From the NCBI RefSeq assembly GCF_004122095.1, contig NZ_SAWZ01000002.1:124001-188000 (forward strand): a DNA stretch of 64,000 nucleotides, given 5' to 3'. Position 1 is the stretch's first letter, and every line of letters begins with the position of its first letter. This DNA comes from Pseudoxanthomonas composti. Its GTDB lineage: Bacteria > Pseudomonadota > Gammaproteobacteria > Xanthomonadales > Xanthomonadaceae. The translations under genes were made by a program, and so were the position numbers. Shown here piece after piece: positions 1-64,000 of this stretch. Below the pieces are notes generated by a model that was not told the DNA's origin, made no database searches, and saw only the letters and a list, made by a program, of their open reading frames with translations.

Positions 1-308
1 GCACCCAGGCCCTGAATGTAGTCCAGGCGCTGCTGCACGCCGCGCAGGTCGCCACCGCTGTAGCGACGGTGGTCGCGTGGATCGTATTCGCCCTTGCCCT
101 GGTCGTTGTTGCCCGGGTCGCCATCGGCGAAGCGGTCGATCATGACGAAGTAGATCACCGCATCGCGCCAGTCCGGCGAGGGCACGTGCAGCGCGCCCGG
201 CGTCTGCGCACCGGCGGCCAGCGGAAACAGCAGTGCGGCGCGCAGCGCGCCTCGTGCGGCGCAGCATTTTGCGCGCCTTGGACCCTGAAACCGCTTTCGC
301 ATCGACAT
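1..308 (-). CDS. Alpha-amylase family (GH13) glycoside hydrolase, N-terminal part only
   Basis: The reverse strand encodes about 102 residues before the left edge cuts the gene. ATG at 308 has GGGAGGAG 8 nt upstream. A basic, Ala-rich signal peptide ending near AGA-Q implies export. It is followed by DWRDAVIYFVMIDRFADGD and a GNNDQGKG loop, the first beta-strand and Asp-rich (probably calcium-binding) loop of secreted GH13 enzymes. Expected role: cleavage of alpha-1,4-glucans in the periplasm or outside. It is divergent from the TonB receptor across 227 nt, the usual layout of a maltodextrin locus. Catalytic residues lie outside the window, so the subfamily is unknown. Confidence 0.85.
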   Translation of the reverse strand, partial: MSMRKRFQGPRRAKCCAARGALRAALLFPLAAGAQTPGALHVPSPDWRDAVIYFVMIDRFADGDPGNNDQGKGEYDPRDHRRYSGGDLRGVQQRLDYIQGLG

Positions 309-381
309 GACCGCGCACTCCTCCCATGATTGGCGTGGGCACGCTACCAATGCGCATGCGCCTAAGCCGAAGGTGCAAGGC

Positions 382-397
382 ATGAATACGTATGCAT
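382..397. promoter_or_regulatory. Candidate LacI/MalR-type operator between amylase and TonB receptor
   Basis: A 16-bp palindrome, ATGAATAC/GTATGCAT, has 7 of 8 positions symmetric about a central CG. A CG-centred palindrome is typical of LacI-family operators. It lies in the divergent promoter region, 74 nt from the amylase start and 138 nt from the receptor start. Maltose loci of related bacteria are commonly controlled by a LacI-family MalR, so control of both genes is inferred. No regulator gene is inside the window. Confidence 0.5.
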
Positions 398-535
398 CCA
401 GATGGCGCGGACGATGCCCGGACATACCATTGCCGCCACGTTACAGGGCAGACACATCCGCCTCTCGCAACGCGTGGTTGCCACCTGGCACCCAGAACAA
501 CTCGGCAACCAAGACAACATTGACTGGAGGGGAAA

Positions 536-3235
536 ATGTTGCATCTCAAGCGCAACCTGCTGTGCGTGGCATTGGCGTCGGTCATGACGCTGAGCGCCCA
601 TGCGCAGGCACAGACCACCGCGTCCGAGGCGACGTCGTCCAACGACGCCACCGCGGGCAACGCCAACCAGGCCACCAACCTGGACACGGTGACCGTCACC
701 GGCATCCGCCGCGGCATCGAGAACGCGATCGAGACCAAGCGCGAATCGACTTCGATCGTGGAAAGCATTTCGGCCGAGGACATCGGCAAGCTGCCCGACG
801 TCTCCATCGCCGAGTCGATCTCGCGCCTGCCGGGCCTGACCGCCCAGCGCGTGGCCGGCCGCTCGTCCACCATCAGCATCCGCGGCCTGTCCGGCGACTA
901 CGGCACCACGCTGCTCAACGGCCGCGAGCAGGTCAGCGTCGGCGACAACCGCACCGTGGAGTTCGACCAGTATCCGGCCGAGCTGATCAACGCGGTCACC
1001 GTCTACAAGACCCCCGACGCTTCGCTGATCGGCCAGGGCCTGTCGGGCACGGTCAACCTGCAGACGGTGCGCCCCCTGCAGTTCGCCGAGCGCACCTTCT
1101 CGGTCAACGGCCGGCTGGAAGACAACTCGCTCGGCAAGCTCAACAGCGGCAGCGACGACCGTGGCAGCCGCGTCAGCGGCGCCTACATCGACCAGTTCGC
1201 CGACCGCACGGTCGGTCTTGCGGTGGGCTACGCGCGGCTGGATTCGCCCGGCCAGGCCAACCGCTGGGAAGCCTGGGGCTATCCCACCGACGCCGCTGGC
1301 ACCTACGTGCTCGGTGGCACCAAGTCGATGGCGTCCTCCACCAGCAACGTGCGCCAGGGCCTGATGGGCGTGCTGGAGTTCCAGCCCAACGACAGTTTCC
1401 ACTCGGTGCTGGATGCGTACTACTCCAAGTTCGAGAAGGACGAGACCACGCGCTTCATGGAGACCGGACTGGCCTGGGGCGCCGGCACTTCGCTGGACCC
1501 GACCTCGGTGGTGGTCCAGGACGGCGTGGTCACCGCCGGCACCTTCAATGGCGTGCGCCCGGTGCTGCGCAACGACCGCAATACCGGCGATGACAAGCTC
1601 TTCGCCATCGGCTGGAACAACGAGTTCAAGGCCGGCGACTACTGGACCCTGGTCGGCGATGTCAGCTACTCGCGCGCGGACCGCCAGGAAAGCATCCTGG
1701 AAACCTACTCGGGTATGCGCGCCGGGGTCACCGACTCGGTGGATTTCCTGCTGGGTCGTCACAAGCCGACTTTCAGCTACGGCATGGATTACACCGACCC
1801 GTCGCAGATCGTGCTGACCGACCCGAACAACTACGGCCAGGACGGCTACATCAAGCTGCCGGAAGTGGAGGACACGCTGAAGTCCTTCCGCGCCAGCGCC
1901 GAGCGTAGCTTCGAGAGCGGCATCTTCAGCAGCCTGGAATTCGGCGCCAACTTCTCCGACCGCGAAAAGCGCCGCTCGGTGCCGGAGTCCTTCGTCGACC
2001 TGATCCAGGACGAGACGGTGGTCGACCCGTCCTACATCCTCAGTCCGGTCAAGCTGGGCTTCACCGGCATCCCCGGCAGCTTCGCCTATGACATCGACCG
2101 CGTGTTCAACCAGTACTACGTGCTGCGCGAGAACGTCAACGCCGACATTCTCAACAAGCAGTGGACCATCAACGAGAAGGTCGATACCTACTACACCCAG
2201 CTCAACATCAACACCGACATGGGCGGGGTCTCGGTCAAGGGCAACGTGGGCGTGCAGGTGGTGCGTACCGACCAGGATTCCAGCGGCTTCTCGCTGACCC
2301 AGGGCGATGCCGCCAATGCCACGCCCATCACCGGCGGGGCGCGGTACACCGACGTGCTGCCCAGCCTGAACCTGGCCTTCGGCTTCGTGGCCGACCAGAC
2401 CCTGCGCCTGGGCCTGGGGCGGCAGATGGCACGCCCGCGCATCGACCAGATGCGCGCCAGTGCCAACTCCTCGCTGTGCACGGCCGGCGACTGCATCGGC
2501 GAGTGGACCCGCACTGGCGGCAACCCCGCACTGAAGCCGTGGACGGCCAATGCCGCCGACGTGTCCTACGAGAAGTACTTCGGCAATGGCGGCGGTTACG
2601 TCAGCGCCGCGTACTTCTACAAGGACCTGCGCACCTACATCTACGACCAGACCACCGAGTACGACTTCACCGGCTTCGTCCCGCCGGAAGGCTATGCCGG
2701 CCCCACGCCGCCCAACATCGGCCGCTACACGCGTCCGGCCAACGGCGAGGGCGGCAGCCTGGAAGGCTACGAGCTGGCCGCCTCGGTGCCGTTCGACACC
2801 TTCCTGCCGGCCCTGGAGGGCTTCGGCCTGCAGGCCAACTACTCCGATACCAAGAGCTCGATCAAGCGGCTGGGCCCGGATGGCCCGGACGAGCCGATCG
2901 CCGGCCTGTCGCGTCGCGTCACCAACGTCACCCTGTACTTCGAGAAGGCCGGCTTCTCGGCTCGTGTCGGCGCGCGCAAGCGTTCGGACTTCCTCGGCGA
3001 GATCCAGGGCTTCGGTGCCGACCGTGCCCAGGTCTACATCAAGGGCGAGACCGTGGTGGACTTCCAGACCGGCTACGCCTTCCAGGAAGGCAGCCTGCAA
3101 GGCCTGTCCTTCCTGTTGCAGATCAACAACCTCACCAACGAGCCCTACGAGCAGTACTTCAGGGACAGCGGCCTGACCCAGCGTTACGAGGAATATGGTC
3201 GGCAGGTGCTGCTGGGCGTGAACTACAAGTTTTAA
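536..3235 (+). CDS. TonB-dependent outer-membrane receptor, maltose/maltodextrin (MalA) type
   Basis: 899 residues. ATG has GGAGGGG 4 nt upstream. Residues 1-25 are a signal peptide ending AHAQA. Then comes a TonB-box-like TVTVTGIR and a plug domain with the xanthomonad/Caulobacter signature (KLPDVSIAES, LPGLTAQRVAGR, ISIRGLSGDYGTTLLNGREQ), followed by a 22-strand-type barrel ending in Phe (GVNYKF), as expected for BAM-assembled proteins. It should import oligosaccharide across the outer membrane using TonB-ExbBD energy. The divergent alpha-amylase supports maltodextrin as substrate, by analogy with Caulobacter MalA. There is no N-terminal FecA-type signalling extension. The substrate is inferred from context. 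Confidence 0.9.
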   Translation: MLHLKRNLLCVALASVMTLSAHAQAQTTASEATSSNDATAGNANQATNLDTVTVTGIRRGIENAIETKRESTSIVESISAEDIGKLPDVSIAESISRLPGLTAQRVAGRSSTISIRGLSGDYGTTLLNGREQVSVGDNRTVEFDQYPAELINAVTVYKTPDASLIGQGLSGTVNLQTVRPLQFAERTFSVNGRLEDNSLGKLNSGSDDRGSRVSGAYIDQFADRTVGLAVGYARLDSPGQANRWEAWGYPTDAAGTYVLGGTKSMASSTSNVRQGLMGVLEFQPNDSFHSVLDAYYSKFEKDETTRFMETGLAWGAGTSLDPTSVVVQDGVVTAGTFNGVRPVLRNDRNTGDDKLFAIGWNNEFKAGDYWTLVGDVSYSRADRQESILETYSGMRAGVTDSVDFLLGRHKPTFSYGMDYTDPSQIVLTDPNNYGQDGYIKLPEVEDTLKSFRASAERSFESGIFSSLEFGANFSDREKRRSVPESFVDLIQDETVVDPSYILSPVKLGFTGIPGSFAYDIDRVFNQYYVLRENVNADILNKQWTINEKVDTYYTQLNINTDMGGVSVKGNVGVQVVRTDQDSSGFSLTQGDAANATPITGGARYTDVLPSLNLAFGFVADQTLRLGLGRQMARPRIDQMRASANSSLCTAGDCIGEWTRTGGNPALKPWTANAADVSYEKYFGNGGGYVSAAYFYKDLRTYIYDQTTEYDFTGFVPPEGYAGPTPPNIGRYTRPANGEGGSLEGYELAASVPFDTFLPALEGFGLQANYSDTKSSIKRLGPDGPDEPIAGLSRRVTNVTLYFEKAGFSARVGARKRSDFLGEIQGFGADRAQVYIKGETVVDFQTGYAFQEGSLQGLSFLLQINNLTNEPYEQYFRDSGLTQRYEEYGRQVLLGVNYKF

Positions 3236-3301
3236 GGCCGGCTTCCAGACCCGCCACGGCGGGAAGCTGGCACGGCAGGTTCCGGACGTCACCGTATGAT
3301 C

Positions 3302-3331
3302 GAAAGGCCCCGGAAACGGGGCCTTTCTTTT
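3302..3331 (+). terminator. Rho-independent terminator of the TonB receptor gene
   Basis: Perfect 10-bp stem GAAAGGCCCC/GGGGCCTTTC, closed by an extra G-C pair on a GAAA tetraloop, followed by TTT(TGG). It lies 67 nt after the receptor stop. Confidence 0.85.
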
Positions 3332-3525
3332 GGTCCTTCCGATCGATAGGGGGGGGCAGACGTGAGGCGTGCGCGCATCGCCGCTTCGGGAAACCAGCAG
3401 GCGGTTGGGCGGCAGCCGCGCTTGCTACGGTCATGTGGTGCTGACCTGAATCGAAGCGATTGGCCAAGTGCCCGGCTTGCCGCGGCGACCACCCGAGGGC
3501 CCGCTGCTGTACACGCGGTGCAAAG

Positions 3526-3706
3526 CTTCTTTCGAAGAAGTCAGAACCCACAGGCGTCGGGCCTGGCCCTGCGCCGGGTATGGCGAAAAGCGGGCCATGG
3601 ATGGCCCGCGGCGGCGAGTCAGCCATGGATGGCTGACCGAGCCGAGGAGCCATGCCCGGCTCAGGGGCAGGCTGGTTGGCGAAGTCGGCTTTTCACGACC
3701 AACCAG
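3526..3706. repeat. Cluster of short palindromes in the receptor-porin gap
   Basis: The 3236-3878 gap holds no credible gene. It contains a series of inverted repeats: CTTCTT-TCG-AAGAAG (3526-3540); CGGGCCAT-GG-ATGGCCCG (3591-3608); GTCAGCCAT-GG-ATGGCTGAC (3618-3637); and CTGGTTGG (3672-3679) with CCAACCAG (3699-3706). The second and third share the core GCCATGGATGGC, so they look like two members of one intergenic palindrome family. Function unknown; they may fold in RNA or bind protein. Confidence 0.7.
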
Positions 3707-3878
3707 GTTTCCCTCCAATGACATCGCCTGGCGGAAGCGTCGTTTTGCAGCACGTTCCGGAGAGCCTGTCTCCGCGCAGTTTCGAACCCGGCCCTCACTA
3801 CCTCAAGTCTTCACCCGGCACTCCGCGCGCAGCGTGCCCGGTTGGGCGACGCGTGCGGTGGCGCATCGACGCGCAGCC

Positions 3879-5351
3879 TCAGAAGATGAACTCCAGTCGC
3901 GTATTGAAGGTGTTGCCGTTGTCGGGGCCAAGGAAGTCGCCACTGCGGTTGGTGCTTTCCCAGTGCGAGACCTCCAGCATGATCCGCGCCAGTGCGTTGA
4001 GGTACCAGTTCACGCCGACGGTGGTGGTCTCGCCCTCGCCGCCGGTGGGGAGCCGGGAGAAATCCGCTCGCTCATAGCGGGCCTTGATCTCCCAGGCGCC
4101 GATGCCGCCCGCCGTGACGTCCTGTTCGATCGATGGCTTGTTCCAGGTGCCGCGCCGGGCGTTGTAGACGGGCATGCCGCCGGCCAGGAACCAGCCGGCG
4201 GAGACCGCATAGGCGTCGTGGCTGAGGTCGTAGCGCGTGCCGGCATCGTGACCGCGGATCTCGCGCTGGCCCCATTCGGCGAAGGTCCAGCCGCGCCCCT
4301 GCACCACGCCCAGCTCGGCGCCATAGCCCAGGCTGGATTCGGCGCCGGGCAGCGCGCCCGGTCGCACGCGCGCGTACTCGTTGATATCGCCCGCCGCGGC
4401 ATAGCTGCGAATCAAGGGGCTGGCATCGCCGGCCAGATCCTCGTAGAAGATCCAGCCACCGAGATGCCACTTGGTGGTGGCGGTGTTGTACGGCGTCCAG
4501 TGCGCGCGCGTGGCCCACGTCAGGCTGTCGTTGTCCTGGCCGCGGGTGTCGTTGATCAGATCGCCGGTGACGCTGCCAGTGACATGCCAGTCGCTGCCGG
4601 TGATGCGCTCGGTGACGCCCACGCCGAAGTAGCCGCGCACCGGCTGGATCAGGCCCGCCACGGCGTTGCGTTCCATGAAGTGCACCACCGGGCTGCCGGT
4701 GGCCCCGTCCATGCCACGGTCGCTCAGGCGCTGTCCGACCGTGAGTTCTGCCTCCAGCCCACCCACGTGATGAGCCACGGTGGCGAAGGCGGATTTGACC
4801 TCCATGATGTTGCTGGCGAAGTCGGCTTCCAATTGGTAGCCGAAGCGGCCATAGGTGCCTTCCGCGCCCAACCGCAGCCGGCGGATGCCGGTGGCCGACA
4901 GGTTGCGCTGGCCGAAGCGCGAGCCGCTGGTGCTGGTGGCATCCAGCAGGAAGCGGCCGCGCGGCTTGAAGGTGAATTCGCCATCGTCGCTGGTGAAGAT
5001 CGGCGCGCCGCTGTGGAAGTCGGCCAGCACCGGCGAGAGGCCATCGTCATTGCTGCGGCGTGCCACCGGCGCTGATGGCGCGGACGTTTGCGTCGCCGTG
5101 TCCACCGTGGGTGCAGGCGCCGCTGCAGGCGCGGCAGCCTGGGCGGCGATGGACGGTGCCTGCGAAGCACGCGGCGGCGACTGCGCCTCCAGCGTGGCCA
5201 GGCGTGCTTCCAGCGCCTGGATCTGCGCGGCTTGCGCGCGGATGAGCTGTTCCAGTTCGGAGGCGCTGGCCTGCTGGGCCGATGCCGGCAGGGCGATGCC
5301 TGCGAGGGCGGCGGCGATGGCCAGCGGAAGCAGTTGCGGGGTGCGGATCAT
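3879..5351 (-). CDS. Phosphate-selective-porin-like outer-membrane protein (OprO/OprP family)
   Basis: 490 residues from ATG 5351, which has GGGAG 6 nt upstream and opens a clean signal peptide ending ASAQQ. An upstream in-frame ATG lacks this context. After the signal peptide, a short Leu/Ala/Gln heptad segment (residues about 27-60, EQLIRAQAAQIQALEARL) suggests a trimerising coiled coil. An Ala/Pro linker and a beta-barrel ending in the aromatic LEFIF follow. The family forms anion channels. The gene lies 170 nt downstream of the CitMHS transporter on the same strand, so citrate or another anion is a plausible substrate. The family name does not prove phosphate selectivity. Confidence 0.85.
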   Translation of the reverse strand: MIRTPQLLPLAIAAALAGIALPASAQQASASELEQLIRAQAAQIQALEARLATLEAQSPPRASQAPSIAAQAAAPAAAPAPTVDTATQTSAPSAPVARRSNDDGLSPVLADFHSGAPIFTSDDGEFTFKPRGRFLLDATSTSGSRFGQRNLSATGIRRLRLGAEGTYGRFGYQLEADFASNIMEVKSAFATVAHHVGGLEAELTVGQRLSDRGMDGATGSPVVHFMERNAVAGLIQPVRGYFGVGVTERITGSDWHVTGSVTGDLINDTRGQDNDSLTWATRAHWTPYNTATTKWHLGGWIFYEDLAGDASPLIRSYAAAGDINEYARVRPGALPGAESSLGYGAELGVVQGRGWTFAEWGQREIRGHDAGTRYDLSHDAYAVSAGWFLAGGMPVYNARRGTWNKPSIEQDVTAGGIGAWEIKARYERADFSRLPTGGEGETTTVGVNWYLNALARIMLEVSHWESTNRSGDFLGPDNGNTFNTRLEFIF

Positions 5352-5520
5352 GGTGATCTCCCAAGGGATGAGCAACGCCATGCCGAGCGCGGTCGATCCG
5401 CCGCGTCGTGGCAGAGCAGGGGGCAAAGCGGGCGAACCTCTCAGCCGTGCGTGCGGCCGCCTTCGGCGCGAGTGGGGCCGCGGCGTGCGCGATCCTTCGC
5501 GCGCATCACGGCGGCACGGC

Positions 5521-6852
5521 TCAGCCAGCGGCCAGTGGAAACAGCCCGAACAGCAGGCCGGTGAGCAGCAGGATCAGGCAGATCATCACCGCCCACTTCA
5601 ACGTGAAGCGCTGGTGGTCGGCGAAATCCACCTTGGCCATGCCCACCAGCAGATAGGTCGAAGGCACCAGCGGGCTGAGCAGGTGCACCGGCTGGCCGGC
5701 CAGCGAGGCGCGCGCCATTTCCACCGGCGCGATGCCGTACTGGCCAGCGGCTTCGGACAGGATCGGCAACACGCCAAAGTAGAAGGCGTCGTTGGACATG
5801 AAGAAGGTGAACGGCATACTGGCCACGCCGGTGATCACCGCCAGATGCGGGCCCCAGGCATCGGGGATCACCGCCAGGAAGCTGCGCGACATCGCCTCGA
5901 CCATGCCGGTGTTGGACAGGATGCCGGTGAAGATGCCCGCGGCGAAGATCAGCGACACCACCGACAGCACGTTGCCGGCATGGTTGACCAGGCGCGCGCG
6001 CTGGTCGGCCAGATCGGGGTAGTTGACGACCAGCGAGATGGCGAAGCCGATCATGAAAAGCACCGGCATGGGCAGCACGCCGATCACCAGCGCGGCCATC
6101 AGGGCCAGGGTCATGGCCAGGTTGACCCACAGCAGGCGCGGGCGCTTCAGGGCCTGCGCCTCGGCGCGCTCGGCCTCGCTCAGCGTGTCCTGCGCGTGCG
6201 TTTCCTCGCGCCACGTGCCGTCGCCGGGCAGCTTGACCACACCCAGCCGGCGCCGCTCCTTCAGGCCCAGCCACCAGGCCAGCGCAAGGATGCCGGCCAG
6301 CGACAGCGCCATGGTCGGCACCATCGGAATGAACACCTTGGCTGGATCCACATGCAAGGCGGCGGCCGCACGCGCGGTCGGGCCACCCCAGGGCGTGAGG
6401 TTCATCACCCCGCTGGAGACGATGGTCACGCAGGTCATGTTCAAGGCGTTCATGCCCAGGCGCCGGTACAGCGGCAACATGGCCGAGATGGTGATCATGT
6501 AGGTGGTGGAGCCGTCGCCGTCCAGCGAGATCAGCATCGCCAGGATCGCCGTGCCCATCACGATCTTCAGCGGGTCGCCCTTGACCAGGCACAGGATGCG
6601 CCGCACCAGCGGGTCGAACAGCCCGGCATCGATCATCACGCCGAAGTACAGGATGGCGAACATCAGCATCACGCCGGTGGGCGCGATGGCCTTGATGCCA
6701 TCGAGCATCATCGTGTTGATCTCGCGGCCGAAACCGCCCAGCAGCGCGAAGACGATGGGGATGGTGATCAGCGCCACCAGCGGCGACAGGCGCTTGGTCA
6801 TGATCAGCGCCATGAAGGTAAGCACCATGCCGAAGCCGAGCAGGGTCAGCAT
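5521..6852 (-). CDS. Citrate-metal/proton symporter, CitMHS family
   Basis: 443 residues from ATG 6852 with AAGGGGG just upstream; the longer upstream frame is Arg/Pro-rich and unlike the family. The protein is almost wholly hydrophobic, with about 12 membrane segments. CitMHS features include LITIPIVFALLGGF, the SLDGDGSTTYMI stretch and VSSGVMNLTPWGGPTARA. The family imports citrate complexed with a divalent metal together with protons across the inner membrane. The divergent TctDE-like two-component system and downstream porin make a complete outer-to-inner-membrane citrate route, inferred to be under TctD control. Confidence 0.9.
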   Translation of the reverse strand: MLTLLGFGMVLTFMALIMTKRLSPLVALITIPIVFALLGGFGREINTMMLDGIKAIAPTGVMLMFAILYFGVMIDAGLFDPLVRRILCLVKGDPLKIVMGTAILAMLISLDGDGSTTYMITISAMLPLYRRLGMNALNMTCVTIVSSGVMNLTPWGGPTARAAAALHVDPAKVFIPMVPTMALSLAGILALAWWLGLKERRRLGVVKLPGDGTWREETHAQDTLSEAERAEAQALKRPRLLWVNLAMTLALMAALVIGVLPMPVLFMIGFAISLVVNYPDLADQRARLVNHAGNVLSVVSLIFAAGIFTGILSNTGMVEAMSRSFLAVIPDAWGPHLAVITGVASMPFTFFMSNDAFYFGVLPILSEAAGQYGIAPVEMARASLAGQPVHLLSPLVPSTYLLVGMAKVDFADHQRFTLKWAVMICLILLLTGLLFGLFPLAAG

Positions 6853-6970
6853 GCGTCCCCCTTCGCCCGTGCCGGCGCGACGTGCGGTGCGAGGCCATCG
6901 AGGTGCGCGGCGGATGGGCGCGGCCGCGGCAGCGCGGTGGACTTGCGGTACTGCATTCACCCTCCCAGGT

Positions 6971-6994
6971 GGCGCGCCAGGCGCGCGCTATAGT
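6971..6994 (+). promoter_or_regulatory. Possible promoter and palindrome ahead of the response regulator
   Basis: A GC palindrome-like stretch (GGCGCGCC followed by GGCGCGCGC) is directly followed by TATAGT at 6989-6994, a plausible -10 element about 100 nt before the response-regulator ATG. No good -35 hexamer is visible, so an activator may be needed. Assignment is tentative. Confidence 0.3.
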
Positions 6995-7096
6995 GATCGG
7001 CCCGAGGGCTGGTCGTGCGTTGCGACAGTGGCTGCGAGCCTAGAAGTCGGAACCTGTCATCGGCCTGTCGTTTCCTTCGAGTTAGACCAAAGACCA

Positions 7097-7783
7097 ATGC
7101 GCATCCTGTTGGTGGAAGACAACGCCGACCTGGCCGACGCCATCGTCCGGCGTATGCGCCGCAGCGGCCACGCGGTGGACTGGCAGGCCGATGGCACCCG
7201 CGCGGCCGGCGTGCTGCGCTACGCGTCCTACGACCTGGTGGTGCTGGACATCGGACTACCTGGCCAGGACGGCATGCGCGTCCTGAGCGGGCTGCGCGGG
7301 CGCGGCGATGACACCCCCGTGCTGATGCTGACCGCGCGCGATGGCATCGAGGACCGGGTGGCGGCGCTGGATGTCGGCGCCGACGATTACCTGGCCAAGC
7401 CCTTCGACTTCCGCGAGTTCGAGGCGCGCTGTCGCGTGCTGCTGCGCCGCAGTCGCGGGCAGGCTTCGGCGGCCTTGCAGATCGGCACGCTGACCTTCGA
7501 CAGTGCCGCGCATCGAGTCACCTTGGACGGCCAGGCGCTGGAGCTGCCCAACCGCGAGTTCCGCCTGCTGGAGATCCTGCTCGGCAAACTGGGGCAGGTG
7601 GTCAGCAAGGAAGAGATCGGCAACGGGCTGTATGGCTTCGACGATACCTCGGGGCCCAACGCCATCGAGCTCTACGTCGGCCGCCTGCGCAAGCGCCTGG
7701 GCGAGCGCCCGCTGCGCATCGTGACTGTGCGCGGCGCCGGCTACCGGGCCGAGGCCGCCGCCGATGGTGCAGCGGATGCTTGA
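7097..7783 (+). CDS. tctD: OmpR/PhoB-family response regulator, TctD-like
   Basis: 228 residues. An N-terminal receiver domain (1-115) has acidic residues E7/D8, phosphoacceptor D51 (VVLDIGLP), T79 and K101 (AKPF). A C-terminal winged helix (about 130-222) has ELPNREFRLLEILL and IRTVRGAGYR-like ends. The ATG at 7097 has only a weak ribosome site, but it begins the conserved MRILLVEDN. It overlaps the kinase start by 20 nt, so the two genes are translationally coupled. Position next to a CitMHS transporter and a TctE-type kinase supports control of tricarboxylate uptake. Confidence 0.88.
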   Translation: MRILLVEDNADLADAIVRRMRRSGHAVDWQADGTRAAGVLRYASYDLVVLDIGLPGQDGMRVLSGLRGRGDDTPVLMLTARDGIEDRVAALDVGADDYLAKPFDFREFEARCRVLLRRSRGQASAALQIGTLTFDSAAHRVTLDGQALELPNREFRLLEILLGKLGQVVSKEEIGNGLYGFDDTSGPNAIELYVGRLRKRLGERPLRIVTVRGAGYRAEAAADGAADA

Positions 7784-9164
7784 AGAACCCGCCCCGCGCA
7801 GGCCATCGCTGCGCCGCACGCTGCTGATGTACCTGGGCCTGCTGTCGCTGCTGGCCACCGGCGTGCTGTTCTACCTGGCCCGCGACTACGGCCACCGTGC
7901 GGCGGATCGCTCCTACGATCACCTGCTGGTGTCTTCTACGCTGTCCATCGTCGACAGCGTGGCCCTGGCCGATGGCCAGTGGCAGGTCGATCTTCCCTAC
8001 GCTGCGCTGGACCTGCTGGCGATGGCGCCGGAGGATCGGGTGTTCTACCGCGTATCCGATGCCAAGGGCCCAGCCATCACCGGCTACGCCGATCTGCCCG
8101 CGCCGCCGCGCCTGCCGGCAGAAGGTCGGCCGCTGCTGTTCGATGCGGTCTACAGCGGCGAGCCGGTGCGTTTTGCCGTGGTGACGCGGCGCTTCTCATC
8201 GCCCGCATCGCAGGACCAGGTTGTGGTGCAGGTCGGGCAGACGCGGCGCGCGCGGCAAGCCCTGGCCAACGACCTGGTGCTGCGTGCCACCGCGGCGGCG
8301 GCTCTGCTGTCGGTGCTGAGCCTGCTGCTGGTCTGGCTGGGCGTGCGGCGCGCCCTTCGGCCCTTGAAGCAGCTGGAAGACGACCTGTCCCAGCGCGAGC
8401 CCTCCGACCTGGCCCCGCTGCAGGACACAGCGCCCAAGGAGCTGGAACAGATGGTGGGCGCGCTCAATCGCTTCATGTCGAGGCTGCAGGACAGCAACGA
8501 CGGCCTGCGCGCCTTCATGGCCGAGGCCGCGCACCAGATGCGCACGCCGCTGGCGGCGATCCGCGCGCAGGCGCAGCTGGGCGTGGAGGAAGACCAGCCG
8601 GAAGAAATGCGGCGCAGCCTGGAGGCCATCGAGCGCAACGCCAGCCACATGAGCCGCCTGCTCAACCAACTGCTCAGCGATGCCAGCGTGTTGCATCGGG
8701 CCAGTCTGCAAAGCTTCGAGCCGGTCGAGCTTGGCCAGGTGCTTCGCCAGGCCGTCGCCGATGCGCTCCCCCCGGGCGGCCAGTCGCCGCCACTGCAGCT
8801 GTCCTTGCCCGATACGCCGGTTCACATCCGCGGCGACGCCCTGCTGCTGCGCGAGGCCTTCAAGAACCTCATCGATAACGCGGTGCGGCACGGCGGTGCC
8901 GACAACCCGCTGGAGCTGGAGATGCGCGTGTTCCAGGCAGATTGCCAGGTCACCCTGAGCGACCGCGGCCCCGGGATCGCCCCGGGCGATGCCGGGCGCC
9001 TGTTCGAGCGCTTCGCGCGCGGGGCCCACGCCGGGCCGGGCGGGGCAGGCCTGGGCCTGGCCATCGTGCGCCGGGTGATCCAGGCTCACCGGGGCCACAT
9101 CGCCCTGGACAACCGCGAAGGTGGCGGCCTGCGGGTGACGGTCGTGCTGCCGAGGATGCCTTGA
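7764..9164 (+). CDS. tctE: Sensor histidine kinase, TctE-like
   Basis: 466 residues in the inner membrane. TM1 is about 18-38 and TM2 about 172-193, enclosing a periplasmic domain of the 2CSK_N type (YDHLLVSSTLSIVDSV, the TctE/QseC sensor). A HAMP-like linker follows. The HisKA phosphoacceptor is H257 in AEAAHQMRTPLAAIR, and the HATPase_c domain has N-box NLIDNAVRHGG, DRGPGIAP and GGAGLGLAIV. ATG 7764 lies inside the regulator gene; the next Met (7776) is an alternative start. The kinase should sense a di- or tricarboxylate and phosphorylate the preceding regulator, perhaps helped by the binding protein encoded next. Confidence 0.88.
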   Translation: MVQRMLEEPAPRRPSLRRTLLMYLGLLSLLATGVLFYLARDYGHRAADRSYDHLLVSSTLSIVDSVALADGQWQVDLPYAALDLLAMAPEDRVFYRVSDAKGPAITGYADLPAPPRLPAEGRPLLFDAVYSGEPVRFAVVTRRFSSPASQDQVVVQVGQTRRARQALANDLVLRATAAAALLSVLSLLLVWLGVRRALRPLKQLEDDLSQREPSDLAPLQDTAPKELEQMVGALNRFMSRLQDSNDGLRAFMAEAAHQMRTPLAAIRAQAQLGVEEDQPEEMRRSLEAIERNASHMSRLLNQLLSDASVLHRASLQSFEPVELGQVLRQAVADALPPGGQSPPLQLSLPDTPVHIRGDALLLREAFKNLIDNAVRHGGADNPLELEMRVFQADCQVTLSDRGPGIAPGDAGRLFERFARGAHAGPGGAGLGLAIVRRVIQAHRGHIALDNREGGGLRVTVVLPRMP

Positions 9165-9166
9165 CG

Positions 9167-10258
9167 ATGCGCACGCCCACGACCTGGCCGCGTATGCGCC
9201 GCTGCTGCCTTGCGCTCTGGCTGCTGTGCTGCGCCGTGGTCGCCCACGCAGCACCCGGCGCGACCCAGCGTTTCCCCGCGCCGGCAGGGACGACATCGGC
9301 GCCACTGCGCATTCAGGGCTCCACCGACCTGGAGGTGTTCGCCTCGGTGATCGCCGACTACCAGAGGCTGCACCCCCATGTGGAGGTGATCTACCACGAT
9401 GTCGCCGCCCAGGAGATGCAGACGCGCTACCTGCAGAATCCGCGCCGGGCCGATGGCCCCGACCTGATGATCAGCAGCGGCATGGATCTGCAAGCCAAAC
9501 TGGTCAACGACGGCTATGCGCTGGCCCATCGTTCCGAACGCACCGAGCAGCTGCCGGACTGGGCGCAGTGGCGGCACGAGGCCTTCGCCATCAGCTACGA
9601 GCCGCTGGCCATCGTTTACAACACCCGGCTGCTGCCCGCCGCACGCGTGCCGCGCACCCGGCGCCAGCTGCTGGATCTGCTCCGCGCGCCCGATGGCCTG
9701 CTACGCGGTCGCATCGGCACCTATGACGCCCTGCGCAGCAGTGTGGGCTATCTGGCCGCCACCCAGGACGCCCAGCGCGGCAGCATCTCCGGTGCGCTGC
9801 TGGCGGCGCTGGGGGACAACCAGGTGGTGCTGGAGGAACACACCGCCACGCTGCTGGACGATGTGGCCAACGGCCGCCTGCTGATGGTCTACAACGGGTT
9901 GGGGTCCTATGCCAAGGCGCGTGCCGAGGCAGGTCAACCGCTGGGGTTGGTCTATCCGGAGGATTACACCCTGGTGGCGCTGCGCACGGCGCTGATTCCG
10001 CGCACGGCCGCGCAGCCGGCGCTGGCGCACGCGTTCCTCGAATACCTGCTGTCGCCACGTGGGCAGCACGTGCTGGAGCGCGAGGCCCACCTGATTCCGG
10101 TGATGCCCGGCGCCGGCAGCGGCGGCGCGGTCCTGCGCGACCCCAGCTTCAGGCCGATTCCGCTGGGGCCTGGCCTGCTGGTTTACCTTGATGCGCTCAA
10201 GCGGCGCCAATTTCTGGAAGGCTGGCGCGGGAGCGTGTCCCAGTCGGCGGCGCCGTGA
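9167..10258 (+). CDS. Periplasmic substrate-binding protein of the TctDE locus
   Basis: 363 residues; the ATG is 2 nt after the kinase stop, so one operon. Residues 1-30 are a signal peptide (CCLALWLLCCAVVAHA-A). The body resembles the ABC extracellular binding proteins of the Fe3+/spermidine type (PLRIQGSTDLEVFASVIADY, DLMISSGMDL, EPLAIVYNTRLLPA). There is no permease or ATPase nearby, so it may present ligand to the kinase rather than feed a transporter; that is inference from context. Its last 62 nt overlap the 3' end of the convergent LysR-type gene. Confidence 0.8.
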   Translation: MRTPTTWPRMRRCCLALWLLCCAVVAHAAPGATQRFPAPAGTTSAPLRIQGSTDLEVFASVIADYQRLHPHVEVIYHDVAAQEMQTRYLQNPRRADGPDLMISSGMDLQAKLVNDGYALAHRSERTEQLPDWAQWRHEAFAISYEPLAIVYNTRLLPAARVPRTRRQLLDLLRAPDGLLRGRIGTYDALRSSVGYLAATQDAQRGSISGALLAALGDNQVVLEEHTATLLDDVANGRLLMVYNGLGSYAKARAEAGQPLGLVYPEDYTLVALRTALIPRTAAQPALAHAFLEYLLSPRGQHVLEREAHLIPVMPGAGSGGAVLRDPSFRPIPLGPGLLVYLDALKRRQFLEGWRGSVSQSAAP

Positions 10259-11258
10259 CGCCAGGAAGGGCTGCAGACGGCTGCGGCGTACTCCACTGCC
10301 GCCAGTGCGGCGTGGCAGGGCCGGCGAGGATGGGCCGCTCACCGGACAGGTGCCGCCGCAGCTCGTTGGCCGAAACCTCGCGCAGCAGCTGCAGGATGAA
10401 GAACTGCGCATGTTCGCGCAGCAAATGGTCGCGCCGCATCAGCAGCCAGGTGATGCAAGGCGGAAGAAGGTGGGTGATCGGGACGGCGTGTAGATCGCTG
10501 TCCGCCGGGTCCAGCGCCATCTCGGCGACGATGCCCACGCCCATGCCGGCGCGCACGTAGGTCTTGATCAGGTCGCCGTCGCGCGCGGTCATCGCCAGTT
10601 CCGGCAACAGGCCGGCATCGCCGAAGGTGCGGCGCAGCGAGGAGCCAGCCTCGCGGCTGGACTCGTAGCTGACCAGCCGGTGCGCCGCCAGGTCCTCCAG
10701 GCGCAACGGGTCTTGCCGTGTCGCCAGAGGGTGGTCGCGCGGCACCAGCGCCACGCGGTCCCAGCGATACAGGGGCAGGGCGATCTCGGCATCGGGCGTG
10801 TCGCCGGCGGTGCTGACGATGGCCATCTCCGCTTCGTTGCGGCGCAGGCGATCCAGCGATTCGCGGTCGCCACCCGGGGCCAGGTGCACCGTGACCTGCG
10901 GATAGCGCGCACTGGTGCGGCGCAGGGCATCGGGCAGGGCGTAGCGGGCCTGCGTATGCGTGGTGGCGATGTGCAGCTCGCCGCGCGCGTCGCTGCGCGT
11001 GTCGGCGGCCAGGGAGCGGATGTTGGCCAGGGCCAGCAGCGCACTGCGTGCGTGCTCCAGCACCTTCAGCCCGGCAGGCGTCACCGCCGTCAGCGTGCGC
11101 CCACGGCGGGTGAACAGCAAAAAGCCCAGCTCGTCCTCCATCAGCTTCAGCTGCTTGGACAGCGTGGATTGGGTGGCGTGGACGCGCGGCGCGGCCAGGG
11201 TGATGTTGAGGCCGGCATCGACGATGGCCACGAAGTAACGGAGCTGCAGGAAAGTCAT
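10197..11258 (-). CDS. LysR-type transcriptional regulator, CysB/Cbl-like
   Basis: 353 residues from ATG 11258 (MTFLQLRYFVAIVD). The N-terminal winged HTH (about 1-60, ATQSTLSKQLKLMEDELG) is followed by a periplasmic-binding-protein-like effector domain. GELHIATTHTQARYALP is a hallmark of the CysB/Cbl branch, which responds to reduced sulfur or its precursors. The protein is about 30 residues longer than typical CysB, with a Pro/Thr-rich tail overlapping the convergent binding-protein gene. It lies 40 nt downstream of the thiol dioxygenase gene on the same strand, so control of organic sulfur use is likely. It could be a CysB paralogue rather than CysB itself. Confidence 0.85.
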   Translation of the reverse strand: MTFLQLRYFVAIVDAGLNITLAAPRVHATQSTLSKQLKLMEDELGFLLFTRRGRTLTAVTPAGLKVLEHARSALLALANIRSLAADTRSDARGELHIATTHTQARYALPDALRRTSARYPQVTVHLAPGGDRESLDRLRRNEAEMAIVSTAGDTPDAEIALPLYRWDRVALVPRDHPLATRQDPLRLEDLAAHRLVSYESSREAGSSLRRTFGDAGLLPELAMTARDGDLIKTYVRAGMGVGIVAEMALDPADSDLHAVPITHLLPPCITWLLMRRDHLLREHAQFFILQLLREVSANELRRHLSGERPILAGPATPHWRQWSTPQPSAALPGVTAPPTGTRSRASLPEIGAA

Positions 11259-11298
11259 GCGATGGCGAAAGAGCCGTGTGCGCGGCAGGCGTGCATCC

Positions 11299-11886
11299 TC
11301 ACGCCACCACGGGATTGTGCTGGACCACGCGATACCGTGCGTGGGAGGCGGATTGGAAGGTGCGCACCTGGTCCACGGCCTCGCCGTAGACATGCAGCGA
11401 GAGCGCGACATCGCGCTTGCTGGCATTGCGACAGGCATGCAGGTCGCCAGGCGGCAGCAGTCCCAGCGACTGGCCGGCCTCCAGCCGGCGCCGGCGCGCG
11501 ACGCTCAGCTCGGCGCAGCTGCCGTCCTCGTCCTGAAGTTCGTACTCGGTGATGTCCAGGGCGCCATGCAGCACCGACTCCACCCCCCAGCTGCCGCCGT
11601 GGTCGTGGATGTCGGTCCCTTGCCCCGGTCCCCACGTCATGAGCAGCACTTGATAGCCAGCGCTTCCGCCATCGACCAGCAGGTGCCGGCGATAGCGACC
11701 GGGATCCGGCACGAAGAAGCCATCCGGGATCTCATGCCGTGTACCGAGCAGCCCGGACATGCCCTCGGTCAGCAGCTGCACGCGGCGCGACAGGTCGCGC
11801 GTGGCCAGCGAGATGGTGGTGAGGGCAACCACGTCGTCCAGCAGCGGGAAGCTGGCGAGCGCGCGGGAAACGTCGGGACGGTGCAT
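11299..11886 (-). CDS. Cysteine dioxygenase-type thiol dioxygenase (cupin)
   Basis: 195 residues; AAGGAG lies 6 nt before ATG 11886. The fold is a single cupin. Motif 1 is GQGTDIHDHGGSWG with iron ligands H94 and H96; motif 2 is LLPPGDLHACRN with H150. A Ser-His-Tyr series (S163, H165, Y167) matches the outer-sphere triad of the family. The enzyme oxidises a small thiol to its sulfinate with O2. The substrate could be cysteine or 3-mercaptopropionate, since the bacterial Arg-type forms are hard to separate by eye. The CysB-like gene directly downstream fits a sulfur-catabolic operon. Confidence 0.88.
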   Translation of the reverse strand: MHRPDVSRALASFPLLDDVVALTTISLATRDLSRRVQLLTEGMSGLLGTRHEIPDGFFVPDPGRYRRHLLVDGGSAGYQVLLMTWGPGQGTDIHDHGGSWGVESVLHGALDITEYELQDEDGSCAELSVARRRRLEAGQSLGLLPPGDLHACRNASKRDVALSLHVYGEAVDQVRTFQSASHARYRVVQHNPVVA

Positions 11887-12110
11887 GGCGAACTCCTTCC
11901 ACGCCGGTGCCTTGACACGATGAGGGCATGATGTGGAAGCGCGGTTATGCCGTCAGTGGCCGCCCGGTGACGGTCCGGTTATGCGCGCGTCGGGTCGGTT
12001 TGCAGGGGGCGGGCAGGCACGACGCGGCGCTGAACCGTGGCGTGCGTGCCTGGTCGTACTGGAGGGCGGGAACGGTTGCATTGGCCGCGGCCGCCCCGCA
12101 CTCTACCGAC

Positions 12111-12545
12111 GTGAAAAATCCAGAAGTCCAGGCCCTGGCCTACAGAAGCACCGCGCTCGCCTCGTTTAATACGCCGCAGCTGGATGTGCTGGTCGCCGAG
12201 TCAAGCGCGCGTAACCTGCTCGAGTCGGTCACCGGCATTCTCCTGTTCGACGGTCGGGACTTCTTCCAATACATCGAAGGACCACGATCGGGGATCGAGC
12301 GGACCTACGAGCGCATCAAGACCTCAAGCCGCCACGACATCACCCAGGTCGTCTACCAGGGTGTCGCGCCCGAGCGTTATTTCCCCAGGTGGCACATGGT
12401 GGCCAGCAGGATCGATCCGACCTCGATGGGCCGATTGAGCACACCGCAGTGGCGCAGGGCGATGGCGTCATTGCCATTGGCCGAGGGGCGCTCGGAAGGC
12501 CTGGAGGAGCTTCTTGCGTTCTGGCGGCGGTCCCAAACTCACTAG
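12111..12545 (+). CDS. BLUF-domain blue-light sensor
   Basis: About 144 residues from GTG 12111; the start is uncertain, since the frame stays open upstream to ATG 11928 without family similarity, and no strong ribosome site is seen. Flavin-pocket residues of BLUF proteins are all present: Y11 (LAYRSTA), N35 (ARNLLESVTGILLF), Q53 (DFFQYIEG), and W94/M96 (RYFPRWHM). It is a short stand-alone sensor with no fused GGDEF/EAL output, so its signal must pass to a partner protein. It is divergent from the thiol dioxygenase gene. Confidence 0.9.
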   Translation: MKNPEVQALAYRSTALASFNTPQLDVLVAESSARNLLESVTGILLFDGRDFFQYIEGPRSGIERTYERIKTSSRHDITQVVYQGVAPERYFPRWHMVASRIDPTSMGRLSTPQWRRAMASLPLAEGRSEGLEELLAFWRRSQTH

Positions 12546-12881
12546 AGAGCGCGGTAGGCAAGCTCCGCCGTTGTGGCTCGTGATGAGCTGCTGCTTTGCC
12601 GACTGAGGCCAGCGCGATCGGAATCGTGTCGCGGACCTCTAGCGGGCGCATCCTCGACGCGGATCGATCGGGCCCCATTCGCTCAATCCAGTCTGTGTTA
12701 TCCGCAGGCGATACCTGGGTGCGATCCAGACGACATGCCGATCTTCATTCGGCAATGCGCCCGCTTTCGACGAAACGCAAGTAACCGATCAGCCCGTAGG
12801 ATTGCCCTGGCGTCAGAACCGGAGGAGACGTGCGCGTCGTACACCCGGAAAGGGGCGATACCCAAGTGCAGGCTGCGCGCC
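12546..12881. other. Non-coding stretch downstream of the BLUF gene
   Basis: About 335 nt with no ORF resembling a protein and no clear promoter or repeat. It ends at the tRNA-Ala terminator. The apparent 145-codon frame across it runs through the tRNA and is not credible. Confidence 0.6.
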
Positions 12882-12915
12882 CTTAAAACAAAAAGCCCCG
12901 CCGAAGCGGGGCTTT
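12882..12915 (-). terminator. Terminator of tRNA-Ala
   Basis: Read on the minus strand: 10-bp perfect stem AAAGCCCCGC/GCGGGGCTTT with a TTCG tetraloop, followed by TTGTTTT. It begins 8 nt after the tRNA CCA end. Confidence 0.85.
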
Positions 12916-12922
12916 CAAATCT

Positions 12923-12998
<76 letters not shown>

Positions 12999-13040
12999 AA
13001 GGGGAGTTGAAGTCTACCGGCATGTTCGCGGCGATGCCAG

Positions 13041-14117
13041 TCAGGCGAGCAGGGGCCCCAGGACCGGCTCAAGCTGCTGGCGGCGCCAGCCGGCCAGGGC
13101 CTCGGGCCACTGGCCCGTTTCAAGCAGCTGCTCCAGCCAGCGACGCGAGGCCAGGACGCCGTCGGGCAGGGCCAGGGCCGCCGACTGCGCTGTCACCGCG
13201 TCCTGCAGCTTCTTCAGCCGTTTCTTGTCGGCATCGGTGGCCGCATGCGCCAGCGGCAGGTCGGCTTCATCCTCCGACGGGGTGGTGAGCGCCTGCCAGA
13301 TCGCCTCGGCCAGCTTGCGCGGGGCCTTGGGCTGCTTTTCCAGCCAGGCCTGCAGGGCGGGCAGGTCCGCCGGCGGCTGCTTAGCCAGGGTGGCGGCCAG
13401 TTCGTTGTCCAGGATCCAGCTGCGCGGCTTGTCGCTGCGGCGGGCCTGCAGGTCGCGCCAGCGCAGCAGGCGCAGAAGGCGCAGCTGCGCGGCCGCATCG
13501 AGGAACTGGGCGCTGCGCATGGACAGGTGCGGCCAGCGCTCTGGCAGGTCCTGGTCGATGGCGGTGGCCAGGCGCTGGCAATCGGCGTCCAGCCAGCGGC
13601 GGCGGCCTAGCGCCTGCAGGCGCGCGTCCAGATCGTGATACAGGGTGCCCAGATGCGCGACATCCTCGGCGGCGTAGTGCAGCTGGCTGTCGCTAAGCGG
13701 CCGCCGCATCCAGTCCGAGCGGGTCTCGCCCTTGTCCACGTGAATCCCGGTGATGGCATCGACCAGCTTCTGATAGCCCATGCCCGAGGCCAAGCCGGCC
13801 AGCGCGGCGGCCACCTGGGTGTCGAACATCGGCGTCGGCACCGCATCGCAGGCGGCCTTGAAGGCCACCAGGTCCTCGCTGGCGCTGTGCATCACCTTGA
13901 GCACCTGCGGATCGACCAGCAGTTCCCGTAGTGCCTCGGTCATGCCCGGCACCAGCGGATCGATCAGCAGGATCTCATCGCCGATGGCCAGCTGGACCAG
14001 CGCCAGTTGCGGCCAGTACGTGCGCTCGCGGATGAATTCGGTATCCAGGCCGACCCAGGCGGGGGGCTGCTGCAGGTGGTGGCGCAGGGCGCCGGGGCTG
14101 TCGATCCAAAGAGGCAC
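13041..14117 (-). CDS. rnd: Ribonuclease D
   Basis: 358 residues, close to the usual RNase D length. DEDD exonuclease motif I is D25-T-E27 (WVGLDTEFIRERTYWP). Motif II includes MHSASEDLVAFK, and motif III is YAAEDVAHL. HRDC-type helices occupy the C-terminal half. It trims 3' ends of tRNA precursors and other structured RNAs in the cytoplasm. It sits 42 nt upstream of the tRNA-Ala on the same strand and is divergent from the lipoprotein gene at 14191. Confidence 0.92.
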   Translation of the reverse strand: MPLWIDSPGALRHHLQQPPAWVGLDTEFIRERTYWPQLALVQLAIGDEILLIDPLVPGMTEALRELLVDPQVLKVMHSASEDLVAFKAACDAVPTPMFDTQVAAALAGLASGMGYQKLVDAITGIHVDKGETRSDWMRRPLSDSQLHYAAEDVAHLGTLYHDLDARLQALGRRRWLDADCQRLATAIDQDLPERWPHLSMRSAQFLDAAAQLRLLRLLRWRDLQARRSDKPRSWILDNELAATLAKQPPADLPALQAWLEKQPKAPRKLAEAIWQALTTPSEDEADLPLAHAATDADKKRLKKLQDAVTAQSAALALPDGVLASRRWLEQLLETGQWPEALAGWRRQQLEPVLGPLLA

Positions 14118-14190
14118 GCAATCTCCGCAAGATGTTCCAAGGTTGCCCGGTCGGGCGACAATAGCCTACCGTCCCGGTCCTGATGTCTGC

Positions 14191-16065
14191 ATGCTGGAGC
14201 TTCCCTTGCGCGCCCCGGTCCTGATGCTTGCAGCGCTGCTGCTGGTCTCGGGTTGCGAGCCCGCGCAGCAGCGCGTTGCCGCGCGGCAGGACCCGGCCGC
14301 GGGCGCACAGCGTGAGAATGCGGCGCAGGTCACCGTCAGCGCCGATGCCGAATCGGACCTGTCGCTCAACTGGCGTCCGCCGTTGACCCAGCTGGCCAAG
14401 GCGGACCTGCCGCAGGCCCGGCGCGATGCCGAGCAGGCCATGAAGCAGGGGCGTCTGTTCGAAGAAGCCGATTCGGCCATTCCGCTGTACCTGTCCATGC
14501 TGGCGATCGCGCCGGACGATGCGCGCGCAGGGCGCAGCCTTGAGCGTGCGGTGCGCGCGGTGCTGGCGCAGGGCCGCCAGGCGGTGGCCGAGGCTGGCGA
14601 CCAGGCCGCGGCCTTGCGGCGCGCCGTGGCCATCGCCGCAGTGATCCGCACCATGGCCCCGCGCGTGCAGGACCTGGCGCAGCCGGCAAGCGACTACCTG
14701 GCCTCGGTGGATCTGGCCGAGCAGCTGTGGCAGCTCAATGCGGTGGGCGAGGACCAGCTGCGGCAGGGCCAGCTGGGCGAGGGCGGCACCGGGGCGCTGT
14801 CCAGCTTTCGCCAGGCGCTGCAGCTGCAGCCGGATCAGCCGCGCGCGATGCAGGGCCTGGCCGCGGTGGAAAGCGCGCTCATCCGCCGTGCCGAGCAGGC
14901 CGCGCGCGAGACCGATTACCCCTCGGCCGACCGCTGGTTGCGGCTGGCCGCCGGCGTGCGCGAACCGGTCGGGACGCTGGACGATGCCCGGGACCGTGTG
15001 GCGCGCATCCGCGACGCCCAGGTCGCGGCCCTGCGCGATGCGGGCATCCGCGACCTGCAGACCCCGCAAGGCCTGCGCGAGGCACGCGACAAGCTCGCCG
15101 AGGTACTGCGCATCGCCGCCCCTGGCGATGCGGTGGCGGCCGATTTCCGCCGGCGCGTGGACCTGGTCACCCATTACGGCCTGTTCCGTCCCGGGCAGGT
15201 CTTCACCGACGCACTGGAAAGCGGCGGACGCGGCCCGGCGATGGTGGTGGTGCCGCACGGCGCCTACCGCATGGGCGCGGGCGAGGACGAGCTGGGCGCG
15301 ACCGAGGCGGAAAAGCCTGCGCACTACGTGCGCTTCGAGCGGGGCTTTGCGGTCTCGCGCACCCAGGTCACCGTCGGCCAGTTCCGCCGCTTCATCCAGG
15401 CCACCGGCTACCTGGCGCGGGCGACGCGGCGCGGGCACTCCATCGTCTACGACGAGCGCAGCGGCAACTTCGTGCGCAGGAACGGCGCGGACTGGCAGAG
15501 TACCTACAGCGGCGCCCCCGCGGGCGATGACATGCCGGTGATCCACGTCAGCGTGCGCGACGCCGACGAGTACGCCAAATGGCTGGGCGCGCAGACCGGG
15601 CGTGGCTATCGGCTGCTCAGCGAGGCCGAGTTCGAATACGCGGTACGCGCAGGCCGTCGCGGCCGTTATCCCTGGGGCGACAGCGGCAGGCCGCCCGAGG
15701 CCGCCGGCAACCTGACCGGTGGCAACGATGTCTCGCCCAGCGGGCGCACCTGGAACAACGCCTTCGTCGGCTACGGCGACGGGTACTGGGGGCCGGCGCC
15801 GACCGGGCGTTTCCCCCCCAACCCCTGGGGGCTGCGCGACATGGGTAGCAACGTCAGCGAGTGGGTGGCCGACTGCTGGCACTCCAACTATCGCCGCGCG
15901 CCGGCCGACGGTGCCGCGTGGTACAACCCCGGCTGCAGGGCGCGGGTGGTGCGTGGCGGTTCCTGGGCGACCTCGCCCATCCAGACCCGCGCCGCCTGGC
16001 GCTCCTCCAACGATTCGGACATGACCAGTGCGCGGGTCGGGTTCCGGGTCGCACGCACGCTGTAG
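14191..16065 (+). CDS. Lipoprotein with helical repeats and a sulfatase-modifying-factor (FGE-sulfatase) domain
   Basis: 624 residues. A lipoprotein signal ends LLLVSGC, so Cys22 would be lipidated. Residues about 60-340 are Ala/Leu-rich helices like TPR repeats. Residues 351-624 form the FGE-sulfatase fold (MVVVPHGAYRMGAG, QVTVGQFRRFIQATGY, DMGSNVSEWVADCW, VVRGGSW, VGFRVAR). The two cysteines that do catalysis in true formylglycine-generating enzymes are replaced after RGGSW (by A-T-S-P-I-Q-T), so formylglycine formation is unlikely. A non-catalytic or binding role at the envelope is more plausible. The M48 peptidase gene follows after 21 nt. Confidence 0.82.
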   Translation: MLELPLRAPVLMLAALLLVSGCEPAQQRVAARQDPAAGAQRENAAQVTVSADAESDLSLNWRPPLTQLAKADLPQARRDAEQAMKQGRLFEEADSAIPLYLSMLAIAPDDARAGRSLERAVRAVLAQGRQAVAEAGDQAAALRRAVAIAAVIRTMAPRVQDLAQPASDYLASVDLAEQLWQLNAVGEDQLRQGQLGEGGTGALSSFRQALQLQPDQPRAMQGLAAVESALIRRAEQAARETDYPSADRWLRLAAGVREPVGTLDDARDRVARIRDAQVAALRDAGIRDLQTPQGLREARDKLAEVLRIAAPGDAVAADFRRRVDLVTHYGLFRPGQVFTDALESGGRGPAMVVVPHGAYRMGAGEDELGATEAEKPAHYVRFERGFAVSRTQVTVGQFRRFIQATGYLARATRRGHSIVYDERSGNFVRRNGADWQSTYSGAPAGDDMPVIHVSVRDADEYAKWLGAQTGRGYRLLSEAEFEYAVRAGRRGRYPWGDSGRPPEAAGNLTGGNDVSPSGRTWNNAFVGYGDGYWGPAPTGRFPPNPWGLRDMGSNVSEWVADCWHSNYRRAPADGAAWYNPGCRARVVRGGSWATSPIQTRAAWRSSNDSDMTSARVGFRVARTL

Positions 16066-16086
16066 CCACATGATCGGAGCGTCACG

Positions 16087-17016
16087 ATGAGGCAGTCGCC
16101 ATTCGGTGGTCGGGCCATGGGTCCCTCGCAGCCTCGCGGCCGTGGCGGCGGGTTGTTCGGCAGCGTGCGCTGGCTGGTGCTGATCGGCTTTGCGATCTAC
16201 GCGGCGATCAGCTGGTTCGGCGGCCGCCAGACCGACCCCTACACCGGCCAGGACGCGCATTACGGAGCCACGCCGGCAGAAGAATCCGAGCTCGGCGTGC
16301 AGGCCTACCAGCAGGTCCTGGGCGATGCCAGGGCGCAGGGCGCGCTGGTGCCGGAAGACGCGCCGGTCAGCCAGCAGGTACGCACCATCGCCCAGCGGCT
16401 GGTGGCGCGCGTGCCGCAGGTGGCGGCCGACCTGGCCGCGCTGCACCAGCAGCCGGTGCCGGACCTGAGCCACTACGACTGGGCAGTCAGCGTGATCCAG
16501 TCGGACGAGGCCAATGCCTTCTGCCTGCCCGGGGGCAAGATCGCCGTCTACACCGGCCTGGTGCCGGTGGCGGAGAACGCCGATGCGATGGCGGTGGTGA
16601 TGGGCCATGAGATCGCCCACGCGCTGATGCGCCACGGCGCCCAGCGCATGGCGCAGCAGAAGCTGGTGCAGCTGGGACAGGTGGCGGCGGGAATGTCCGG
16701 CATCGACCAGCAGACGATGGCGGCCATCGGCGCCGGCGTGCAATACGGTTGGGTGCTGCCGTATGGGCGCGGTCACGAGACCCAGGCCGACGAGGTGGGG
16801 TTGATGCTGGCCGCCGCGGCCTGCTACGACCCGAAGGCGGCCATCCCGCTGTGGGAGCGCATGTCCCAGCTGGGCGGCGGGCAGCGCCCGCCGGAGTTCG
16901 CCTCCACCCATCCGGACCCGGACAACCGCATCAGCCACCTGCAGTCGCTGTTGCCGCAGGCCGAGCAGTTCCGGCAGAAGTACTGCGGCAGCGGGGCCGC
17001 CGCCGCGATGCGCTAA
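16087..17016 (+). CDS. M48-family zinc metallopeptidase, membrane-anchored (LoiP/YcaL-like)
   Basis: 309 residues; GGAGCG precedes ATG 16087. A Gly/Arg-rich start leads into one hydrophobic segment (about 30-46). The M48 core follows: FCLPGGKIAVYTGL, MGHEIAHALMRHG (zinc ligands H174 and H178) and the distal HETQADEVGLMLAAAA with the third ligand Glu. It probably degrades misfolded proteins in the periplasm, or at the membrane if the anchor is retained. It is probably co-transcribed with the preceding lipoprotein. Its stop lies 8 nt from that of the convergent reductase gene, with no visible terminator between them. Confidence 0.88.
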   Translation: MRQSPFGGRAMGPSQPRGRGGGLFGSVRWLVLIGFAIYAAISWFGGRQTDPYTGQDAHYGATPAEESELGVQAYQQVLGDARAQGALVPEDAPVSQQVRTIAQRLVARVPQVAADLAALHQQPVPDLSHYDWAVSVIQSDEANAFCLPGGKIAVYTGLVPVAENADAMAVVMGHEIAHALMRHGAQRMAQQKLVQLGQVAAGMSGIDQQTMAAIGAGVQYGWVLPYGRGHETQADEVGLMLAAAACYDPKAAIPLWERMSQLGGGQRPPEFASTHPDPDNRISHLQSLLPQAEQFRQKYCGSGAAAAMR

Positions 17017-17024
17017 AGCCGCGC

Positions 17025-17744
17025 TCAGAAGCTCATGAACAATCCGCCGTTGACCGGCAGGTTGACGCCGGTGATGTAGCTGGAGGCCTCGTCGGCCAGG
17101 AACGCCACGGCGCGCGCGATGTCCTGCGGTTCGCCCAGGCGGCCGACCGGGATGGCGGCGCTGGTGCGCGCCAGGGCTTCGGCCGGCATGGCCGCGGTCA
17201 TGGGCGTGCGCACGTAGCCGGGCGAGACGCTGTTGACGGTGATGCCCTTGGCCGCGGTCTCGCGCGCCAGCGACATGGTCAGGGCATGCAGGCCGGCCTT
17301 GGCCGCGGCGTAGTTGGTCTGGCCGAAGTTGCCGGTCTGGCCACTGACCGAGCTGATGTTGACGATGCGGCCGTAGCCGCGCGCCAGCATGCCCGGCACG
17401 GCGGCGTGGCACAGCGAGAACGCCGCGCGCAGGTTGACCCCGAGCACCGCGTCCCAGTCCTCGATCTGCATCTTGCGCAGCGTGGCGTCGCGGGTGATGC
17501 CGGCATTGTTGACCAGGATGTCCACGCTGCCGAAGCTGCCTTCCAGCTCCTGCACCAGGGCCTGGCAGGCGGTGTCGTCGGTGATGTCCAGCATCCGCGT
17601 GTGCAGCTGCGGGTCGGCGGTGGCGGGCGGGGGCGGGGCGCGGTCCACGCCGATGACGGTATGGCCCTGCGCGCGCAGGGCCTGGCAGATCGCCGTGCCC
17701 AGGCCGCCGGAAGCGCCGGTCACCAGCGCGATGCGTGCTTGCAT
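17025..17744 (-). CDS. Short-chain dehydrogenase, acetoacetyl-CoA/3-oxoacyl reductase type
   Basis: 239 residues. It has the classical SDR pattern: nucleotide-binding TGASGGLG (near residue 10), NNAGIT, catalytic Ser in NISSVSGQ and YxxxK in YAAAKAG, ending in VNGGLFM. The sequence is closest in style to PhaB/FabG enzymes, which reduce 3-oxoacyl thioesters with NADPH. It lies downstream of phaR and a second, similar reductase, separated from phaR by a strong terminator, so it may have its own promoter near 17745-17765. I cannot tell FabG from PhaB by eye. Confidence 0.85.
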   Translation of the reverse strand: MQARIALVTGASGGLGTAICQALRAQGHTVIGVDRAPPPPATADPQLHTRMLDITDDTACQALVQELEGSFGSVDILVNNAGITRDATLRKMQIEDWDAVLGVNLRAAFSLCHAAVPGMLARGYGRIVNISSVSGQTGNFGQTNYAAAKAGLHALTMSLARETAAKGITVNSVSPGYVRTPMTAAMPAEALARTSAAIPVGRLGEPQDIARAVAFLADEASSYITGVNLPVNGGLFMSF

Positions 17745-17764
17745 GTCTTCATCCTGGATCGATG

Positions 17765-17801
17765 GAAAAAACGAAGCCCGTGCGCCTTGCGGCGCACGGG
17801 C
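17765..17801 (-). terminator. Terminator of phaR
   Basis: Minus-strand reading: perfect 11-bp stem GCCCGTGCGCC/GGCGCACGGGC with a GCAA tetraloop, then TTCGTTTTTT. It is 21 nt after the phaR stop. Confidence 0.88.
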
Positions 17802-17822
17802 CCGGGTCTTGCGGTGCGCAGC

Positions 17823-18344
17823 TCAGCGACGCTTGTTGAAGTTCGGGTCGCGCGGCGGCGGTTCGGTGCCGGGGCGCGCCGAGGCCGGACGTCCCATGCT
17901 GCCGGCGCCCAGGCCGCGCTGGAACTCCTGCCACAGCTCCAGGTTGCGCTCGGTGAGCTGGTTCATCATGGCCCACGGCGTCTGGCCCAGCAGGTTGCCC
18001 ATCTGGCTGCGGAACTGCTGCTGCTGCTCCATGAACAACTGCATGCTGCGCTCCAGATAGTTGCCCATGAAGCCCTGCAGCGAGTCGCCGTAGAACCGGA
18101 TGATCTGGCTGAGCATCTGCGTGGACAGCACCGGTTCGCCGGCCGATTCCTGCTCGGCGATGATCTGCAGCAGCACCGACCGGGTCAGGTCCTCGCCGCT
18201 CTTGGCATCGCGCACTTCGAAGGTCTCGCCGTCGACGATCAGCTGGCGCACGTCCTCGATGGTGATGTAGCTGGAAATTTCCGTGTCGTACAGACGACGG
18301 TTCGGGTACTTCTTGATGATGCGGATAGCGCCTGACTTGGCCAT
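17823..18344 (-). CDS. phaR: Polyhydroxyalkanoate synthesis repressor PhaR
   Basis: 173 residues from ATG 18344 (MAKSGAIRIIKKYPNRRLYDT), the conserved start of the family. An earlier in-frame Met adds an unconserved extension. Residues 5-65 are the PHB/PHA DNA-binding domain (KKYPNRRLYDTEISSYITIEDV). An accumulation-associated region follows (residues about 70-115), then a Gln/Met-rich helix and a Pro-rich tail. PhaR represses phasin and PHA genes and is released by PHA granules. The PHA synthase gene itself is not in this window. The flanking acetoacetyl-CoA-reductase-like genes supply the likely pathway context. Confidence 0.92.
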   Translation of the reverse strand: MAKSGAIRIIKKYPNRRLYDTEISSYITIEDVRQLIVDGETFEVRDAKSGEDLTRSVLLQIIAEQESAGEPVLSTQMLSQIIRFYGDSLQGFMGNYLERSMQLFMEQQQQFRSQMGNLLGQTPWAMMNQLTERNLELWQEFQRGLGAGSMGRPASARPGTEPPPRDPNFNKRR

Positions 18345-18390
18345 AGCTGGATCCGGTGTTTTCGGCAGGATGACGCAGTGCAATGTCGCC

Positions 18391-18423
18391 GGCAATGAGA
18401 CCTAAGGAAGGGGTCCCATTGCC
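18391..18423. promoter_or_regulatory. Inverted repeat between phbB and phaR
   Basis: Arms GGCAATGAGACC (18391-18402) and GGTCCCATTGCC (18412-18423) match at 11 of 12 positions around a 9-nt loop. There is no U-run, so this is not a normal terminator. Its position, 47 nt upstream of phaR, would suit an operator for autoregulation, but it does not resemble a PhaR site I know. Confidence 0.4.
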
Positions 18424-18485
18424 GCGCGGGCGTGATGAATGTGTGACGAAACCTCTTGATTTCCGCTCTGGAAAAGGTGGTGCGA

Positions 18486-19226
18486 TCACCAGCCCATGTA
18501 CTGGCCGCCGTTGGCCGAGAGGTTGGTACCGGTGATCCAGCCGGCTTCGTCCGGCATGAAGAACGTTACCGCGTAGGCGATCTCCTCCGGCGTGCCCAGG
18601 CGCCCTGTGGGAATCTGCGCGACGATCTTGTTGCGCACGTCCTCGGGCACGGCCATCACCATCTCCGTGCCGATATAGCCGGGCGAGACCGTATTGACGG
18701 TGATGCCGAATTTGGCGTTTTCCTGCGCCAGCGAGATGGTGAAGCCATGCATGCCGGCCTTGGCCGCGGCGTAGTTGGCCTGGCCGTACTGGCCCTTCTG
18801 GCCATTGATCGAGCTGATCTGCACGATGCGCCCCCATTTGCGCTCGCGCATGCCTTCGATCACCGGCCGGGTCATGTTGAACACCGAGTTGAGGTTGGTG
18901 TTGATGACCTCGTTCCACTGCTCGGCGCGCATGCGATGGAAGGTGGTGTCGCGGGTGATGCCGGCGTTGTTGACCAGGATCTCCACCGGGCCCAGCTTGC
19001 CTTCGACCTCGCGCACCAGCGCCTCGGCCTGTGCGGCATCGCCCACGTCGCCGGGCACCAGCAGCACGTCCACGCCGCTCTGCTGCATCTGCGACTGCCA
19101 GGCGCGGGCCTTTTCCTCGTTGCGGTAGTTGGTGGCGACACGATGGCCGAGCTGGGCCAGGCGCGCACAGATGGCAGTGCCGATCCCGCCGGTGCCACCA
19201 GTGACAAGGGCGACGCGTGAAGTCAT
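18486..19226 (-). CDS. phbB: Acetoacetyl-CoA reductase
   Basis: 246 residues from ATG 19226, the usual length. The SDR cofactor motif is VTGGTGGIGTAI. NNAGITRD, QISSINGQKGQYGQANYAAAKAG (split here by position: Ser near 140, YxxxK near 153) and NLSANGGQYMGW are characteristic of PhaB/PhbB. It reduces acetoacetyl-CoA to (R)-3-hydroxybutyryl-CoA with NADPH, the second step of polyhydroxybutyrate synthesis. It is followed by phaR on the same strand, and gluQ ends 35 nt upstream, so the three may be co-transcribed. Confidence 0.9.
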   Translation of the reverse strand: MTSRVALVTGGTGGIGTAICARLAQLGHRVATNYRNEEKARAWQSQMQQSGVDVLLVPGDVGDAAQAEALVREVEGKLGPVEILVNNAGITRDTTFHRMRAEQWNEVINTNLNSVFNMTRPVIEGMRERKWGRIVQISSINGQKGQYGQANYAAAKAGMHGFTISLAQENAKFGITVNTVSPGYIGTEMVMAVPEDVRNKIVAQIPTGRLGTPEEIAYAVTFFMPDEAGWITGTNLSANGGQYMGW

Positions 19227-19261
19227 GGAGATGTCCGTCGTTGATGGAATCGCGGACGATT

Positions 19262-20173
19262 CTAGACAGCGGTCCGCAGCGGGCCGTTGTGCGTCGCAGC
19301 GAAATCGTGCTGCAGTTGCACCGGCAACCGGGTCGGATCGAAGGTCACCGCTGCCTGGGCGAGAAATGATTGCCGTTCGGTCATGTGCTGCGGCATCAAA
19401 GGCGCCTGCCCCAGGGCCTTCCACGCCAGGTGCAGCGCGGGCATGGGCTCCTCGGCGTCCACCGGCAAGGCCGCGTGGGACTTGGAGAGCTTGTGGCCGT
19501 GGACGTCGGTCACCAGTGCCAGATGCAGGTAGTTGGGCGTGGGCAGGCCGAGTGCGCGTTGCAGCAGGATCTGCCGCGGGGTGGAATCGAGCAAATCCGC
19601 GCCGCGTACCACGTGGCTGATCCCCTGCTGCGCATCGTCCACCACCACGGCCAGCTGATAGGCCCACAAGCCGTCGGTCCGGCGCAGCACGAAATCGCCC
19701 ACGCCCAGGTGCACGTCCTGATGCTGCGGCCCCTGCAGGCCGTCCTCGAATTCGACGACCGCATCGGAGGCCACGCGCAGTCGCACGGACGGGTCCGGCC
19801 GGCGGCGGCCCGGCACGCAGCCATGGTGGATGCCGGCATGTTCGGCCAGGTCGCTACGGCTGCAATGACACTCGAAGGCCAGGTCGCGCGCCAGCAGATC
19901 CTGCAGCGCCGCCTCGTACAGCGCGTGCCGCGCGCTCTGGAAGACCGGCGGGGCGTCGGGGTGCAGGCCGAAGGCCTGTAGAGTCCGCAGCTGGTCCTGC
20001 GCGGCACCGGCCACCTCGCGCGGGGGGTCGATGTCCTCGACCCTGACCCACCATTGCCCACCCGCCTGGCGCGCCAGCAACCAGCTGCCCAGGGCCGTCA
20101 CCAGCGAGCCGAAATGCAGGGGGCCGGTCGGTGATGGCGCGAAGCGCCCGCGATAGTCGGACATTACAACCAT
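19262..20173 (-). CDS. gluQ: Glutamyl-Q tRNA(Asp) synthetase
   Basis: 303 residues, the short form lacking the anticodon-binding domain of glutamyl-tRNA synthetase. The HIGH-region equivalent is [12 protein letters not shown] and the KMSKS equivalent is [13 protein letters not shown] and the later HHGC form the zinc-binding cysteines. It attaches glutamate to queuosine at position 34 of tRNA-Asp. The start may be ATG 20173 (GAG 5 nt upstream) or ATG 20164 ([14 protein letters not shown]); neither has a strong ribosome site. Confidence 0.92.
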
Positions 20174-20280
20174 GACAGCTCGGGAAGATCGCTGAATGAG
20201 GAGCGAGCCTACAGCTTGAATTCGCGTGTCCGCGTCTACAAGCTTGCTTCAGTCATTCCCTCTCTGCTTCGGAGTTTCCC

Positions 20281-21153
20281 GTGTTGACCCGCATCGGTTT
20301 GTTCCTGCTCACCAACCTGGCCGTGCTGGCCTTGGCCGGCATCGTGATGTCGCTGTTGGGGGTGAACTCGGCCAGCATGGCCGGCTTGCTGGTCATGGCC
20401 GCGATCTTTGGCTTCGGCGGCTCGCTCATTTCCCTGTTGATGTCCAAGTGGATGGCCAAGCGCGCCACCGGCGCCATGGTCATCGAGACCCCGCGCAACG
20501 ATGCCGAGCGCTGGCTGGTGGACACCGTACGCCGCCAGGCCCAGGCCGCGGGCATCGGCATGCCGGAAGTCGCCGTGTACGAGGCGCCGGAAATCAACGC
20601 CTTCGCCACCGGCGCCAACCGCAACAACGCGCTGGTGGCCGTGTCCACCGGGCTGCTCAACCAGATGACCCAGGACGAGGCCGAGGCCGTGCTGGGCCAC
20701 GAGGTCGCCCACGTGGCCAACGGCGACATGATCACCATGGCGCTGCTGCAGGGCGTGTTGAACACCTTCGTCATCGTCCTGGCCCGCGTGGTCGGCGGGG
20801 TGATCGACAGCTACCTGTCGGGCAACCGCGAGGGCGGCCGCGGCTTTGCCTACTACATCATCGTGTTCGTGCTGGAGATGGTGTTCGGCCTGTTCGCCAC
20901 GATGATCGCGATGTGGTTCTCGCGCCGTCGTGAATTCCGCGCCGACCATGGCGGCGCCAGCCTGGCTGGCCGTCAGAAGATGATCGCCGCGCTGGAGCGC
21001 CTGGCCCGCAACCACAGCGAAAGCACGCTGCCGACGCAGGTGGCCGCTTTCGGGATCACCGGTGGCGTGAGCCAGGGCCTGCGCAAGCTGTTCCTGAGCC
21101 ACCCGCCGCTGGAAGAGCGCATCGCCGCGCTGCGCCAGAGCACCGCCGCCTGA
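20281..21153 (+). CDS. htpX: Membrane zinc protease HtpX
   Basis: 290 residues, starting at GTG 20281 with GGAG 7 nt upstream. Two N-terminal membrane helices (about 5-50), then the M48 zinc site HEVAH at 140-144, two more hydrophobic helices (about 158-175 and 193-215) and the distal EFRADHGGA. HtpX degrades misfolded inner-membrane proteins together with FtsH. It ends in [13 protein letters not shown], the normal family terminus. A hairpin terminator follows at 21182. Confidence 0.94.
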
Positions 21154-21181
21154 TCCGCGCTGGATCGGCGCTGAAACAGAT

Positions 21182-21206
21182 GGGCCGCTCAATGAGCGGC
21201 CCTTCT
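21182..21206 (+). terminator. Terminator of htpX
   Basis: 9-bp stem GGGCCGCTC/GAGCGGCCC with AAT loop, followed by TTCTC. The U-run is weak but the position, 28 nt after the stop, fits. Confidence 0.6.
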
Positions 21207-21272
21207 CGCATGCGACAGCCCGCGCAGCCGCGAAGAGGCTCCCATAAAGCCGCTCCCACAGAAGCCGCACCC

Positions 21273-21588
21273 ACTGAAGCCGTTCCCACAGGTCTTGCCG
21301 CCTCGGGCGCCTTGGTGGACAAGTTGCGCGTTGTCCACCCTACGTAGGGTGGATGGCGCTCTTCCATCCACCGCCGCGCACTCGCCGATGAAACCGTGAT
21401 CCGCGCGAACGCGGAACTCCCACTGAAGCCGCGCCCACTGAAGCCGTTCCCAGAGGGTCTTGCCGCCTCGGGCGCCTTGGTGGACAAGCTGCGCGTTGTC
21501 CACCCTACGTAGGGTGGATGACGCTCTTCCATCCACCACCGCGCATCTTCCGGAGCAGACCGTGACCCGCGCGAACGCGGGACTGCCG
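21273..21588. repeat. Two direct copies of a hairpin-bearing intergenic repeat
   Basis: Two copies of about 150 bp (21273-21421 and 21437-21588, offset 164 bp) fill the htpX-fimX gap. Each carries GGTGGACAA...TTGTCCACC, then CTACGTAG, then GGTGGATG...CATCCACC, so two hairpins share a central CCACCCTACGTAGGGTGG palindrome. Each copy ends with a GCGCGAACGCGG hairpin. Just upstream (21227-21272) is degenerate REP-like sequence (GCCGCGAAGAGGCT, GCCGCTCCCACAG). The same paired hairpins recur at 60967-61351. Confidence 0.85.
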
Positions 21589-21590
21589 CC

Positions 21591-23663
21591 TCAGCCGAAC
21601 TCGAAGCTCATCGCCGGGGCCGCCGGGCCGACGAAGTGCCCCTGCACGTAGTCGATGCCCGAGTTGAACAGCAGGGTCATGGTCGCCGCATCCTGGATGT
21701 GCTCAGCGATGGTGGTAATGCCGTCCTGCTGCGCGCGGGCGGTCATCTCGCCGATCTGGTTCTGCTGCTCCATCGCCACGGCATGGTCCTGGGTGAAGCT
21801 GCGGTCCAGCTTGAGGAAGTCGGGCTTGAAGTGCGACAGCAGCTGGAACGAGTCCAATCCGGTGCCGAACTGCTCCAGGCCGACCTTGCAGCCCAGGCCC
21901 GCGGCGGCCTGCAGGAAGGCCTGGGCCGCGCGCAGGTGGGTGAAGACCTTGGCCTCGGTGCTCTCCAGCCACAGGCGCTCGCCCGGCACGCCGTGGTAGG
22001 CCAGCGCCTCGCGGATCAGGTCGACCATGCTGGGGTCGGAGAACGAGGGCGGGCTGATCTTGACCAGCAGCCGGACGGGCCTGCCGGCGCGTTCGCGTTC
22101 GCCCAGCAGGGCGATGGCGCGCTGGATCACCCAGCGATCGATCGGCCCCAGCAGCTCGTGCTGCTCGGCCAGGTCCAGGAAGGCGGTGGGCAGATAGGTC
22201 TCGCCGCCGGCCTCCAGGCGCAGCAGGGCCTCGTAGAAATCGCCCGGCTCGCCCATCAGCGGAATGATCGGCTGGAAATGCAGCGCAAAGCCCTCGCCGG
22301 CGATCCCGGCCTGGATCATGTCCAGCAGCCGCTGCACGCGTTCCTCCTCGGCGCGGTCGGCCGAGCCGGGGTCGAACAGCTGCACCGCGTTGCCGCCCAG
22401 GCCGGCCACGGCCTGCACGTTCTCCGCTGCACGCGCCAGCACCTGGCTGACGCTGGCGATCTTCTCCCCGATCTGCACGCCGCCGATGCTCACGGTCAGC
22501 GAAAGCGCGCGCTCGCCCACTTCCAGCACGTGGCGGGCGAAGGCCTCGCGCAGCGACTGCGCCAGCGCGCCGGTGCGCGCATGGTCGCCGGGGCTGAGCA
22601 CGGCGAAGCTGTACTCGCCAAAGCGTGCCGCGCGCATGTCCGGGTCCAGGGTCTGCGACAGCCGCGTGGCCAGGGCGGCCATCAGCGTGTCGGCCGCATG
22701 CAGGCCCAGGTCCGGCAGCAGCCGGGCCACATGGTCCGGCTCGATCAGCAGCAGGCCGCAGGGCGCCTCGCCACGGCCCACGCGCGCCACCGCGTCCTCC
22801 AGTTCCTGCAGGAAGGTCGGGCGGTTGAGCAGGCCGGTGACCACGTCGCGCTGGCGCAGGTCCTCGACCTCGCGCGCCAGGTCGGCATCGAAATCGCGCC
22901 GGCGGAACACCACCTGCACGCACTGCTCGCCCTCGTAGCTGGCGGTGGCGAACTCCATCGTCGCCGGGAACACGTCCCCGTCCATGGCCCGCGCCTGCAG
23001 CTGGTACAGCGGCGGCGGCGGCTCGCCCTTGCTGAGCTGCTTGAGCAGGGCCTTGAAGTCGGCCACGTGCTGCGGTGCCACCAGGTCCAGCAGGGAGATG
23101 CCTTCCACGTCCTCGAAGGACTCGAAGCCGAACATCTCCAGGTAGGCCTCGTTGGCGCGGATGTGCATGCCTTCGTGGATGTAGGCGATGGGGTCGCGGG
23201 AGGAGGCGATCAGCGCATCGCAACGGCGCTCGGTCTCGCGCAGCTGCGCTTCCAGTCTGCGCAGCGAACGGCGGGTCTCCAGGTCGTCCCATTCGCTCTG
23301 CAGCCGCGCCAGCAGGTGCGCGCCGCGCCCGCGCAGGACGAAGCCGCGGGCGCCGCGGTTGGCGTCCTCGACGATGGCCGCCTCGTCCAGGCTGTCGTGC
23401 AGCACGATCACCGGGATGTCCTTGCCGCTGGCGGCGACCTTGGTCAGGACCTCGCTGATCGGCACCAGGCGCGCGCTGCGAGTGGCCAGGATCAGGTCCA
23501 GCGGGTGCGAGGACAGCTGCTGCTGCAGCTCGTCGATCCCCGACGGCCGCAGCGGGCGTACGGCGATGCCGCCATTGCGCAGGGTGCTGACGACGGCCTC
23601 GGCCTGCTCGCCGCTGTCGTCGACGATCATCAGACGCAGGGTGGAATCTTTCGCGGCGGCCAT
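21591..23663 (-). CDS. fimX: FimX-like c-di-GMP receptor (REC-PAS-degenerate GGDEF-degenerate EAL)
   Basis: 690 residues, practically the length of Pseudomonas FimX; AGAGGAAG precedes ATG 23663. Order: receiver-like domain (about 8-125), PAS (about 145-255), GGDEF-type (about 275-430) and EAL (about 440-688). The catalytic GGDEF is replaced by FGEYSF (348-353). In the EAL domain E478-A-L is kept, but DDFGTG is EQFGTG (597-602) and a conserved metal-ligand Asn position reads K535. It is therefore expected to bind c-di-GMP without making or breaking it. FimX drives type IV pilus assembly with PilZ and PilB. Confidence 0.88.
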   Translation of the reverse strand: MAAAKDSTLRLMIVDDSGEQAEAVVSTLRNGGIAVRPLRPSGIDELQQQLSSHPLDLILATRSARLVPISEVLTKVAASGKDIPVIVLHDSLDEAAIVEDANRGARGFVLRGRGAHLLARLQSEWDDLETRRSLRRLEAQLRETERRCDALIASSRDPIAYIHEGMHIRANEAYLEMFGFESFEDVEGISLLDLVAPQHVADFKALLKQLSKGEPPPPLYQLQARAMDGDVFPATMEFATASYEGEQCVQVVFRRRDFDADLAREVEDLRQRDVVTGLLNRPTFLQELEDAVARVGRGEAPCGLLLIEPDHVARLLPDLGLHAADTLMAALATRLSQTLDPDMRAARFGEYSFAVLSPGDHARTGALAQSLREAFARHVLEVGERALSLTVSIGGVQIGEKIASVSQVLARAAENVQAVAGLGGNAVQLFDPGSADRAEEERVQRLLDMIQAGIAGEGFALHFQPIIPLMGEPGDFYEALLRLEAGGETYLPTAFLDLAEQHELLGPIDRWVIQRAIALLGERERAGRPVRLLVKISPPSFSDPSMVDLIREALAYHGVPGERLWLESTEAKVFTHLRAAQAFLQAAAGLGCKVGLEQFGTGLDSFQLLSHFKPDFLKLDRSFTQDHAVAMEQQNQIGEMTARAQQDGITTIAEHIQDAATMTLLFNSGIDYVQGHFVGPAAPAMSFEFG

Positions 23664-23781
23664 CGGGCTTCCTCTGAACGAAGTGGCTTAATACATGAGC
23701 CCCCGCGACACGTCCATGAGGGCGCGCCCACGCCAGGCGAGCCTGCGACCGCCTTGGCGCCCACGACCGGGGCGATCGCGG

Positions 23782-24804
23782 TCAGAGTGGGCGTTTGCCG
23801 GTGTCGCCCTGGATCTCGCGCACCAGCCGCGGCACCAGGTAGCCGGACAGGCGTGCTGCAAGCGCACGATGCAGGGCGCGGGCGGTGTCGTCGTCGACCT
23901 CGAAATGCGCCACCCCCTGCACCCGGTCCAGCTGGTGCAGGTAATACGGCAGCACGCCGGCGGCAAAGCCGCGCTCGGACAGGTCGGTCAGGGCCTGGAC
24001 GCTGTCGTTGACCCCGCGCAGCAGCACGGCCTGGTTGAGCAGGGTCACGCCGACGCCGCGCAGCCGGGCCAGGGCCCGGTCGACCTGGGCGTCGAACTCG
24101 TTGGCATGGTTGGCGTGCACCACCAGGGTGACCGGCCAGGGCAGGGGCGCCAGCCAGTCCAGCAGCGCCTGGTCCACGCGCTCGGGCAGGACGATGGGCA
24201 GGCGGCTGTGGATGCGCAGGCGCTTGAGATGGGGCACACGGATCAGCGCGGCGGTCAGCTCGGCCAGCTTGTGGGTGGCCAGCGACAGCGGGTCGCCCCC
24301 GGAAAGCAGCACTTCCTCCACCGAGGTGTCGGCCGCGATCAGGTCCACCGCCTCGCGCCAGCCATCGCGCGCGGCGGTCTCCTCGGCGTAGGGGAAGTGC
24401 CGGCGGAAGCAGTAGCGGCAGTTGATGGCGCAGCTGCCGGTGGCCACCAGCAGGGCCCGGCCGTTGTATTTCTGCAGCACCCCGGCACCGGAGCGGGCCG
24501 CCGCATCGCCCACCGCGTCCAGGCTGAACCCGTGCGCAGGGCGCATCTCATCGTCCAGCGGCAGCACCTGGCGCAGCAGCGGGTCGGCCGCATCGCCCAC
24601 GCGCATGCGCGCCACGAAGCCCTGCGGCACCCGCATCTGGAACTGCGCGGCGGCCTGAGGCGAGAGCCGAGCGGCCAGTTCGGGCAGGCGCAGCTGCGCC
24701 AGCAGGGCCATCGGGTCGCGGACGGCATCGCGCCAGGCCTGCTGCCAGCGCGGGGCGCTGTGGGCGGGCTCGGGCTGCAAGGGCAGGGAGGCTGCGGGTA
24801 TCAT
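23782..24804 (-). CDS. epmB: EF-P beta-lysylation protein EpmB (lysine 2,3-aminomutase family)
   Basis: 340 residues from ATG 24804. It is a radical-SAM enzyme with the 4Fe-4S motif CAINCRYC, preceded by YNGRALLVATGS; LLSGGDPLSL and the C-terminal LPYYLHQLDRVQG are family hallmarks. EpmB converts lysine to (R)-beta-lysine, which EpmA attaches to EF-P. It is divergent from efp across 103 nt, and EF-P here keeps the modified Lys34, so the pathway is coherent. epmA is not in this window. Confidence 0.93.
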   Translation of the reverse strand: MIPAASLPLQPEPAHSAPRWQQAWRDAVRDPMALLAQLRLPELAARLSPQAAAQFQMRVPQGFVARMRVGDAADPLLRQVLPLDDEMRPAHGFSLDAVGDAAARSGAGVLQKYNGRALLVATGSCAINCRYCFRRHFPYAEETAARDGWREAVDLIAADTSVEEVLLSGGDPLSLATHKLAELTAALIRVPHLKRLRIHSRLPIVLPERVDQALLDWLAPLPWPVTLVVHANHANEFDAQVDRALARLRGVGVTLLNQAVLLRGVNDSVQALTDLSERGFAAGVLPYYLHQLDRVQGVAHFEVDDDTARALHRALAARLSGYLVPRLVREIQGDTGKRPL

Positions 24805-24821
24805 GGGCGGTCTGAACACTA

Positions 24822-24845
24822 GCGCCCGCCAGGAACGGCGGGCGC
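24822..24845. repeat. Perfect hairpin in the epmB-efp divergent region
   Basis: 9-bp perfect stem GCGCCCGCC/GGCGGGCGC with loop AGGAAC. It lies in the 5' leader of both genes, and no U-run follows in either direction. It could affect leader structure or be a protein site. Confidence 0.5.
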
Positions 24846-24907
24846 TCCATTCTATCCGGCCCGTCGCATGCCGCGGCGGGCCCGCCTGATCCGAGGAGTT
24901 TGTACGC

Positions 24908-25474
24908 ATGGCCAGCTATGGCATGAACGACGTCAAGAACGGGATGAAGATCCTGGTCAACAACGAGCCCGCCATCATCACCGAGACCGACTACGTCAAG
25001 CCGGGCAAGGGCCAGGCCTTCACTCGCATGCGCTTCCGCCTGATCCGCTCGGGCCGCGTGCAGGAACTGACGCTCAAGAGCACCGACGCCATCGAGGCGG
25101 CCGACGTGGTCGATACCGACATGCAGTACCTGTACAACGATGGCGAGTACTGGCACTTCATGCAGCAGGAGACCTTCGAGCAGGTGCAGGCCGACGAAAC
25201 CGGCGTGGGCGATGCCAAGAAGTGGCTCAAGGGCGAGGAAGCCTGCGTGGTGACGCTGTTCAACGGCAATCCGATCCAGGTCACGCCGCCGAACTTCGTC
25301 GAGCTGAAGATCACCGAGACCGATCCGGGCGTGAAGGGCGACACCGCCGGCACCGGTGGCAAGCCGGCCACCCTGGAAACCGGTGCGGTCGTGCGCGTGC
25401 CGCTGTTCGTGGGCACCGACGAAATCATCAAGGTGGACACCCGCACTGGCGAGTACGTCTCCCGCGTCAAGTGA
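24908..25474 (+). CDS. efp: Translation elongation factor P
   Basis: 188 residues, normal length; GAGGAG lies about 9 nt before ATG 24908. N-terminal KOW-like domain with the lysylation site K34 in [10 protein letters not shown], followed by two OB domains ending [16 protein letters not shown] relieves ribosome stalling at polyproline. The Lys at the tip and divergent epmB indicate the beta-lysine modification route rather than rhamnosylation, which uses Arg. Confidence 0.97.
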
Positions 25475-25697
25475 CCCATGGCGCGTGCGCTGCGGCGCAC
25501 GCCTTCGCCATCGGGTCATCCCGCGCCGGCGGAGATCCAGCGTTTGCCTTCGACCTCGCCTGGCTTGCATTGACGGCCGCGCCAGAATCGCAGTCAAAGC
25601 CAATGGGCCCCCGTCAGCGCGGAGATGACGACCTGAAAGCCGATCGTGGACGGTGACCATCCCGCGCAGGCTGCACTCTGACCCCAAGCGAGCCAGC

Positions 25698-27041
25698 ATG
25701 AGCGAATCCAGCACCCCCCCGGAACCCTGCGACCTGTTGATCGAAGCCGGCTTTATCGTGCCGGTCGAGCCGCATGCGGTGGTCCTCAGCGACCACGCCG
25801 TGGCCATCACCGGCGAGCGCATCGTCGCCATCGCACCGCGCGAGCAGGCGCGTGCGCGCTTTGCGCCCAAGCAGGTGGTCTCGCGGCCGCACAGCGTGCT
25901 GATCCCGGGGCTGGTCAACGCCCACACCCACAACCCGATGACGCTGCTGCGCGGGGTGGCGGACGACCTGCCGCTGATGGTGTGGCTGCAGCAGCACATC
26001 TGGCCGGTGGAAGCGGCGGTGATCGGGCCGGAGTTCGTCGGCGACGGCACCGCCTTCGCCGTGGCCGAGATGCTGCGCGGCGGCACCACCTGCGCCAATG
26101 AGAACTACTTCTTCCCCGACGTGCAGGCCGCGGTCTACAAGCAGCTTGGCTTCCGCGCGCTGGTCGGCCTGCCGGTGATCAACTTCCCGACCGCCTGGGC
26201 CAAGTCGGACGACGAGTACTTCGACAAGGCCGGCCAGGTGCACGATGCATGGCGCGACGACGCCCTGGTGTCCACCGCCTTCGCGCCGCATGCGCCGTAC
26301 ACGGTCAGCGACGCCAACTTCGAGCGCGTACGCATGCTGGCCGACCAGCTGGACATGTCCGTGCACCTGCATACGCACGAGACCGCGCAGGAGGTGGCCG
26401 ATTCGCTCAAGGAATACGGCCAGCGCCCGCTGGCGCGGCTGGACCGCCTGGGCTTGGTCAACGACCGCCTGATCGCGGTGCACATGACCCAGCTGACCGA
26501 CAGCGAGATCCACCTGTGCGCCGAGCGCGGCGTCAGCGTGGTGCATTGCCCGGAATCCAACCTCAAGCTGGCCTCTGGCTTCTGCCCGGCCTGCGCCCTG
26601 GTCCGTGCCGGCGTGAACCTGGCCATCGGCACCGATGGCTGTGCCAGCAACAACGACCTGGACATGTTCGGGGAAACCCGCACTGCCGCCATCCTGGCCA
26701 AGGCCGTGGCCAACGACGCCACCGCGCTGGATGCGCCCAGCGCCTTGCGCGCGGCCACCCTGGGCGGGGCGCGCGCGCTGGGGCTGGAAGAAAAGATCGG
26801 CTCGATCGAGGTCGGCAAGCAGGCGGACCTGGCCTGCATCGACCTGTCCGGCCTGGAATCGCAACCGCTGCATCACGTGCTTTCGCAGATCGTCTACGCC
26901 ACCGGTCGTCACCAGGTCACCGACGTATGGATCGCCGGCCATCGCAAGCTGGCCGAGCGCGTGCTAGTGGACATGGACATCGACCGGTTGATCGCCAACG
27001 CCAGGCAGTGGCGCGAGCGCATCGCCGGCATCAGCCGCTGA
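25698..27041 (+). CDS. mtaD: 5-methylthioadenosine/S-adenosylhomocysteine deaminase-type amidohydrolase
   Basis: 447 residues from ATG 25698 (MSESSTPPEP); a longer frame upstream has no ribosome site. Amidohydrolase metal motif NAHTHNPMTLLRG near residue 77, later HLHTHETAQE, VHCPESNLKLASGF and GTDGCASNNDLDMFGE. These match TRZ/ATZ hydrolases deaminating methylthioadenosine or S-adenosylhomocysteine. The order with ubiG and a MupP-like phosphatase is the same as the Pseudomonas locus containing methylthioadenosine deaminase. The substrate is by family and context. Confidence 0.85.
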   Translation: MSESSTPPEPCDLLIEAGFIVPVEPHAVVLSDHAVAITGERIVAIAPREQARARFAPKQVVSRPHSVLIPGLVNAHTHNPMTLLRGVADDLPLMVWLQQHIWPVEAAVIGPEFVGDGTAFAVAEMLRGGTTCANENYFFPDVQAAVYKQLGFRALVGLPVINFPTAWAKSDDEYFDKAGQVHDAWRDDALVSTAFAPHAPYTVSDANFERVRMLADQLDMSVHLHTHETAQEVADSLKEYGQRPLARLDRLGLVNDRLIAVHMTQLTDSEIHLCAERGVSVVHCPESNLKLASGFCPACALVRAGVNLAIGTDGCASNNDLDMFGETRTAAILAKAVANDATALDAPSALRAATLGGARALGLEEKIGSIEVGKQADLACIDLSGLESQPLHHVLSQIVYATGRHQVTDVWIAGHRKLAERVLVDMDIDRLIANARQWRERIAGISR

Positions 27042-27083
27042 CCCGGCCGCGCCGCGCGTTCATCCCTTTTCGAGGAATCCCCC

Positions 27084-27809
27084 ATGCACGCATCCGCGAG
27101 CGAATCGTCCAACTTCCGCCAGGCCGAACTGGACAAGTTCGGCGCCCTGGCCAACCGCTGGTGGGACCCGGATGGCCCGCAGAAGGCCCTGCATGCGCTG
27201 AACCCGCCGCGCCTGGACTACGTGCGCCAGCGGGTGCGCCTGTCCGGCGCGCGCGCGCTGGACGTGGGCTGCGGTGGCGGCCTGCTGAGCGAGGCGCTGG
27301 CGCGCGAGGGTGCCGAGGTGACCGCGCTGGACCTGTCGCCCGAGCTGATCAAGATGGCCAACCTGCACCGGCTGGAGTCGGGCTTGCAGATCGACTACCG
27401 CGTGCAGTCGGTCGAGGCCCTGGCCGAGGAGGCTGCCGGCAGCTTCGACGTGGTGACCTGCATGGAGATGCTGGAGCACGTGCCGGATCCGGGCGCGGTG
27501 ATTGCCGCCTGCGCGCGCCTGCTGCGCCCCGGCGGGCAGCTGTTCGTGTCCACGCTCAACCGCACGCCCGCCGCCTTCGCGCTGGCGGTGGTGGGCGCCG
27601 AATACGTGGCACGGCTGCTGCCGCGCGGCACCCATCACTACCAGGATTTCATCCGCCCCTCCGAGCTGGGCACCTGGCTGCGCCAGTGCGGACTGCAGCT
27701 GCAGGATGTGAGCGGGCTGGCCTACGAGCCTTGGCGCAATCGCGCGCGCCTGACCCGTCGCACCGAGGTCAACTACCTGGCCTGCGCGCTCAAGCCCGGG
27801 CATGACTGA
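27084..27809 (+). CDS. ubiG: Ubiquinone biosynthesis O-methyltransferase UbiG
   Basis: 241 residues; GAGGAA precedes ATG 27084. SAM-binding [15 protein letters not shown] near residue 60, and family signatures [17 protein letters not shown] and [11 protein letters not shown]. UbiG performs both O-methylations of ubiquinone synthesis at the inner-membrane face. Its last codons overlap the next gene by 8 nt, so translation is coupled. Confidence 0.95.
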
Positions 27810-28506
27810 GGTGGTCGCCAGCGAGGCCTTGCTGCCGGCGCGGTTCCCGCGTGCGGTGCTGTTCGACCTGGACGGCACGCTGCTGGACAGCGCACCGGAT
27901 TTCGTCGCCACCCTCAACCGCATGCGCCACGTGCGCGGGCTGCCCTCGGTGCCGGCCGAGGTGGTCCGCCCCAGCGTCTCGCGCGGCAGCCGCGCGATGC
28001 TGCAGGCGGCCTTTCCGGAGATCGACCAGGCCGAGCGCGAGGGCTGGGTGCCGGAGTTCCTGTCGATCTACCAGGACGAGCTGGGCCGCCACAGCCAGCT
28101 GTTCGACGGGGTGGCCGAGCTGCTGGAGGCGCTGGAGCCCGCCGGCACGGTGTGGGGCATCGTCACCAACAAGCCCGAGTACCTGGCCCAGCTGATCCTG
28201 CCCAGGCTGGGCTGGCAGGGCCGCTGCGCGGTGCTGCTGGGCGGCGACACGCTGCCCGAGCGCAAGCCGCACCCCATGCCGCTGCGGATCGGCTGCGAGC
28301 GCATGGGCGTATCGGTGGCAGATTGCGTCTATGTGGGCGATGACGAGCGCGACATCATCGCCGCGCGCCAGGCGCCCATGCCCAGCATCGCCGCGCTGTG
28401 GGGCTACCGCATGGCCGAGGACGACCCGGTGGCCTGGCGCGCCGACCGCATGGTCGAGGACGTGCATGCGCTGCTCACCCCGGCGAACTGGCCCGTGGCG
28501 CCGTGA
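27802..28506 (+). CDS. HAD-family phosphatase, MupP/phosphoglycolate-phosphatase-like
   Basis: 234 residues. HAD motif I is [14 protein letters not shown], motif II VTNKPEY, motif III lysine in ERKPHP, and motif IV VGDDERD. The cap sequence [15 protein letters not shown] and the location directly after ubiG match the Pseudomonas MurNAc-6-phosphate phosphatase MupP (peptidoglycan recycling). Automatic annotation would often say phosphoglycolate phosphatase. It overlaps ubiG by 8 nt and the next gene by 4 nt. I favour MupP by synteny but cannot prove it. Confidence 0.8.
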
Positions 28507-29198
28507 GCGATTCGGCCGGGCTGGACAACTTCATTGGCAAGTGGCGCACGCGCTGGCCGGAGTGGCAGGTGGCCGAGACCTTCATCCCCGCGACGCAGCG
28601 GCAGGCGGTGGTGGCCTGGTTCGCGCTGCTGCAGGAGTTCGAGGACATCATGAACGTGGACGGCGACCCGCTGCCGGCCGACGCCAAGCTGGGCTGGTGG
28701 GCGCAGGAGCTGCGCGACTGGAGCCAGCAGCGTTCGCGCCATCCGCTGGGGCGCGTGCTCGAGCCGCTGAAGGCGCCCTGGGCCGAGCTGGCCGAGGCGC
28801 TGCCGGTGGTGCAGCTGATCCGGCGCCAGCCGGGCTCGCTGGACGATGCGATGGCGCAGTTCGCGCCGTTCGCGCGCGTGGTGGCCAAGGTGGAGGCGGC
28901 GCTGTTCGATGCCGCCGCGCCCGACGCCCACGGCCATCAGGCATTGGCCGCGCAATGGCTGGCCTCGCGTGCCGAGGCCGCAGGTGCGGCGGCGGCGCCC
29001 GTGGGGATGGAGCTGCCCGCCTGGCGCGCGCTGCTGCTCAAGGCCTGGCCGCCCGCGCCCGGATTGAGCCGCCCGCGACGCCTGTGGCTGCGCCTGGCGC
29101 GCCTGCGCCTGAAGCGCGAACTGGCCGGCGAGCGGCCGGTCGCCAAGCCCCTGGCGCTGCTCTGGCACAGCTGGCGCGGCGCTTCCGGCGGGCGCTGA
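28503..29198 (+). CDS. Squalene/phytoene-synthase-like protein
   Basis: 231 residues starting at GTG 28503, overlapping the previous stop (GTGA). It resembles a shortened trans-isoprenyl diphosphate synthase domain: ALLQEFEDIMNVDGDP and LGWWAQELRDWSQ recall the helices of squalene/phytoene synthases. The usual paired DxxxD motifs are not intact, so catalysis is doubtful. It is a conserved xanthomonad neighbour of ubiG and may assist quinone metabolism; that role is a guess. Confidence 0.65.
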   Translation: MSDSAGLDNFIGKWRTRWPEWQVAETFIPATQRQAVVAWFALLQEFEDIMNVDGDPLPADAKLGWWAQELRDWSQQRSRHPLGRVLEPLKAPWAELAEALPVVQLIRRQPGSLDDAMAQFAPFARVVAKVEAALFDAAAPDAHGHQALAAQWLASRAEAAGAAAAPVGMELPAWRALLLKAWPPAPGLSRPRRLWLRLARLRLKRELAGERPVAKPLALLWHSWRGASGGR

Positions 29199-29281
29199 GC
29201 GGCCGCAGTGGAGGGCCGGGCGGCCGGGACGGACTGGGCTATGCTTGGCGTCCGCCTTTGGGGGGTAGGGCCCGCTGGCCG

Positions 29282-30979
29282 ATGGGGATGTACGGACGCA
29301 TCTTGCTCTGGATGCTGTGCCTGATCGCAGGCGCAGTGGCATCGACTGCGCGCGCGGAACCATCGTCGCCGGATGTCACCGTGCAGCGGCTGTCCGGCGA
29401 TGCAAGCCCCGAAGCGATCCTCTCCGGCGCGCGCGTGGCCGAACTTCAGCCCGCCAAGAGCCGCGCCGACGTGCTGCGTGCGGATTCCTCCGAAGCGAGC
29501 TGGTGGCGCATCACCAGCCGTCGTGCCATCGGCGCCCAGGCCGAACCGCAACTGGTGCTGACCACGCCCTACCTGAGCCGCGTGGAGCTCTGGCTGCCCG
29601 GTCGCGGCGTGCCGCAGACTCGAATGCTCTATGGCCGCGACTACGACTCGCGCTACTCCACCCGCGCCCTGGTCTTTCCCTTGCCGGGCGATGTGCGGGC
29701 CGGTGAGGCGTTCTGGGTGCGGGTGACCTCGCGTGGCGCCGTGCCCATGCGGGTGTCCATCGAGCCGCGCGATGAGGTCCATCGCAAGGATCTGATCTTC
29801 GTCGGCGGGCGCATGGCCTTGCTTGGCAGTACCGCCATCCTGCTGGTGCTGGCCCTGGCCATGTGGCTGCGCGTGCGCGATGCGAACTACGCCATGTTCG
29901 CCGTGGCCATGGTCAGCATCATGCTGTACCTGGCCGCCGTTGGCGGGGAGATGCGCTTCATTCCCGGCCTGGCCCAGGTGTTCGGCAGCTCGTCGTTGCC
30001 GCAGCGGCTGGTCGGCGGGGTCGGGGTGATCGCCTCCAACGTGTTCCTGTGGACCTACATGGACCTGCGCCGGCAGATGCCCTGGGCCTACCGGCTGCTG
30101 CAGGCGCTCAGCGTGGTGATGGGCGTGGCCACCTTCGGCAGCGTGTTGGGTGCGGGCGCTGCGCTGACGATGGTGGCCAACCTCACCATCCTGGTGGTGG
30201 CCTCCAGCATCGTGGTCTGCTCGGTCATGCTTGCGCTGCGGGGCTCGCGGCCGGGCCTGGTGGTGATGGTGTCCTGGATCCCGCTGGCGATCTTCAGCTC
30301 GCTGCGGGTGCTGCAGATCGTGGGATGGTGGTCCGGGCCGGAATGGGCCGACCACCTGCAGAGTTTCGGCTTCGCCATGGCCGGCCTGCTGCTGATGCTC
30401 GGCACGACCGAGCAGATGCTGCACCTGCGCCGCGAGCACGACCGCGTCAGCCACATCGCGCGCGTGGACACGGTCACCGGGACCCTGTCGCGTGGCGCCC
30501 TCGACCGCGCCCTGGCCGAGACGCTGGCGCAAGCGCAGCACAGCGGCACGATCTTCTCGGTGGTGTTCATCGACGTGGACCATTTCAAGCAGGTCAATGA
30601 CGTACACGGCCACGCCGTGGGCGATGCCTGCCTGCGCTTCATCGCCATGCGCGCGCGCAACCACCTGCGCGCCAGCGACGTGCTGGGCCGCTATGGCGGC
30701 GACGAGCTGCTGGCCATCCTGCCCGGCGCCGACGGCACCCGCGCGCGCGAGGTCGCCGCCAAGGTCCACCGCGCCGTCGCCGTGCGCCCACTGATGATCG
30801 ATGGGCTGCAGCTGCCGTGCACGCTGAGCCTGGGCGCGGCGCAGTGGCGGCCGGGCGAGCGCGTGGAGGAGCTGCTGGCGCGCGCCGACGCGGCGCTGTA
30901 TCGCAGCAAGGCCGCGGGCCGCAACTGCGTGCACCTGGCCCCTGGAGACACCCCAACCGCAGAGGAACTGTACGTATGA
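29282..30979 (+). CDS. Membrane diguanylate cyclase (7TMR-DISM sensor plus GGDEF)
   Basis: About 565 residues from ATG 29282 (or 29288). A signal peptide ends TARAEP. A periplasmic 7TMR-DISM-type beta domain (about 30-170) is followed by seven membrane helices (about 175-380) and a cytoplasmic GGDEF domain (about 405-555). The active site reads RYGGDELLAIL, a functional GGDE(F/L) variant, with FIDVDHFKQVNDVHGH upstream. It should make c-di-GMP in response to an extracellular, perhaps carbohydrate, signal. The next gene overlaps by 4 nt (ATGA). Confidence 0.88.
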   Translation: MGMYGRILLWMLCLIAGAVASTARAEPSSPDVTVQRLSGDASPEAILSGARVAELQPAKSRADVLRADSSEASWWRITSRRAIGAQAEPQLVLTTPYLSRVELWLPGRGVPQTRMLYGRDYDSRYSTRALVFPLPGDVRAGEAFWVRVTSRGAVPMRVSIEPRDEVHRKDLIFVGGRMALLGSTAILLVLALAMWLRVRDANYAMFAVAMVSIMLYLAAVGGEMRFIPGLAQVFGSSSLPQRLVGGVGVIASNVFLWTYMDLRRQMPWAYRLLQALSVVMGVATFGSVLGAGAALTMVANLTILVVASSIVVCSVMLALRGSRPGLVVMVSWIPLAIFSSLRVLQIVGWWSGPEWADHLQSFGFAMAGLLLMLGTTEQMLHLRREHDRVSHIARVDTVTGTLSRGALDRALAETLAQAQHSGTIFSVVFIDVDHFKQVNDVHGHAVGDACLRFIAMRARNHLRASDVLGRYGGDELLAILPGADGTRAREVAAKVHRAVAVRPLMIDGLQLPCTLSLGAAQWRPGERVEELLARADAALYRSKAAGRNCVHLAPGDTPTAEELYV

Positions 30980-31938
30980 GCCTGAAGGATCAATCAACGT
31001 TGGCGTCGAACCAGGCCCACGCGCTGACGCCGCAAGCCTCGCTGCTGCCGGGCGATGTGCTGCTGATGCTGGGCGATGGCCCATTGTCGGCACTGATCGC
31101 CTGGTGCGGCGACAGCGTCTACAGCCACGCCGCCCTGGTGGCCGACAACGGCGAGCTGATCGAGGCGGCCGCCAGCGGCGTGCGCCGCTATCCCATCGCC
31201 CAGCGCCTGCAGGACGACAAGAACTTCGGCTTCATCGATGGCTTCCACACGCTGGCCCACGATGGCCAGGCGCTCGATGCGGCCGACCGCGCCGCCATCG
31301 TCGCCCACGCCCAGTCGCTGATCGGCACGCCGTATCCGCTGGACTCGCTGGCCACGCTCGGCGTCATCGTCGCCATCCGCGGCAAGCTGCCCCAGCATCG
31401 CCTGGCCCGCCTGCTGGTGCGCGAGGCGCTGGATCATCTGGTGAGGAACAATCCCTCGCACATGGTCTGCAGCGAGCTGGTGTTCCGGGCGCTGGCCGAG
31501 TGCGACGTGCAGCCATTGGGCCGCCTGGCGCCGACCATCGTCATCACCCCGCCCACGCACCTGCCGTTTCCGGAGATCGACTGGGTCGCGCTGCTGGAGG
31601 AGGTCGGCCCGCTGTTGTGGCCCAAGTCCAAGCTCAAGTTGGCATTGGCGGCCGCCACCCCCGTCGACGCGGCGGCCGGGGTGGTCGATGAGGCAGCGGT
31701 GGCCCCTGGCGAAGACCTCGCCGACGAGGCGCTGATGCAGCACGTGGCGCAGGCCCGTGCGGTCCTGGGCCTGCAGCCGGCACCGCCGAGCCTGGCCACC
31801 GACGCGGTGGGCGCGAAGATGGCGGCCGCGGGCCCTGCCGATGATCCGCGTCCCAATCCCAAGCTGGTCACGCCCCAGGACCTGGCGGCCACGCCGGACC
31901 ACGTGGCGCTGGGCCGACTGATGCAGGCCGCGAGCTGA
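30976..31938 (+). CDS. Permuted papain-like (NlpC/P60, YiiX-type) amidase domain protein
   Basis: 320 residues; ATG 30976 overlaps the cyclase stop. The N-terminal two thirds resemble the permuted NlpC/P60 fold: LLPGDVLLMLG, His in YSHAALVADNGELIEA, and Cys in HMVCSELVFRALAEC, giving the His/Cys catalytic pair in permuted order. The last 100 residues are Ala/Pro-rich and probably disordered. No signal peptide is seen, so it may act in the cytosol on an amide or thioester substrate. Coupling to a diguanylate cyclase is notable but unexplained. Confidence 0.7.
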   Translation: MSLKDQSTLASNQAHALTPQASLLPGDVLLMLGDGPLSALIAWCGDSVYSHAALVADNGELIEAAASGVRRYPIAQRLQDDKNFGFIDGFHTLAHDGQALDAADRAAIVAHAQSLIGTPYPLDSLATLGVIVAIRGKLPQHRLARLLVREALDHLVRNNPSHMVCSELVFRALAECDVQPLGRLAPTIVITPPTHLPFPEIDWVALLEEVGPLLWPKSKLKLALAAATPVDAAAGVVDEAAVAPGEDLADEALMQHVAQARAVLGLQPAPPSLATDAVGAKMAAAGPADDPRPNPKLVTPQDLAATPDHVALGRLMQAAS

Positions 31939-31940
31939 CG

Positions 31941-32762
31941 CTAGCCGGGCAGCAGGAAATTGCCCGGGGAGGCCGGTGCGTCCGCGGACAGCTCGCGGCG
32001 GACTTCGTCCTTGAGCTGGACGCCGGTGAGCTGGCGTTGCCGCGCCTGCTCCATCAACCAGGCCAGCTTGTGCATGGCCGTCTCGTAGTCCAGGCCAGGC
32101 TGGCGGATGTTGGAGAGGCAATTGCGGGCCGCATCGGTCAGCCCGACCTGCGGCGACCAGGTCAGGTAGGCGCCCAGACTGTCGGGCGAGCTCAGGCCGG
32201 GGCGCTCGCCGATCAGGGTCAGGCACAGGCTCGCGCCCAGCAGCTCGCCGATCTCATCGCCGATGGCTACGCGTCCCTGGACCACCACGCACACCGGGGC
32301 CAGCGCCCAGCCCTGCGTGCGGGTGTGGGCAAGCAAGCGCTCAAGCATCGCCGGCGCGTGCCGATGCACCGCCAGCGCGGACAGCCCATCGGCGATGACG
32401 ATCACCAGGTCCGGTGCGCCGCCGGACAGGGCGGCCTGGGCGCGCAGGGCCTCGCAAGAGGACGGATCCAAGCGTCGGCCCAGGTCCGGCCGCTGCAGGT
32501 AGGTCTGGCGGTCGGTCGCGGCGCTGTGCAGAGTCAGGGCAGGGTGACCGGCCTGCGCCAGCATCGCCTCGACGGGCGCCGGATCCAGCGGCAGATGCAC
32601 CGCATCGCGCGCCTGCGCATGGGCGAACTGAAACTCAAGCTGCGCCGCCGTCGGCAGGCTGGTGCCGGCCTGGCCCAGGGCGATGCGCGCGGGGGTCAGC
32701 GCACGTAGCGGGCGCCACGGATCGGCCTGGTCGGCGGACTCGCCCGTCGGCCACTGGCTCAT
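31941..32762 (-). CDS. eutC: Ethanolamine ammonia-lyase small subunit
   Basis: 273 residues; ATG 32762 overlaps the eutB stop by 4 nt. Family motifs: [54 protein letters not shown]. With EutB it forms the adenosylcobalamin-dependent enzyme that splits ethanolamine into acetaldehyde and ammonia. The gene ends 3 nt from the convergent amidase stop. Confidence 0.95.
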
Positions 32763-34153
32763 GGCAGGCGCGCCAAGGCCTGGCGAAAAGCGTCCGGCAC
32801 CTGCGCGCCCAGCCGGAAACGACCTTCGTGGCGCTTGAGGATGTCCATCCGTTCCAGCCAGGCCTCGAACTCCGGCGCAGGCCGCAGGCCCAGCACCTGG
32901 CGGGCGTACAAGGCGTCGTGGAACGAGGTGGTCTGGTAGTGCAGCATCACATCGTCGCCGCCGGGAATACCCATGATGAAGTTGATCCCGGCCGCGCCCA
33001 GCAGCGTCAGCAGCACGTCCATGTCGTCCTGGTCGGCCTCGGCATGGTTGGTGTAACAGATGTCGCAGCCCATCGGCACGCCCAGCAGCTTGCCGCAAAA
33101 GTGGTCTTCCAGCCCGGCGCGGATGATCTGCTTGCCGTCGTACAGGTATTCCGGGCCGATGAAGCCGACCACGGTGTTGACCAGCAGCGGCTCGAACGCG
33201 CGCGCCACCGCGTAGGCGCGCGCCTCGCAGGTCTGCTGGTCCACGCCGTGGTGGGCATCGGCCGACAGCGCGCTGCCTTGCCCGGTCTCGAAATACATGA
33301 CGTTGCGGCCCACGCTGCCGCGGCCCAGCGACAGCCCGGCCTCGTAGCCTTCCTGCAGCAGCGCCAGGTTGACGCCGAAGCTGGTGTTGGCGCGCTCGGT
33401 GCCAGCGATGGACTGGAACACCAGGTCCACCGGCGCGCCGCGCCGGATCGCCTCGATGGTGGTGGTGACATGGGCCAGCACGCAGGACTGCGTCGGGATC
33501 TGGTAGCCGCCAATCACGCCATCGAGCATTTTCAGCAGCTCGATGATGTCGCCGGTGCTGTCGCTGGCCGGGTTGATCCCGATCACCGCATCGCCATTGC
33601 CGTGCAGCAGGCCGTCGAGCACGCTGGCGGCGATACCCGCCGCATCGTCGGTGGGGTGGTTGGGCTGCAGGCGCGTGGACAGGCGGCCGCGCCCGCCCAG
33701 CGAATTGCGGAAGGCCGTGCGTACGCGCACCCGCGAGGCCACCAGCACCAGGTCCTGCACGCGCATCAGCTTGGACACGGCCGCCACCATTTCCGGAGTC
33801 AGGCCGGGGGCCAGGGCGGCCAGCGAGGCTTCCGTGGCCGCATCGCCCAGCAGCCAGTCGCGGAAGTCGCCCACGGTCAGGTGCGCCACCGGGGCGAAGG
33901 CCTGGCGGTCGTGGCGGTCGATGATCAGGCGGGTGACCTCGTCCTGCTCGTAAGGAATCACCGCCTCCTCGATGAAATGGCGCAACGGCACCTCGGCCAG
34001 GGCCATCTGCGCGGCCACGCGCTCGCGGTCGCTGTCGGCGGCGATGCCCGCCAACTGGTCGCCCGCGCGCCTGGGCGTGGCCTTGGCCAGCAGCGTCTTG
34101 AGGTCGCCGAAGTGCCACCTCTGTCCGCCGGCGAGCGTGGAGAAACCGGCCAT
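32759..34153 (-). CDS. eutB: Ethanolamine ammonia-lyase large subunit
   Basis: 464 residues from ATG 34153 ([19 protein letters not shown]); GGAG lies about 10 nt upstream. TIM-barrel catalytic subunit with [46 protein letters not shown] and [17 protein letters not shown], all EutB hallmarks. It binds adenosylcobalamin and substrate. No microcompartment shell genes or EutA reactivase are in this window, so this is the simple permease-plus-lyase form of the pathway. Confidence 0.96.
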
Positions 34154-34154
34154 G

Positions 34155-35519
34155 TCAGTGCGGCTCCAGCGCCGCGTCCGCGCGGATGCCACCGCGGCGC
34201 AAGCTCAGCTGGCACAGCGCCATGCCCGTGGCCATCAGGCCCACGAAGATCGCGGCCAGCAGCGGGTTGAACCACACCATCGTCACCAGGCACAGCAGCG
34301 CCAGCACCAGCGCGACCGCGGGCACCAGCGGATAGCCGGGCGCACGAAAACTGCGGGGCAGGTCCGGCTCGGCCCGGCGCAGCTTGAACAGGCTGAGCAT
34401 GCTCATCAGATACATCACCACCGCGCCGAACACCGACAGGGTGATCATCGCCGCGGTCAGGCTCATGCCCTGCAGCTGGACCAGGCCATCGCTGAAGATC
34501 GCGGCGATGCCGATCACGCCGCCGGCCAGGATCGCCCGGTGCGGCGTGCGGAAGCGCGACAGCCTGGCCAGTCCGTGCGGCAGGAAGCCGGCGCGGGCCA
34601 GGGCGAAGAACTGGCGCGAGTAGCCCAGGATGATGCCGTGGAAGCTGGCCACCAGCCCGAACAGGCCGATCCACACCAGCATGTGCAGCCAGGTCGAGTC
34701 GTTGCCGACCACCGCCTTCATCGCCTGCGGCAGCGGGTCGTTGATGTTGCTCAGTGACCGCCAGTCGCCCACACCGCCGGCCAGGATCATCACCCCGAAC
34801 GCCAGTGTCACCAGGGTCAGGATGCCGGCGATGTAGGCCCGGGGAATCGTGCGCCTGGGCTCCTTGGCTTCCTCGGCGGCCATGGCCGCGCCCTCGATGG
34901 CCAGGAAGAACCAGATGGCGAAGGGAATGGCGGCGAAGATGCCGGCGATGGCCTTGCCATCGAACCTGTCGTTGCCGGCCCAGCCCTCGAGCATGAAGCG
35001 GGACAGGGAAAAGCCCGGCGCCACCACGCCCATGAACACCAGCAGTTCGATCACCGCCAGCACCGTGACCACCAGCTCGAAGGTCGCCGCGATACTGACC
35101 CCGACGATGTTCAAGCCCATGAAGATCAGGTAGGCGCCCACCGCGGCCACGCGCGGGTCCAGGCCCGGGAACTGCACGTTGAGATAGGCGCCGATGGCCA
35201 TCGAGATCGAGGGCGGGGCGAAGGTGAACTCGATCAGCGTGGCGATGCCGGCGATCATGCCGCCCAGGGGCCCGAACGCCCGCCAGCTGTAGGCGAAGGG
35301 GCCGCCGGCATGCGGGATGGCCGTGGTCAACTCGGTGAAGCTGAAGATGAAGCAGGTGTACATCGCCGCCACCAGCACGGTGGTGACCAGGAACCCCAGG
35401 GTGCCGGCCACCCCCCAGCCATAGCTCCAGCCGAAGTATTCGCCCGAGATCACCAGCCCGACGGCGATGCCCCACAGGTGCAGGGTGCCGAGCGTGGGCT
35501 TGAGCTGGGTGTCGGACAT
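34155..35519 (-). CDS. eat: Ethanolamine permease (APC family)
   Basis: 454 residues with 12 hydrophobic segments; AGGAAA lies about 9 nt before ATG 35519. The start HLWGIAVGLVISGEYFGWSYGWG and HAGGPFAYSWRAFGP match the ethanolamine importer Eat. It is 1 nt from the eutB start, so eat-eutB-eutC is a tight operon for using ethanolamine as a nitrogen source. The leader contains TTATAAG (about 35594-35600 on the minus strand), a possible -10 element. Confidence 0.92.
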   Translation of the reverse strand: MSDTQLKPTLGTLHLWGIAVGLVISGEYFGWSYGWGVAGTLGFLVTTVLVAAMYTCFIFSFTELTTAIPHAGGPFAYSWRAFGPLGGMIAGIATLIEFTFAPPSISMAIGAYLNVQFPGLDPRVAAVGAYLIFMGLNIVGVSIAATFELVVTVLAVIELLVFMGVVAPGFSLSRFMLEGWAGNDRFDGKAIAGIFAAIPFAIWFFLAIEGAAMAAEEAKEPRRTIPRAYIAGILTLVTLAFGVMILAGGVGDWRSLSNINDPLPQAMKAVVGNDSTWLHMLVWIGLFGLVASFHGIILGYSRQFFALARAGFLPHGLARLSRFRTPHRAILAGGVIGIAAIFSDGLVQLQGMSLTAAMITLSVFGAVVMYLMSMLSLFKLRRAEPDLPRSFRAPGYPLVPAVALVLALLCLVTMVWFNPLLAAIFVGLMATGMALCQLSLRRGGIRADAALEPH

Positions 35520-35970
35520 GCCGATGTTTCCTGCACGGTGGGGTCATGGAGGAGGGTGTCGGCCGCTGCGAACCAGCGGGCGCGGCACGCTTCCCTTATA
35601 AGCAATGTCGCGCCTGTTTGGCGAGTCCGGCACGACGGCGGCGCCCGAGGGTCTAAACTGGGCAGGTGCGCAAGCACGGGCAGGGCGGTCCAACGCGCGC
35701 TGTCACGTCTTGTCCTGGAGGCACGAACTCGCCTTTGGAGAGGCCAGCCCGTCGGAGTGCGGTATCGCCGCCGGTCCCTGCCGCAGCTGGAGCCAGGCGA
35801 GGCCACCGGGGGCGCCTGGCGGCACGTTAGATGTGCAGAGTCGCAATGAGAATGAGCGCGGCTCGATCTTGGTGCTGCCAGGGCTGGTCCCTGCCGCGTG
35901 GCGCGGGCCAGGCTCAGCAGGATCGACGATGGAGAGAGCGTCAAAACGAGCCGAATGCATCTTGCACCCT
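35520..35970. other. Non-coding stretch upstream of eat
   Basis: About 450 nt containing the eat leader and no credible gene; overlapping frames on both strands are short and Arg-rich. No sigma-54 consensus was found. It runs into the REP-like hairpin at 35971. Confidence 0.5.
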
Positions 35971-36041
35971 TGTGGGAGCGGCTTCAGCCGCGAAGAGGCT
36001 TCACTGGAAAAGCCTCTTCGCGGCTGAAGCCTCTTCCACAG
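35971..36041. repeat. REP-like hairpin, copy 1
   Basis: Begins TGTGGGAGC and ends CTTCCACAG. The arms 35980-36000 and 36011-36031 pair perfectly over 21 bp (core CTTCAGCCGCGAAGAGGCT) around an 8-10 nt loop. It is the same element as at 54290-54359. It lies 40 nt past the end of the M23 peptidase gene, so it may cap that transcript. Confidence 0.85.
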
Positions 36042-36080
36042 AAACTCCGGCAGGAGCTCTCGCGTCCCGTTGGCCTCGCG

Positions 36081-36956
36081 CTATGGCTTGGTGCGCTCCA
36101 GTACCAGCAGCGGATCGATGCGGGTGTCGAACCAGTTCATCCCCCAATGCAGGTGGGGCCCGGTCGCCCGGCCGGTGGCCCCGACCGCCGCGATCACCTG
36201 GCCCTGTTGCACGCGGTCGCCGACTTTCACGTCGATGCGCGACAGGTGCAGGAAGTTGGAACTGATGCCGAAACCGTGATCCAGCAGCAGCGTGCCGCCG
36301 GTCAGGTACAGGTCCGGTCCGACGAAGGTCACCACGCCGCCGGCCGGCGCCTTGACCGGCGTGCCGGTGGGCACGGCGATATCCATGCCCGAATGGCCGC
36401 TGCCGGGCTGGCCGTTGTACACCCGGGCGTTGCCGAAGCGCCCGCTGATGCGTCCCTGCACCGGCCAGATGAAGGCCTGGGTGAAGTCGGTGAGATCCCG
36501 GTCCTGCGCGCGCGCAGCGGTGACCTGGGCCTGCTCGCGCTTGATGCGCTCGGCGATCGCCGGCGGCGGGTTGACGGTCTTGGGCGGCACGCCGTTGACG
36601 CGTTCGGTCGGCCAGTCGCGCGGGGTCACCGCGATGTTCACCGTCGCGCCGGCCTGGCCTGGCGGCGCGACGCTGAGCACCAGCGGGCCCTGGGCGTCGC
36701 GTCCGACCCCGAACACCACCGTGCCGTAGCCGGTGGCCCGCAGGGTGCGGCCGTCAAAGCGGACGGTCGAGCCGGGCGGCACCTTGCCGATGACCATCGC
36801 GCCCTGGGAAACGCTGTCGGGAAACACCACGCGCGCCGACGCCTGCTGAGCGCTGGCCGGGCCAGCGCCGACCCCGCACAGGCTTGCCGTCAGCGCCAGC
36901 GCGACCAACGCGGAGCGGGCGCAGCGCCGCGCGCCACGCAACAGCGTGTCGCTCAT
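36081..36956 (-). CDS. Exported M23-family (LytM-type) peptidase
   Basis: 291 residues from ATG 36956, which overlaps the pyrC stop (ATGA). A basic start and hydrophobic segment end GPASAQQ. An N-terminal beta domain is followed by the M23 metallo-endopeptidase core: GSGHSGMDIAVPTGTPV with the first His/Asp zinc ligands, and GPHLHWGMNW with the HxH. Both are intact, so it should cut peptidoglycan cross-bridges or peptides in the periplasm. It is the last gene of the yidD-pyrC-M23 run. Confidence 0.9.
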   Translation of the reverse strand: MSDTLLRGARRCARSALVALALTASLCGVGAGPASAQQASARVVFPDSVSQGAMVIGKVPPGSTVRFDGRTLRATGYGTVVFGVGRDAQGPLVLSVAPPGQAGATVNIAVTPRDWPTERVNGVPPKTVNPPPAIAERIKREQAQVTAARAQDRDLTDFTQAFIWPVQGRISGRFGNARVYNGQPGSGHSGMDIAVPTGTPVKAPAGGVVTFVGPDLYLTGGTLLLDHGFGISSNFLHLSRIDVKVGDRVQQGQVIAAVGATGRATGPHLHWGMNWFDTRIDPLLVLERTKP

Positions 36957-38305
36957 CGGTCGAAGGTGAGGCGCTCGCCGCGCGGGGTGCCGACCAGCTG
37001 TTCGCCATTCCAGGCCATGCGGCCGTTGACCCAGGTGGCGGCCACGCGCGACTGGAAGGTCGTGCCCTCGAAGGGCGAGTAGCCGCACTTGGACAGCACG
37101 TCTTCGCGCCTGACGGTGAAGGGCTCGTCTTCCACCAGCACCAGGTCGGCCCAGTAGCCCTCGCGCAGGAAGCCGCGCTCGGCCACGTCGAACAGCTGCG
37201 CAGGGGCATGGGCGAACTTCTGCACGATGCGCGCGCGGCTGGATTTCTTCTCGTGCACCAGCTCCAGTGCCGCCACCAGGGCGAACTGCACCAGCGGCAG
37301 GCCGCCGGGCGCCTTGGCGTAGTCGGTCTGGGATTTTTCTTCCAGGGTATGCGGGGCGTGGTCGGTGGCCAGCACGTCGATCACGTCATCGGCCAGCGCC
37401 TTGATCAGCGCCTGGCGGTCGCTGCCGTCCTTGATCGCCGGGTTGCACTTGATGAAGTTGCCCAGGCGCTCGTAATCCTCGCGCTGGAAGCGCAGGAAAT
37501 GCACGCAGGTTTCTGCGGTGATTCGCTTGAGGCGCTTGCCGTCCTTGTCCGCCAGCGGGCCGGCCTTGAACAGCGCCAGCTCGTCGGCGGTGGAGATGTG
37601 CAGCACGTGCAGGCGCGTGCCATGGCGGGTGGCCAGCTCCAGCGCCAGGCGGGTGGACTTGATGCAGGCCTCGCGCGAGCGGATGTCCGGATGGAACTTC
37701 ACCGGGATCTCGTCGCCGTACTGGGCGCGGTAGCGCTCCTGGTTGGCGTTGATCATCGGCGTGTCCTCGCAGTGCGTGATGATCGGCACCGGGGTGTCGC
37801 GGAAGATCGCATCCAGGGTTTCCGGGTTGTCCACCAGCATGTTGCCGGTGGAGGCGCCCATGAACACCTTCACCCCCGGCGTGGCCTTGGGGTCGGTGCG
37901 CTGGATGTCGGCCAGGTTGTCGTTGCTGGCGCCCATGTAGAAGCCATGGTTGCCCCAGGCGCGGCCCCTGGCGATGGCGTACTTGGCTTCCAGCGCCTCG
38001 GCGTTGAGGGTCGGCGGCTTGGTGTTGGGCATCTCCATGAAGCTGGTCAGCCCGCCAGCCACCGCCGCGGCCGACTCGGTGGCGATATCGCCCTTGTGGG
38101 TCAGGCCCGGTTCGCGGAAATGCACCTGGTCGTCGATCATGCCCGGCATCAGCCAGCGGCCGCCGGCATCGATCACCTTGTCGTCGGCCCCGGGCCGGAT
38201 CTGCGCCGCAATCTTGGCGATGCGGCCGTTTTCGATCTTCAAGTCCGATTCGAACTCGCGACCTTCGTTGACCAGGCGGGCGTTGACGATGACGGTTGAG
38301 GGCAT
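36953..38305 (-). CDS. pyrC: Dihydroorotase, class I
   Basis: 450 residues. Cyclises carbamoyl-aspartate to dihydroorotate in pyrimidine synthesis. The metal motif reads DDQVHFREPGLTHKGD, so the first His of the usual HxH is Gln. I recall the same variant in Bacteroidetes enzymes of this branch, so it is probably a subfamily trait rather than loss of function. Other parts look intact: MEMPNTKPPT, ITHCEDTPMI, LHISTADEL, ATDHAPHTLEEK. It overlaps yidD by 1 nt and the M23 gene by 4 nt. Confidence 0.9.
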   Translation of the reverse strand: MPSTVIVNARLVNEGREFESDLKIENGRIAKIAAQIRPGADDKVIDAGGRWLMPGMIDDQVHFREPGLTHKGDIATESAAAVAGGLTSFMEMPNTKPPTLNAEALEAKYAIARGRAWGNHGFYMGASNDNLADIQRTDPKATPGVKVFMGASTGNMLVDNPETLDAIFRDTPVPIITHCEDTPMINANQERYRAQYGDEIPVKFHPDIRSREACIKSTRLALELATRHGTRLHVLHISTADELALFKAGPLADKDGKRLKRITAETCVHFLRFQREDYERLGNFIKCNPAIKDGSDRQALIKALADDVIDVLATDHAPHTLEEKSQTDYAKAPGGLPLVQFALVAALELVHEKKSSRARIVQKFAHAPAQLFDVAERGFLREGYWADLVLVEDEPFTVRREDVLSKCGYSPFEGTTFQSRVAATWVNGRMAWNGEQLVGTPRGERLTFDR

Positions 38306-38562
38306 CAGGACTGACCTTTGGGTTCTCGGCGTGGAACTCGATGGGGAACAGGCGGGACGGGGTCGTGCCCGCCAGGATGGAAGGGGTGGCAGCGGCCGAT
38401 GCGCCTGAGCGCCAGCCAGCTGCCGCGCAGCGGACCGAACCGGCCGATGGCCTCCATGGCGTACTCCGAGCAGCTCGGCGCGAACCTGCAGCGCGGCCCC
38501 AGCAGGGGGCTCACGAACAGCTTGTAGAGCCGCAACAGGCCGATGAGGATACGCGACAGCAT
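38305..38562 (-). CDS. yidD: Membrane protein insertion efficiency factor YidD
   Basis: 85 residues from ATG 38562. An N-terminal amphipathic helix ([17 protein letters not shown]) leads into the invariant [12 protein letters not shown] and a second [15 protein letters not shown], the YidD signature. It helps YidC insert inner-membrane proteins. In many bacteria yidD lies between rnpA and yidC; here it is joined to pyrC (stop and start overlap by 1 nt), with no rnpA or yidC nearby. Confidence 0.93.
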
Positions 38563-38596
38563 GGGGCGATCATACGTGCACACGGTGAACACGCGG

Positions 38597-38625
38597 TTGC
38601 CGCCCCCCCGGGTGTAGGCTATAAA
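38597..38625 (+). promoter_or_regulatory. Sigma-70-type promoter of the DksA-like gene
   Basis: TTGCCG (38597-38602), 17-nt spacer, TATAAA (38620-38625). Transcription would start near 38632, about 40 nt before the GTG. The match is the best of any promoter upstream of a protein gene in the window. Confidence 0.7.
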
Positions 38626-38671
38626 GGCCCGCTTTTCCCGAGCCCCGGGAGATTTCAAGGAAGCGTTTTTC

Positions 38672-39697
38672 GTGGCTGCCAAGAAACCCGCCAAGAAGGC
38701 CGTCAAGGCCGTAAAGACCCCCGCCAAGCCGGCGAAGAAGTCTGTCGCCGTGGTGAAGAAAGCAGTAGCCAAGAAGCCCGCGGCGCCCGCCGCGAAGAAG
38801 GCGGCGCCCACCAGCGCTTCCAAGAAGGCGGTCGCCAAGAAGGCGCCCGCGGCCAAGACACCTGCTGCCAAGGCCCCCGCGGCCAGCAAGCCGGTGGCGG
38901 CCAAGAAGCCCGCGCCCGCCCCGGTCGCCAAGGCGCCGGCCAAGAAGGCCGCTCCCCCCGCACCGAAGCCAGCTGCAAAGCCCGCTCCGGCCAAGTCTGC
39001 CCCCAAGGCAGCGGCCCCAGCGGTTGCGCCCGTGACAACGTCGCCTGCGAAACCGTCGACGCCCGCTGCCGAGGCTAACGCCCCAAAGAGCACCGTGCCC
39101 GCACCGAAGAACGTCAAGAAGACCGACAAGCCCGCCACCAGCCAGGCTTCCACCGCATCCGCGCCCAAGGCGACCCCGGCCCGTACCACGGGCAAGGTGG
39201 CCGTGGCCGTGGCGGCCAAACCCGCCGCACCGACGCCCAAGAACCAGTACAAGGTCGTCGACTACAAGGTCGATGAGGCCACCGGCCGTCCGATCCTTCC
39301 CAAGGGCTACAAGCCCAGCCCGGAAGAGGAGTACATGAGCCCGCTGCAGCTGGAGTACTTCCGCCAGCGGCTGATCAAGTGGCGCAGCGACCTGGTGGAG
39401 GAATCCAAGCAGACCATCGAGAACCTCAAGGAAGAAGTCCGCGACATCGGCGATGAGGCCGAGCGCGCGACCCGCGAGACCGAGAACTCGCTGGAACTGC
39501 GCACCCGCGACCGCTACCGCAAGCTGATCGGCAAGATCGACAGCACGCTCAAGCGCCTGGACGGCGGGGACTACGGCTTCTGCGTGGACACCGGCGAGGA
39601 AATCGGCCTGGAGCGCATGGAAGCCCGCCTCACCGCCGAGCGCACCATCGACGCCCAGGAACGCTGGGAGCATCTGCAGAAGCAGCAGGGCGACTGA
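38672..39697 (+). CDS. DksA-family RNA polymerase-binding protein with histone-H1-like tail
   Basis: 341 residues from GTG 38672 (AAGGAAG upstream), against about 150 for E. coli DksA. Residues 1-190 are almost only Lys, Ala and Pro (AKKA/PAKK units), like bacterial H1-type DNA-binding tails. Residues 191-341 are the DksA domain. The coiled-coil tip reads D261-x-x-E264-x-A266 instead of DxxDxA. The zinc finger is broken: C304-x-x-T307 and T325-x-x-A328 replace CxxC/CxxC, as in the zinc-independent DksA2 type. Expected role: ppGpp-linked control of transcription, perhaps with DNA tethering. Confidence 0.85.
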
Positions 39698-39730
39698 TCG
39701 CGCCGCCGCATCTGCAGTTGAGAGTCACGA

Positions 39731-39757
39731 GAAATCCCGCTTCGGCGGGATTTTTCG
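39731..39757 (+). terminator. Terminator of the DksA-like gene
   Basis: 9-bp stem AAATCCCGC/GCGGGATTT with TTCG tetraloop, then TTCGTT. It starts 34 nt after the stop. Confidence 0.85.
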
Positions 39758-39826
39758 TTGTCGGCGGCCGCGCGGCAATGAACCGCACACGTCATGCCGC
39801 CTGGCATGGCATCGGCCGAGTTCCGA

Positions 39827-41080
39827 CTAGGCCAGGTCCGAGATGTTCAGCCGCCGCAGCCGTGGCGCCTTGACCGCGGTGATGCCCACCACGCACAGGG
39901 TCACGCAGCCGCCCAGGACGATGGCCGGCACCAGGGTCAGCAGGCGGGCCATCACTCCGTCGTAGAACGCGCCCAGTTCGTTGGACGAGCTGATGAAGAT
40001 GCTGTTGATGGAGGAGACGCGGCCGCGCATGTCGTCCGGGGTGGCCAGCTGCATGATGGTCGAGCGCAGCACCATCGACACCCCGTCGCACAGGCCGTAG
40101 ACGACCAGGATGCCGGCCGAGAGCCAGAAGTTGCGCGACAGGCCGAAGGCAATGGTGCACAGGCCGAACGACGCCACGGCGATCATCAGGATCCGGCCGG
40201 CGTTGCGATTGATCGGGTGGCGGGCGATCCACAGCCCGGCGGCGACCGCGCCCAGCGAAGGGCAGGCGCGCAGGATGCCCAGGCCTTCCGGGCCGGCGTG
40301 CAGAATGTCGTGGATGAAGGCCGGCAGCATCGACACCGCACCGCCGAGCAGCACCGAGAACATGTCCAGGGCCATCGCGCCGAGCATGATCTGGTTGGAG
40401 AACACGAAGCGCAGGCCTTCGCCAATGCTCTTGAACACCGGCGCGCGCGGTCCGGTGGCGATCGGTTCGGCCACCTTCAGCGGGAACAGCACCGCGATGG
40501 CCAGCGCCGCCAGCGCCACGGCGACCGCGTACGCCAGCGTGGTGCCGCCCCAGGCCACCAGGATCCCGCCCAGGGCCGGTCCCAGCACCATGCCGGACTG
40601 GAAGAACACGCTGGCGATGCTGGTGCCGCGTGCGTACTGATGCCGGGCCAGCACGCGCGCGAACAAGGCGTTGTAGACCGGGGTAAGGAAGCAGCGGGCC
40701 ACGCCGGTCACGCTCACGGCCGCGTACATGGGCCACACGCCCTGGGCGGGCAGCCAGCCGCGGGTGACGGCAAGCAGGACCGCCGCGGTCAGCAGCAGGC
40801 CCAGGCATGCGGCCATGCCAAGCTTGCGCCGCGGCAGGTGGTCGACCAGGTAGCCGGCGAACGGCGCGGTACAGACGAAGGGAAGTACCTCGGCCAGGCC
40901 GATCAGGCCCAGCGCCAGCGGATTGCCGGTGAGCTGGTAGATATGCCAGCCCACCGCCACCGAGACCACCTGGTAGGAAAGGATGGCGCCGATGCGGTAG
41001 GTGAGGGTGCGGATGAAGCCGGGCTGGCGCAGGACCTCGCGTGCGCTGACCTGCGCCGGTGGGGACGGCGGAAGGTTCAC
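39827..41080 (-). CDS. Major facilitator superfamily exporter
   Basis: 417 residues with about 12 membrane helices and a family loop DHLPRRKLG between helices 2 and 3. The layout (VARCFLTPVYNALFARVL, RGRVSSINSIFISSSNELGAF) resembles EntS-like and multidrug efflux members. The start overlaps the sufE stop by 4 nt, so the two are co-translated, but the substrate cannot be read from sequence. Confidence 0.8.
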   Translation of the reverse strand: MNLPPSPPAQVSAREVLRQPGFIRTLTYRIGAILSYQVVSVAVGWHIYQLTGNPLALGLIGLAEVLPFVCTAPFAGYLVDHLPRRKLGMAACLGLLLTAAVLLAVTRGWLPAQGVWPMYAAVSVTGVARCFLTPVYNALFARVLARHQYARGTSIASVFFQSGMVLGPALGGILVAWGGTTLAYAVAVALAALAIAVLFPLKVAEPIATGPRAPVFKSIGEGLRFVFSNQIMLGAMALDMFSVLLGGAVSMLPAFIHDILHAGPEGLGILRACPSLGAVAAGLWIARHPINRNAGRILMIAVASFGLCTIAFGLSRNFWLSAGILVVYGLCDGVSMVLRSTIMQLATPDDMRGRVSSINSIFISSSNELGAFYDGVMARLLTLVPAIVLGGCVTLCVVGITAVKAPRLRRLNISDLA

Positions 41081-41517
41081 GCCTGTTGGGCCTTGGCGGT
41101 CTGGCGAATGAAGGCGAGCAAGGCGGCCAGGCCGTTGCTGCGGGTCGGCGAGAGGTGCTTGGCCAGGCCGATATCGGCGATGTAATCAGGCTCGGTGGCC
41201 AGGATCTCATCCGCCGGCCGGCCCGAGTACACACGCAAGGCCAGGTAGATCAGGCCCGAAACGATGGCCGAGTCGCTGACGGCCTGGAAGTCCAGCTTGC
41301 CGGCGTGGCCCTGCGGCACGATCCACACCATCGACTGGCAGCCCAGCAGGCGGTGTTCCTCGGTCTTGAAGGCCTCGGGAAACGGCGGCAGCTTGCGGCC
41401 CAGGTCGATCAGGTACTGGTAGCGCTCGGACCAGTCGGAGAAGAAGGAGAACTCGTCCTTGATGGCCGCCTGGGCCTGGGCCGCGGTCGGTTCCAGCGGG
41501 AAAACGGTGTCGTTCAT
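41077..41517 (-). CDS. sufE: Cysteine desulfuration protein SufE
   Basis: 146 residues from ATG 41517. The persulfide-carrying Cys sits in RLLGCQSMVW. FFSDWSERYQYLIDLGRKLP and VYSGRPADEILA are typical. SufE takes sulfur from the cysteine desulfurase SufS and passes it to the SufBCD scaffold for Fe-S assembly. The rest of the suf cluster is not here. It overlaps the MFS gene by 4 nt and lies 152 nt downstream of cysS. Confidence 0.93.
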   Translation of the reverse strand: MNDTVFPLEPTAAQAQAAIKDEFSFFSDWSERYQYLIDLGRKLPPFPEAFKTEEHRLLGCQSMVWIVPQGHAGKLDFQAVSDSAIVSGLIYLALRVYSGRPADEILATEPDYIADIGLAKHLSPTRSNGLAALLAFIRQTAKAQQA

Positions 41518-41669
41518 GCGGATTCCAGATTGCGAGGGTCCACCTTGCGCGCTTGCGCTGTGGGGTGGGGTGAGGGCGGCGTGCCAGGGGCTGGGTGCCG
41601 TGCGCGCCTGGCGAGGGTGTCGTGACCGACTCCGAGTGTGCGCTCGAGCGAGACGGCCGAGCCCGCGGT

Positions 41670-43037
41670 TCAGCCGCGCTTCCAGCGCACGCCCTGCGCG
41701 GTGTCCTCCAGCACGATGCCTTGCTCGGCCAGCTGGTTGCGGATGGCATCGGCGCGGGCGAAATCGCGTGCGGCCTTGGCCGCGGCGCGCTCGTCGACCA
41801 GGGCCTGGATGCGGGCATCGTCCTCGGAGGTGGTGCCGCGGCCGAACCAGTCGGCCGGTCCCTGCTGCAGCACGCCCAGTGCCAGGCCGGCGCCGAGCAG
41901 CTCGGATTTCAGGCGCAGCCTGTCGTCCTCGTGCGTGGCCTTGCGCGCCTCGGCGGCAATGCGCGCCAGCTCGGCCAGCGCCTGCGGCGTGTTGAGGTCG
42001 TCCTCCAGCGCGGCCTCGACGCTGGCCGGGATCAGTGCCGGGGCCTGGACCTGCTCCAAGTCGCGCAAGGTGCCGTACAGGCGGTCCAGCGTGCGCACTG
42101 ACTGCTCGATCAGGGCGTCGGACCACTCCAGCGGCTGCCGGTAATGCGCCGAGAGCAGGGCGTAGCGCAGGGCTTCGGGCGGATGGCGCTGCAGCAGGTC
42201 GTGCACGCGTTCGATGTTGCCCACGGACTTGCTCATCTTGGCGCCGCCGAAGTTGAGCATGCCGTTGTGCAGCCAGAAGCGGGCGAAGGTCTTGCCACCG
42301 TGCGCGCACTCGCTCTGCGCCACCTCGTTCTCGTGGTGCGGGAACTGCAGGTCCACGCCGCCGGCATGGATGTCGATGGTCTGGCCCAGGTGCGCGGCGG
42401 CCATCGCCGAGCACTCGATGTGCCAGCCCGGGCGCCCACGACCCCAGGGCGAGTCCCAGCCGGGCAGGTCGTCGGTGGAGGGCTTCCACAGCACGAAGTC
42501 GCCGGCCTCGCGCTTGTAGGGCGCCACGTCCACGCGCGCGCCGGCCAGCAGCTCCTCCGGGTCGCGGCGCGAAAGCTGGCCGTACCGGTCGAATGAGCTC
42601 ACCGAGAACAGCACATGGCCATCGGCAGCGTAGGCGTGGCCGCTTTCGATCAGGCGCTGGATCATGGCGATGATGTGCGGGATATGCGCGGTGGCCTCCG
42701 GCTCGATGTCCGGCGGCACCACGCCCAGGGCGGCCATGTCGGCACGGTAGGCCGCGGCGAAGGTGTCGGTGATGGTGGAGATCGGCACGCCTTGCTCGGC
42801 GGCGGCGGCGTTGATCTTGTCGTCCACGTCGGTGATGTTGCGCGCATAGCGCAAGCCGCCGTAGCGCCTGCGCAGTAGCTGGGCCAGCACGCCGAACACC
42901 ACCGGCCCGCGCGCATTGCCGATATGGACGTAGTTGTAGACCGTCGGGCCGCAGACATACATGGTCGGGCTGGCCGGATCGAGCGGGGCGAAGTCTTCGG
43001 TCTGACGCGTCAGCGTATTGAACAGGCGCAGGGGCAT
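41670..43037 (-). CDS. cysS: Cysteinyl-tRNA synthetase
   Basis: 455 residues, normal length. Zinc Cys in [14 protein letters not shown] equivalent HIGNARG, zinc/cysteine site GWHIECSAM and [12 protein letters not shown], and KMSKS in [14 protein letters not shown] anticodon region and a C-terminal [19 protein letters not shown] follow. It charges tRNA-Cys in the cytoplasm. Confidence 0.97.
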
Positions 43038-43167
43038 GGGGGCGAACGTGGCGGCAATCGGGTCATTTTAGCCCAGCGCGATGCCGCGACAGGCCAGATT
43101 CAGCCCCGAGCACGCCTTGCTGCCTACACTCGGCCATCCGCCGCTCGTCTCTGCCTTCAGCTCCCGC

Positions 43168-43713
43168 ATGCCGTCCCTCGTGTCTTCGATCCTCCTGACC
43201 TGCATGCTCGCGCTGGTCGCCGGCACCGTGCGCGCGCAAAGCGTGGTGGTCAAGGACAACGTGCGGCTGGAGTATGCCCAGGTGCTGTCGGTCGATCCGG
43301 TCTACCAGACCCTGCGTGCCTCGCGCATGGAGCAGCAGTGCGAGGAGCCGGACAAGGACGCCAAGAAGCCCAAGCCGGTCGGCGAGGACGGCAAGCCCGA
43401 GGGCAAGCTCTCGCGCATGGTCGACTCGGTAAAGGAGTTCTTCGGCAGCGCCGGGGAGGACAAGGCGGTCCCCGCGCAGGCGGCCGGCCCGGCGCCGGCA
43501 AGCCGGAGCTGCCGCATGGTGCAGGTGGACCGCGAGTTCCGCCGCCCGATCGCCTACGACGTGGACTATGTGTGGAAGGGCACCAAGTACCGCTCGCGCC
43601 TGGCCGAGGATCCGGGCAACCGCCTGCGCATCCGCGTGGCGGTGACTCCGTACGTGCCTGGCCAGCCCACGCCGCCGCAGCCGGGCGATGGCGCGCAGGC
43701 GGCGGTGCCGTGA
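43168..43713 (+). CDS. Conserved exported protein of unknown function
   Basis: 181 residues from ATG 43168, which begins a signal peptide (SILLTCMLALVAGTVRA-Q). An earlier in-frame Met lacks one. The mature part starts VVVKDNVRLEYAQVLSVDPVYQTLR. It has a charged Lys/Asp/Glu linker (residues about 60-105) and ends with YDVDYVWKGTKYRSRL and RIRVAVTPYVPG. The latter block is seen in short UmoD/surface-type proteins of proteobacteria. Two cysteines (CEEPD, CRMVQ) may form a disulfide. A terminator follows at 43895. Confidence 0.65.
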   Translation: MPSLVSSILLTCMLALVAGTVRAQSVVVKDNVRLEYAQVLSVDPVYQTLRASRMEQQCEEPDKDAKKPKPVGEDGKPEGKLSRMVDSVKEFFGSAGEDKAVPAQAAGPAPASRSCRMVQVDREFRRPIAYDVDYVWKGTKYRSRLAEDPGNRLRIRVAVTPYVPGQPTPPQPGDGAQAAVP

Positions 43714-43894
43714 GCGATCGCCGCCTGCGCCTTGCGCCGTCGGGATTCGCGTGCGACCATGCGCGCCCGATGAACATGACCACGCTCCTTCACGCAAGCG
43801 CCGCCCGGATGGCCTCGGGCATGACCTCGCGTGCTCGCCGACCGGAATCCCACATCCTCGCTGGGTGACCGGAAGCTGCGTGCTGTCTGATCTG

Positions 43895-43924
43895 AAAACC
43901 CAGCCCCCCGGCTGGGTTTTTTCG
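43895..43924 (+). terminator. Terminator between the exported protein and argF'
   Basis: 11-bp perfect stem AAAACCCAGCC/GGCTGGGTTTT with CCCC loop, followed by TTCG. The rest of the 304-nt gap (43714-44017) shows no gene. The argF' promoter probably lies between 43925 and 44000, where TGTAAA (about 43952) is a weak -10 candidate. Confidence 0.85.
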
Positions 43925-44017
43925 TTTCCGCACTGAAGAAAAGTTTCAGCTGTAAAAGTTCCGCCGCATCCTCCCATTTCGCGCTCCTCGCGCACCCACG
44001 CTGCAAAGGACCCATCG

Positions 44018-45022
44018 ATGTCTCTCAAGCACTTCCTGAACACCCAGGACTGGAGCCGCAACGAGCTGGACGCGCTGCTGACCCAGGCCGCACTGTTCAA
44101 GCGCAACAAGCTGGGAGATCAGCTCAAGGGCAAGTCGGTGGCGCTGGTGTTCTTCAACCCGTCCATGCGCACCCGCACCAGCTTCGAGCTGGGCACCTTC
44201 CAGTTGGGCGGCCACGCGGTGGTGCTGCAGCCGGGCAAGGACGCCTGGCCGATCGAGTTCGACCTGGGCACGGTGATGGACGGCGACACCGAGGAGCACA
44301 TCGCCGAGGTGGCCAAGGTGCTGGGGCGCTATGCCGACCTGGTGGCGGTGCGGGCGTTCCCGAAGTTCGTGGACTGGCAGATCGATCGCCAGGATCGCGT
44401 GCTGCAGAGCTTCGCCAAGTACTGCCCGGTGCCGGTCATCAACATGGAGACCATCACCCATCCCTGCCAGGAACTGGCGCATGTGATGGCCCTGCAGGAG
44501 CATTTCGGCACCCAGGACCTGCGCGGCAAGAAGTACGTGCTGACCTGGACCTACCACCCCAAGCCGCTCAACACCGCCGTGGCCAACTCGGCCCTGACCA
44601 TCGCCACCCGCATGGGCATGGACGTGACCCTGCTGTGCCCGACGCCCGAGTACATCCTCGATGAGCGCTACATGGGCTGGGCGCAGGACAACGTGGCCGA
44701 GAGCGGCGGCTCGCTGCAGGTCAGCCACGATATCGAGAGCGCCTACCGCGGCGCCGACGTGGTCTATGCCAAGAGCTGGGGCGCGTTGCCGTACTTCGGC
44801 AACTGGGGCCCGGAAAAGCCGATCCGCGACCAGTACAAGCACTTCATCGTCGACGAAGCCAAGATGGCCCTGACCAACAACGGCGTCTTCAGCCACTGCC
44901 TGCCGCTGCGTCGGAATGTCAAAGCGACCGACGCGGTCATGGATTCGCCCCAGTGCATCGCCATCGACGAGGCCGAGAACCGCCTGCATGTGCAGAAGGC
45001 GATCATGGCCGCCCTGATCTAG
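44018..45022 (+). CDS. argF': N-acetylornithine carbamoyltransferase
   Basis: 334 residues. Carbamoyl-phosphate site SMRTRTS and HPCQELA; CLPLRRNVKATDAV near the end. Residues reported as diagnostic for the Xanthomonas acetylornithine enzyme fall at the same numbers here: W77, E92, E144, K252, C294, R298 and K302 (the carboxylated lysine). It therefore carbamoylates N-acetylornithine to N-acetylcitrulline, not ornithine. It is first of the arginine cluster. Its stop codon TAG directly abuts the left arm of a heptad inverted repeat. Confidence 0.95.
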   Translation: MSLKHFLNTQDWSRNELDALLTQAALFKRNKLGDQLKGKSVALVFFNPSMRTRTSFELGTFQLGGHAVVLQPGKDAWPIEFDLGTVMDGDTEEHIAEVAKVLGRYADLVAVRAFPKFVDWQIDRQDRVLQSFAKYCPVPVINMETITHPCQELAHVMALQEHFGTQDLRGKKYVLTWTYHPKPLNTAVANSALTIATRMGMDVTLLCPTPEYILDERYMGWAQDNVAESGGSLQVSHDIESAYRGADVVYAKSWGALPYFGNWGPEKPIRDQYKHFIVDEAKMALTNNGVFSHCLPLRRNVKATDAVMDSPQCIAIDEAENRLHVQKAIMAALI

Positions 45023-45122
45023 GAACGAGTGAATAGGAACGAGGAACGAGTGCCGTTTCCTCGCTCCACCGCGCAGTTCCTGCGACCCACACTCGTTTCT
45101 CGTTCCTCATCACTCGTTTCTC
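45022..45122. repeat. Heptad-arm inverted repeat, argF'-argG gap
   Basis: The left arm 45022-45052 is built from 7-nt units (GAACGAG, TGAATAG, GAACGAG, GAACGAG, TG). The right arm 45090-45122 is its imperfect complement (units CTCGTTT, CTCGTTC, CTCATCA, CTCGTTT). A 37-nt loop separates them. The left arm begins on the last base of the argF' stop; the right arm ends 16 nt before argG. Confidence 0.85.
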
Positions 45123-45138
45123 TCCATAAGGTCCCCAA

Positions 45139-46344
45139 ATGAGTCAGACCAAAGACATCGTCCTCGCCTTCTCCGGCGGCCTGGACACCAGCTTCTGCGT
45201 GCCCTACCTGCAGGAGCGGGGCTACGCCGTGCACACCGTGTTCGCCGATACGGGCGGGGTGGACGACGAGGAGCGGGCCTTCATCGAGCAGCGCGCCGCC
45301 GAGCTGGGCGTGGCCAGCCACGTCACCGTCGATGGCGGCCCTGCCATCTGGGCCGGCTTCGTCAAGCCGTTCGTGTGGGCCGGCGAGGCCTACCAGGGCC
45401 AGTACCCGCTGCTGGTCTCGGACCGCTATCTGATCGTCGATGCCGCGCTCAAGCGCGCCGCCGAGCTGGGCACCAAGGCCATTGCCCACGGCTGCACCGG
45501 CATGGGCAACGACCAGGTGCGCTTCGACCTGGCGGTCAAGGCGCTGGGCGACTACGAGATCGTCGCGCCGATCCGCGAGATCCAGAAGGAGCACACCCAG
45601 ACCCGCGCTTACGAGCAGAAGTATCTGGAAGAGCGCGGCTTCGGCGTGCGCGCCAAGCAGCAGGCCTACACCATCAACGAGAACCTGCTGGGCCTGACCA
45701 TGTCCGGCGGCGAGATCGACAAGTGGGAAGCGCCGGGCGAGGGCGCCCGCGGCTGGTGCGCGCCGCGCGCCGAGTGGCCGCAAGCGCCGCTGTCGGTGAC
45801 CTTGCGCTTCGTCGAGGGCGAGGCGGTGGCGCTGGATGGCGAAACGCTGGCCGGCGAGAAGATCCTGGCCAGGCTCAACAAGCTGTTCGCCCCCTACGGC
45901 GTGGGCCGCGGCGTCTACACCGGCGATACCGTAATCGGCCTGAAGGGCCGCATCGTCTACGAAGCCCCGGGCCTGATCTCGCTGCTGGCTGCGCACCGCG
46001 CGCTGGAGGATGCGGTGCTGACCAAGCAGCAGAACCGCTTCAAGCCGGAAGTGGCGCGCAAGTGGGTAGAGCTGGTCTACGAAGGCTTCTACCACGACCC
46101 GCTCAAGACCGACATCGAGGCCTTCCTCAAGTCCTCCCAGGCCAAGGTCAACGGCGAGGTGGTGCTGCGTACCGACGGTGGCCGCGTCGAGGCCGTGGCA
46201 GTGAGCTCGCCGCACATCCTCAACGCCAAGGGCGCCACCTACGCGCAGTCGGCCGACTGGGGCGTGGAGGAGGCGGAAGGGTTCATCAAGCTGTTCGGGA
46301 TGAGCTCGACGCTGTATGCGCAAGTGAATGGTAGGAACGAGTGA
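45139..46344 (+). CDS. argG: Argininosuccinate synthase
   Basis: 401 residues. ATP pyrophosphatase loop [11 protein letters not shown], then [15 protein letters not shown] and [12 protein letters not shown]. It condenses citrulline and aspartate using ATP. AAGG lies 7 nt before ATG 45139, just after the right arm of the first heptad repeat. The last four codons (GRNE) and the TGA belong to the left arm of the next repeat (46334 onward), so that repeat supplies the stop. Confidence 0.96.
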
Positions 46345-46639
46345 TTAGGAACGAGGAACGAGTGGGGCTGCTGGCATTGTCTGTTCCCCGCGACGCTCGT
46401 TTCTCGTCTTCTCCACGCGTTCCTCGCCCGAAAGTAGAAACGAGTGAGTAGAAACGAGGAACGAGTGGCATTGCCAGCACGGCCTGCTCTCGCGGCTCTC
46501 GTTCCTCGTTCCTCTCCACTCGTTCCTCGCCCGAAAGTAGAAACGTAGTGAGTAGAAGCGAGGAACGAGTGCCATTGCCAGCACGGCCTGCTCTCGCGGC
46601 TCTCGTTCCTCGTTCCTCGTTCCTCTCCACTCGTTCCTC
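46334..46639. repeat. Array of three heptad-arm inverted repeats, argG-GNAT gap
   Basis: Three hairpin units: arms 46334-46364/46394-46425, 46437-46467/46498-46528 and 46540-46571/46602-46639. All are built of 7-nt units (GAACGAG and TGANTAG on the left; CTCGTTC on the right). Units are joined by an identical connector GCCCGAAAGTA (46426-46436, 46529-46539). The loops of units 2 and 3 are the same apart from their first base, so unit 3 is a recent tandem copy. The third right arm is 38 nt against 31, one extra CTCGTTC. The 46345-46660 gap holds no gene. Confidence 0.88.
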
Positions 46640-46660
46640 GCTGCAACGCCATCCGCCCCC

Positions 46661-47116
46661 ATGAACCCTCTCCACATCTCCACCGACCCAACCCACCTGG
46701 ACCTGGACGTGATCCATGACTTCCTGCGCCAGGCCTATTGGTCGCGGGAGATTCCGCGCGAGACGGTGCAGCGGGCCATCGCCGGCTCGCTGTGCTTCGG
46801 GGGTTATGTGGACGGGGCGGGGCAGGTGGCGTTCGCGCGGGTCATCACCGATGGCGCCACCTTCGCCTACCTGGCCGATGTATTCGTGCTGGAAGACCAG
46901 CGCGGCAAGGGCTACAGCAAGCAGCTGATGCAGGCCGTCATGGCCCATCCGCAGCTGCAGGGCCTGCGCCGCTTCATGCTGGCGACCTGGGACGCGCACG
47001 GCCTGTACGCCCAGTTCGGTTTCCAGCCGGCCGCGCGCCCTGACCGACTGATGGAAAAGCTGGACATGGACGTTTACACCCGCAACGCCGCACCCCCCAG
47101 CGCATCGACACCCTGA
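46661..47116 (+). CDS. GNAT-family N-acetyltransferase of the arginine cluster
   Basis: 151 residues. The acetyl-CoA loop is DQRGKGYSKQLM (near residue 80), with VFVLED and a C-terminal YAQFGFQPA. The substrate is unknown. Genes of this type sit between argG and argE' in xanthomonads, so a link to arginine intermediates is possible, but primary acetylglutamate synthesis is covered by the fused enzyme at 48347. No clear ribosome site; ATG 46661 lies 21 nt after the repeat array. Confidence 0.82.
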   Translation: MNPLHISTDPTHLDLDVIHDFLRQAYWSREIPRETVQRAIAGSLCFGGYVDGAGQVAFARVITDGATFAYLADVFVLEDQRGKGYSKQLMQAVMAHPQLQGLRRFMLATWDAHGLYAQFGFQPAARPDRLMEKLDMDVYTRNAAPPSASTP

Positions 47117-47146
47117 GCCCAAGCCCGAGTTCCGGCTCTGCTGTCG

Positions 47147-47187
47147 CTCACTCCTCACTCCTCACTCCCCGCCCCACCACTCACTCC
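47147..47187. repeat. Half heptad element before argE'
   Basis: Three exact CTCACTC heptads (47147-47167), then CCC and, after a 14-nt break, CACTCACTCC. No complementary GAGTGAG arm is present to the left. It ends 7 nt before the argE' ATG. Confidence 0.7.
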
Positions 47188-47194
47188 TTATCCC

Positions 47195-48289
47195 ATGACG
47201 CCTTTGCTCGAAACCACGCTGACGCATCTGGAGAAGCTGGTGTCCTTCGACACCCGCAATCCCCCGCGTGCGCTGACCACCGGCGGCATCTTCGATTACC
47301 TGCGCCAGCAGCTGCCGGGCTTCCAGGTCGAGGTGATCGATCACGGCGCCGGGGCGATCAGCTTCTACGCGGTGCGCGGCAAGCCGAAGTACCTGTTCAA
47401 TGTCCACCTGGACACGGTGCCGGACTCGCCGCACTGGAGCGCCGATCCGCATGTGATGCGCCGTGCAGCCGACCGGGTGGTGGGCCTGGGCGTGTGCGAC
47501 ATCAAGGGCGCGGCGGCCGCGCTCATCGCCGCGGCCAATGCCGGCGATGGCGATGCCGCCTTCCTGTTCTCCTCCGACGAGGAGGCCAACGACCCGCGCT
47601 GCATCGCCGCGTTCCTGGCCCGCGGTTTGCCCTACGAGGCGATCCTGGTGGCCGAGCCGACCATGGGCGAGGCGGTGCTGGCGCATCGTGGCATCAGCTC
47701 GGTGCTGATGAAGTTCGCCGGCCGCGCCGGCCACGCCTCGGGCAAGCAGGACCCCTCGGCCAGCGCGCTGCACCAGGCCATGCGCTGGGGCGGCAAGGCC
47801 TTGGATCATGTCGAATCGCTCAGCCATGCGCGCTTTGGCGGGCTGACCGGGCTGCGCTTCAACATCGGCCGGGTCGAGGGCGGCATCAAGGCCAATATGA
47901 TCGCCCCGGCCGCCGAGCTGCGCTTCGGCTTCCGGCCGCTGCCGTCGATGGACATCGACGCGCTGCTGGCCACCTTCGCCGGCTTCGCCGAACCGGCCGC
48001 GGCGTACTTCGAGGAGACCTTCCGCGGCCCGAGCCTGCCGTCGGGCGACATCGCCCGCGCCGAGGAGCGGCGCCTGGCCGCGCGCGACGTGGCCGACGAA
48101 CTGCATCTGCCCATCGGCAACGCCGTGGACTTCTGGACCGAGGCCTCGCTGTTCTCCGCCGGCGGCTACACCGCCCTGGTCTACGGCCCGGGCGACATCG
48201 CCCAGGCGCATACGGCCGATGAGTTCGTGACGCTGGAACAGCTGCAGCGCTACGCCGAATCGGTCCACCGCATCATCAACGGGCGTTGA
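47195..48289 (+). CDS. argE': N-acetylcitrulline/acetylornithine deacetylase (M20 family)
   Basis: 364 residues. Metal-binding motifs NVHLDTVPDSP (His and Asp), GLGVCDIKGAAAAL and SSDEEAND (catalytic Glu), with a later YGPGDIAQAHTADEFV carrying the last His. In xanthomonads the enzyme at this place removes acetyl from N-acetylcitrulline, the product of ArgF', giving citrulline for ArgG. The sequence alone does not separate it from acetylornithine deacetylase; the neighbourhood does. Confidence 0.9.
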   Translation: MTPLLETTLTHLEKLVSFDTRNPPRALTTGGIFDYLRQQLPGFQVEVIDHGAGAISFYAVRGKPKYLFNVHLDTVPDSPHWSADPHVMRRAADRVVGLGVCDIKGAAAALIAAANAGDGDAAFLFSSDEEANDPRCIAAFLARGLPYEAILVAEPTMGEAVLAHRGISSVLMKFAGRAGHASGKQDPSASALHQAMRWGGKALDHVESLSHARFGGLTGLRFNIGRVEGGIKANMIAPAAELRFGFRPLPSMDIDALLATFAGFAEPAAAYFEETFRGPSLPSGDIARAEERRLAARDVADELHLPIGNAVDFWTEASLFSAGGYTALVYGPGDIAQAHTADEFVTLEQLQRYAESVHRIINGR

Positions 48290-48346
48290 GTCCGTCGTCC
48301 ACGATTCGATTTCCGCCCGTCACTCTCAAGAGCTTTCCCGCACACC

Positions 48347-49672
48347 GTGAACATCCCCGTCACCAACGTCCAGACCCGCCAAACCATCGTGCGCCTGCTG
48401 TCCAGCATGGCCAGCGCCAAGGAGATCAGCCAGTACCTCAAGCGCTTCTCGCAGCTGGATGCCAAGCGCTTTGCGGTGGTGAAGGTCGGCGGCGCGGTGC
48501 TGCGCGATGAGCTGGAAGACCTGACCTCCTCGCTGACCTTCCTGCAGGAAGTGGGGCTGACGCCGATCGTGCTGCATGGCGCCGGCCCGCAGCTGGATGC
48601 CGAGCTTTCGGCCGCCGGCATCGTCAAGCAGACGGTCAATGGGCTGCGCGTGACCTCGCCAGAAGGCCTGGCGATCGTGCGCAAGGTGTTCCAGGCCTCC
48701 AACCTGAAGCTGGTGGAGGCCCTGCAGGCCGGTGGCGCGCGCGCCACCTCGATCACCGGTGGCGTGTTCGAGGCCGAGTACCTGGACCAGGACACCTACG
48801 GCCTGGTGGGTGAGGTCAGGGCGGTGAACCTGGCGCCGATCGAGGCCAGCCTGCAGGCCGGTTCGATCCCGGTGATCACCAGCCTGGGCGAAACGCCCTC
48901 GGGCCAGATCCTCAACATCAATGCCGACTTCGCCGCCAACGAGCTGGTGCGCGAGCTGCAGCCGTACAAGATCATCTTCCTCACCGGCACCGGTGGCCTG
49001 CTGGACGCGCAGGGCAAGGTGATCGACTCGATCAACCTGTCCACCGAGTACGACCACCTGATCCAGCAGCCCTGGATCCACGGCGGCATGAAGGTCAAGA
49101 TCGAGCAGATCAAGGACCTGCTGGACAAGCTGCCGCTGGAGTCCTCGGTGTCCATCACCCGGCCCGCCGACCTGGCCAAGGAGCTGTTCACCCACAAGGG
49201 CTCGGGCACGCTGGTGCGTCGTGGCGAGCGGGTGCTGAAGGCGACCTCGTGGGAGCAGCTGGACCTGACGAAGCTGACCTCGCTGATCGAGTCCAGCTTC
49301 GGCCGCAAGCTGGTGCCCGACTACTACCAGCAGACCCAGCTGCTGCGCGCCTACGTCAGCGAGAACTACCGCACCGCCATCATCCTGACCGATGGCGATG
49401 GCATGGTGTACCTGGACAAGTTCGCCGTGTCCGACGATGCGCAGGGCGAAGGCCTGGGCCGCGCGGTATGGAACGTGATGCGCGAGGAAACCCCGCAGCT
49501 GTTCTGGCGCTCGCGCCATCACAACCAGATCAACATCTTCTACTACGCCGAATCCGACGGCTGCTTCAAGCAGGAGAAGTGGAAGGTGTTCTGGTACGGC
49601 ATGGACGATTTTGCGCAGATCCAGCACTGCGTGTCCCACTGCGCCACGCGCCGGCCGACCCTGGAAGGCTGA
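48347..49672 (+). CDS. argB: Bifunctional N-acetylglutamate synthase/kinase
   Basis: 441 residues from GTG 48347. Residues about 1-285 are the amino-acid kinase domain ([48 protein letters not shown]). Residues about 290-441 are the NAT (DUF619) domain ([24 protein letters not shown] split at GEGLGRAVW). This fused form is the vertebrate-like NAGS/K found in Xanthomonas and Maricaulis. It performs the first two steps of arginine synthesis, usually with arginine feedback. Confidence 0.95.
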
Positions 49673-49673
49673 C

Positions 49674-50282
49674 ATGGACGCGGCGATCGCCAACGCCTGG
49701 ACCAGTGTGCCGACCCTGCGCGGCGAGCACGTCACCCTGGTGCCGCTCTCGCCCGCGCACGCGCAGGGCCTGCGCGAGGTCGTGGCCGACGGCGTGCTGC
49801 CCGCGCTGTGGTACACCGGCGTGCCCAAGGCCGAGGCCATCGATGATTTCATTGCCGCGGCCCTGGAGGACCAGGCCCAGGGACGCGCGCTGTGCTTCGT
49901 CGCGCTGGACGCACAGGGGGTGGTCGCCGGCTCCACGCGTTTCTACGACATCGACCGGGCCGTGCCGCGCCTGAGCATCGGCTACACCTGGTATGCGCCG
50001 CGGGTGCAGCGCACCGGCTTGAACACCCAGGCCAAGCGGCTGCTGCTGGGCCACGCCTTCGACACGCTGGGCTGCGAGGCGGTGGTGTTCGAAACCAGCT
50101 GGTTCAACCACGCCTCGCGCGCCGCCATCGCGCGGCTGGGCGCGCGCCAGGACGGCGTGCTGCGCGCGCACCGGCGCCATGCCGATGGCTCGCTGCGCGA
50201 CACCGTCGTGTTCTCCATCCTTTCCCACGAATGGCCGGCTGTCAGGACCCACCTGCAGCATCGGCTGGACAAGCACGCATGA
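49674..50282 (+). CDS. GNAT acetyltransferase, RimJ/RimL type
   Basis: 202 residues; ATG 49674 is 1 nt after the argB stop and the gene overlaps argC by 4 nt, so it is translated within the arginine operon. RimL-like blocks: [62 protein letters not shown]. It likely acetylates a protein N-terminus or small amine. Its conserved embedding between argB and argC suggests a link to arginine supply, but no function is shown. Confidence 0.82.
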
Positions 50283-51232
50283 CCTCAAAGACCTTCACCG
50301 TCGGCATCGTCGGCGCCCGCGGCCATACCGGCAGCGAGCTGATCAAGCTGATTTCGACCCACCCGCAACTGACGCTGGCATTCGTCTCCTCGCGCGAGCT
50401 GGACGGGCAGCCGGTCAGCGCGCACAACGCCGCCTATGCCGGCGAGCTGCGCTTCGAGAACCTGGACGCCGATGCGGTGGCCGCCAAGGGCGCCGATGCG
50501 GTGATCCTGGCGCTGCCCAATGGCAAGGCGCAGGCCTATGCCGAAGCGGTGAGCGCCGCGCGCGCCGATACGGTGCTGGTGGACCTCTCGGCCGATTACC
50601 GCTTCGAATCGAGCTGGTACTACGGACTGCCGGAGCTGACCCGTGGCCGGTACGCCGGCCAGAAGCACATCAGCAATCCGGGCTGCTACGCCACGGCGAT
50701 GCAGCTGGCGATCGCGCCGCTGCTGGACCAGCTGGCCGGGCCGCCGCAGTGCTTTGGCGTGTCGGGTTATTCCGGTGCCGGCACCACGCCCTCGGACAAG
50801 AACGACCCGGCGCTGCTGGCCGACAACCTGATGCCGTACTCGCTGACCAACCACATGCACGAGCGCGAGGTCTCCGCGCAGCTGGGCGTGCCGGTGGAGT
50901 TCATGCCGCACGTGGCACCGCATTTCCGCGGCATCACCATGACGGTGAACCTGTGGCTGCAGCAGCCGATGAGCCGCGAGGCGATCAAGGACCTGTACCA
51001 GGCACGCTATGCCGACGAGCCGCTGATCGAGGTGGTCGACGATGCACCCTGGGTCAGCCGGATCGCCGGCCGGCACGGCGTGCAGATCGGCGCCTTCACC
51101 GTGGCCCCGGGCGGCAAGCGCGTGGTGGTGGTGGCGACCCTGGACAACCTGCTCAAGGGCGCGGCCACCCAGGCCATGCAGAACCTCAACCTGGCGCTCG
51201 GGCTGCCCGAGCTGACTTCGATTCCTGTTTGA
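50279..51232 (+). CDS. argC: N-acetyl-gamma-glutamyl-phosphate reductase
   Basis: 317 residues from ATG 50279 ([20 protein letters not shown]). NADP loop GARGHTG, catalytic Cys in [12 protein letters not shown], and [13 protein letters not shown]. It reduces acetylglutamyl phosphate to the semialdehyde, the third step of the pathway. The stop is 6 nt before the left arm of a GGGACCG heptad repeat. Confidence 0.96.
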
Positions 51233-51238
51233 ATCAGC

Positions 51239-51328
51239 GGGACCGGGGACCGGGGACCGGGGACCCGGGAAAAGCCGGAGCGTCAGCTCTTGCTCTTCCC
51301 GGGTCCCGGGTCCCTGGTCCCCGGTCCC
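51239..51328. repeat. Heptad-arm inverted repeat of the GGGACCG type, argC-argH gap
   Basis: The left arm 51239-51271 is GGGACCG three times, then GGGACCC and GGGAA (33 nt). The right arm 51296-51328 is TTCCC plus four heptads ending GGTCCC (33 nt) and pairs with the left arm with few mismatches. The loop is 24 nt. The right arm ends 16 nt before argH. Same design as the GAACGAG elements but a different heptad. Confidence 0.88.
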
Positions 51329-51344
51329 GCAACAAGGACCCGCA

Positions 51345-52643
51345 ATGACCAACCTGTTGTGGCAAAAACCCGGTGTCCAAGTCGACGCCAAGATCCAGAC
51401 CTTCCTGGCTGGCGATGACGTCATCCTGGACCGCGAGTTCTTCCTGTACGACATCGCCGCCAGCAAGGCCCACGCGCAGGGGCTGCAGCACATCGGCATC
51501 CTCTCGCTGTCCGAGCTGGGCAACCTGAGCGAGCAGCTGGATCAGCTGGCCGAGGATTTCCGCAGTGGCGCCTTCGTGCTGGACGAACAGTACGAGGATT
51601 GCCATTCGGCTATCGAGGCGCGCCTGACCGAGCGCCTGGGCGATGCCGGCCGCAAGATCCACACCGGCCGCAGCCGCAACGACCAGATCCTGGTGGCCAC
51701 GCGGCTGTGGCTGAAGGACAAGCTGCTGCGCGTGGCCGCGCTGAGCCGGGAGGTGGCCAAGGTCGCGCTGGACCGCGCCGAAGCCGAAAAGGACCTGCCG
51801 ATCCCGGGCTATACCCACATCCAGCGCGCCGTGGTCTCCTCGGCAGGCATGTGGTGGGCCGGCTGGGCCGAGGCCTTCATCGACAACGCCACCCGCGCCA
51901 TGGACACCTTCCGGCTGGTGGATACCAATCCACTGGGCACGGCGGCCGGCTATGGCGTCAACCTCAAGCTGGACCGCGAGCACACCACCGCCGAGCTCGG
52001 CTTCGCCCGCCTGCAGGTTTCGCCGATCTACGCGCAGCTCTCGCGCGGCAAGTTCGAGCTTGCCGCGCTGGAAGCCCTCGGCGGGGCCACCCTGGACCTG
52101 CGTCGCATCGCCTGGGACCTGTCGCTGTTCACCAGCGGCGAATTCGGTTTCGTCGCGCTGCCGGCGCAGTACACCACCGGCAGCTCGATCATGCCCAACA
52201 AGCGCAACCCGGACGTGATCGAGCTGATGCGCGCCACCCACGCCAGCGTGGCCGCGGCCAAGACCGAGATCGAGCAGCTGCTGTCGCTGCCCTCGGGCTA
52301 TCACCGCGACCTGCAGGGCTCCAAGGGCGCGATCTTCCACGGCTTCGGCCGCGGCCTGCCGGCGCTGGAACTGCTGCCGGCGCTGCTGGCCAACCTGGAG
52401 TGGCGCGAGGAGCGCATCCGCGCCGCCATCGACTCGGGCATGTACGCCACCGACGTGGCCGTGGAGGCGTCCGTGGCGGGTGTGCCGTTCCGTGAGGCCT
52501 ACAAGGCGGCTGCCGCCAGCGCGGACACTGCCGGGCAGGGACGCACGCCGGAAGGCAGCCTGGCCGCGCGTGTCTCGCCTGGTGCGGCGGCAGACCTGCA
52601 GTTGGAGGTGTTGCGGGCGCGGTGGGAGGCGTTGGCGGGTTGA
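51345..52643 (+). CDS. argH: Argininosuccinate lyase
   Basis: 432 residues, slightly shorter than the common 450-470. Family motifs [18 protein letters not shown] and the signature [12 protein letters not shown]. It splits argininosuccinate into arginine and fumarate, the last step. The C-terminus, with an Ala/Gly-rich [17 protein letters not shown] segment, differs from the usual QRxxGGT end of other lyases, but the fold-forming part is complete. Confidence 0.95.
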
Positions 52644-52671
52644 GTCGTTCGTTGCACTTGCTGTCATCGTG

Positions 52672-52700
52672 ACGGCAACGGCAACGGCAACGGCAACGGC
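52672..52700. repeat. Hexamer tandem repeat
   Basis: 4.8 copies of ACGGCA in the argH-YciI gap. No complementary arm follows, so it differs from the heptad elements. Confidence 0.75.
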
Positions 52701-52828
52701 GCAGGCCCAGGCGCGGCAGCAATCGAGTCCGGGCCGTCGTTGGTTGAATGTCTTCCCGCCTCGGCGGAATCCAGTGCGCCACGCGATGAGGTCCATCGCG
52801 TGGGCCGCACGTAACAGGAGGAACTGGC

Positions 52829-53086
52829 ATGAAGCTTTATCTGGTGATGGCCCTGCGCAAGCCCGATTTCCCGGCCGATGTGATCGGGCCGCACAAGGAC
52901 TGGCTGATCAACCTCAAGATCGAGGGGCAGCTTCACATGGCCGGCGGTTTCAGCGACGGCAGCGGCGGTGCCTATGTGCTGAAGAATCTGGATAGTCTCA
53001 AGCAGGCCCGCGCGCTGGTGGCCACCGACCCGCTGGCGCTGCGCGATGCTTCCGAGTTGACCGTCCACGAGTGGGTCACGCCCTAG
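52829..53086 (+). CDS. YciI-like (YCII domain) protein
   Basis: 85 residues; AGGAGGAA lies 7 nt before ATG 52829, one of the strongest ribosome sites here. The YCII ferredoxin-like fold is recognisable: VMALRKPDF, IGPHKDWLINLKIEGQLHMAGGF, YVLKNLDSLKQARALVATDPL, ELTVHEW. Members are small cytoplasmic dimers of largely unknown function. It precedes proB by 25 nt and is probably co-transcribed. Confidence 0.88.
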   Translation: MKLYLVMALRKPDFPADVIGPHKDWLINLKIEGQLHMAGGFSDGSGGAYVLKNLDSLKQARALVATDPLALRDASELTVHEWVTP

Positions 53087-53111
53087 TTTTCTCCCATTGC
53101 CCGAAGGTTCC

Positions 53112-54269
53112 ATGAGCGCTCCCACCCCCACCGCGCCGTCTCCCTTCACCGAACAGGCCATGCCGTCCTGGCGGCGCGCCGTGCTCAAGGTCGGCAGCAG
53201 CCTGCTGGCGGCCGATGGCGGCGGGCTGAGCCCGCGCTTCGCGCTGGGCCTGGCGCAGTTCGTGTCGGCCCACGTGCAGGCCGGGCGCGAGGTGGTGATC
53301 GTCTCGTCCGGCGCCGTCGCGGCTGGGCGCGCCATCGTGCCGAGAGCGGCCGAAGCCGGTGCGGCCATGGCGGCGCGACAGGCGCTGGCGGCGCTGGGGC
53401 AGGCGCAGCTGATCGCCCTGTGGCAACGCTTCTTCGAGCGACCGGTGGCGCAGGTGTTGCTGACCCACGACGACCTGCGCAACCGCCGCCGCTACCTCAA
53501 CGCGCGCGCCACCTTGCTGGAACTGCTGCGCCTGGGTGCGCTGCCGGTGGTCAACGAGAACGACACCGTGTCGGTGGACGAGCTCAAGCTGGGCGACAAC
53601 GACAACCTGGCGGCCATCGTGGCGGCACTGGTGGATGCCGATGCCTTGTTCATCGCCACCGATATCGATGGCCTGTACACCGCCGACCCGCGCAGCAACC
53701 CGCACGCGCGTGCGTTGGATGAGGTGACCGAGCTGACGCCGGAAGTCTTCGCCATGGCCGGTGGCAGCGGCAGCAGCGTCGGCACCGGCGGCATGCGCAC
53801 CAAGCTGGAGGCCGCTTCCAAGGCTGGCGCGGCCGGCGTGGAGACCTATCTGTTCAACGGCCGCAGTGCCGAGGTCGTGCGCGGCCTGGCGCAGGACCGC
53901 CTGCGCGGCACCCGCATCCATGCCGCCCAGACCCGGATCGCCGCGCGCAAGTCCTGGCTGCGCCACGCCCCAGTGGAGCCCGGGGCGATCGTGGTCGATG
54001 CCGGCGCGGCGCGGGCGCTGGCCGACAAGGGCGCCTCGCTGCTGCCCGGCGGGGTCGTCGCGGCCGAAGGCGATTTCCGCCGCGGCGACACGGTGGAGAT
54101 CTGGCTGCGCGAGGACAGCGGACAGCGGCGCCTGGCGCGCGGCATCAGCCAGTACTCGGCGCTGGACATCCGCCGCATCGCGCGCCGGCATTCGCGCGAC
54201 ATCGAGTCCGTCCTGGGCTACAACTACGGCGAGAACGTGGTGCATCGCGATGATCTGGTGCTGCTGTGA
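53112..54269 (+). CDS. proB: Glutamate 5-kinase
   Basis: 385 residues from ATG 53112 (GAAGG 4 nt upstream). Amino-acid kinase domain with VLKVGSSLLAADGGG, VSSGAVAAG, NENDTVSVDELKLGDND and ATDIDGLYTADPR, then a C-terminal PUA domain (about 285-375) ending SVLGYNYGENVVHRDDLVLL. It phosphorylates glutamate as the first step of proline synthesis and is probably inhibited by proline. A REP-like hairpin separates it from proA. Confidence 0.95.
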   Translation: MSAPTPTAPSPFTEQAMPSWRRAVLKVGSSLLAADGGGLSPRFALGLAQFVSAHVQAGREVVIVSSGAVAAGRAIVPRAAEAGAAMAARQALAALGQAQLIALWQRFFERPVAQVLLTHDDLRNRRRYLNARATLLELLRLGALPVVNENDTVSVDELKLGDNDNLAAIVAALVDADALFIATDIDGLYTADPRSNPHARALDEVTELTPEVFAMAGGSGSSVGTGGMRTKLEAASKAGAAGVETYLFNGRSAEVVRGLAQDRLRGTRIHAAQTRIAARKSWLRHAPVEPGAIVVDAGAARALADKGASLLPGGVVAAEGDFRRGDTVEIWLREDSGQRRLARGISQYSALDIRRIARRHSRDIESVLGYNYGENVVHRDDLVLL

Positions 54270-54289
54270 AGCCTGTTGCAGGAACCACA

Positions 54290-54359
54290 TGTGGGAGGGG
54301 CTTTAGCCGCGAAGGGGCTTTACCCGGAAAGCCTCTTCGCGGCTAAAGCCGCTCCCACA
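54290..54359. repeat. REP-like hairpin, copy 2, between proB and proA
   Basis: Starts TGTGGGAGGGG and ends GCTCCCACA. The arms GGCTTTAGCCGCGAAGGGGC and GCCTCTTCGCGGCTAAAGCC pair with one wobble around a short loop. Same family as 35971-36041. It could stabilise or partly terminate the upstream proB transcript. Confidence 0.85.
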
Positions 54360-54402
54360 ACGGCTCCGCATCTTTCTCTTCTGTGTTCAAAGAGTCCCTG
54401 TC

Positions 54403-55668
54403 ATGACCGACGACATCAAGCGCCTGGCCCTGGCCTGCAAAGAGGCGGCCCAGCCCCTGTCCCAGCTGTCCTCGCAGGCCAAGGCCGATTTGCTTCAGGC
54501 CATGGCCGCGGCGCTGGAAGCCGACGGTGCCGCCATCCTGGCCGCCAATGCCCAGGACCTGCAGGCCGCGCGCGAGGGCGGCCTCGGCAGCGCCATGCTC
54601 GACCGGCTGCTGCTGGACGACAAGCGCCTGGCCGGCATGGCCGCCGCTCTGCGCGAGGTCGCCTCGCTGCCCGATCCGGTGGGGCAGGTGACCCGCGAGG
54701 AGGTCCGTCCCAACGGCATCCGCGTGCGCAAGGTGCGGGTGCCGCTGGGGGTGATCGCGATGATCTACGAGGCGCGGCCGAACGTGACCGCCGACGCGGC
54801 GGCGCTGTGCATCAAGGCCGGCAACGGCGTGATCCTGCGCGGGGGCAAGGAGGCGATTCATTCCAACACCGCCATCGCCGCCTCGCTGCGGCGCGCCCTG
54901 CGCCAGGCCGGCCTGCCCGAGGCCGCCATGACCCTGGTCACCGACCTGCGCCGCGAGACCATGCTGGAACTGCTGCAGCTCAACGACATCGTCGACCTGG
55001 CCATCCCGCGCGGCGGCGAAGGCCTGATCCGCTTCGTGGCCGAGCACGCCCGCGTGCCGGTGATCAAGCACTACAAGGGCGTGTGCCATCTGTATGTCGA
55101 TGCCGACGCCGACCTGGACCTGGCGGTCAAGCTGGTCGTGGACGGCAAGGTCTCCCGCCCCAGCGCCTGCAATGCGCTGGAAACGCTGCTGGTGCATCAG
55201 GACATCGCCGGCGCCTTTCTGCCGCTGGCGGCCAAGGCCTTGCTGGCGCGCGGCGTGGAGCTACGTGGCGATGAGGCCTGCCGCGTGCTGGTGGCCGAAG
55301 CCAAGCCGGCCACCGACGAGGACTACGCCGCCGAATTCCTGGACCTGGTGCTGGCCGTGCGCGTGGTGCCGGACATGGCCTCGGCCATCGATCACATCCG
55401 CCACTACGGCTCGGACCACACCGAGGTCATCGCCACCCGCAACGACGCCCATGCCGCTACCTTCATCCAGTCACTGCGCGCGGCGGTGGTGATGGTCAAT
55501 GCGTCCTCGCGCTTTTCCGACGGTGGCGAGCTGGGCCTGGGCGCGGAGATCGGCATCTCCACCACGCGCCTGCATTCCTATGGCCCGATGGGCCTGGAAG
55601 CGCTGACAGTGGAGCGCTTCGTAGTGGAAGGGGCAGGGCAGACGCGCGTGCCGATCGCGATCGATTGA
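54403..55668 (+). CDS. proA: Gamma-glutamyl phosphate reductase
   Basis: 421 residues. Aldehyde-dehydrogenase-like fold with [26 protein letters not shown] and [20 protein letters not shown] carrying the catalytic Cys (split near C265), plus [20 protein letters not shown]. It reduces glutamyl phosphate to the semialdehyde, the second step of proline synthesis. Confidence 0.96.
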
Positions 55669-55790
55669 GTCGGCCTAGTGGCGCTTGGGATGGGCGCTTG
55701 GGGCAGGTGCTCTATGCCATCAGTCACGGTGCCTTGTGGGACGGGGCGACCCTAAACTGTCCGTTCAGTCATCTTGCCTGGAGCCACACC

Positions 55791-57704
55791 ATGCGTATCG
55801 CCGCGCTGCGTCCGACCCTGCTGTCCCTGCTCATGGCCGCCGCGCTGCCCGGGTTGGCGCAGACCTCGCCGATGACGCCGGACGTCACCGGCAAGCCCTT
55901 CGTGGCGCCGGATGCGGCCAACGACTACATCAAGCGCGAGGTGGAGATCCCCATGCGCGATGGCGTCAAGCTGCACACCGTCATCGTCATTCCCAAGGCC
56001 GCGACCGCCGCGCCGATCCTGCTCACGCGCACCCCGTACAACGCCGATGGCCGCGCTTCGCGGATGGAATCGCCGCGCATGCTGGACATCCTGCCGCAGG
56101 GCGACGAGCAGTTCGTGCAGGCCGGCTACATCCGCGTGTTCCAGGACGTGCGCGGCAAGTACGGCTCGCAGGGCGACTACGTGATGACCCGGCCGCTGCG
56201 CGGCCCCCTGAACGACACCAAGGTCGACCACGCCACCGACGCCTGGGACACCATCGACTGGCTGGTGAAGAACCTCAAGCAGTCCAACGGCAAGGTCGGC
56301 ATGATCGGCTCGTCCTACGAAGGCTTCACCGTGGTGATGGCGCTGACCAACCCGCACCCGGCCTTGAAGGTCGCCGCCCCGGAAAGCCCGATGATCGATG
56401 GCTGGATGGGCGATGACTGGCTCAACTATGGCGCCTTCCGCCAGATCAACTTCGGCTACTTCACCGGCCAGCTGACCAAGCGCGGCAAGGGCGCGGAAAT
56501 CCCCAGCGTCGGCTACGACGACTACACCACCTTCCTGCGCGGCTCGGCCGGCGACTACGCCAAGGCCAGCGGCGTGGACCAGCTGCCATGGTGGCGCAAG
56601 CTCACCGAGCATCCGGCCTACGACAGCTTCTGGCAGGAGCAGGCGCTGGACAAGGTGATGGCCAAGACGCCGCTGAAGGTGCCGACCATGTGGCTGCAGG
56701 GGCTGTGGGACCAGGAGGACATGTGGGGCGCGATCCACAGTTACGAGGCGATGGAGCCGCGCGACACCGGCAACACGCTCAACTACCTGGTGATGGGGCC
56801 GTGGCGCCACAGCCAGGTCAACTACAACGGCAGCGAGCTGGGCGCGTTGAAGTTCGACGGCGATACCGCCTTGCAGTTCCGGCGCGACGTGCTGCTGCCG
56901 TTCTTCAACCAGTACCTGCTCGATGGCGCACCCAAGGCCGATACGCCGCCGGTGTTCATCTACGACACCGGCAAGACCCGGTGGGACCGCCTGGCATCCT
57001 GGCCGCAGAGCTGCGGCGAGGGTTGCGCGGCCAAGCCCAGGCCGCTCTACCTGCAGGCCGGCGGCAAGCTCGGCTTCCAGGCGCCGGCCGAGGGCGGCGC
57101 GGGGTATGACGAGTACGTCTCCGACCCGGCCAAGCCGGTGCCGTTCGTGCCGCGTCCGGTGCATTTCGGCGACCGCGACATGTGGACCACCTGGCTGGTG
57201 AAGGACCAGCGTTTCGTCGATGGTCGCCCCGACGTGCTGACCTTCGTGACCGAGCCGCTGACCGAACCGCTGTCCATTGCCGGCGCCCCCGAAGTGCACC
57301 TGCAGGCCTCCACCACCGGTAGCGACAGCGACTGGGTGGTCAAGCTGATCGATGTCTACCCCGAGACCGTGGCCTCATCCCCGCAGATGGGCGGCTACGA
57401 GTTGCCGGTGTCGCTGGCGATCTTCCGCGGCCGCTATCGCGAAAGCTTCGCCGAGCCCAAGGCCATCGCCCCCAACACGCCGCTGGAGTACCGGTTCGGC
57501 CTGCCCACGGCCAACCACACCTTCCTGCCCGGCCATCGGGTGATGGTGCAGGTGCAGTCCAGCCTGTTCCCGCTGTACGACCGCAACCCGCAGACCTTCG
57601 TGCCCAACATCTATCTGGCCAAGCCTGGCGACTACCAGAAGGCGACCCAGCGCATCTGGCACAGCCCGCAGGCGGCCAGCTACATCAGCCTGCCAGTGAA
57701 GTAG
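55791..57704 (+). CDS. Alpha-amino acid ester hydrolase (CocE/NonD family)
   Basis: 637 residues from ATG 55791 with GGAG upstream and a signal peptide ending GLAQ. From memory, length and sequence follow the Xanthomonas citri alpha-amino acid ester hydrolase closely (QTSPMTPDVTGKPFVA, DGWMGDDWLNYGAFRQ). The nucleophile is Ser175 in GSSYEG; the triad Asp is in GLWDQEDMWG and the His in GPWRHSQVN. A jelly-roll C-terminal domain follows. It hydrolyses or transfers alpha-amino acyl groups, including beta-lactam side chains, in the periplasm. The natural substrate is unknown. Confidence 0.92.
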   Translation: MRIAALRPTLLSLLMAAALPGLAQTSPMTPDVTGKPFVAPDAANDYIKREVEIPMRDGVKLHTVIVIPKAATAAPILLTRTPYNADGRASRMESPRMLDILPQGDEQFVQAGYIRVFQDVRGKYGSQGDYVMTRPLRGPLNDTKVDHATDAWDTIDWLVKNLKQSNGKVGMIGSSYEGFTVVMALTNPHPALKVAAPESPMIDGWMGDDWLNYGAFRQINFGYFTGQLTKRGKGAEIPSVGYDDYTTFLRGSAGDYAKASGVDQLPWWRKLTEHPAYDSFWQEQALDKVMAKTPLKVPTMWLQGLWDQEDMWGAIHSYEAMEPRDTGNTLNYLVMGPWRHSQVNYNGSELGALKFDGDTALQFRRDVLLPFFNQYLLDGAPKADTPPVFIYDTGKTRWDRLASWPQSCGEGCAAKPRPLYLQAGGKLGFQAPAEGGAGYDEYVSDPAKPVPFVPRPVHFGDRDMWTTWLVKDQRFVDGRPDVLTFVTEPLTEPLSIAGAPEVHLQASTTGSDSDWVVKLIDVYPETVASSPQMGGYELPVSLAIFRGRYRESFAEPKAIAPNTPLEYRFGLPTANHTFLPGHRVMVQVQSSLFPLYDRNPQTFVPNIYLAKPGDYQKATQRIWHSPQAASYISLPVK

Positions 57705-57715
57705 GTGGAAGGGAA

Positions 57716-57746
57716 AAACGGCCGCATCAGCGGCCGTTTCTCTTCA
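57716..57746 (+). terminator. Terminator of the ester hydrolase gene
   Basis: 10-bp stem AAACGGCCGC/GCGGCCGTTT with ATCA loop, then CTCTT. It sits between two convergent genes. On the minus strand it is followed by TTCCC only, so it mainly serves the plus strand. Confidence 0.8.
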
Positions 57747-57763
57747 TGCGTGTTGGGGGGTAC

Positions 57764-59035
57764 TCACCGCAACCAGTGGTCTTCCAGCACCTGCGGCTTG
57801 CAGGCGAACCATGCCCCGGCCAGCAACACGCCGATGCAGGCGGTCAGGAAGGCGAACGGCAGTTCCCAGCCGCCACTGGCCTCATGCAGCACGCCGAACA
57901 GCAGCGGCCCCAGGCAGCTGACGGTATAGCCCACGCCCTGCATGAAGCCGGACAGCGCCGCCGAAGCAGCCTGCGTGCGCGTGCGCAGGTTGATCAGCGT
58001 CAGCGTCAGCGGGAAGGTGCTCGGCCCCATGCCGAGCAAGGCGACCCACAGCACCGGCGCGCGCATCGGCGCCCACAGCAGGCCGATGAAGGACGCGGCA
58101 TAGAACAGCGCGCAGAGCAGCACGATGGGGTAGGGGTTGCGCACGCGCACGGCGATCAGCGGCATGCACAGCGCGCCCACCAGGCCCAGCGCCGAGAACA
58201 GCGCCACCATGGTGCCGGCGAAGGTCGGGGTGGCGCCGGCCTCGGTCAACAGCCGCGGCAGCCAGGTGAACATCGCATAGGTGTTGAGCGAGGTCATGCC
58301 GAACATCAAGGCCATGCCCCAGCCCAGCCTGGTGCGCCACACCTTGCCTGGCGCGTCGATGACCTCGGGCATTTCCGGGGCCGGATCGCCCTGCTGCACG
58401 GCCTTGTCGTGCAGGTTGGCCAGGGTGGAGGTCGCACGTTTTTCCACGCGTCGCACCGACCACCACAGGGCCGCGGCCGCGGCAGCCGTCAGTGTCCAGG
58501 TGCCCAGCGAGACGCGCCAACCCGCGGCTTGCGCCACCGGTACGGCCAGCAGCGCCGGCAGCAAGGTGCCGATCTGCAGGATGGTGATGTAGGCACTGCT
58601 GACCGTGCCGACACGGTCGGGAAAGTAGCGCTTGACCAGCGGCGGCAACACCACGTTGCCCATGCCCATGCCGGCCAGGGAGATCGCCGAGGCCACCAGC
58701 AGGCTGACCGGTCCCAGGGCGAAGGAGCGCAGCAGCAACCCCACCATGGCCAGCAGCATGGCCAGGTGGGCGGTGCGTTCCAGGCCCAGGCGATGGACGA
58801 TGCGCGGCGTGGCCACGCCGAAGGCGGCGAAAGCCGCGGTAGGCACCATGCCCAGCACGCCGGCGAAGCTCGCACCGAAATCGAACACCTTGCCCAGCAC
58901 GTCCAGCAATGGCGTCAGCGAGGTCACCGCGGTGCGCAGGTTGAAGGCCGAGGCCAGGATGCTGCCCAGGACCAGCAGGCGTCCGCGCCAAGGCGCGCGG
59001 GTCACGGGCAAGGGGGCGGTGGGGGGCATCGGCAC
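57764..59035 (-). CDS. MFS transporter, CynX/NimT type
   Basis: 423 residues, about 12 membrane helices. ASAFNLRTAVTSLTPLLD and the GMGMGNVVLPPLVKRYFPDRVG block are characteristic of the cyanate/nitroimidazole-type (CynX/NimT) branch. The cytoplasmic linker at about 210-240 is charged. The substrate is unknown. The start may be at Met1 (59035) or Met3 (59029). Confidence 0.82.
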   Translation of the reverse strand: MPMPPTAPLPVTRAPWRGRLLVLGSILASAFNLRTAVTSLTPLLDVLGKVFDFGASFAGVLGMVPTAAFAAFGVATPRIVHRLGLERTAHLAMLLAMVGLLLRSFALGPVSLLVASAISLAGMGMGNVVLPPLVKRYFPDRVGTVSSAYITILQIGTLLPALLAVPVAQAAGWRVSLGTWTLTAAAAAALWWSVRRVEKRATSTLANLHDKAVQQGDPAPEMPEVIDAPGKVWRTRLGWGMALMFGMTSLNTYAMFTWLPRLLTEAGATPTFAGTMVALFSALGLVGALCMPLIAVRVRNPYPIVLLCALFYAASFIGLLWAPMRAPVLWVALLGMGPSTFPLTLTLINLRTRTQAASAALSGFMQGVGYTVSCLGPLLFGVLHEASGGWELPFAFLTACIGVLLAGAWFACKPQVLEDHWLR

Positions 59036-59082
59036 ACCATGTCAGGCAAGCGCCGGCCGGGAGCGACGCGGGAAGAAGGAAA

Positions 59083-59109
59083 ACAAAAAAGCCGGCACGG
59101 GGCCGGCTT
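59083..59109 (-). terminator. Terminator of tRNA-Pro
   Basis: Minus-strand reading: 8-bp stem AAGCCGGC/GCCGGCTT with a 5-nt loop, followed by TTTTGTTTT. It lies 22 nt after the tRNA end. Confidence 0.82.
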
Positions 59110-59131
59110 CTTCATGTGTTGCTTGACCTTT

Positions 59132-59208
<77 letters not shown>

Positions 59209-59220
59209 AAGGAGCCGCGT

Positions 59221-59249
59221 ATTCTAGGCATGCATCGGCGCTTGGGCAA
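59221..59249 (-). promoter_or_regulatory. Promoter of tRNA-Pro
   Basis: On the minus strand: TTGCCC (59249-59244), 17-nt spacer, TAGAAT (59226-59221), then ACGCGGCTCC before the mature tRNA. Spacing and hexamers fit sigma-70 well. Confidence 0.75.
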
Positions 59250-59360
59250 GCGGAATTTTTCAGCGCGGCGAAAAACGCGATGACAGCAGGCTTTGCGGGG
59301 TGCCCACGGGGCGGGCTCGGCTAGAATGAGCGGCCCCACCGCACGTTCGGAGTCACCCGC

Positions 59361-60743
59361 TTGATCAAGCCGCGCACGCCGCCTGGTGTCATGGAGCTGC
59401 TGCCCCGTGACCAGATCGCCTTCCAGCGCATGCTGGACACGATCCGCCGCAATTACGAGCGTTTCGGCTTCCTGCCGGTGGAGACGCCGGTGTTCGAGCT
59501 GTCCGAGGTGCTGCTGACCAAGTCCGGCGGCGAGACCGAGCGCCAGGTGTATTTCGCCCAGTCCACCGGCGCCCTGGCCCAGGCCAACGAGGGCCTGCCC
59601 GAGCTGGCGCTGCGCTTCGACCTGACCGTGCCGCTGGCGCGTTACGTGGCCGAGCACGAGCACGAGCTGGCCTTTCCGTTCCGCCGCTACCAGATGCAGC
59701 GCGTGTATCGCGGCGAGCGCGCCCAGCGCGGCCGTTTCCGCGAGTTCTACCAGTGCGACATCGATGTGATCGGCAAGGATGCGCTGAGCATCCGTTTCGA
59801 TGCCGAGATCCTGGCGGTGATCCACGCGGTGTTCTCCGAGCTGCAGATCGGCGATTTCACCGTGCAGCTCAACAACCGCAAGCTGATGCGCGGGTTCTTC
59901 GAGAACCTGGGCGTGGCCGATGGCGAGCAGCAGATGCTGGTGCTGCGGGAGGTCGACAAGCTGGACAAGCGCGGCCCGGACTACGTTCGCGAGACGCTCA
60001 CGGGCGAGGCCTTTGGCCTGTCCGAGGCGGTGGTGGAGCAGATCCTGGCCTTTGTCGCCGTGCGCTCCAACGGCCACGACGACGCGCTGGCGCAGCTGGA
60101 CAAGCTGGGGCAGGGCAGCGAGGTGTTCAACGAAGGCATCGCCGAGCTGCGCGAGGTGCTGACCCTGGTCAAGGCCCTGGGCGTGCCGCAGGGTGCGTAC
60201 TGCCTGAACTTCTCCATCGCCCGCGGCCTGGACTACTACACCGGCACGGTCTACGAGACCCAGCTGGATGCGTATCCGCAGATCGGCTCGATCTGCTCGG
60301 GCGGGCGCTACGAGAACCTAGCCAGCCACTACAGCAAGTCCAAGCTGCCCGGCGTTGGCATTTCGATCGGGCTGACGCGCCTGTTCTGGCAGCTGCGCGA
60401 GGCTGGGCTGATCGTGGAGGCCGACGTCAGCAGCGTGCAGGCGCTGGTGGCGCTGATGGACGAGGCACAGTTGCCCGAATCGCTGGACATCGCCCAGCGC
60501 CTGCGCGCCGGTGGCATCAATACCGAAGTGCAGATGGAGCCGAAGAAGATCGGCAAGCAGTTCCAGTACGCCTCGCGCGCCGGCATCCGCTTCGTGGCCC
60601 TGGCCGGCGAGGACGAGCTGGCCCGCGGCGTGGTCACGGTGAAGGATCTGGTGCGCGAACTGCAGTTCGAGGTCCCGCGCGAGGAACTGGCCAGCACCCT
60701 GCGCGTGGAGCTGGCCCAGGTCAGCGCCCTGGCAGGGCGCTGA
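59361..60743 (+). CDS. hisS: Histidyl-tRNA synthetase
   Basis: 460 residues. The start is TTG 59361 with GGAG 10 nt upstream; translation opens (M)[14 protein letters not shown], matching the xanthomonad protein. Class II motifs: [20 protein letters not shown] (motif 2), the histidine-binding [13 protein letters not shown], and GLTRLFWQL (motif 3). A C-terminal anticodon-binding domain follows. A -10-like TAGAAT at 59322-59327 precedes it. It is divergent from tRNA-Pro. Confidence 0.94.
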
Positions 60744-60966
60744 CCGCGCAGAGGATGCGTGGCAGCGGGCGCTGTTGAACGCCGCAGCCCCAGCTGGCAT
60801 ATGGCAATTAGCGGCGACAAGCCCGCAAGCTTTGGCGGCGGAGATCGAGGGAACGGTGCCGTGGCGCACTGTTCTCTGCTCGAAGCAGCGCCCTACGCGA
60901 GCGACTATCGAAGTGACCAACGCCGCTCCCGCACCTGGGAGAGGCAGGGAACCAGGCGGCAATTTC

Positions 60967-61351
60967 GTAGGGTGGATGACGCTCCTCCATCCACCGTCGC
61001 GGAGTCGGGCGACGCGCTCATGTCGGAACCCCACGCTCCGCCGCCGCAGGCCCTGGTGGACAAGCTTCGCGTTGTCCACCCTACGTAGGGTGGATGACGC
61101 TTCTCCATCCACCACCACGGAACGGCCAACGCGCTCATGTCGGCACCTCATGCTCCGCCGCCGCAGGCCCTGGTGGACAAGCTCCGCCTTGTCCACCCTA
61201 CGTAGGGTGGATGGCGCTCCTCCATCCACCGCCGCCGCGGAACGAGCACCGCGGTCTTGAAAGCGTCTCGCGCTCATCCGCGCAGGCGCCGTGGTGGACA
61301 AGCCTCGCGTTGTCCACCCGCCGTAGGGTGGATGGCGCTTTTCCATCCACC
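60967..61351. repeat. Four copies of the paired GGTGGACAA/GGTGGATG hairpin repeat
   Basis: The 60744-61526 gap has no gene. It holds hairpins at about 60967-60995 (second hairpin only), 61054-61113, 61172-61230 and 61293-61351. Each complete copy has GGTGGACAA...TTGTCCACC, a GTAG core, then GGTGGATG...CATCCACC. Copies are about 118-121 bp apart, with a partly conserved spacer (GCTCATGTCGG, CGCCGCCGCAGGCCCTGGTG). Stems are conserved while 6-8 nt loops vary, suggesting selection on structure. Confidence 0.87.
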
Positions 61352-61526
61352 ATTTGCTCCAGACGGACATGGTGGCCATGGCTGGCGTGCCGGCCTCGGT
61401 CGCCCGCCTGCCTGCTCAGGCAGGGCCGCGCAAATGAACCGAATTCAGTCTTTGTGGCCTGCGCTTGCCTGCCCTGGAAGCGGAACCCGGAGCCCGCTGG
61501 CAGTGATCCACAAGCTTTGCCCTTAA

Positions 61527-62792
61527 TCACTCCGTGCCGTTCGCAGGCGACATCAACCCATGCCGTCCCAGCATCGCGATCAATGCAAGACGCAGCTCCG
61601 GTGCGTTCCCGAATGCGCCGCTCATCTGCTCCAAGACCTTACCGCTGCGGATGACGGCATAGGTGGGCATTGGCCAATTCCGGAAGAGCGCCCAGTCGCT
61701 GCGCCGCGTGACCAAATACATGGGCGAATTGGGGAACTGGGCATTCCAGTCCTTCCAGGCATTCAGGTCCTCGATCCCCGGTGGCTGGCCGATCCAGTGG
61801 GCATGGGCGGCGAAGACCGGTGCGAGTTCCGGGTCGGACGCGATATCGCGCGCCGCGTCCACCGAGAAGTGGCAACCTGCAAGGACAAGGATCTGGAGAT
61901 CGCTCAGGTCGACGGTTGCAGCATCCATTCGCGTCCCATCCGCTGACAGGCGCCACCAGCGCGGACCGGTTGGCAGAGCATCAGCAGGCGTGACGACAGC
62001 GGGCACGGAGGCAAGTTTCAGCGCGGGGAAATGCGTGACCAGCGCTCGTGCGTCATCGAGCTTGGCCGAGGCCAGCAGGGCACGTTGCGCGCTTTCGATC
62101 AGGGCGTGGCTTTGCATGCCGCGCTTGCCCAGCAGATCGATCAAGGTCAGCAATTCCTCGGCCAATCCAGGGTCGCCGCTGTCGTTGGCCGCGATGGACG
62201 TGGCGCGGGTCAGTAGCAAGAGGTCGGGATTGCCGAGCTTGGCGGCGCCTTCGACCAGGTGCCGAGGGAACACCTGTCGAAATCCCGCGCCCGCGTGTCG
62301 TGCCCTGGCCAAGTCATCCAGTCGTGTCGCGGCGCGGGTCAGGGCGATGTACTCGGAGTAGCGCTGATCGATGCCGCTCGGCCTATGCGGATCTGCGCGC
62401 CATGAGGATGGAACAGGCGATGTCTGGAGCGTCTTGGCGATCGGGTCGGCATCCAGGCCGAGCAAGGTGAGTACCGCCTGCGCCTGTTCTTGATCCAGCT
62501 CCCAGCGCATGTCTTCGAAGGGAAGCGACACCACGCCGCGCTCGCCGAACTGCAGCCCTGACAGAAAGCGTTGCCTGCCGCCGGCGGAAAAGGCGTCAAG
62601 AGGGTCGCGCATGCCCCGGCTGGCCTCGAGCCAGGCGTCGAGCCTTGCGCGGCTGTCCAATGGGGGTTGCACGGTTGCCGGTGTCGCGGGTCTGCCGTCC
62701 TGTTCCGCGAGTGGGCCAGTCGTCAGTCCTGCGCTGCACAGCAGGCCTGTGGTGAGCATGGCGGCAAGCACCGTGGATCTGAATCGGGACAC
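61527..62792 (-). CDS. Exported protein of unknown function with a thioredoxin-like C-terminal region
   Basis: 421 residues. Signal peptide MSRFRSTVLAAMLTTGLLCSAG. The middle (about 60-270) is helical with no recognised motif. The C-terminal third has a thioredoxin-like pattern: strand ILVLAGCHFS with a single Cys (CxxS position) followed by a helix, then WPMPTYAVIRSGKVLEQMSG, which looks like the cis-Pro strand and hairpin. It may be a non-redox or monothiol relative of TlpA-type proteins. No partner gene suggests a pathway. Confidence 0.6.
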   Translation of the reverse strand: MSRFRSTVLAAMLTTGLLCSAGLTTGPLAEQDGRPATPATVQPPLDSRARLDAWLEASRGMRDPLDAFSAGGRQRFLSGLQFGERGVVSLPFEDMRWELDQEQAQAVLTLLGLDADPIAKTLQTSPVPSSWRADPHRPSGIDQRYSEYIALTRAATRLDDLARARHAGAGFRQVFPRHLVEGAAKLGNPDLLLLTRATSIAANDSGDPGLAEELLTLIDLLGKRGMQSHALIESAQRALLASAKLDDARALVTHFPALKLASVPAVVTPADALPTGPRWWRLSADGTRMDAATVDLSDLQILVLAGCHFSVDAARDIASDPELAPVFAAHAHWIGQPPGIEDLNAWKDWNAQFPNSPMYLVTRRSDWALFRNWPMPTYAVIRSGKVLEQMSGAFGNAPELRLALIAMLGRHGLMSPANGTE

Positions 62793-62882
62793 GGGCGACT
62801 CCTTGTCGCGGATGTGCGGGGCTGGGCACTGAGCGATGCTAGCGCGGTCGATCGCCCCACAGGCGCACGGTGGGCCAGCGGG

Positions 62883-62931
62883 TTGTCGCGACCCGCACGC
62901 TCGTGCTAATGTGATAGCGCGTTATTACATT
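62883..62931 (+). promoter_or_regulatory. Promoter with overlapping operator for the TrpR-like regulator and hisG
   Basis: TTGTCG (62883-62888), 18-nt spacer, extended -10 TGC-TAATGT (to 62912). A 24-bp palindrome 62908-62931 (halves AATGTGATAGCG and CGTTATTACATT, 10 of 12 symmetric) overlaps the -10 and ends 9 nt before the ATG. TrpR-family proteins bind such palindromes, so autorepression and control of his genes is likely. Confidence 0.6.
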
Positions 62932-62940
62932 GAGACATCC

Positions 62941-63264
62941 ATGAAGCGCCGCGCCGACACCGACGAGAAGACCACCAGCCTGGCCCAGCAGTCGCTGGCG
63001 CTTGCGTTGGCGGGTCTGACCGAGCCGGAGGAGGTGCGCGCGTTCCTGGTCGACCTGTGTACGCCCGCCGAGCTGGAAGCCATGGCCGATCGCTGGCGCG
63101 TGGTGCCGCTGATTCTCAAGGGCGTGCCGTACCGCGAAATCCATGAGCTGACCGAGGTCAGCGTCACCACCATCGGGCGCGTGGCGCGCACGCTGGAAAC
63201 CGGCACCGGCGGCTATGCCACCGCCCTGCGCCGCCAGCAGTCGCGCGGCGCCGCCTCTCACTGA
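62941..63264 (+). CDS. TrpR/YerC-family transcriptional regulator, probable histidine repressor
   Basis: 107 residues from ATG 62941. The TrpR-like helical fold is clear: [23 protein letters not shown] and the recognition helices [25 protein letters not shown] (positions about 60-85). These are the YerC/YecD branch, not TrpR itself. It stands 11 nt upstream of hisG with a palindromic operator before it, so it probably senses histidine and represses the his operon, as proposed for HisR of related bacteria. Confidence 0.88.
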
Positions 63265-63275
63265 AGTCTCCTGCC

Positions 63276-64000
63276 ATGCCTCCCATCGTTGCCAATGCGA
63301 CGCGCGACCGTCTGCGCATCGCCATCCAGAAATCCGGCCGCCTGGCCGACCCGGCGCGCAGCCTGCTGGCCGCTTGTGGCCTGAGCTGGCGCGAGAGCCG
63401 CGACAAGCTGTTCTGCTACGGCGAATCGCTGCCGGTGGACCTGCTGCTGGTGCGCGATGACGACATCCCAGGGCTGATCGCCGATGGCGTGTGCGACTAC
63501 GGCATCGTCGGCCGCAACGAGCTGGACGAGCAGGCCAATGCACGCCTGGAGATCGGCCTGTCTCCTGCGTATCGCGAAGTCCGCCCGCTGGGCTTCGGCG
63601 GCTGCCGGCTGATGCTGGCCATTCCCGAGACCTGGGAGTGGGAGGGCGCCCAGCAGCTGCAGGGCCTGCGCATCGCCACCAGCTATCCGGCGATCCTGCG
63701 GCAGTGGCTGTCCGCGCGCGGGGTGGAGGCCTCGGTGGTTGAACTCTCCGGCTCGGTGGAGATCGCGCCCAAGCTGGATACCGCCGACCTGATCTGCGAC
63801 CTGGTCTCCAGCGGGGCCACGCTCAAGGCCAACCAGCTCAAGCCGGTGGAGACGCTGCTGGACAGCGAAGCCGTGCTGGCCGGGCCGGTGCGCGGCTTCA
63901 ACGACGCGCGCGCGGACCTGTCGGCCATGCTGCTGCGGCGCATGGACGGCGTGCTCAAGCTCAAGGACAGCAAGCTGCTGATGTTCCGCGCTGCCCCCGA
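63276..64000 (+). CDS. hisG: ATP phosphoribosyltransferase, N-terminal part
   Basis: 241 codons from ATG 63276 run off the right edge. [23 protein letters not shown] is the family start (split across residues 13-35); [23 protein letters not shown] and [23 protein letters not shown] follow, including the PRPP-binding region. It transfers ATP to PRPP, the first and feedback-controlled step of histidine synthesis. The C-terminal allosteric domain of the long form should lie beyond the window. The rest of the his operon presumably follows. Confidence 0.93.

Follow-up and report, generated by a model that had tools for sequence, protein, structure and literature searches.

Tandem hairpins with arms of 7-nt units behind argG in Pseudoxanthomonas composti: candidate REP-like gene-end elements of the Lysobacteraceae

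In Pseudoxanthomonas composti, argG is followed by 3 inverted repeats of about 97 to 104 nt with arms of AGGAACG heptads (positions 46331 to 46641), and only then by a gene for a GNAT acetyltransferase, which raises the question of what these repeats are, how they are maintained, and whether they serve the genes that they follow. All positions refer to the window, by which we mean the whole stretch of 64,000 nt that was analyzed (contig NZ_SAWZ01000002.1, positions 124,001 to 188,000). A preliminary description had reported 3 hairpin units, identical 11-nt connectors, and near-identical loops in units 2 and 3, all of which were recovered here (Table 1). The direct repeat that units 2 and 3 have in common spans 72 nt, loops included, and is 97% identical. 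It was also confirmed that the right arm of unit 3 exceeds that of unit 2 by exactly one CTCGTTC heptad, although the revised boundaries give arms of 40 and 33 nt rather than 38 and 31 nt.

Table 1. Positions of the array, of the other heptad elements, and of the neighboring genes in the window.
Feature	Position	Strand	Details
argF', N-acetylornithine carbamoyltransferase	44018-45022	+	NF003384, 636.1 bits; TAG stop overlaps the next element
Single AGGAACG-family element between argF' and argG	45021-45122		RNA fold of 45021-45130, z -8.2
argG, argininosuccinate synthase	45139-46344	+	NF003385, 808.8 bits
Array unit 1, inverted repeat	46331-46427		Left arm 46331-46365, right arm 46396-46427; RNA fold z -4.1
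Connector CCCGAAAGTAG between units 1 and 2	46427-46437		11 nt; identical second copy at 46530-46540
Array unit 2, inverted repeat	46434-46530		Left arm 46436-46468, right arm 46498-46530; RNA fold z -5.3
Array unit 3, inverted repeat closely resembling unit 2	46538-46641		Right arm 46602-46641, one additional heptad; RNA fold z -3.6
GNAT acetyltransferase gene	46661-47116	+	PF00583, 44.3 bits; start 20 nt past the array
Three CTCACTC heptads (AGGAGTG type), single arm	47147-47168		Between the GNAT gene and the acetylornithine deacetylase gene (47195-48289)
GGGACCG-type heptad hairpin, nearly perfect pairing	51239-51329		RNA fold of 51236-51332, -100.6 kcal/mol, z -11.8

The arms had been described as tandem heptads (GAACGAG/CTCGTTC). 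This holds for the 7-nt periodicity, since the autocorrelation of the array was highest at lag 7 (0.43) among lags 2 to 12, with lag 4 as the runner-up (0.34), but it does not hold for a pure tandem. In most arms, heptads 1, 3, and 4 are AGGAACG or single-base variants thereof, whereas heptad 2 is a different 7-mer, AGTGANT or AGTGGAG, which puts a mismatch into the stem of the array units. When folded as RNA, the whole array reached -161.9 kcal/mol (z -8.3), and none of 100 shuffles was equally good. The first arm of unit 1 supplies the last 3 codons of argG (R-N-E) and its TGA stop codon. A scan of the window with Rfam placed no family over the array, and none of the matches listed from the genus, which is represented by 37 other genomes in collections with one genome per species, spans the array at the argG-GNAT site; the nearest relatives have 92% to 93% argG identity. 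Read as its reverse complement, the loop of unit 2 resembles that of unit 1 (p = 0.0012 against shuffles, compared with p = 0.16 for the forward orientation). The resemblance was spotted by eye before it was tested, and it offers only a hint that the loop inversion is a trace of template switching.

The same arms are found throughout the genome. The 14-mer at the core of the arm, GAACGAGGAACGAG, occurs 158 times in the 4.33-Mb genome when overlapping matches are counted, while its reversed control does not occur in the same genome. Searching the genome with the array itself gave 141 matches, with E-values of up to 10 and several overlapping pieces per place, a figure that is therefore no copy count. 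We collected 70 palindromic copies of the AGGAACG type and 6 of the AGGAGTG type from fetched loci, most of which had been picked by the arm-core motif and which represent a part of the genome; unit 1 of the array fails the arm-core limit and is outside the 70 copies. The left arms and the reverse-complemented right arms of these 70 copies have nearly the same 33-nt consensus, AGGAACGAGTGRAGAGGAACGAGGAACGAGTGA. Their loops are 15 to 89 nt long (median 32 nt) and mostly unrelated, with 6 similar pairs among the 70 copies. The few AGGAGTG copies follow the same plan with another heptad.

The preliminary description had raised a diverged MITE copy as an alternative. The array does not have that look: the conserved interior that a MITE has between its terminal inverted repeats is absent, as judged from the loops.

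In the window itself, another AGGAACG element is located 1.3 kb upstream of the array, and the GGGACCG-type hairpin directly follows argC (50279-51232). Repeats of other kinds were also noted. A 117-bp unit with CGTAGGGTGGATGA...GTTGTCCACCCTA is repeated in tandem about 3.3 times at positions 60966 to 61352, forming a GTAG-tagged palindrome array that is unrelated to the heptads. A 165-bp unit is present twice at positions 21253 to 21584; it has inner repeats of 15 bp (GCTCCCACAGAAGCC) and a similar palindrome, GTAGGGTGGA. Just before argF', positions 43768 to 43889 match the Xanthomonadaceae sRNA Xoo5 (RF02242, 89.7 bits).

A search of relatives for palindromes with 7-bp-periodic arms, as the preliminary description had proposed, singled out this unit length. 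With a detector that treats all unit lengths from 4 to 12 nt alike, inverted pairs were found in 140 loci of Lysobacteraceae (2.64 Mb) almost exclusively at a unit length of 7 nt (52 pairs); units of 6 nt gave 2 pairs, and units of 4, 5, or 8 to 12 nt gave none. Among the right arms of the 52 pairs, 48 are distinct. The pairs are spread over 33 of the 140 loci: the argG loci of named relatives, of which the best 80 out of 573 were used, account for 31, the 400 kb from this genome for 11, the 400 kb from the genus for 8, and four 100-kb samples for 2 (1, 1, 0, and 0 in genomes G049, G036, G118, and G025, which is below the expectation from pattern counts). Inverted pairs were absent from simulated sequence and from 20 stretches of 9 genomes in other families of the class (400 kb in all, unmatched in base composition). 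In 50 of the 52 pairs, G outnumbers C in the left arm, so that the G-rich arm comes first. Plain tandem repeats in 400 kb of this genome were more numerous at 6, 9, and 12 nt (70, 52, and 49) than at 7 nt (37), which coding sequence would lead one to expect; it is among the inverted pairs that 7 nt stands out.

The distribution of the heptad types over the family is patchy. Double units of GAGGARYG were identified in 15 of 119 sampled Lysobacteraceae genomes and 11 of 54 genera, with 287 in this genome and 237 in G025, whereas triple units of GGGANYN were identified in 77 of the 119 genomes and 41 of the 54 genera, all counts being of overlapping matches. Genomes with one to four matches may owe them to chance. 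The reversed GAGGARYG control gave 25 matches in this genome and 65 in G025, counts that are above zero because the pattern also fits AGGAGTG arrays. Reversed GGGANYN was near zero in most genomes but more frequent than the forward pattern in a few of them (G062, G050).

The junction between argF' and argG allowed orthologous hairpins to be compared between species. We assembled 110 junction loci, including species present in two genome collections, and the junction could be excised automatically in 99 of these; 3 of the 11 failures (L077, L131, and L110) were cut by position for an alignment of 28 sequences. The junction of G147, which belongs to the same genus as the window, is identical to the one in a named record of Pseudoxanthomonas kalamensis (L251 and L133), so that Pseudoxanthomonas, or a genus split from it, is the most likely source of the window by this comparison. 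By simple rules, the 99 junctions were classified into 31 that were heptad-flagged, 22 of them in both arms and 9 in one arm, 24 with other hairpins, some of which are REP-like, and 44 with no or a short hairpin. One of the one-arm assignments, L113, looks false. The 44 junctions with no or a short hairpin indicate that the element is dispensable at this site. In the 28 sequences, which were chosen for their type, orthologs of one GGG-type hairpin range from Luteimonas and Xanthomonas through to this genus. Its loop holds the argG start codon and aligns across species. Depending on the species, its heptads are GGGATTC, GGGAATC, GGGACCC, GGGACCG, GTGATTC, or GGCCAGG-like. It was also noted that the right arm encodes about codons 8 to 17 of ArgG (L134, L131, L162, and others), and the N-terminus of ArgG thus varies between species with the heptad type.

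Although the heptad type differs between species, both arms of the junction hairpin mostly share the same type. For 30 elements, the arm score within genomes was 16.9, compared with 12.0 ± 0.7 for permuted arms, and none of 20,000 permutations scored as high; for 9 hand-picked representatives of different heptad types, the true pairing was unmatched among 362,880 permutations. Discordant arms were found in L097, L124, L128, and L129, where a GGGAAT-type left arm faces an ATTGGG-type or degenerate right arm, and the arms of L167 and L140 are partly concordant. The AGGAGTG-type junction hairpins of L175 and L189, which represent 2 species of the same genus, have similar loops, and their right arms differ by 7 nt, i.e. 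by one heptad. Growth by whole 7-nt units, as claimed for the array from the sequence alone, is thus seen both between units 2 and 3 and between these 2 loci, and at this junction there is good support for a DNA-level history of 7-nt steps and of linked change in both arms. Variation by exact copies was seen for arms as well as for entire units. One of the loci, L073, comes from a contig record titled Bacillus subtilis SK7B5 that carries a Stenotrophomonas-like argG locus and is probably a contaminated or mislabelled assembly.

Within the AGGAACG family, compensatory covariation between the arms was considered and rejected, the opposite having been found. Aligned in one fixed register per copy, the arms of the 70 copies were identical at 1,833 of 2,310 positions, whereas shuffled arms were identical at 1,891 ± 12, and all 2,000 shuffles gave values at least as high as the true pairing. 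Runs of at least 20 matching positions were present in 3 of the 70 copies (10.7 ± 2.6 after shuffling), and positions 10 to 14, which lie inside heptad 2, were identical in both arms in 2 copies where 7.2 were expected. In this family, perfect stems seem to be avoided, as would fit either the loss of long perfect palindromes in replication or an importance of the internal mismatch itself. The near-perfect GGGACCG hairpin at 51239 shows that the avoidance does not extend to every heptad type. That arms are less matched than shuffled arms argues against base-pairing selection and against efficient ongoing arm-to-arm copying in the AGGAACG family. Among the mismatches, no sense-strand bias toward G-U was found (27 G-U versus 25 A-C), i.e. 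no RNA-level signature.

The positions of the 70 copies relative to genes were determined from gene calls by a codon model trained on this genome. There were 46 copies between same-direction genes, 18 between convergent genes, and 1 in an ambiguous position, and the 5 between divergent genes are a raw count that carries no background frequency of divergent regions. None of the 70 copies was located wholly within a called gene, and 14 overlapped a gene end by 1 to 33 nt. In same-direction intergenic regions, the element was at most 20 nt from the upstream stop codon in 36 of 44 cases, compared with a mean of 20.7 and a maximum of 29 in 5,000 trials of uniform placement in the same regions; it was at most 20 nt from the next start codon in 12 of the 44, and the stop side was the nearer one in 40. 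Among the convergent copies, 16 of 18 were at most 20 nt from at least one stop codon and 8 of 18 from both.

Such positions, together with the strong hairpins predicted by RNA folding and a right arm that is rich in C and poor in G, would suit transcription terminators, either intrinsic ones or Rho-dependent ones for which the pyrimidine-rich right arm is the loading site. We consider this reading improbable, since the U tract of an intrinsic terminator is lacking, TTTT having been found at most 20 nt past the element in only 1 of 46 same-direction copies, since 2 elements and the array are located inside the run of co-directional arg genes, and since the loop of the GGG-type hairpins includes the start codon of argG. 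A scan of positions 44900 to 47300 for terminators with loops of 3 to 8 nt was silent, yet at this loop limit the hairpins are unscorable as such. Nor did the loops look like hidden terminators, as they folded no better than shuffles (mean z -0.19) and contained TTTT in the 3' half in 4 of 46 copies. The repeats could also be selfish or neutral, shaped by slippage and template switching alone and located behind stop codons because copies in genes and promoters have been purged. The avoidance of pairing within the AGGAACG family, the lack of a wobble bias on the sense strand, the dispensability at the argF'-argG junction, and the patchiness between genomes are all in line with this possibility, which we nevertheless doubt, because the copies are closer to stop codons than under uniform placement within the same intergenic regions and because the G-rich-first polarity would be left unexplained.

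Mobilization as REP or REPIN elements by a RAYT (Y1) transposase would agree with the copy number, the palindromes, the intergenic spread, and the placement behind stop codons, which are REP-like in terms of the available text of PMC3733652, and with the presence of PF01797 in 83 of 119 Lysobacteraceae genomes, including one match in this genome (C18:352323). Yet the GTAG tag was found at only 2 of 70 left ends and at none of 70 right ends, 2 heptad-bearing genomes (G049 and G033) gave no match to PF01797, and no AGGAACG or AGGAGTG arms flank the single Y1 match here, so that we regard this origin as very unlikely. That match (L301, positions 1456 to 2797) is instead flanked by unrelated AAACCGGGGTCAGAGTGCAGTTT inverted repeats and is possibly a TIR-type tyrosine-transposase unit. 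Synthesis of heptads on an RNA template by a dedicated enzyme of the telomerase or DRT kind would produce exact 7-nt units of several sequences, and blocks of variant heptads are indeed present in one arm of G010, (GGGTCCC)4 (GAAACCC)4 (GAGTCCC)6; there is also one RVT_1 match in this genome. RVT_1 was found in only 25 of 119 genomes (94 of 119 had none), and neither the heptad-rich G025 nor the heptad-bearing G014 had a match, which leaves this idea with a very slim chance. Equally slim is the chance of G-quadruplex elements, as Rehm et al. (2015) proposed for GGGAATC, even though the 7-nt unit and the paired layout are the same, the placement is similar, and oligonucleotides of the GGGAATC type form G-quadruplexes in vitro according to the part of that paper available to us (PMC4692102). 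No GGG run is present in the consensus heptads AGGAACG and AGGAGTG, which keep the unit length and the layout all the same: the AGGAACG arm consensus, AGGAACGAGTGRAGAGGAACGAGGAACGAG, is without GGG, and among the arms of the 70 AGGAACG-type copies, only 5 left and 7 right ones contain any GGG. Of the 3 trans-acting factors that were tried, RAYT and reverse transcriptase do not fit, and only the lack of SbcD above the model cut-off does.

SbcD exceeded the cut-off in none of the 119 Lysobacteraceae genomes, compared with 8 of 14 control genomes. Matches below the cut-off were present in 5 others of the 14 controls and in 8 Lysobacteraceae genomes, this one included, although weakly, and given these matches the family may have a diverged SbcD. 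Tolerance of palindromes may stem from a lack of SbcCD; the lack of SbcD is family-wide and cannot explain why heptads are patchy within the Lysobacteraceae.

The explanation that we favor, and to which we would give about an even chance, is that these are REP-like gene-end hairpins which are kept by heptad slippage and arm-to-arm copying and act as barriers behind stop codons. The array would then represent 3 tandem copies of a dispersed hairpin of the Lysobacteraceae with arms of 7-nt units. Heptads would be gained and lost through replication slippage, and, as the palindrome folds in the course of replication, template switching would copy the arms onto each other, a process documented to build or repair the arms of inverted repeats in the excerpts available of PMC8794818 and PMC8604942. 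Variant heptads may pass between loci by ectopic conversion, and long perfect stems of the AGGAACG type would be purged, leaving those with a mismatched second heptad. The palindromes might be tolerated because the Lysobacteraceae are without an SbcD palindrome nuclease that reaches the model cut-off. Once transcribed after the stop codon, the element could fold into a 3' barrier that serves as an mRNA stabilizer or as an attenuator between genes, rather than as an intrinsic terminator; this function at the RNA level is suggested by position and fold and is unproven. More tentatively, the hairpins may evolve in concert, in that the register of 7 nt, the polarity with the G-rich arm first, and the location behind the stop codon are inherited while the heptads drift and are swapped in both arms together. 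Seven nucleotides would then be the mutational quantum, and the elements would form RNA barriers behind stop codons with little constraint on their sequence.

Tandem heptanucleotide repeats of cyanobacteria, which we take to be the STRR sequences, resemble these elements in their 7-nt units. They are cited for Calothrix and Nostoc by Rehm et al. (PMC4692102), the accessible text of which mentions few inverted pairs in Nostoc. The same text describes GGGAATC-type heptamers in 2 Xanthomonas genomes, with 70 and 75 convergent pairs, locates the paired heptamers near gene ends, notes that stem-loops are possible, and proposes that the heptamers form G-quadruplexes. Heptad-armed palindromes were thus described in 2015, and the view taken in the preliminary description that they may be an undescribed class had to be abandoned. 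As far as can be judged from the excerpted paper, the repeats of Rehm et al. share with the AGGAACG family the 7-nt unit, the convergent pairing, and a location near stop codons with few divergent cases. They differ in having GGG tracts for G-quadruplexes, which the AGGAACG family has not, whereas the latter has a defined arm of 4 heptads with a divergent second heptad. Relative to the available text of PMC4692102, the linked heptad change of both arms and the avoidance of perfect pairing are added here.

REPs of other bacteria are located near the 3' ends of ORFs and sometimes supply the stop codon, according to the sections seen of PMC3733652. The REP, BIME, and REPIN elements of the GTAG and CGTC superfamilies are, like the AGGAACG family, dispersed intergenic palindromes close to the 3' ends of ORFs (PMC3733652, in part), whereas the AGGAACG family is without the GTAG tag, showed no link to RAYT, and has arms that are heptad tandems and not themselves palindromes. 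Heptamer VNTR loci with 7-nt units such as GGGAATC and GGGATTT are used for typing Xanthomonas (PMC8002079, PMC6459536), with several alleles per locus (PMC8002079); in the accessible parts of these 2 papers, the loci are typing markers and the pairing of arms is unmentioned. Within the open-access literature as far as its text was available, the AGGAACG type, linked heptad change across species, and avoidance of matching were not found described. The AGGAACG family is not an undescribed class but clearly a variant of one that has received little study.

That a heptad lacking GGG retains this unit length and layout is evidence against a general explanation of heptamer repeats in the Lysobacteraceae by G-quadruplexes; the G-quadruplex is not a feature common to heptad repeats, as GGG tracts are absent from AGGAACG. 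The argF'-argG hairpin provides a natural series of many heptad types in which arm-to-arm copying can be dated and counted, and the heptad loci make it testable why the unit is 7 nt. For operon annotation and expression work, for example on the arg cluster, strong hairpins should be expected right past stop codons.
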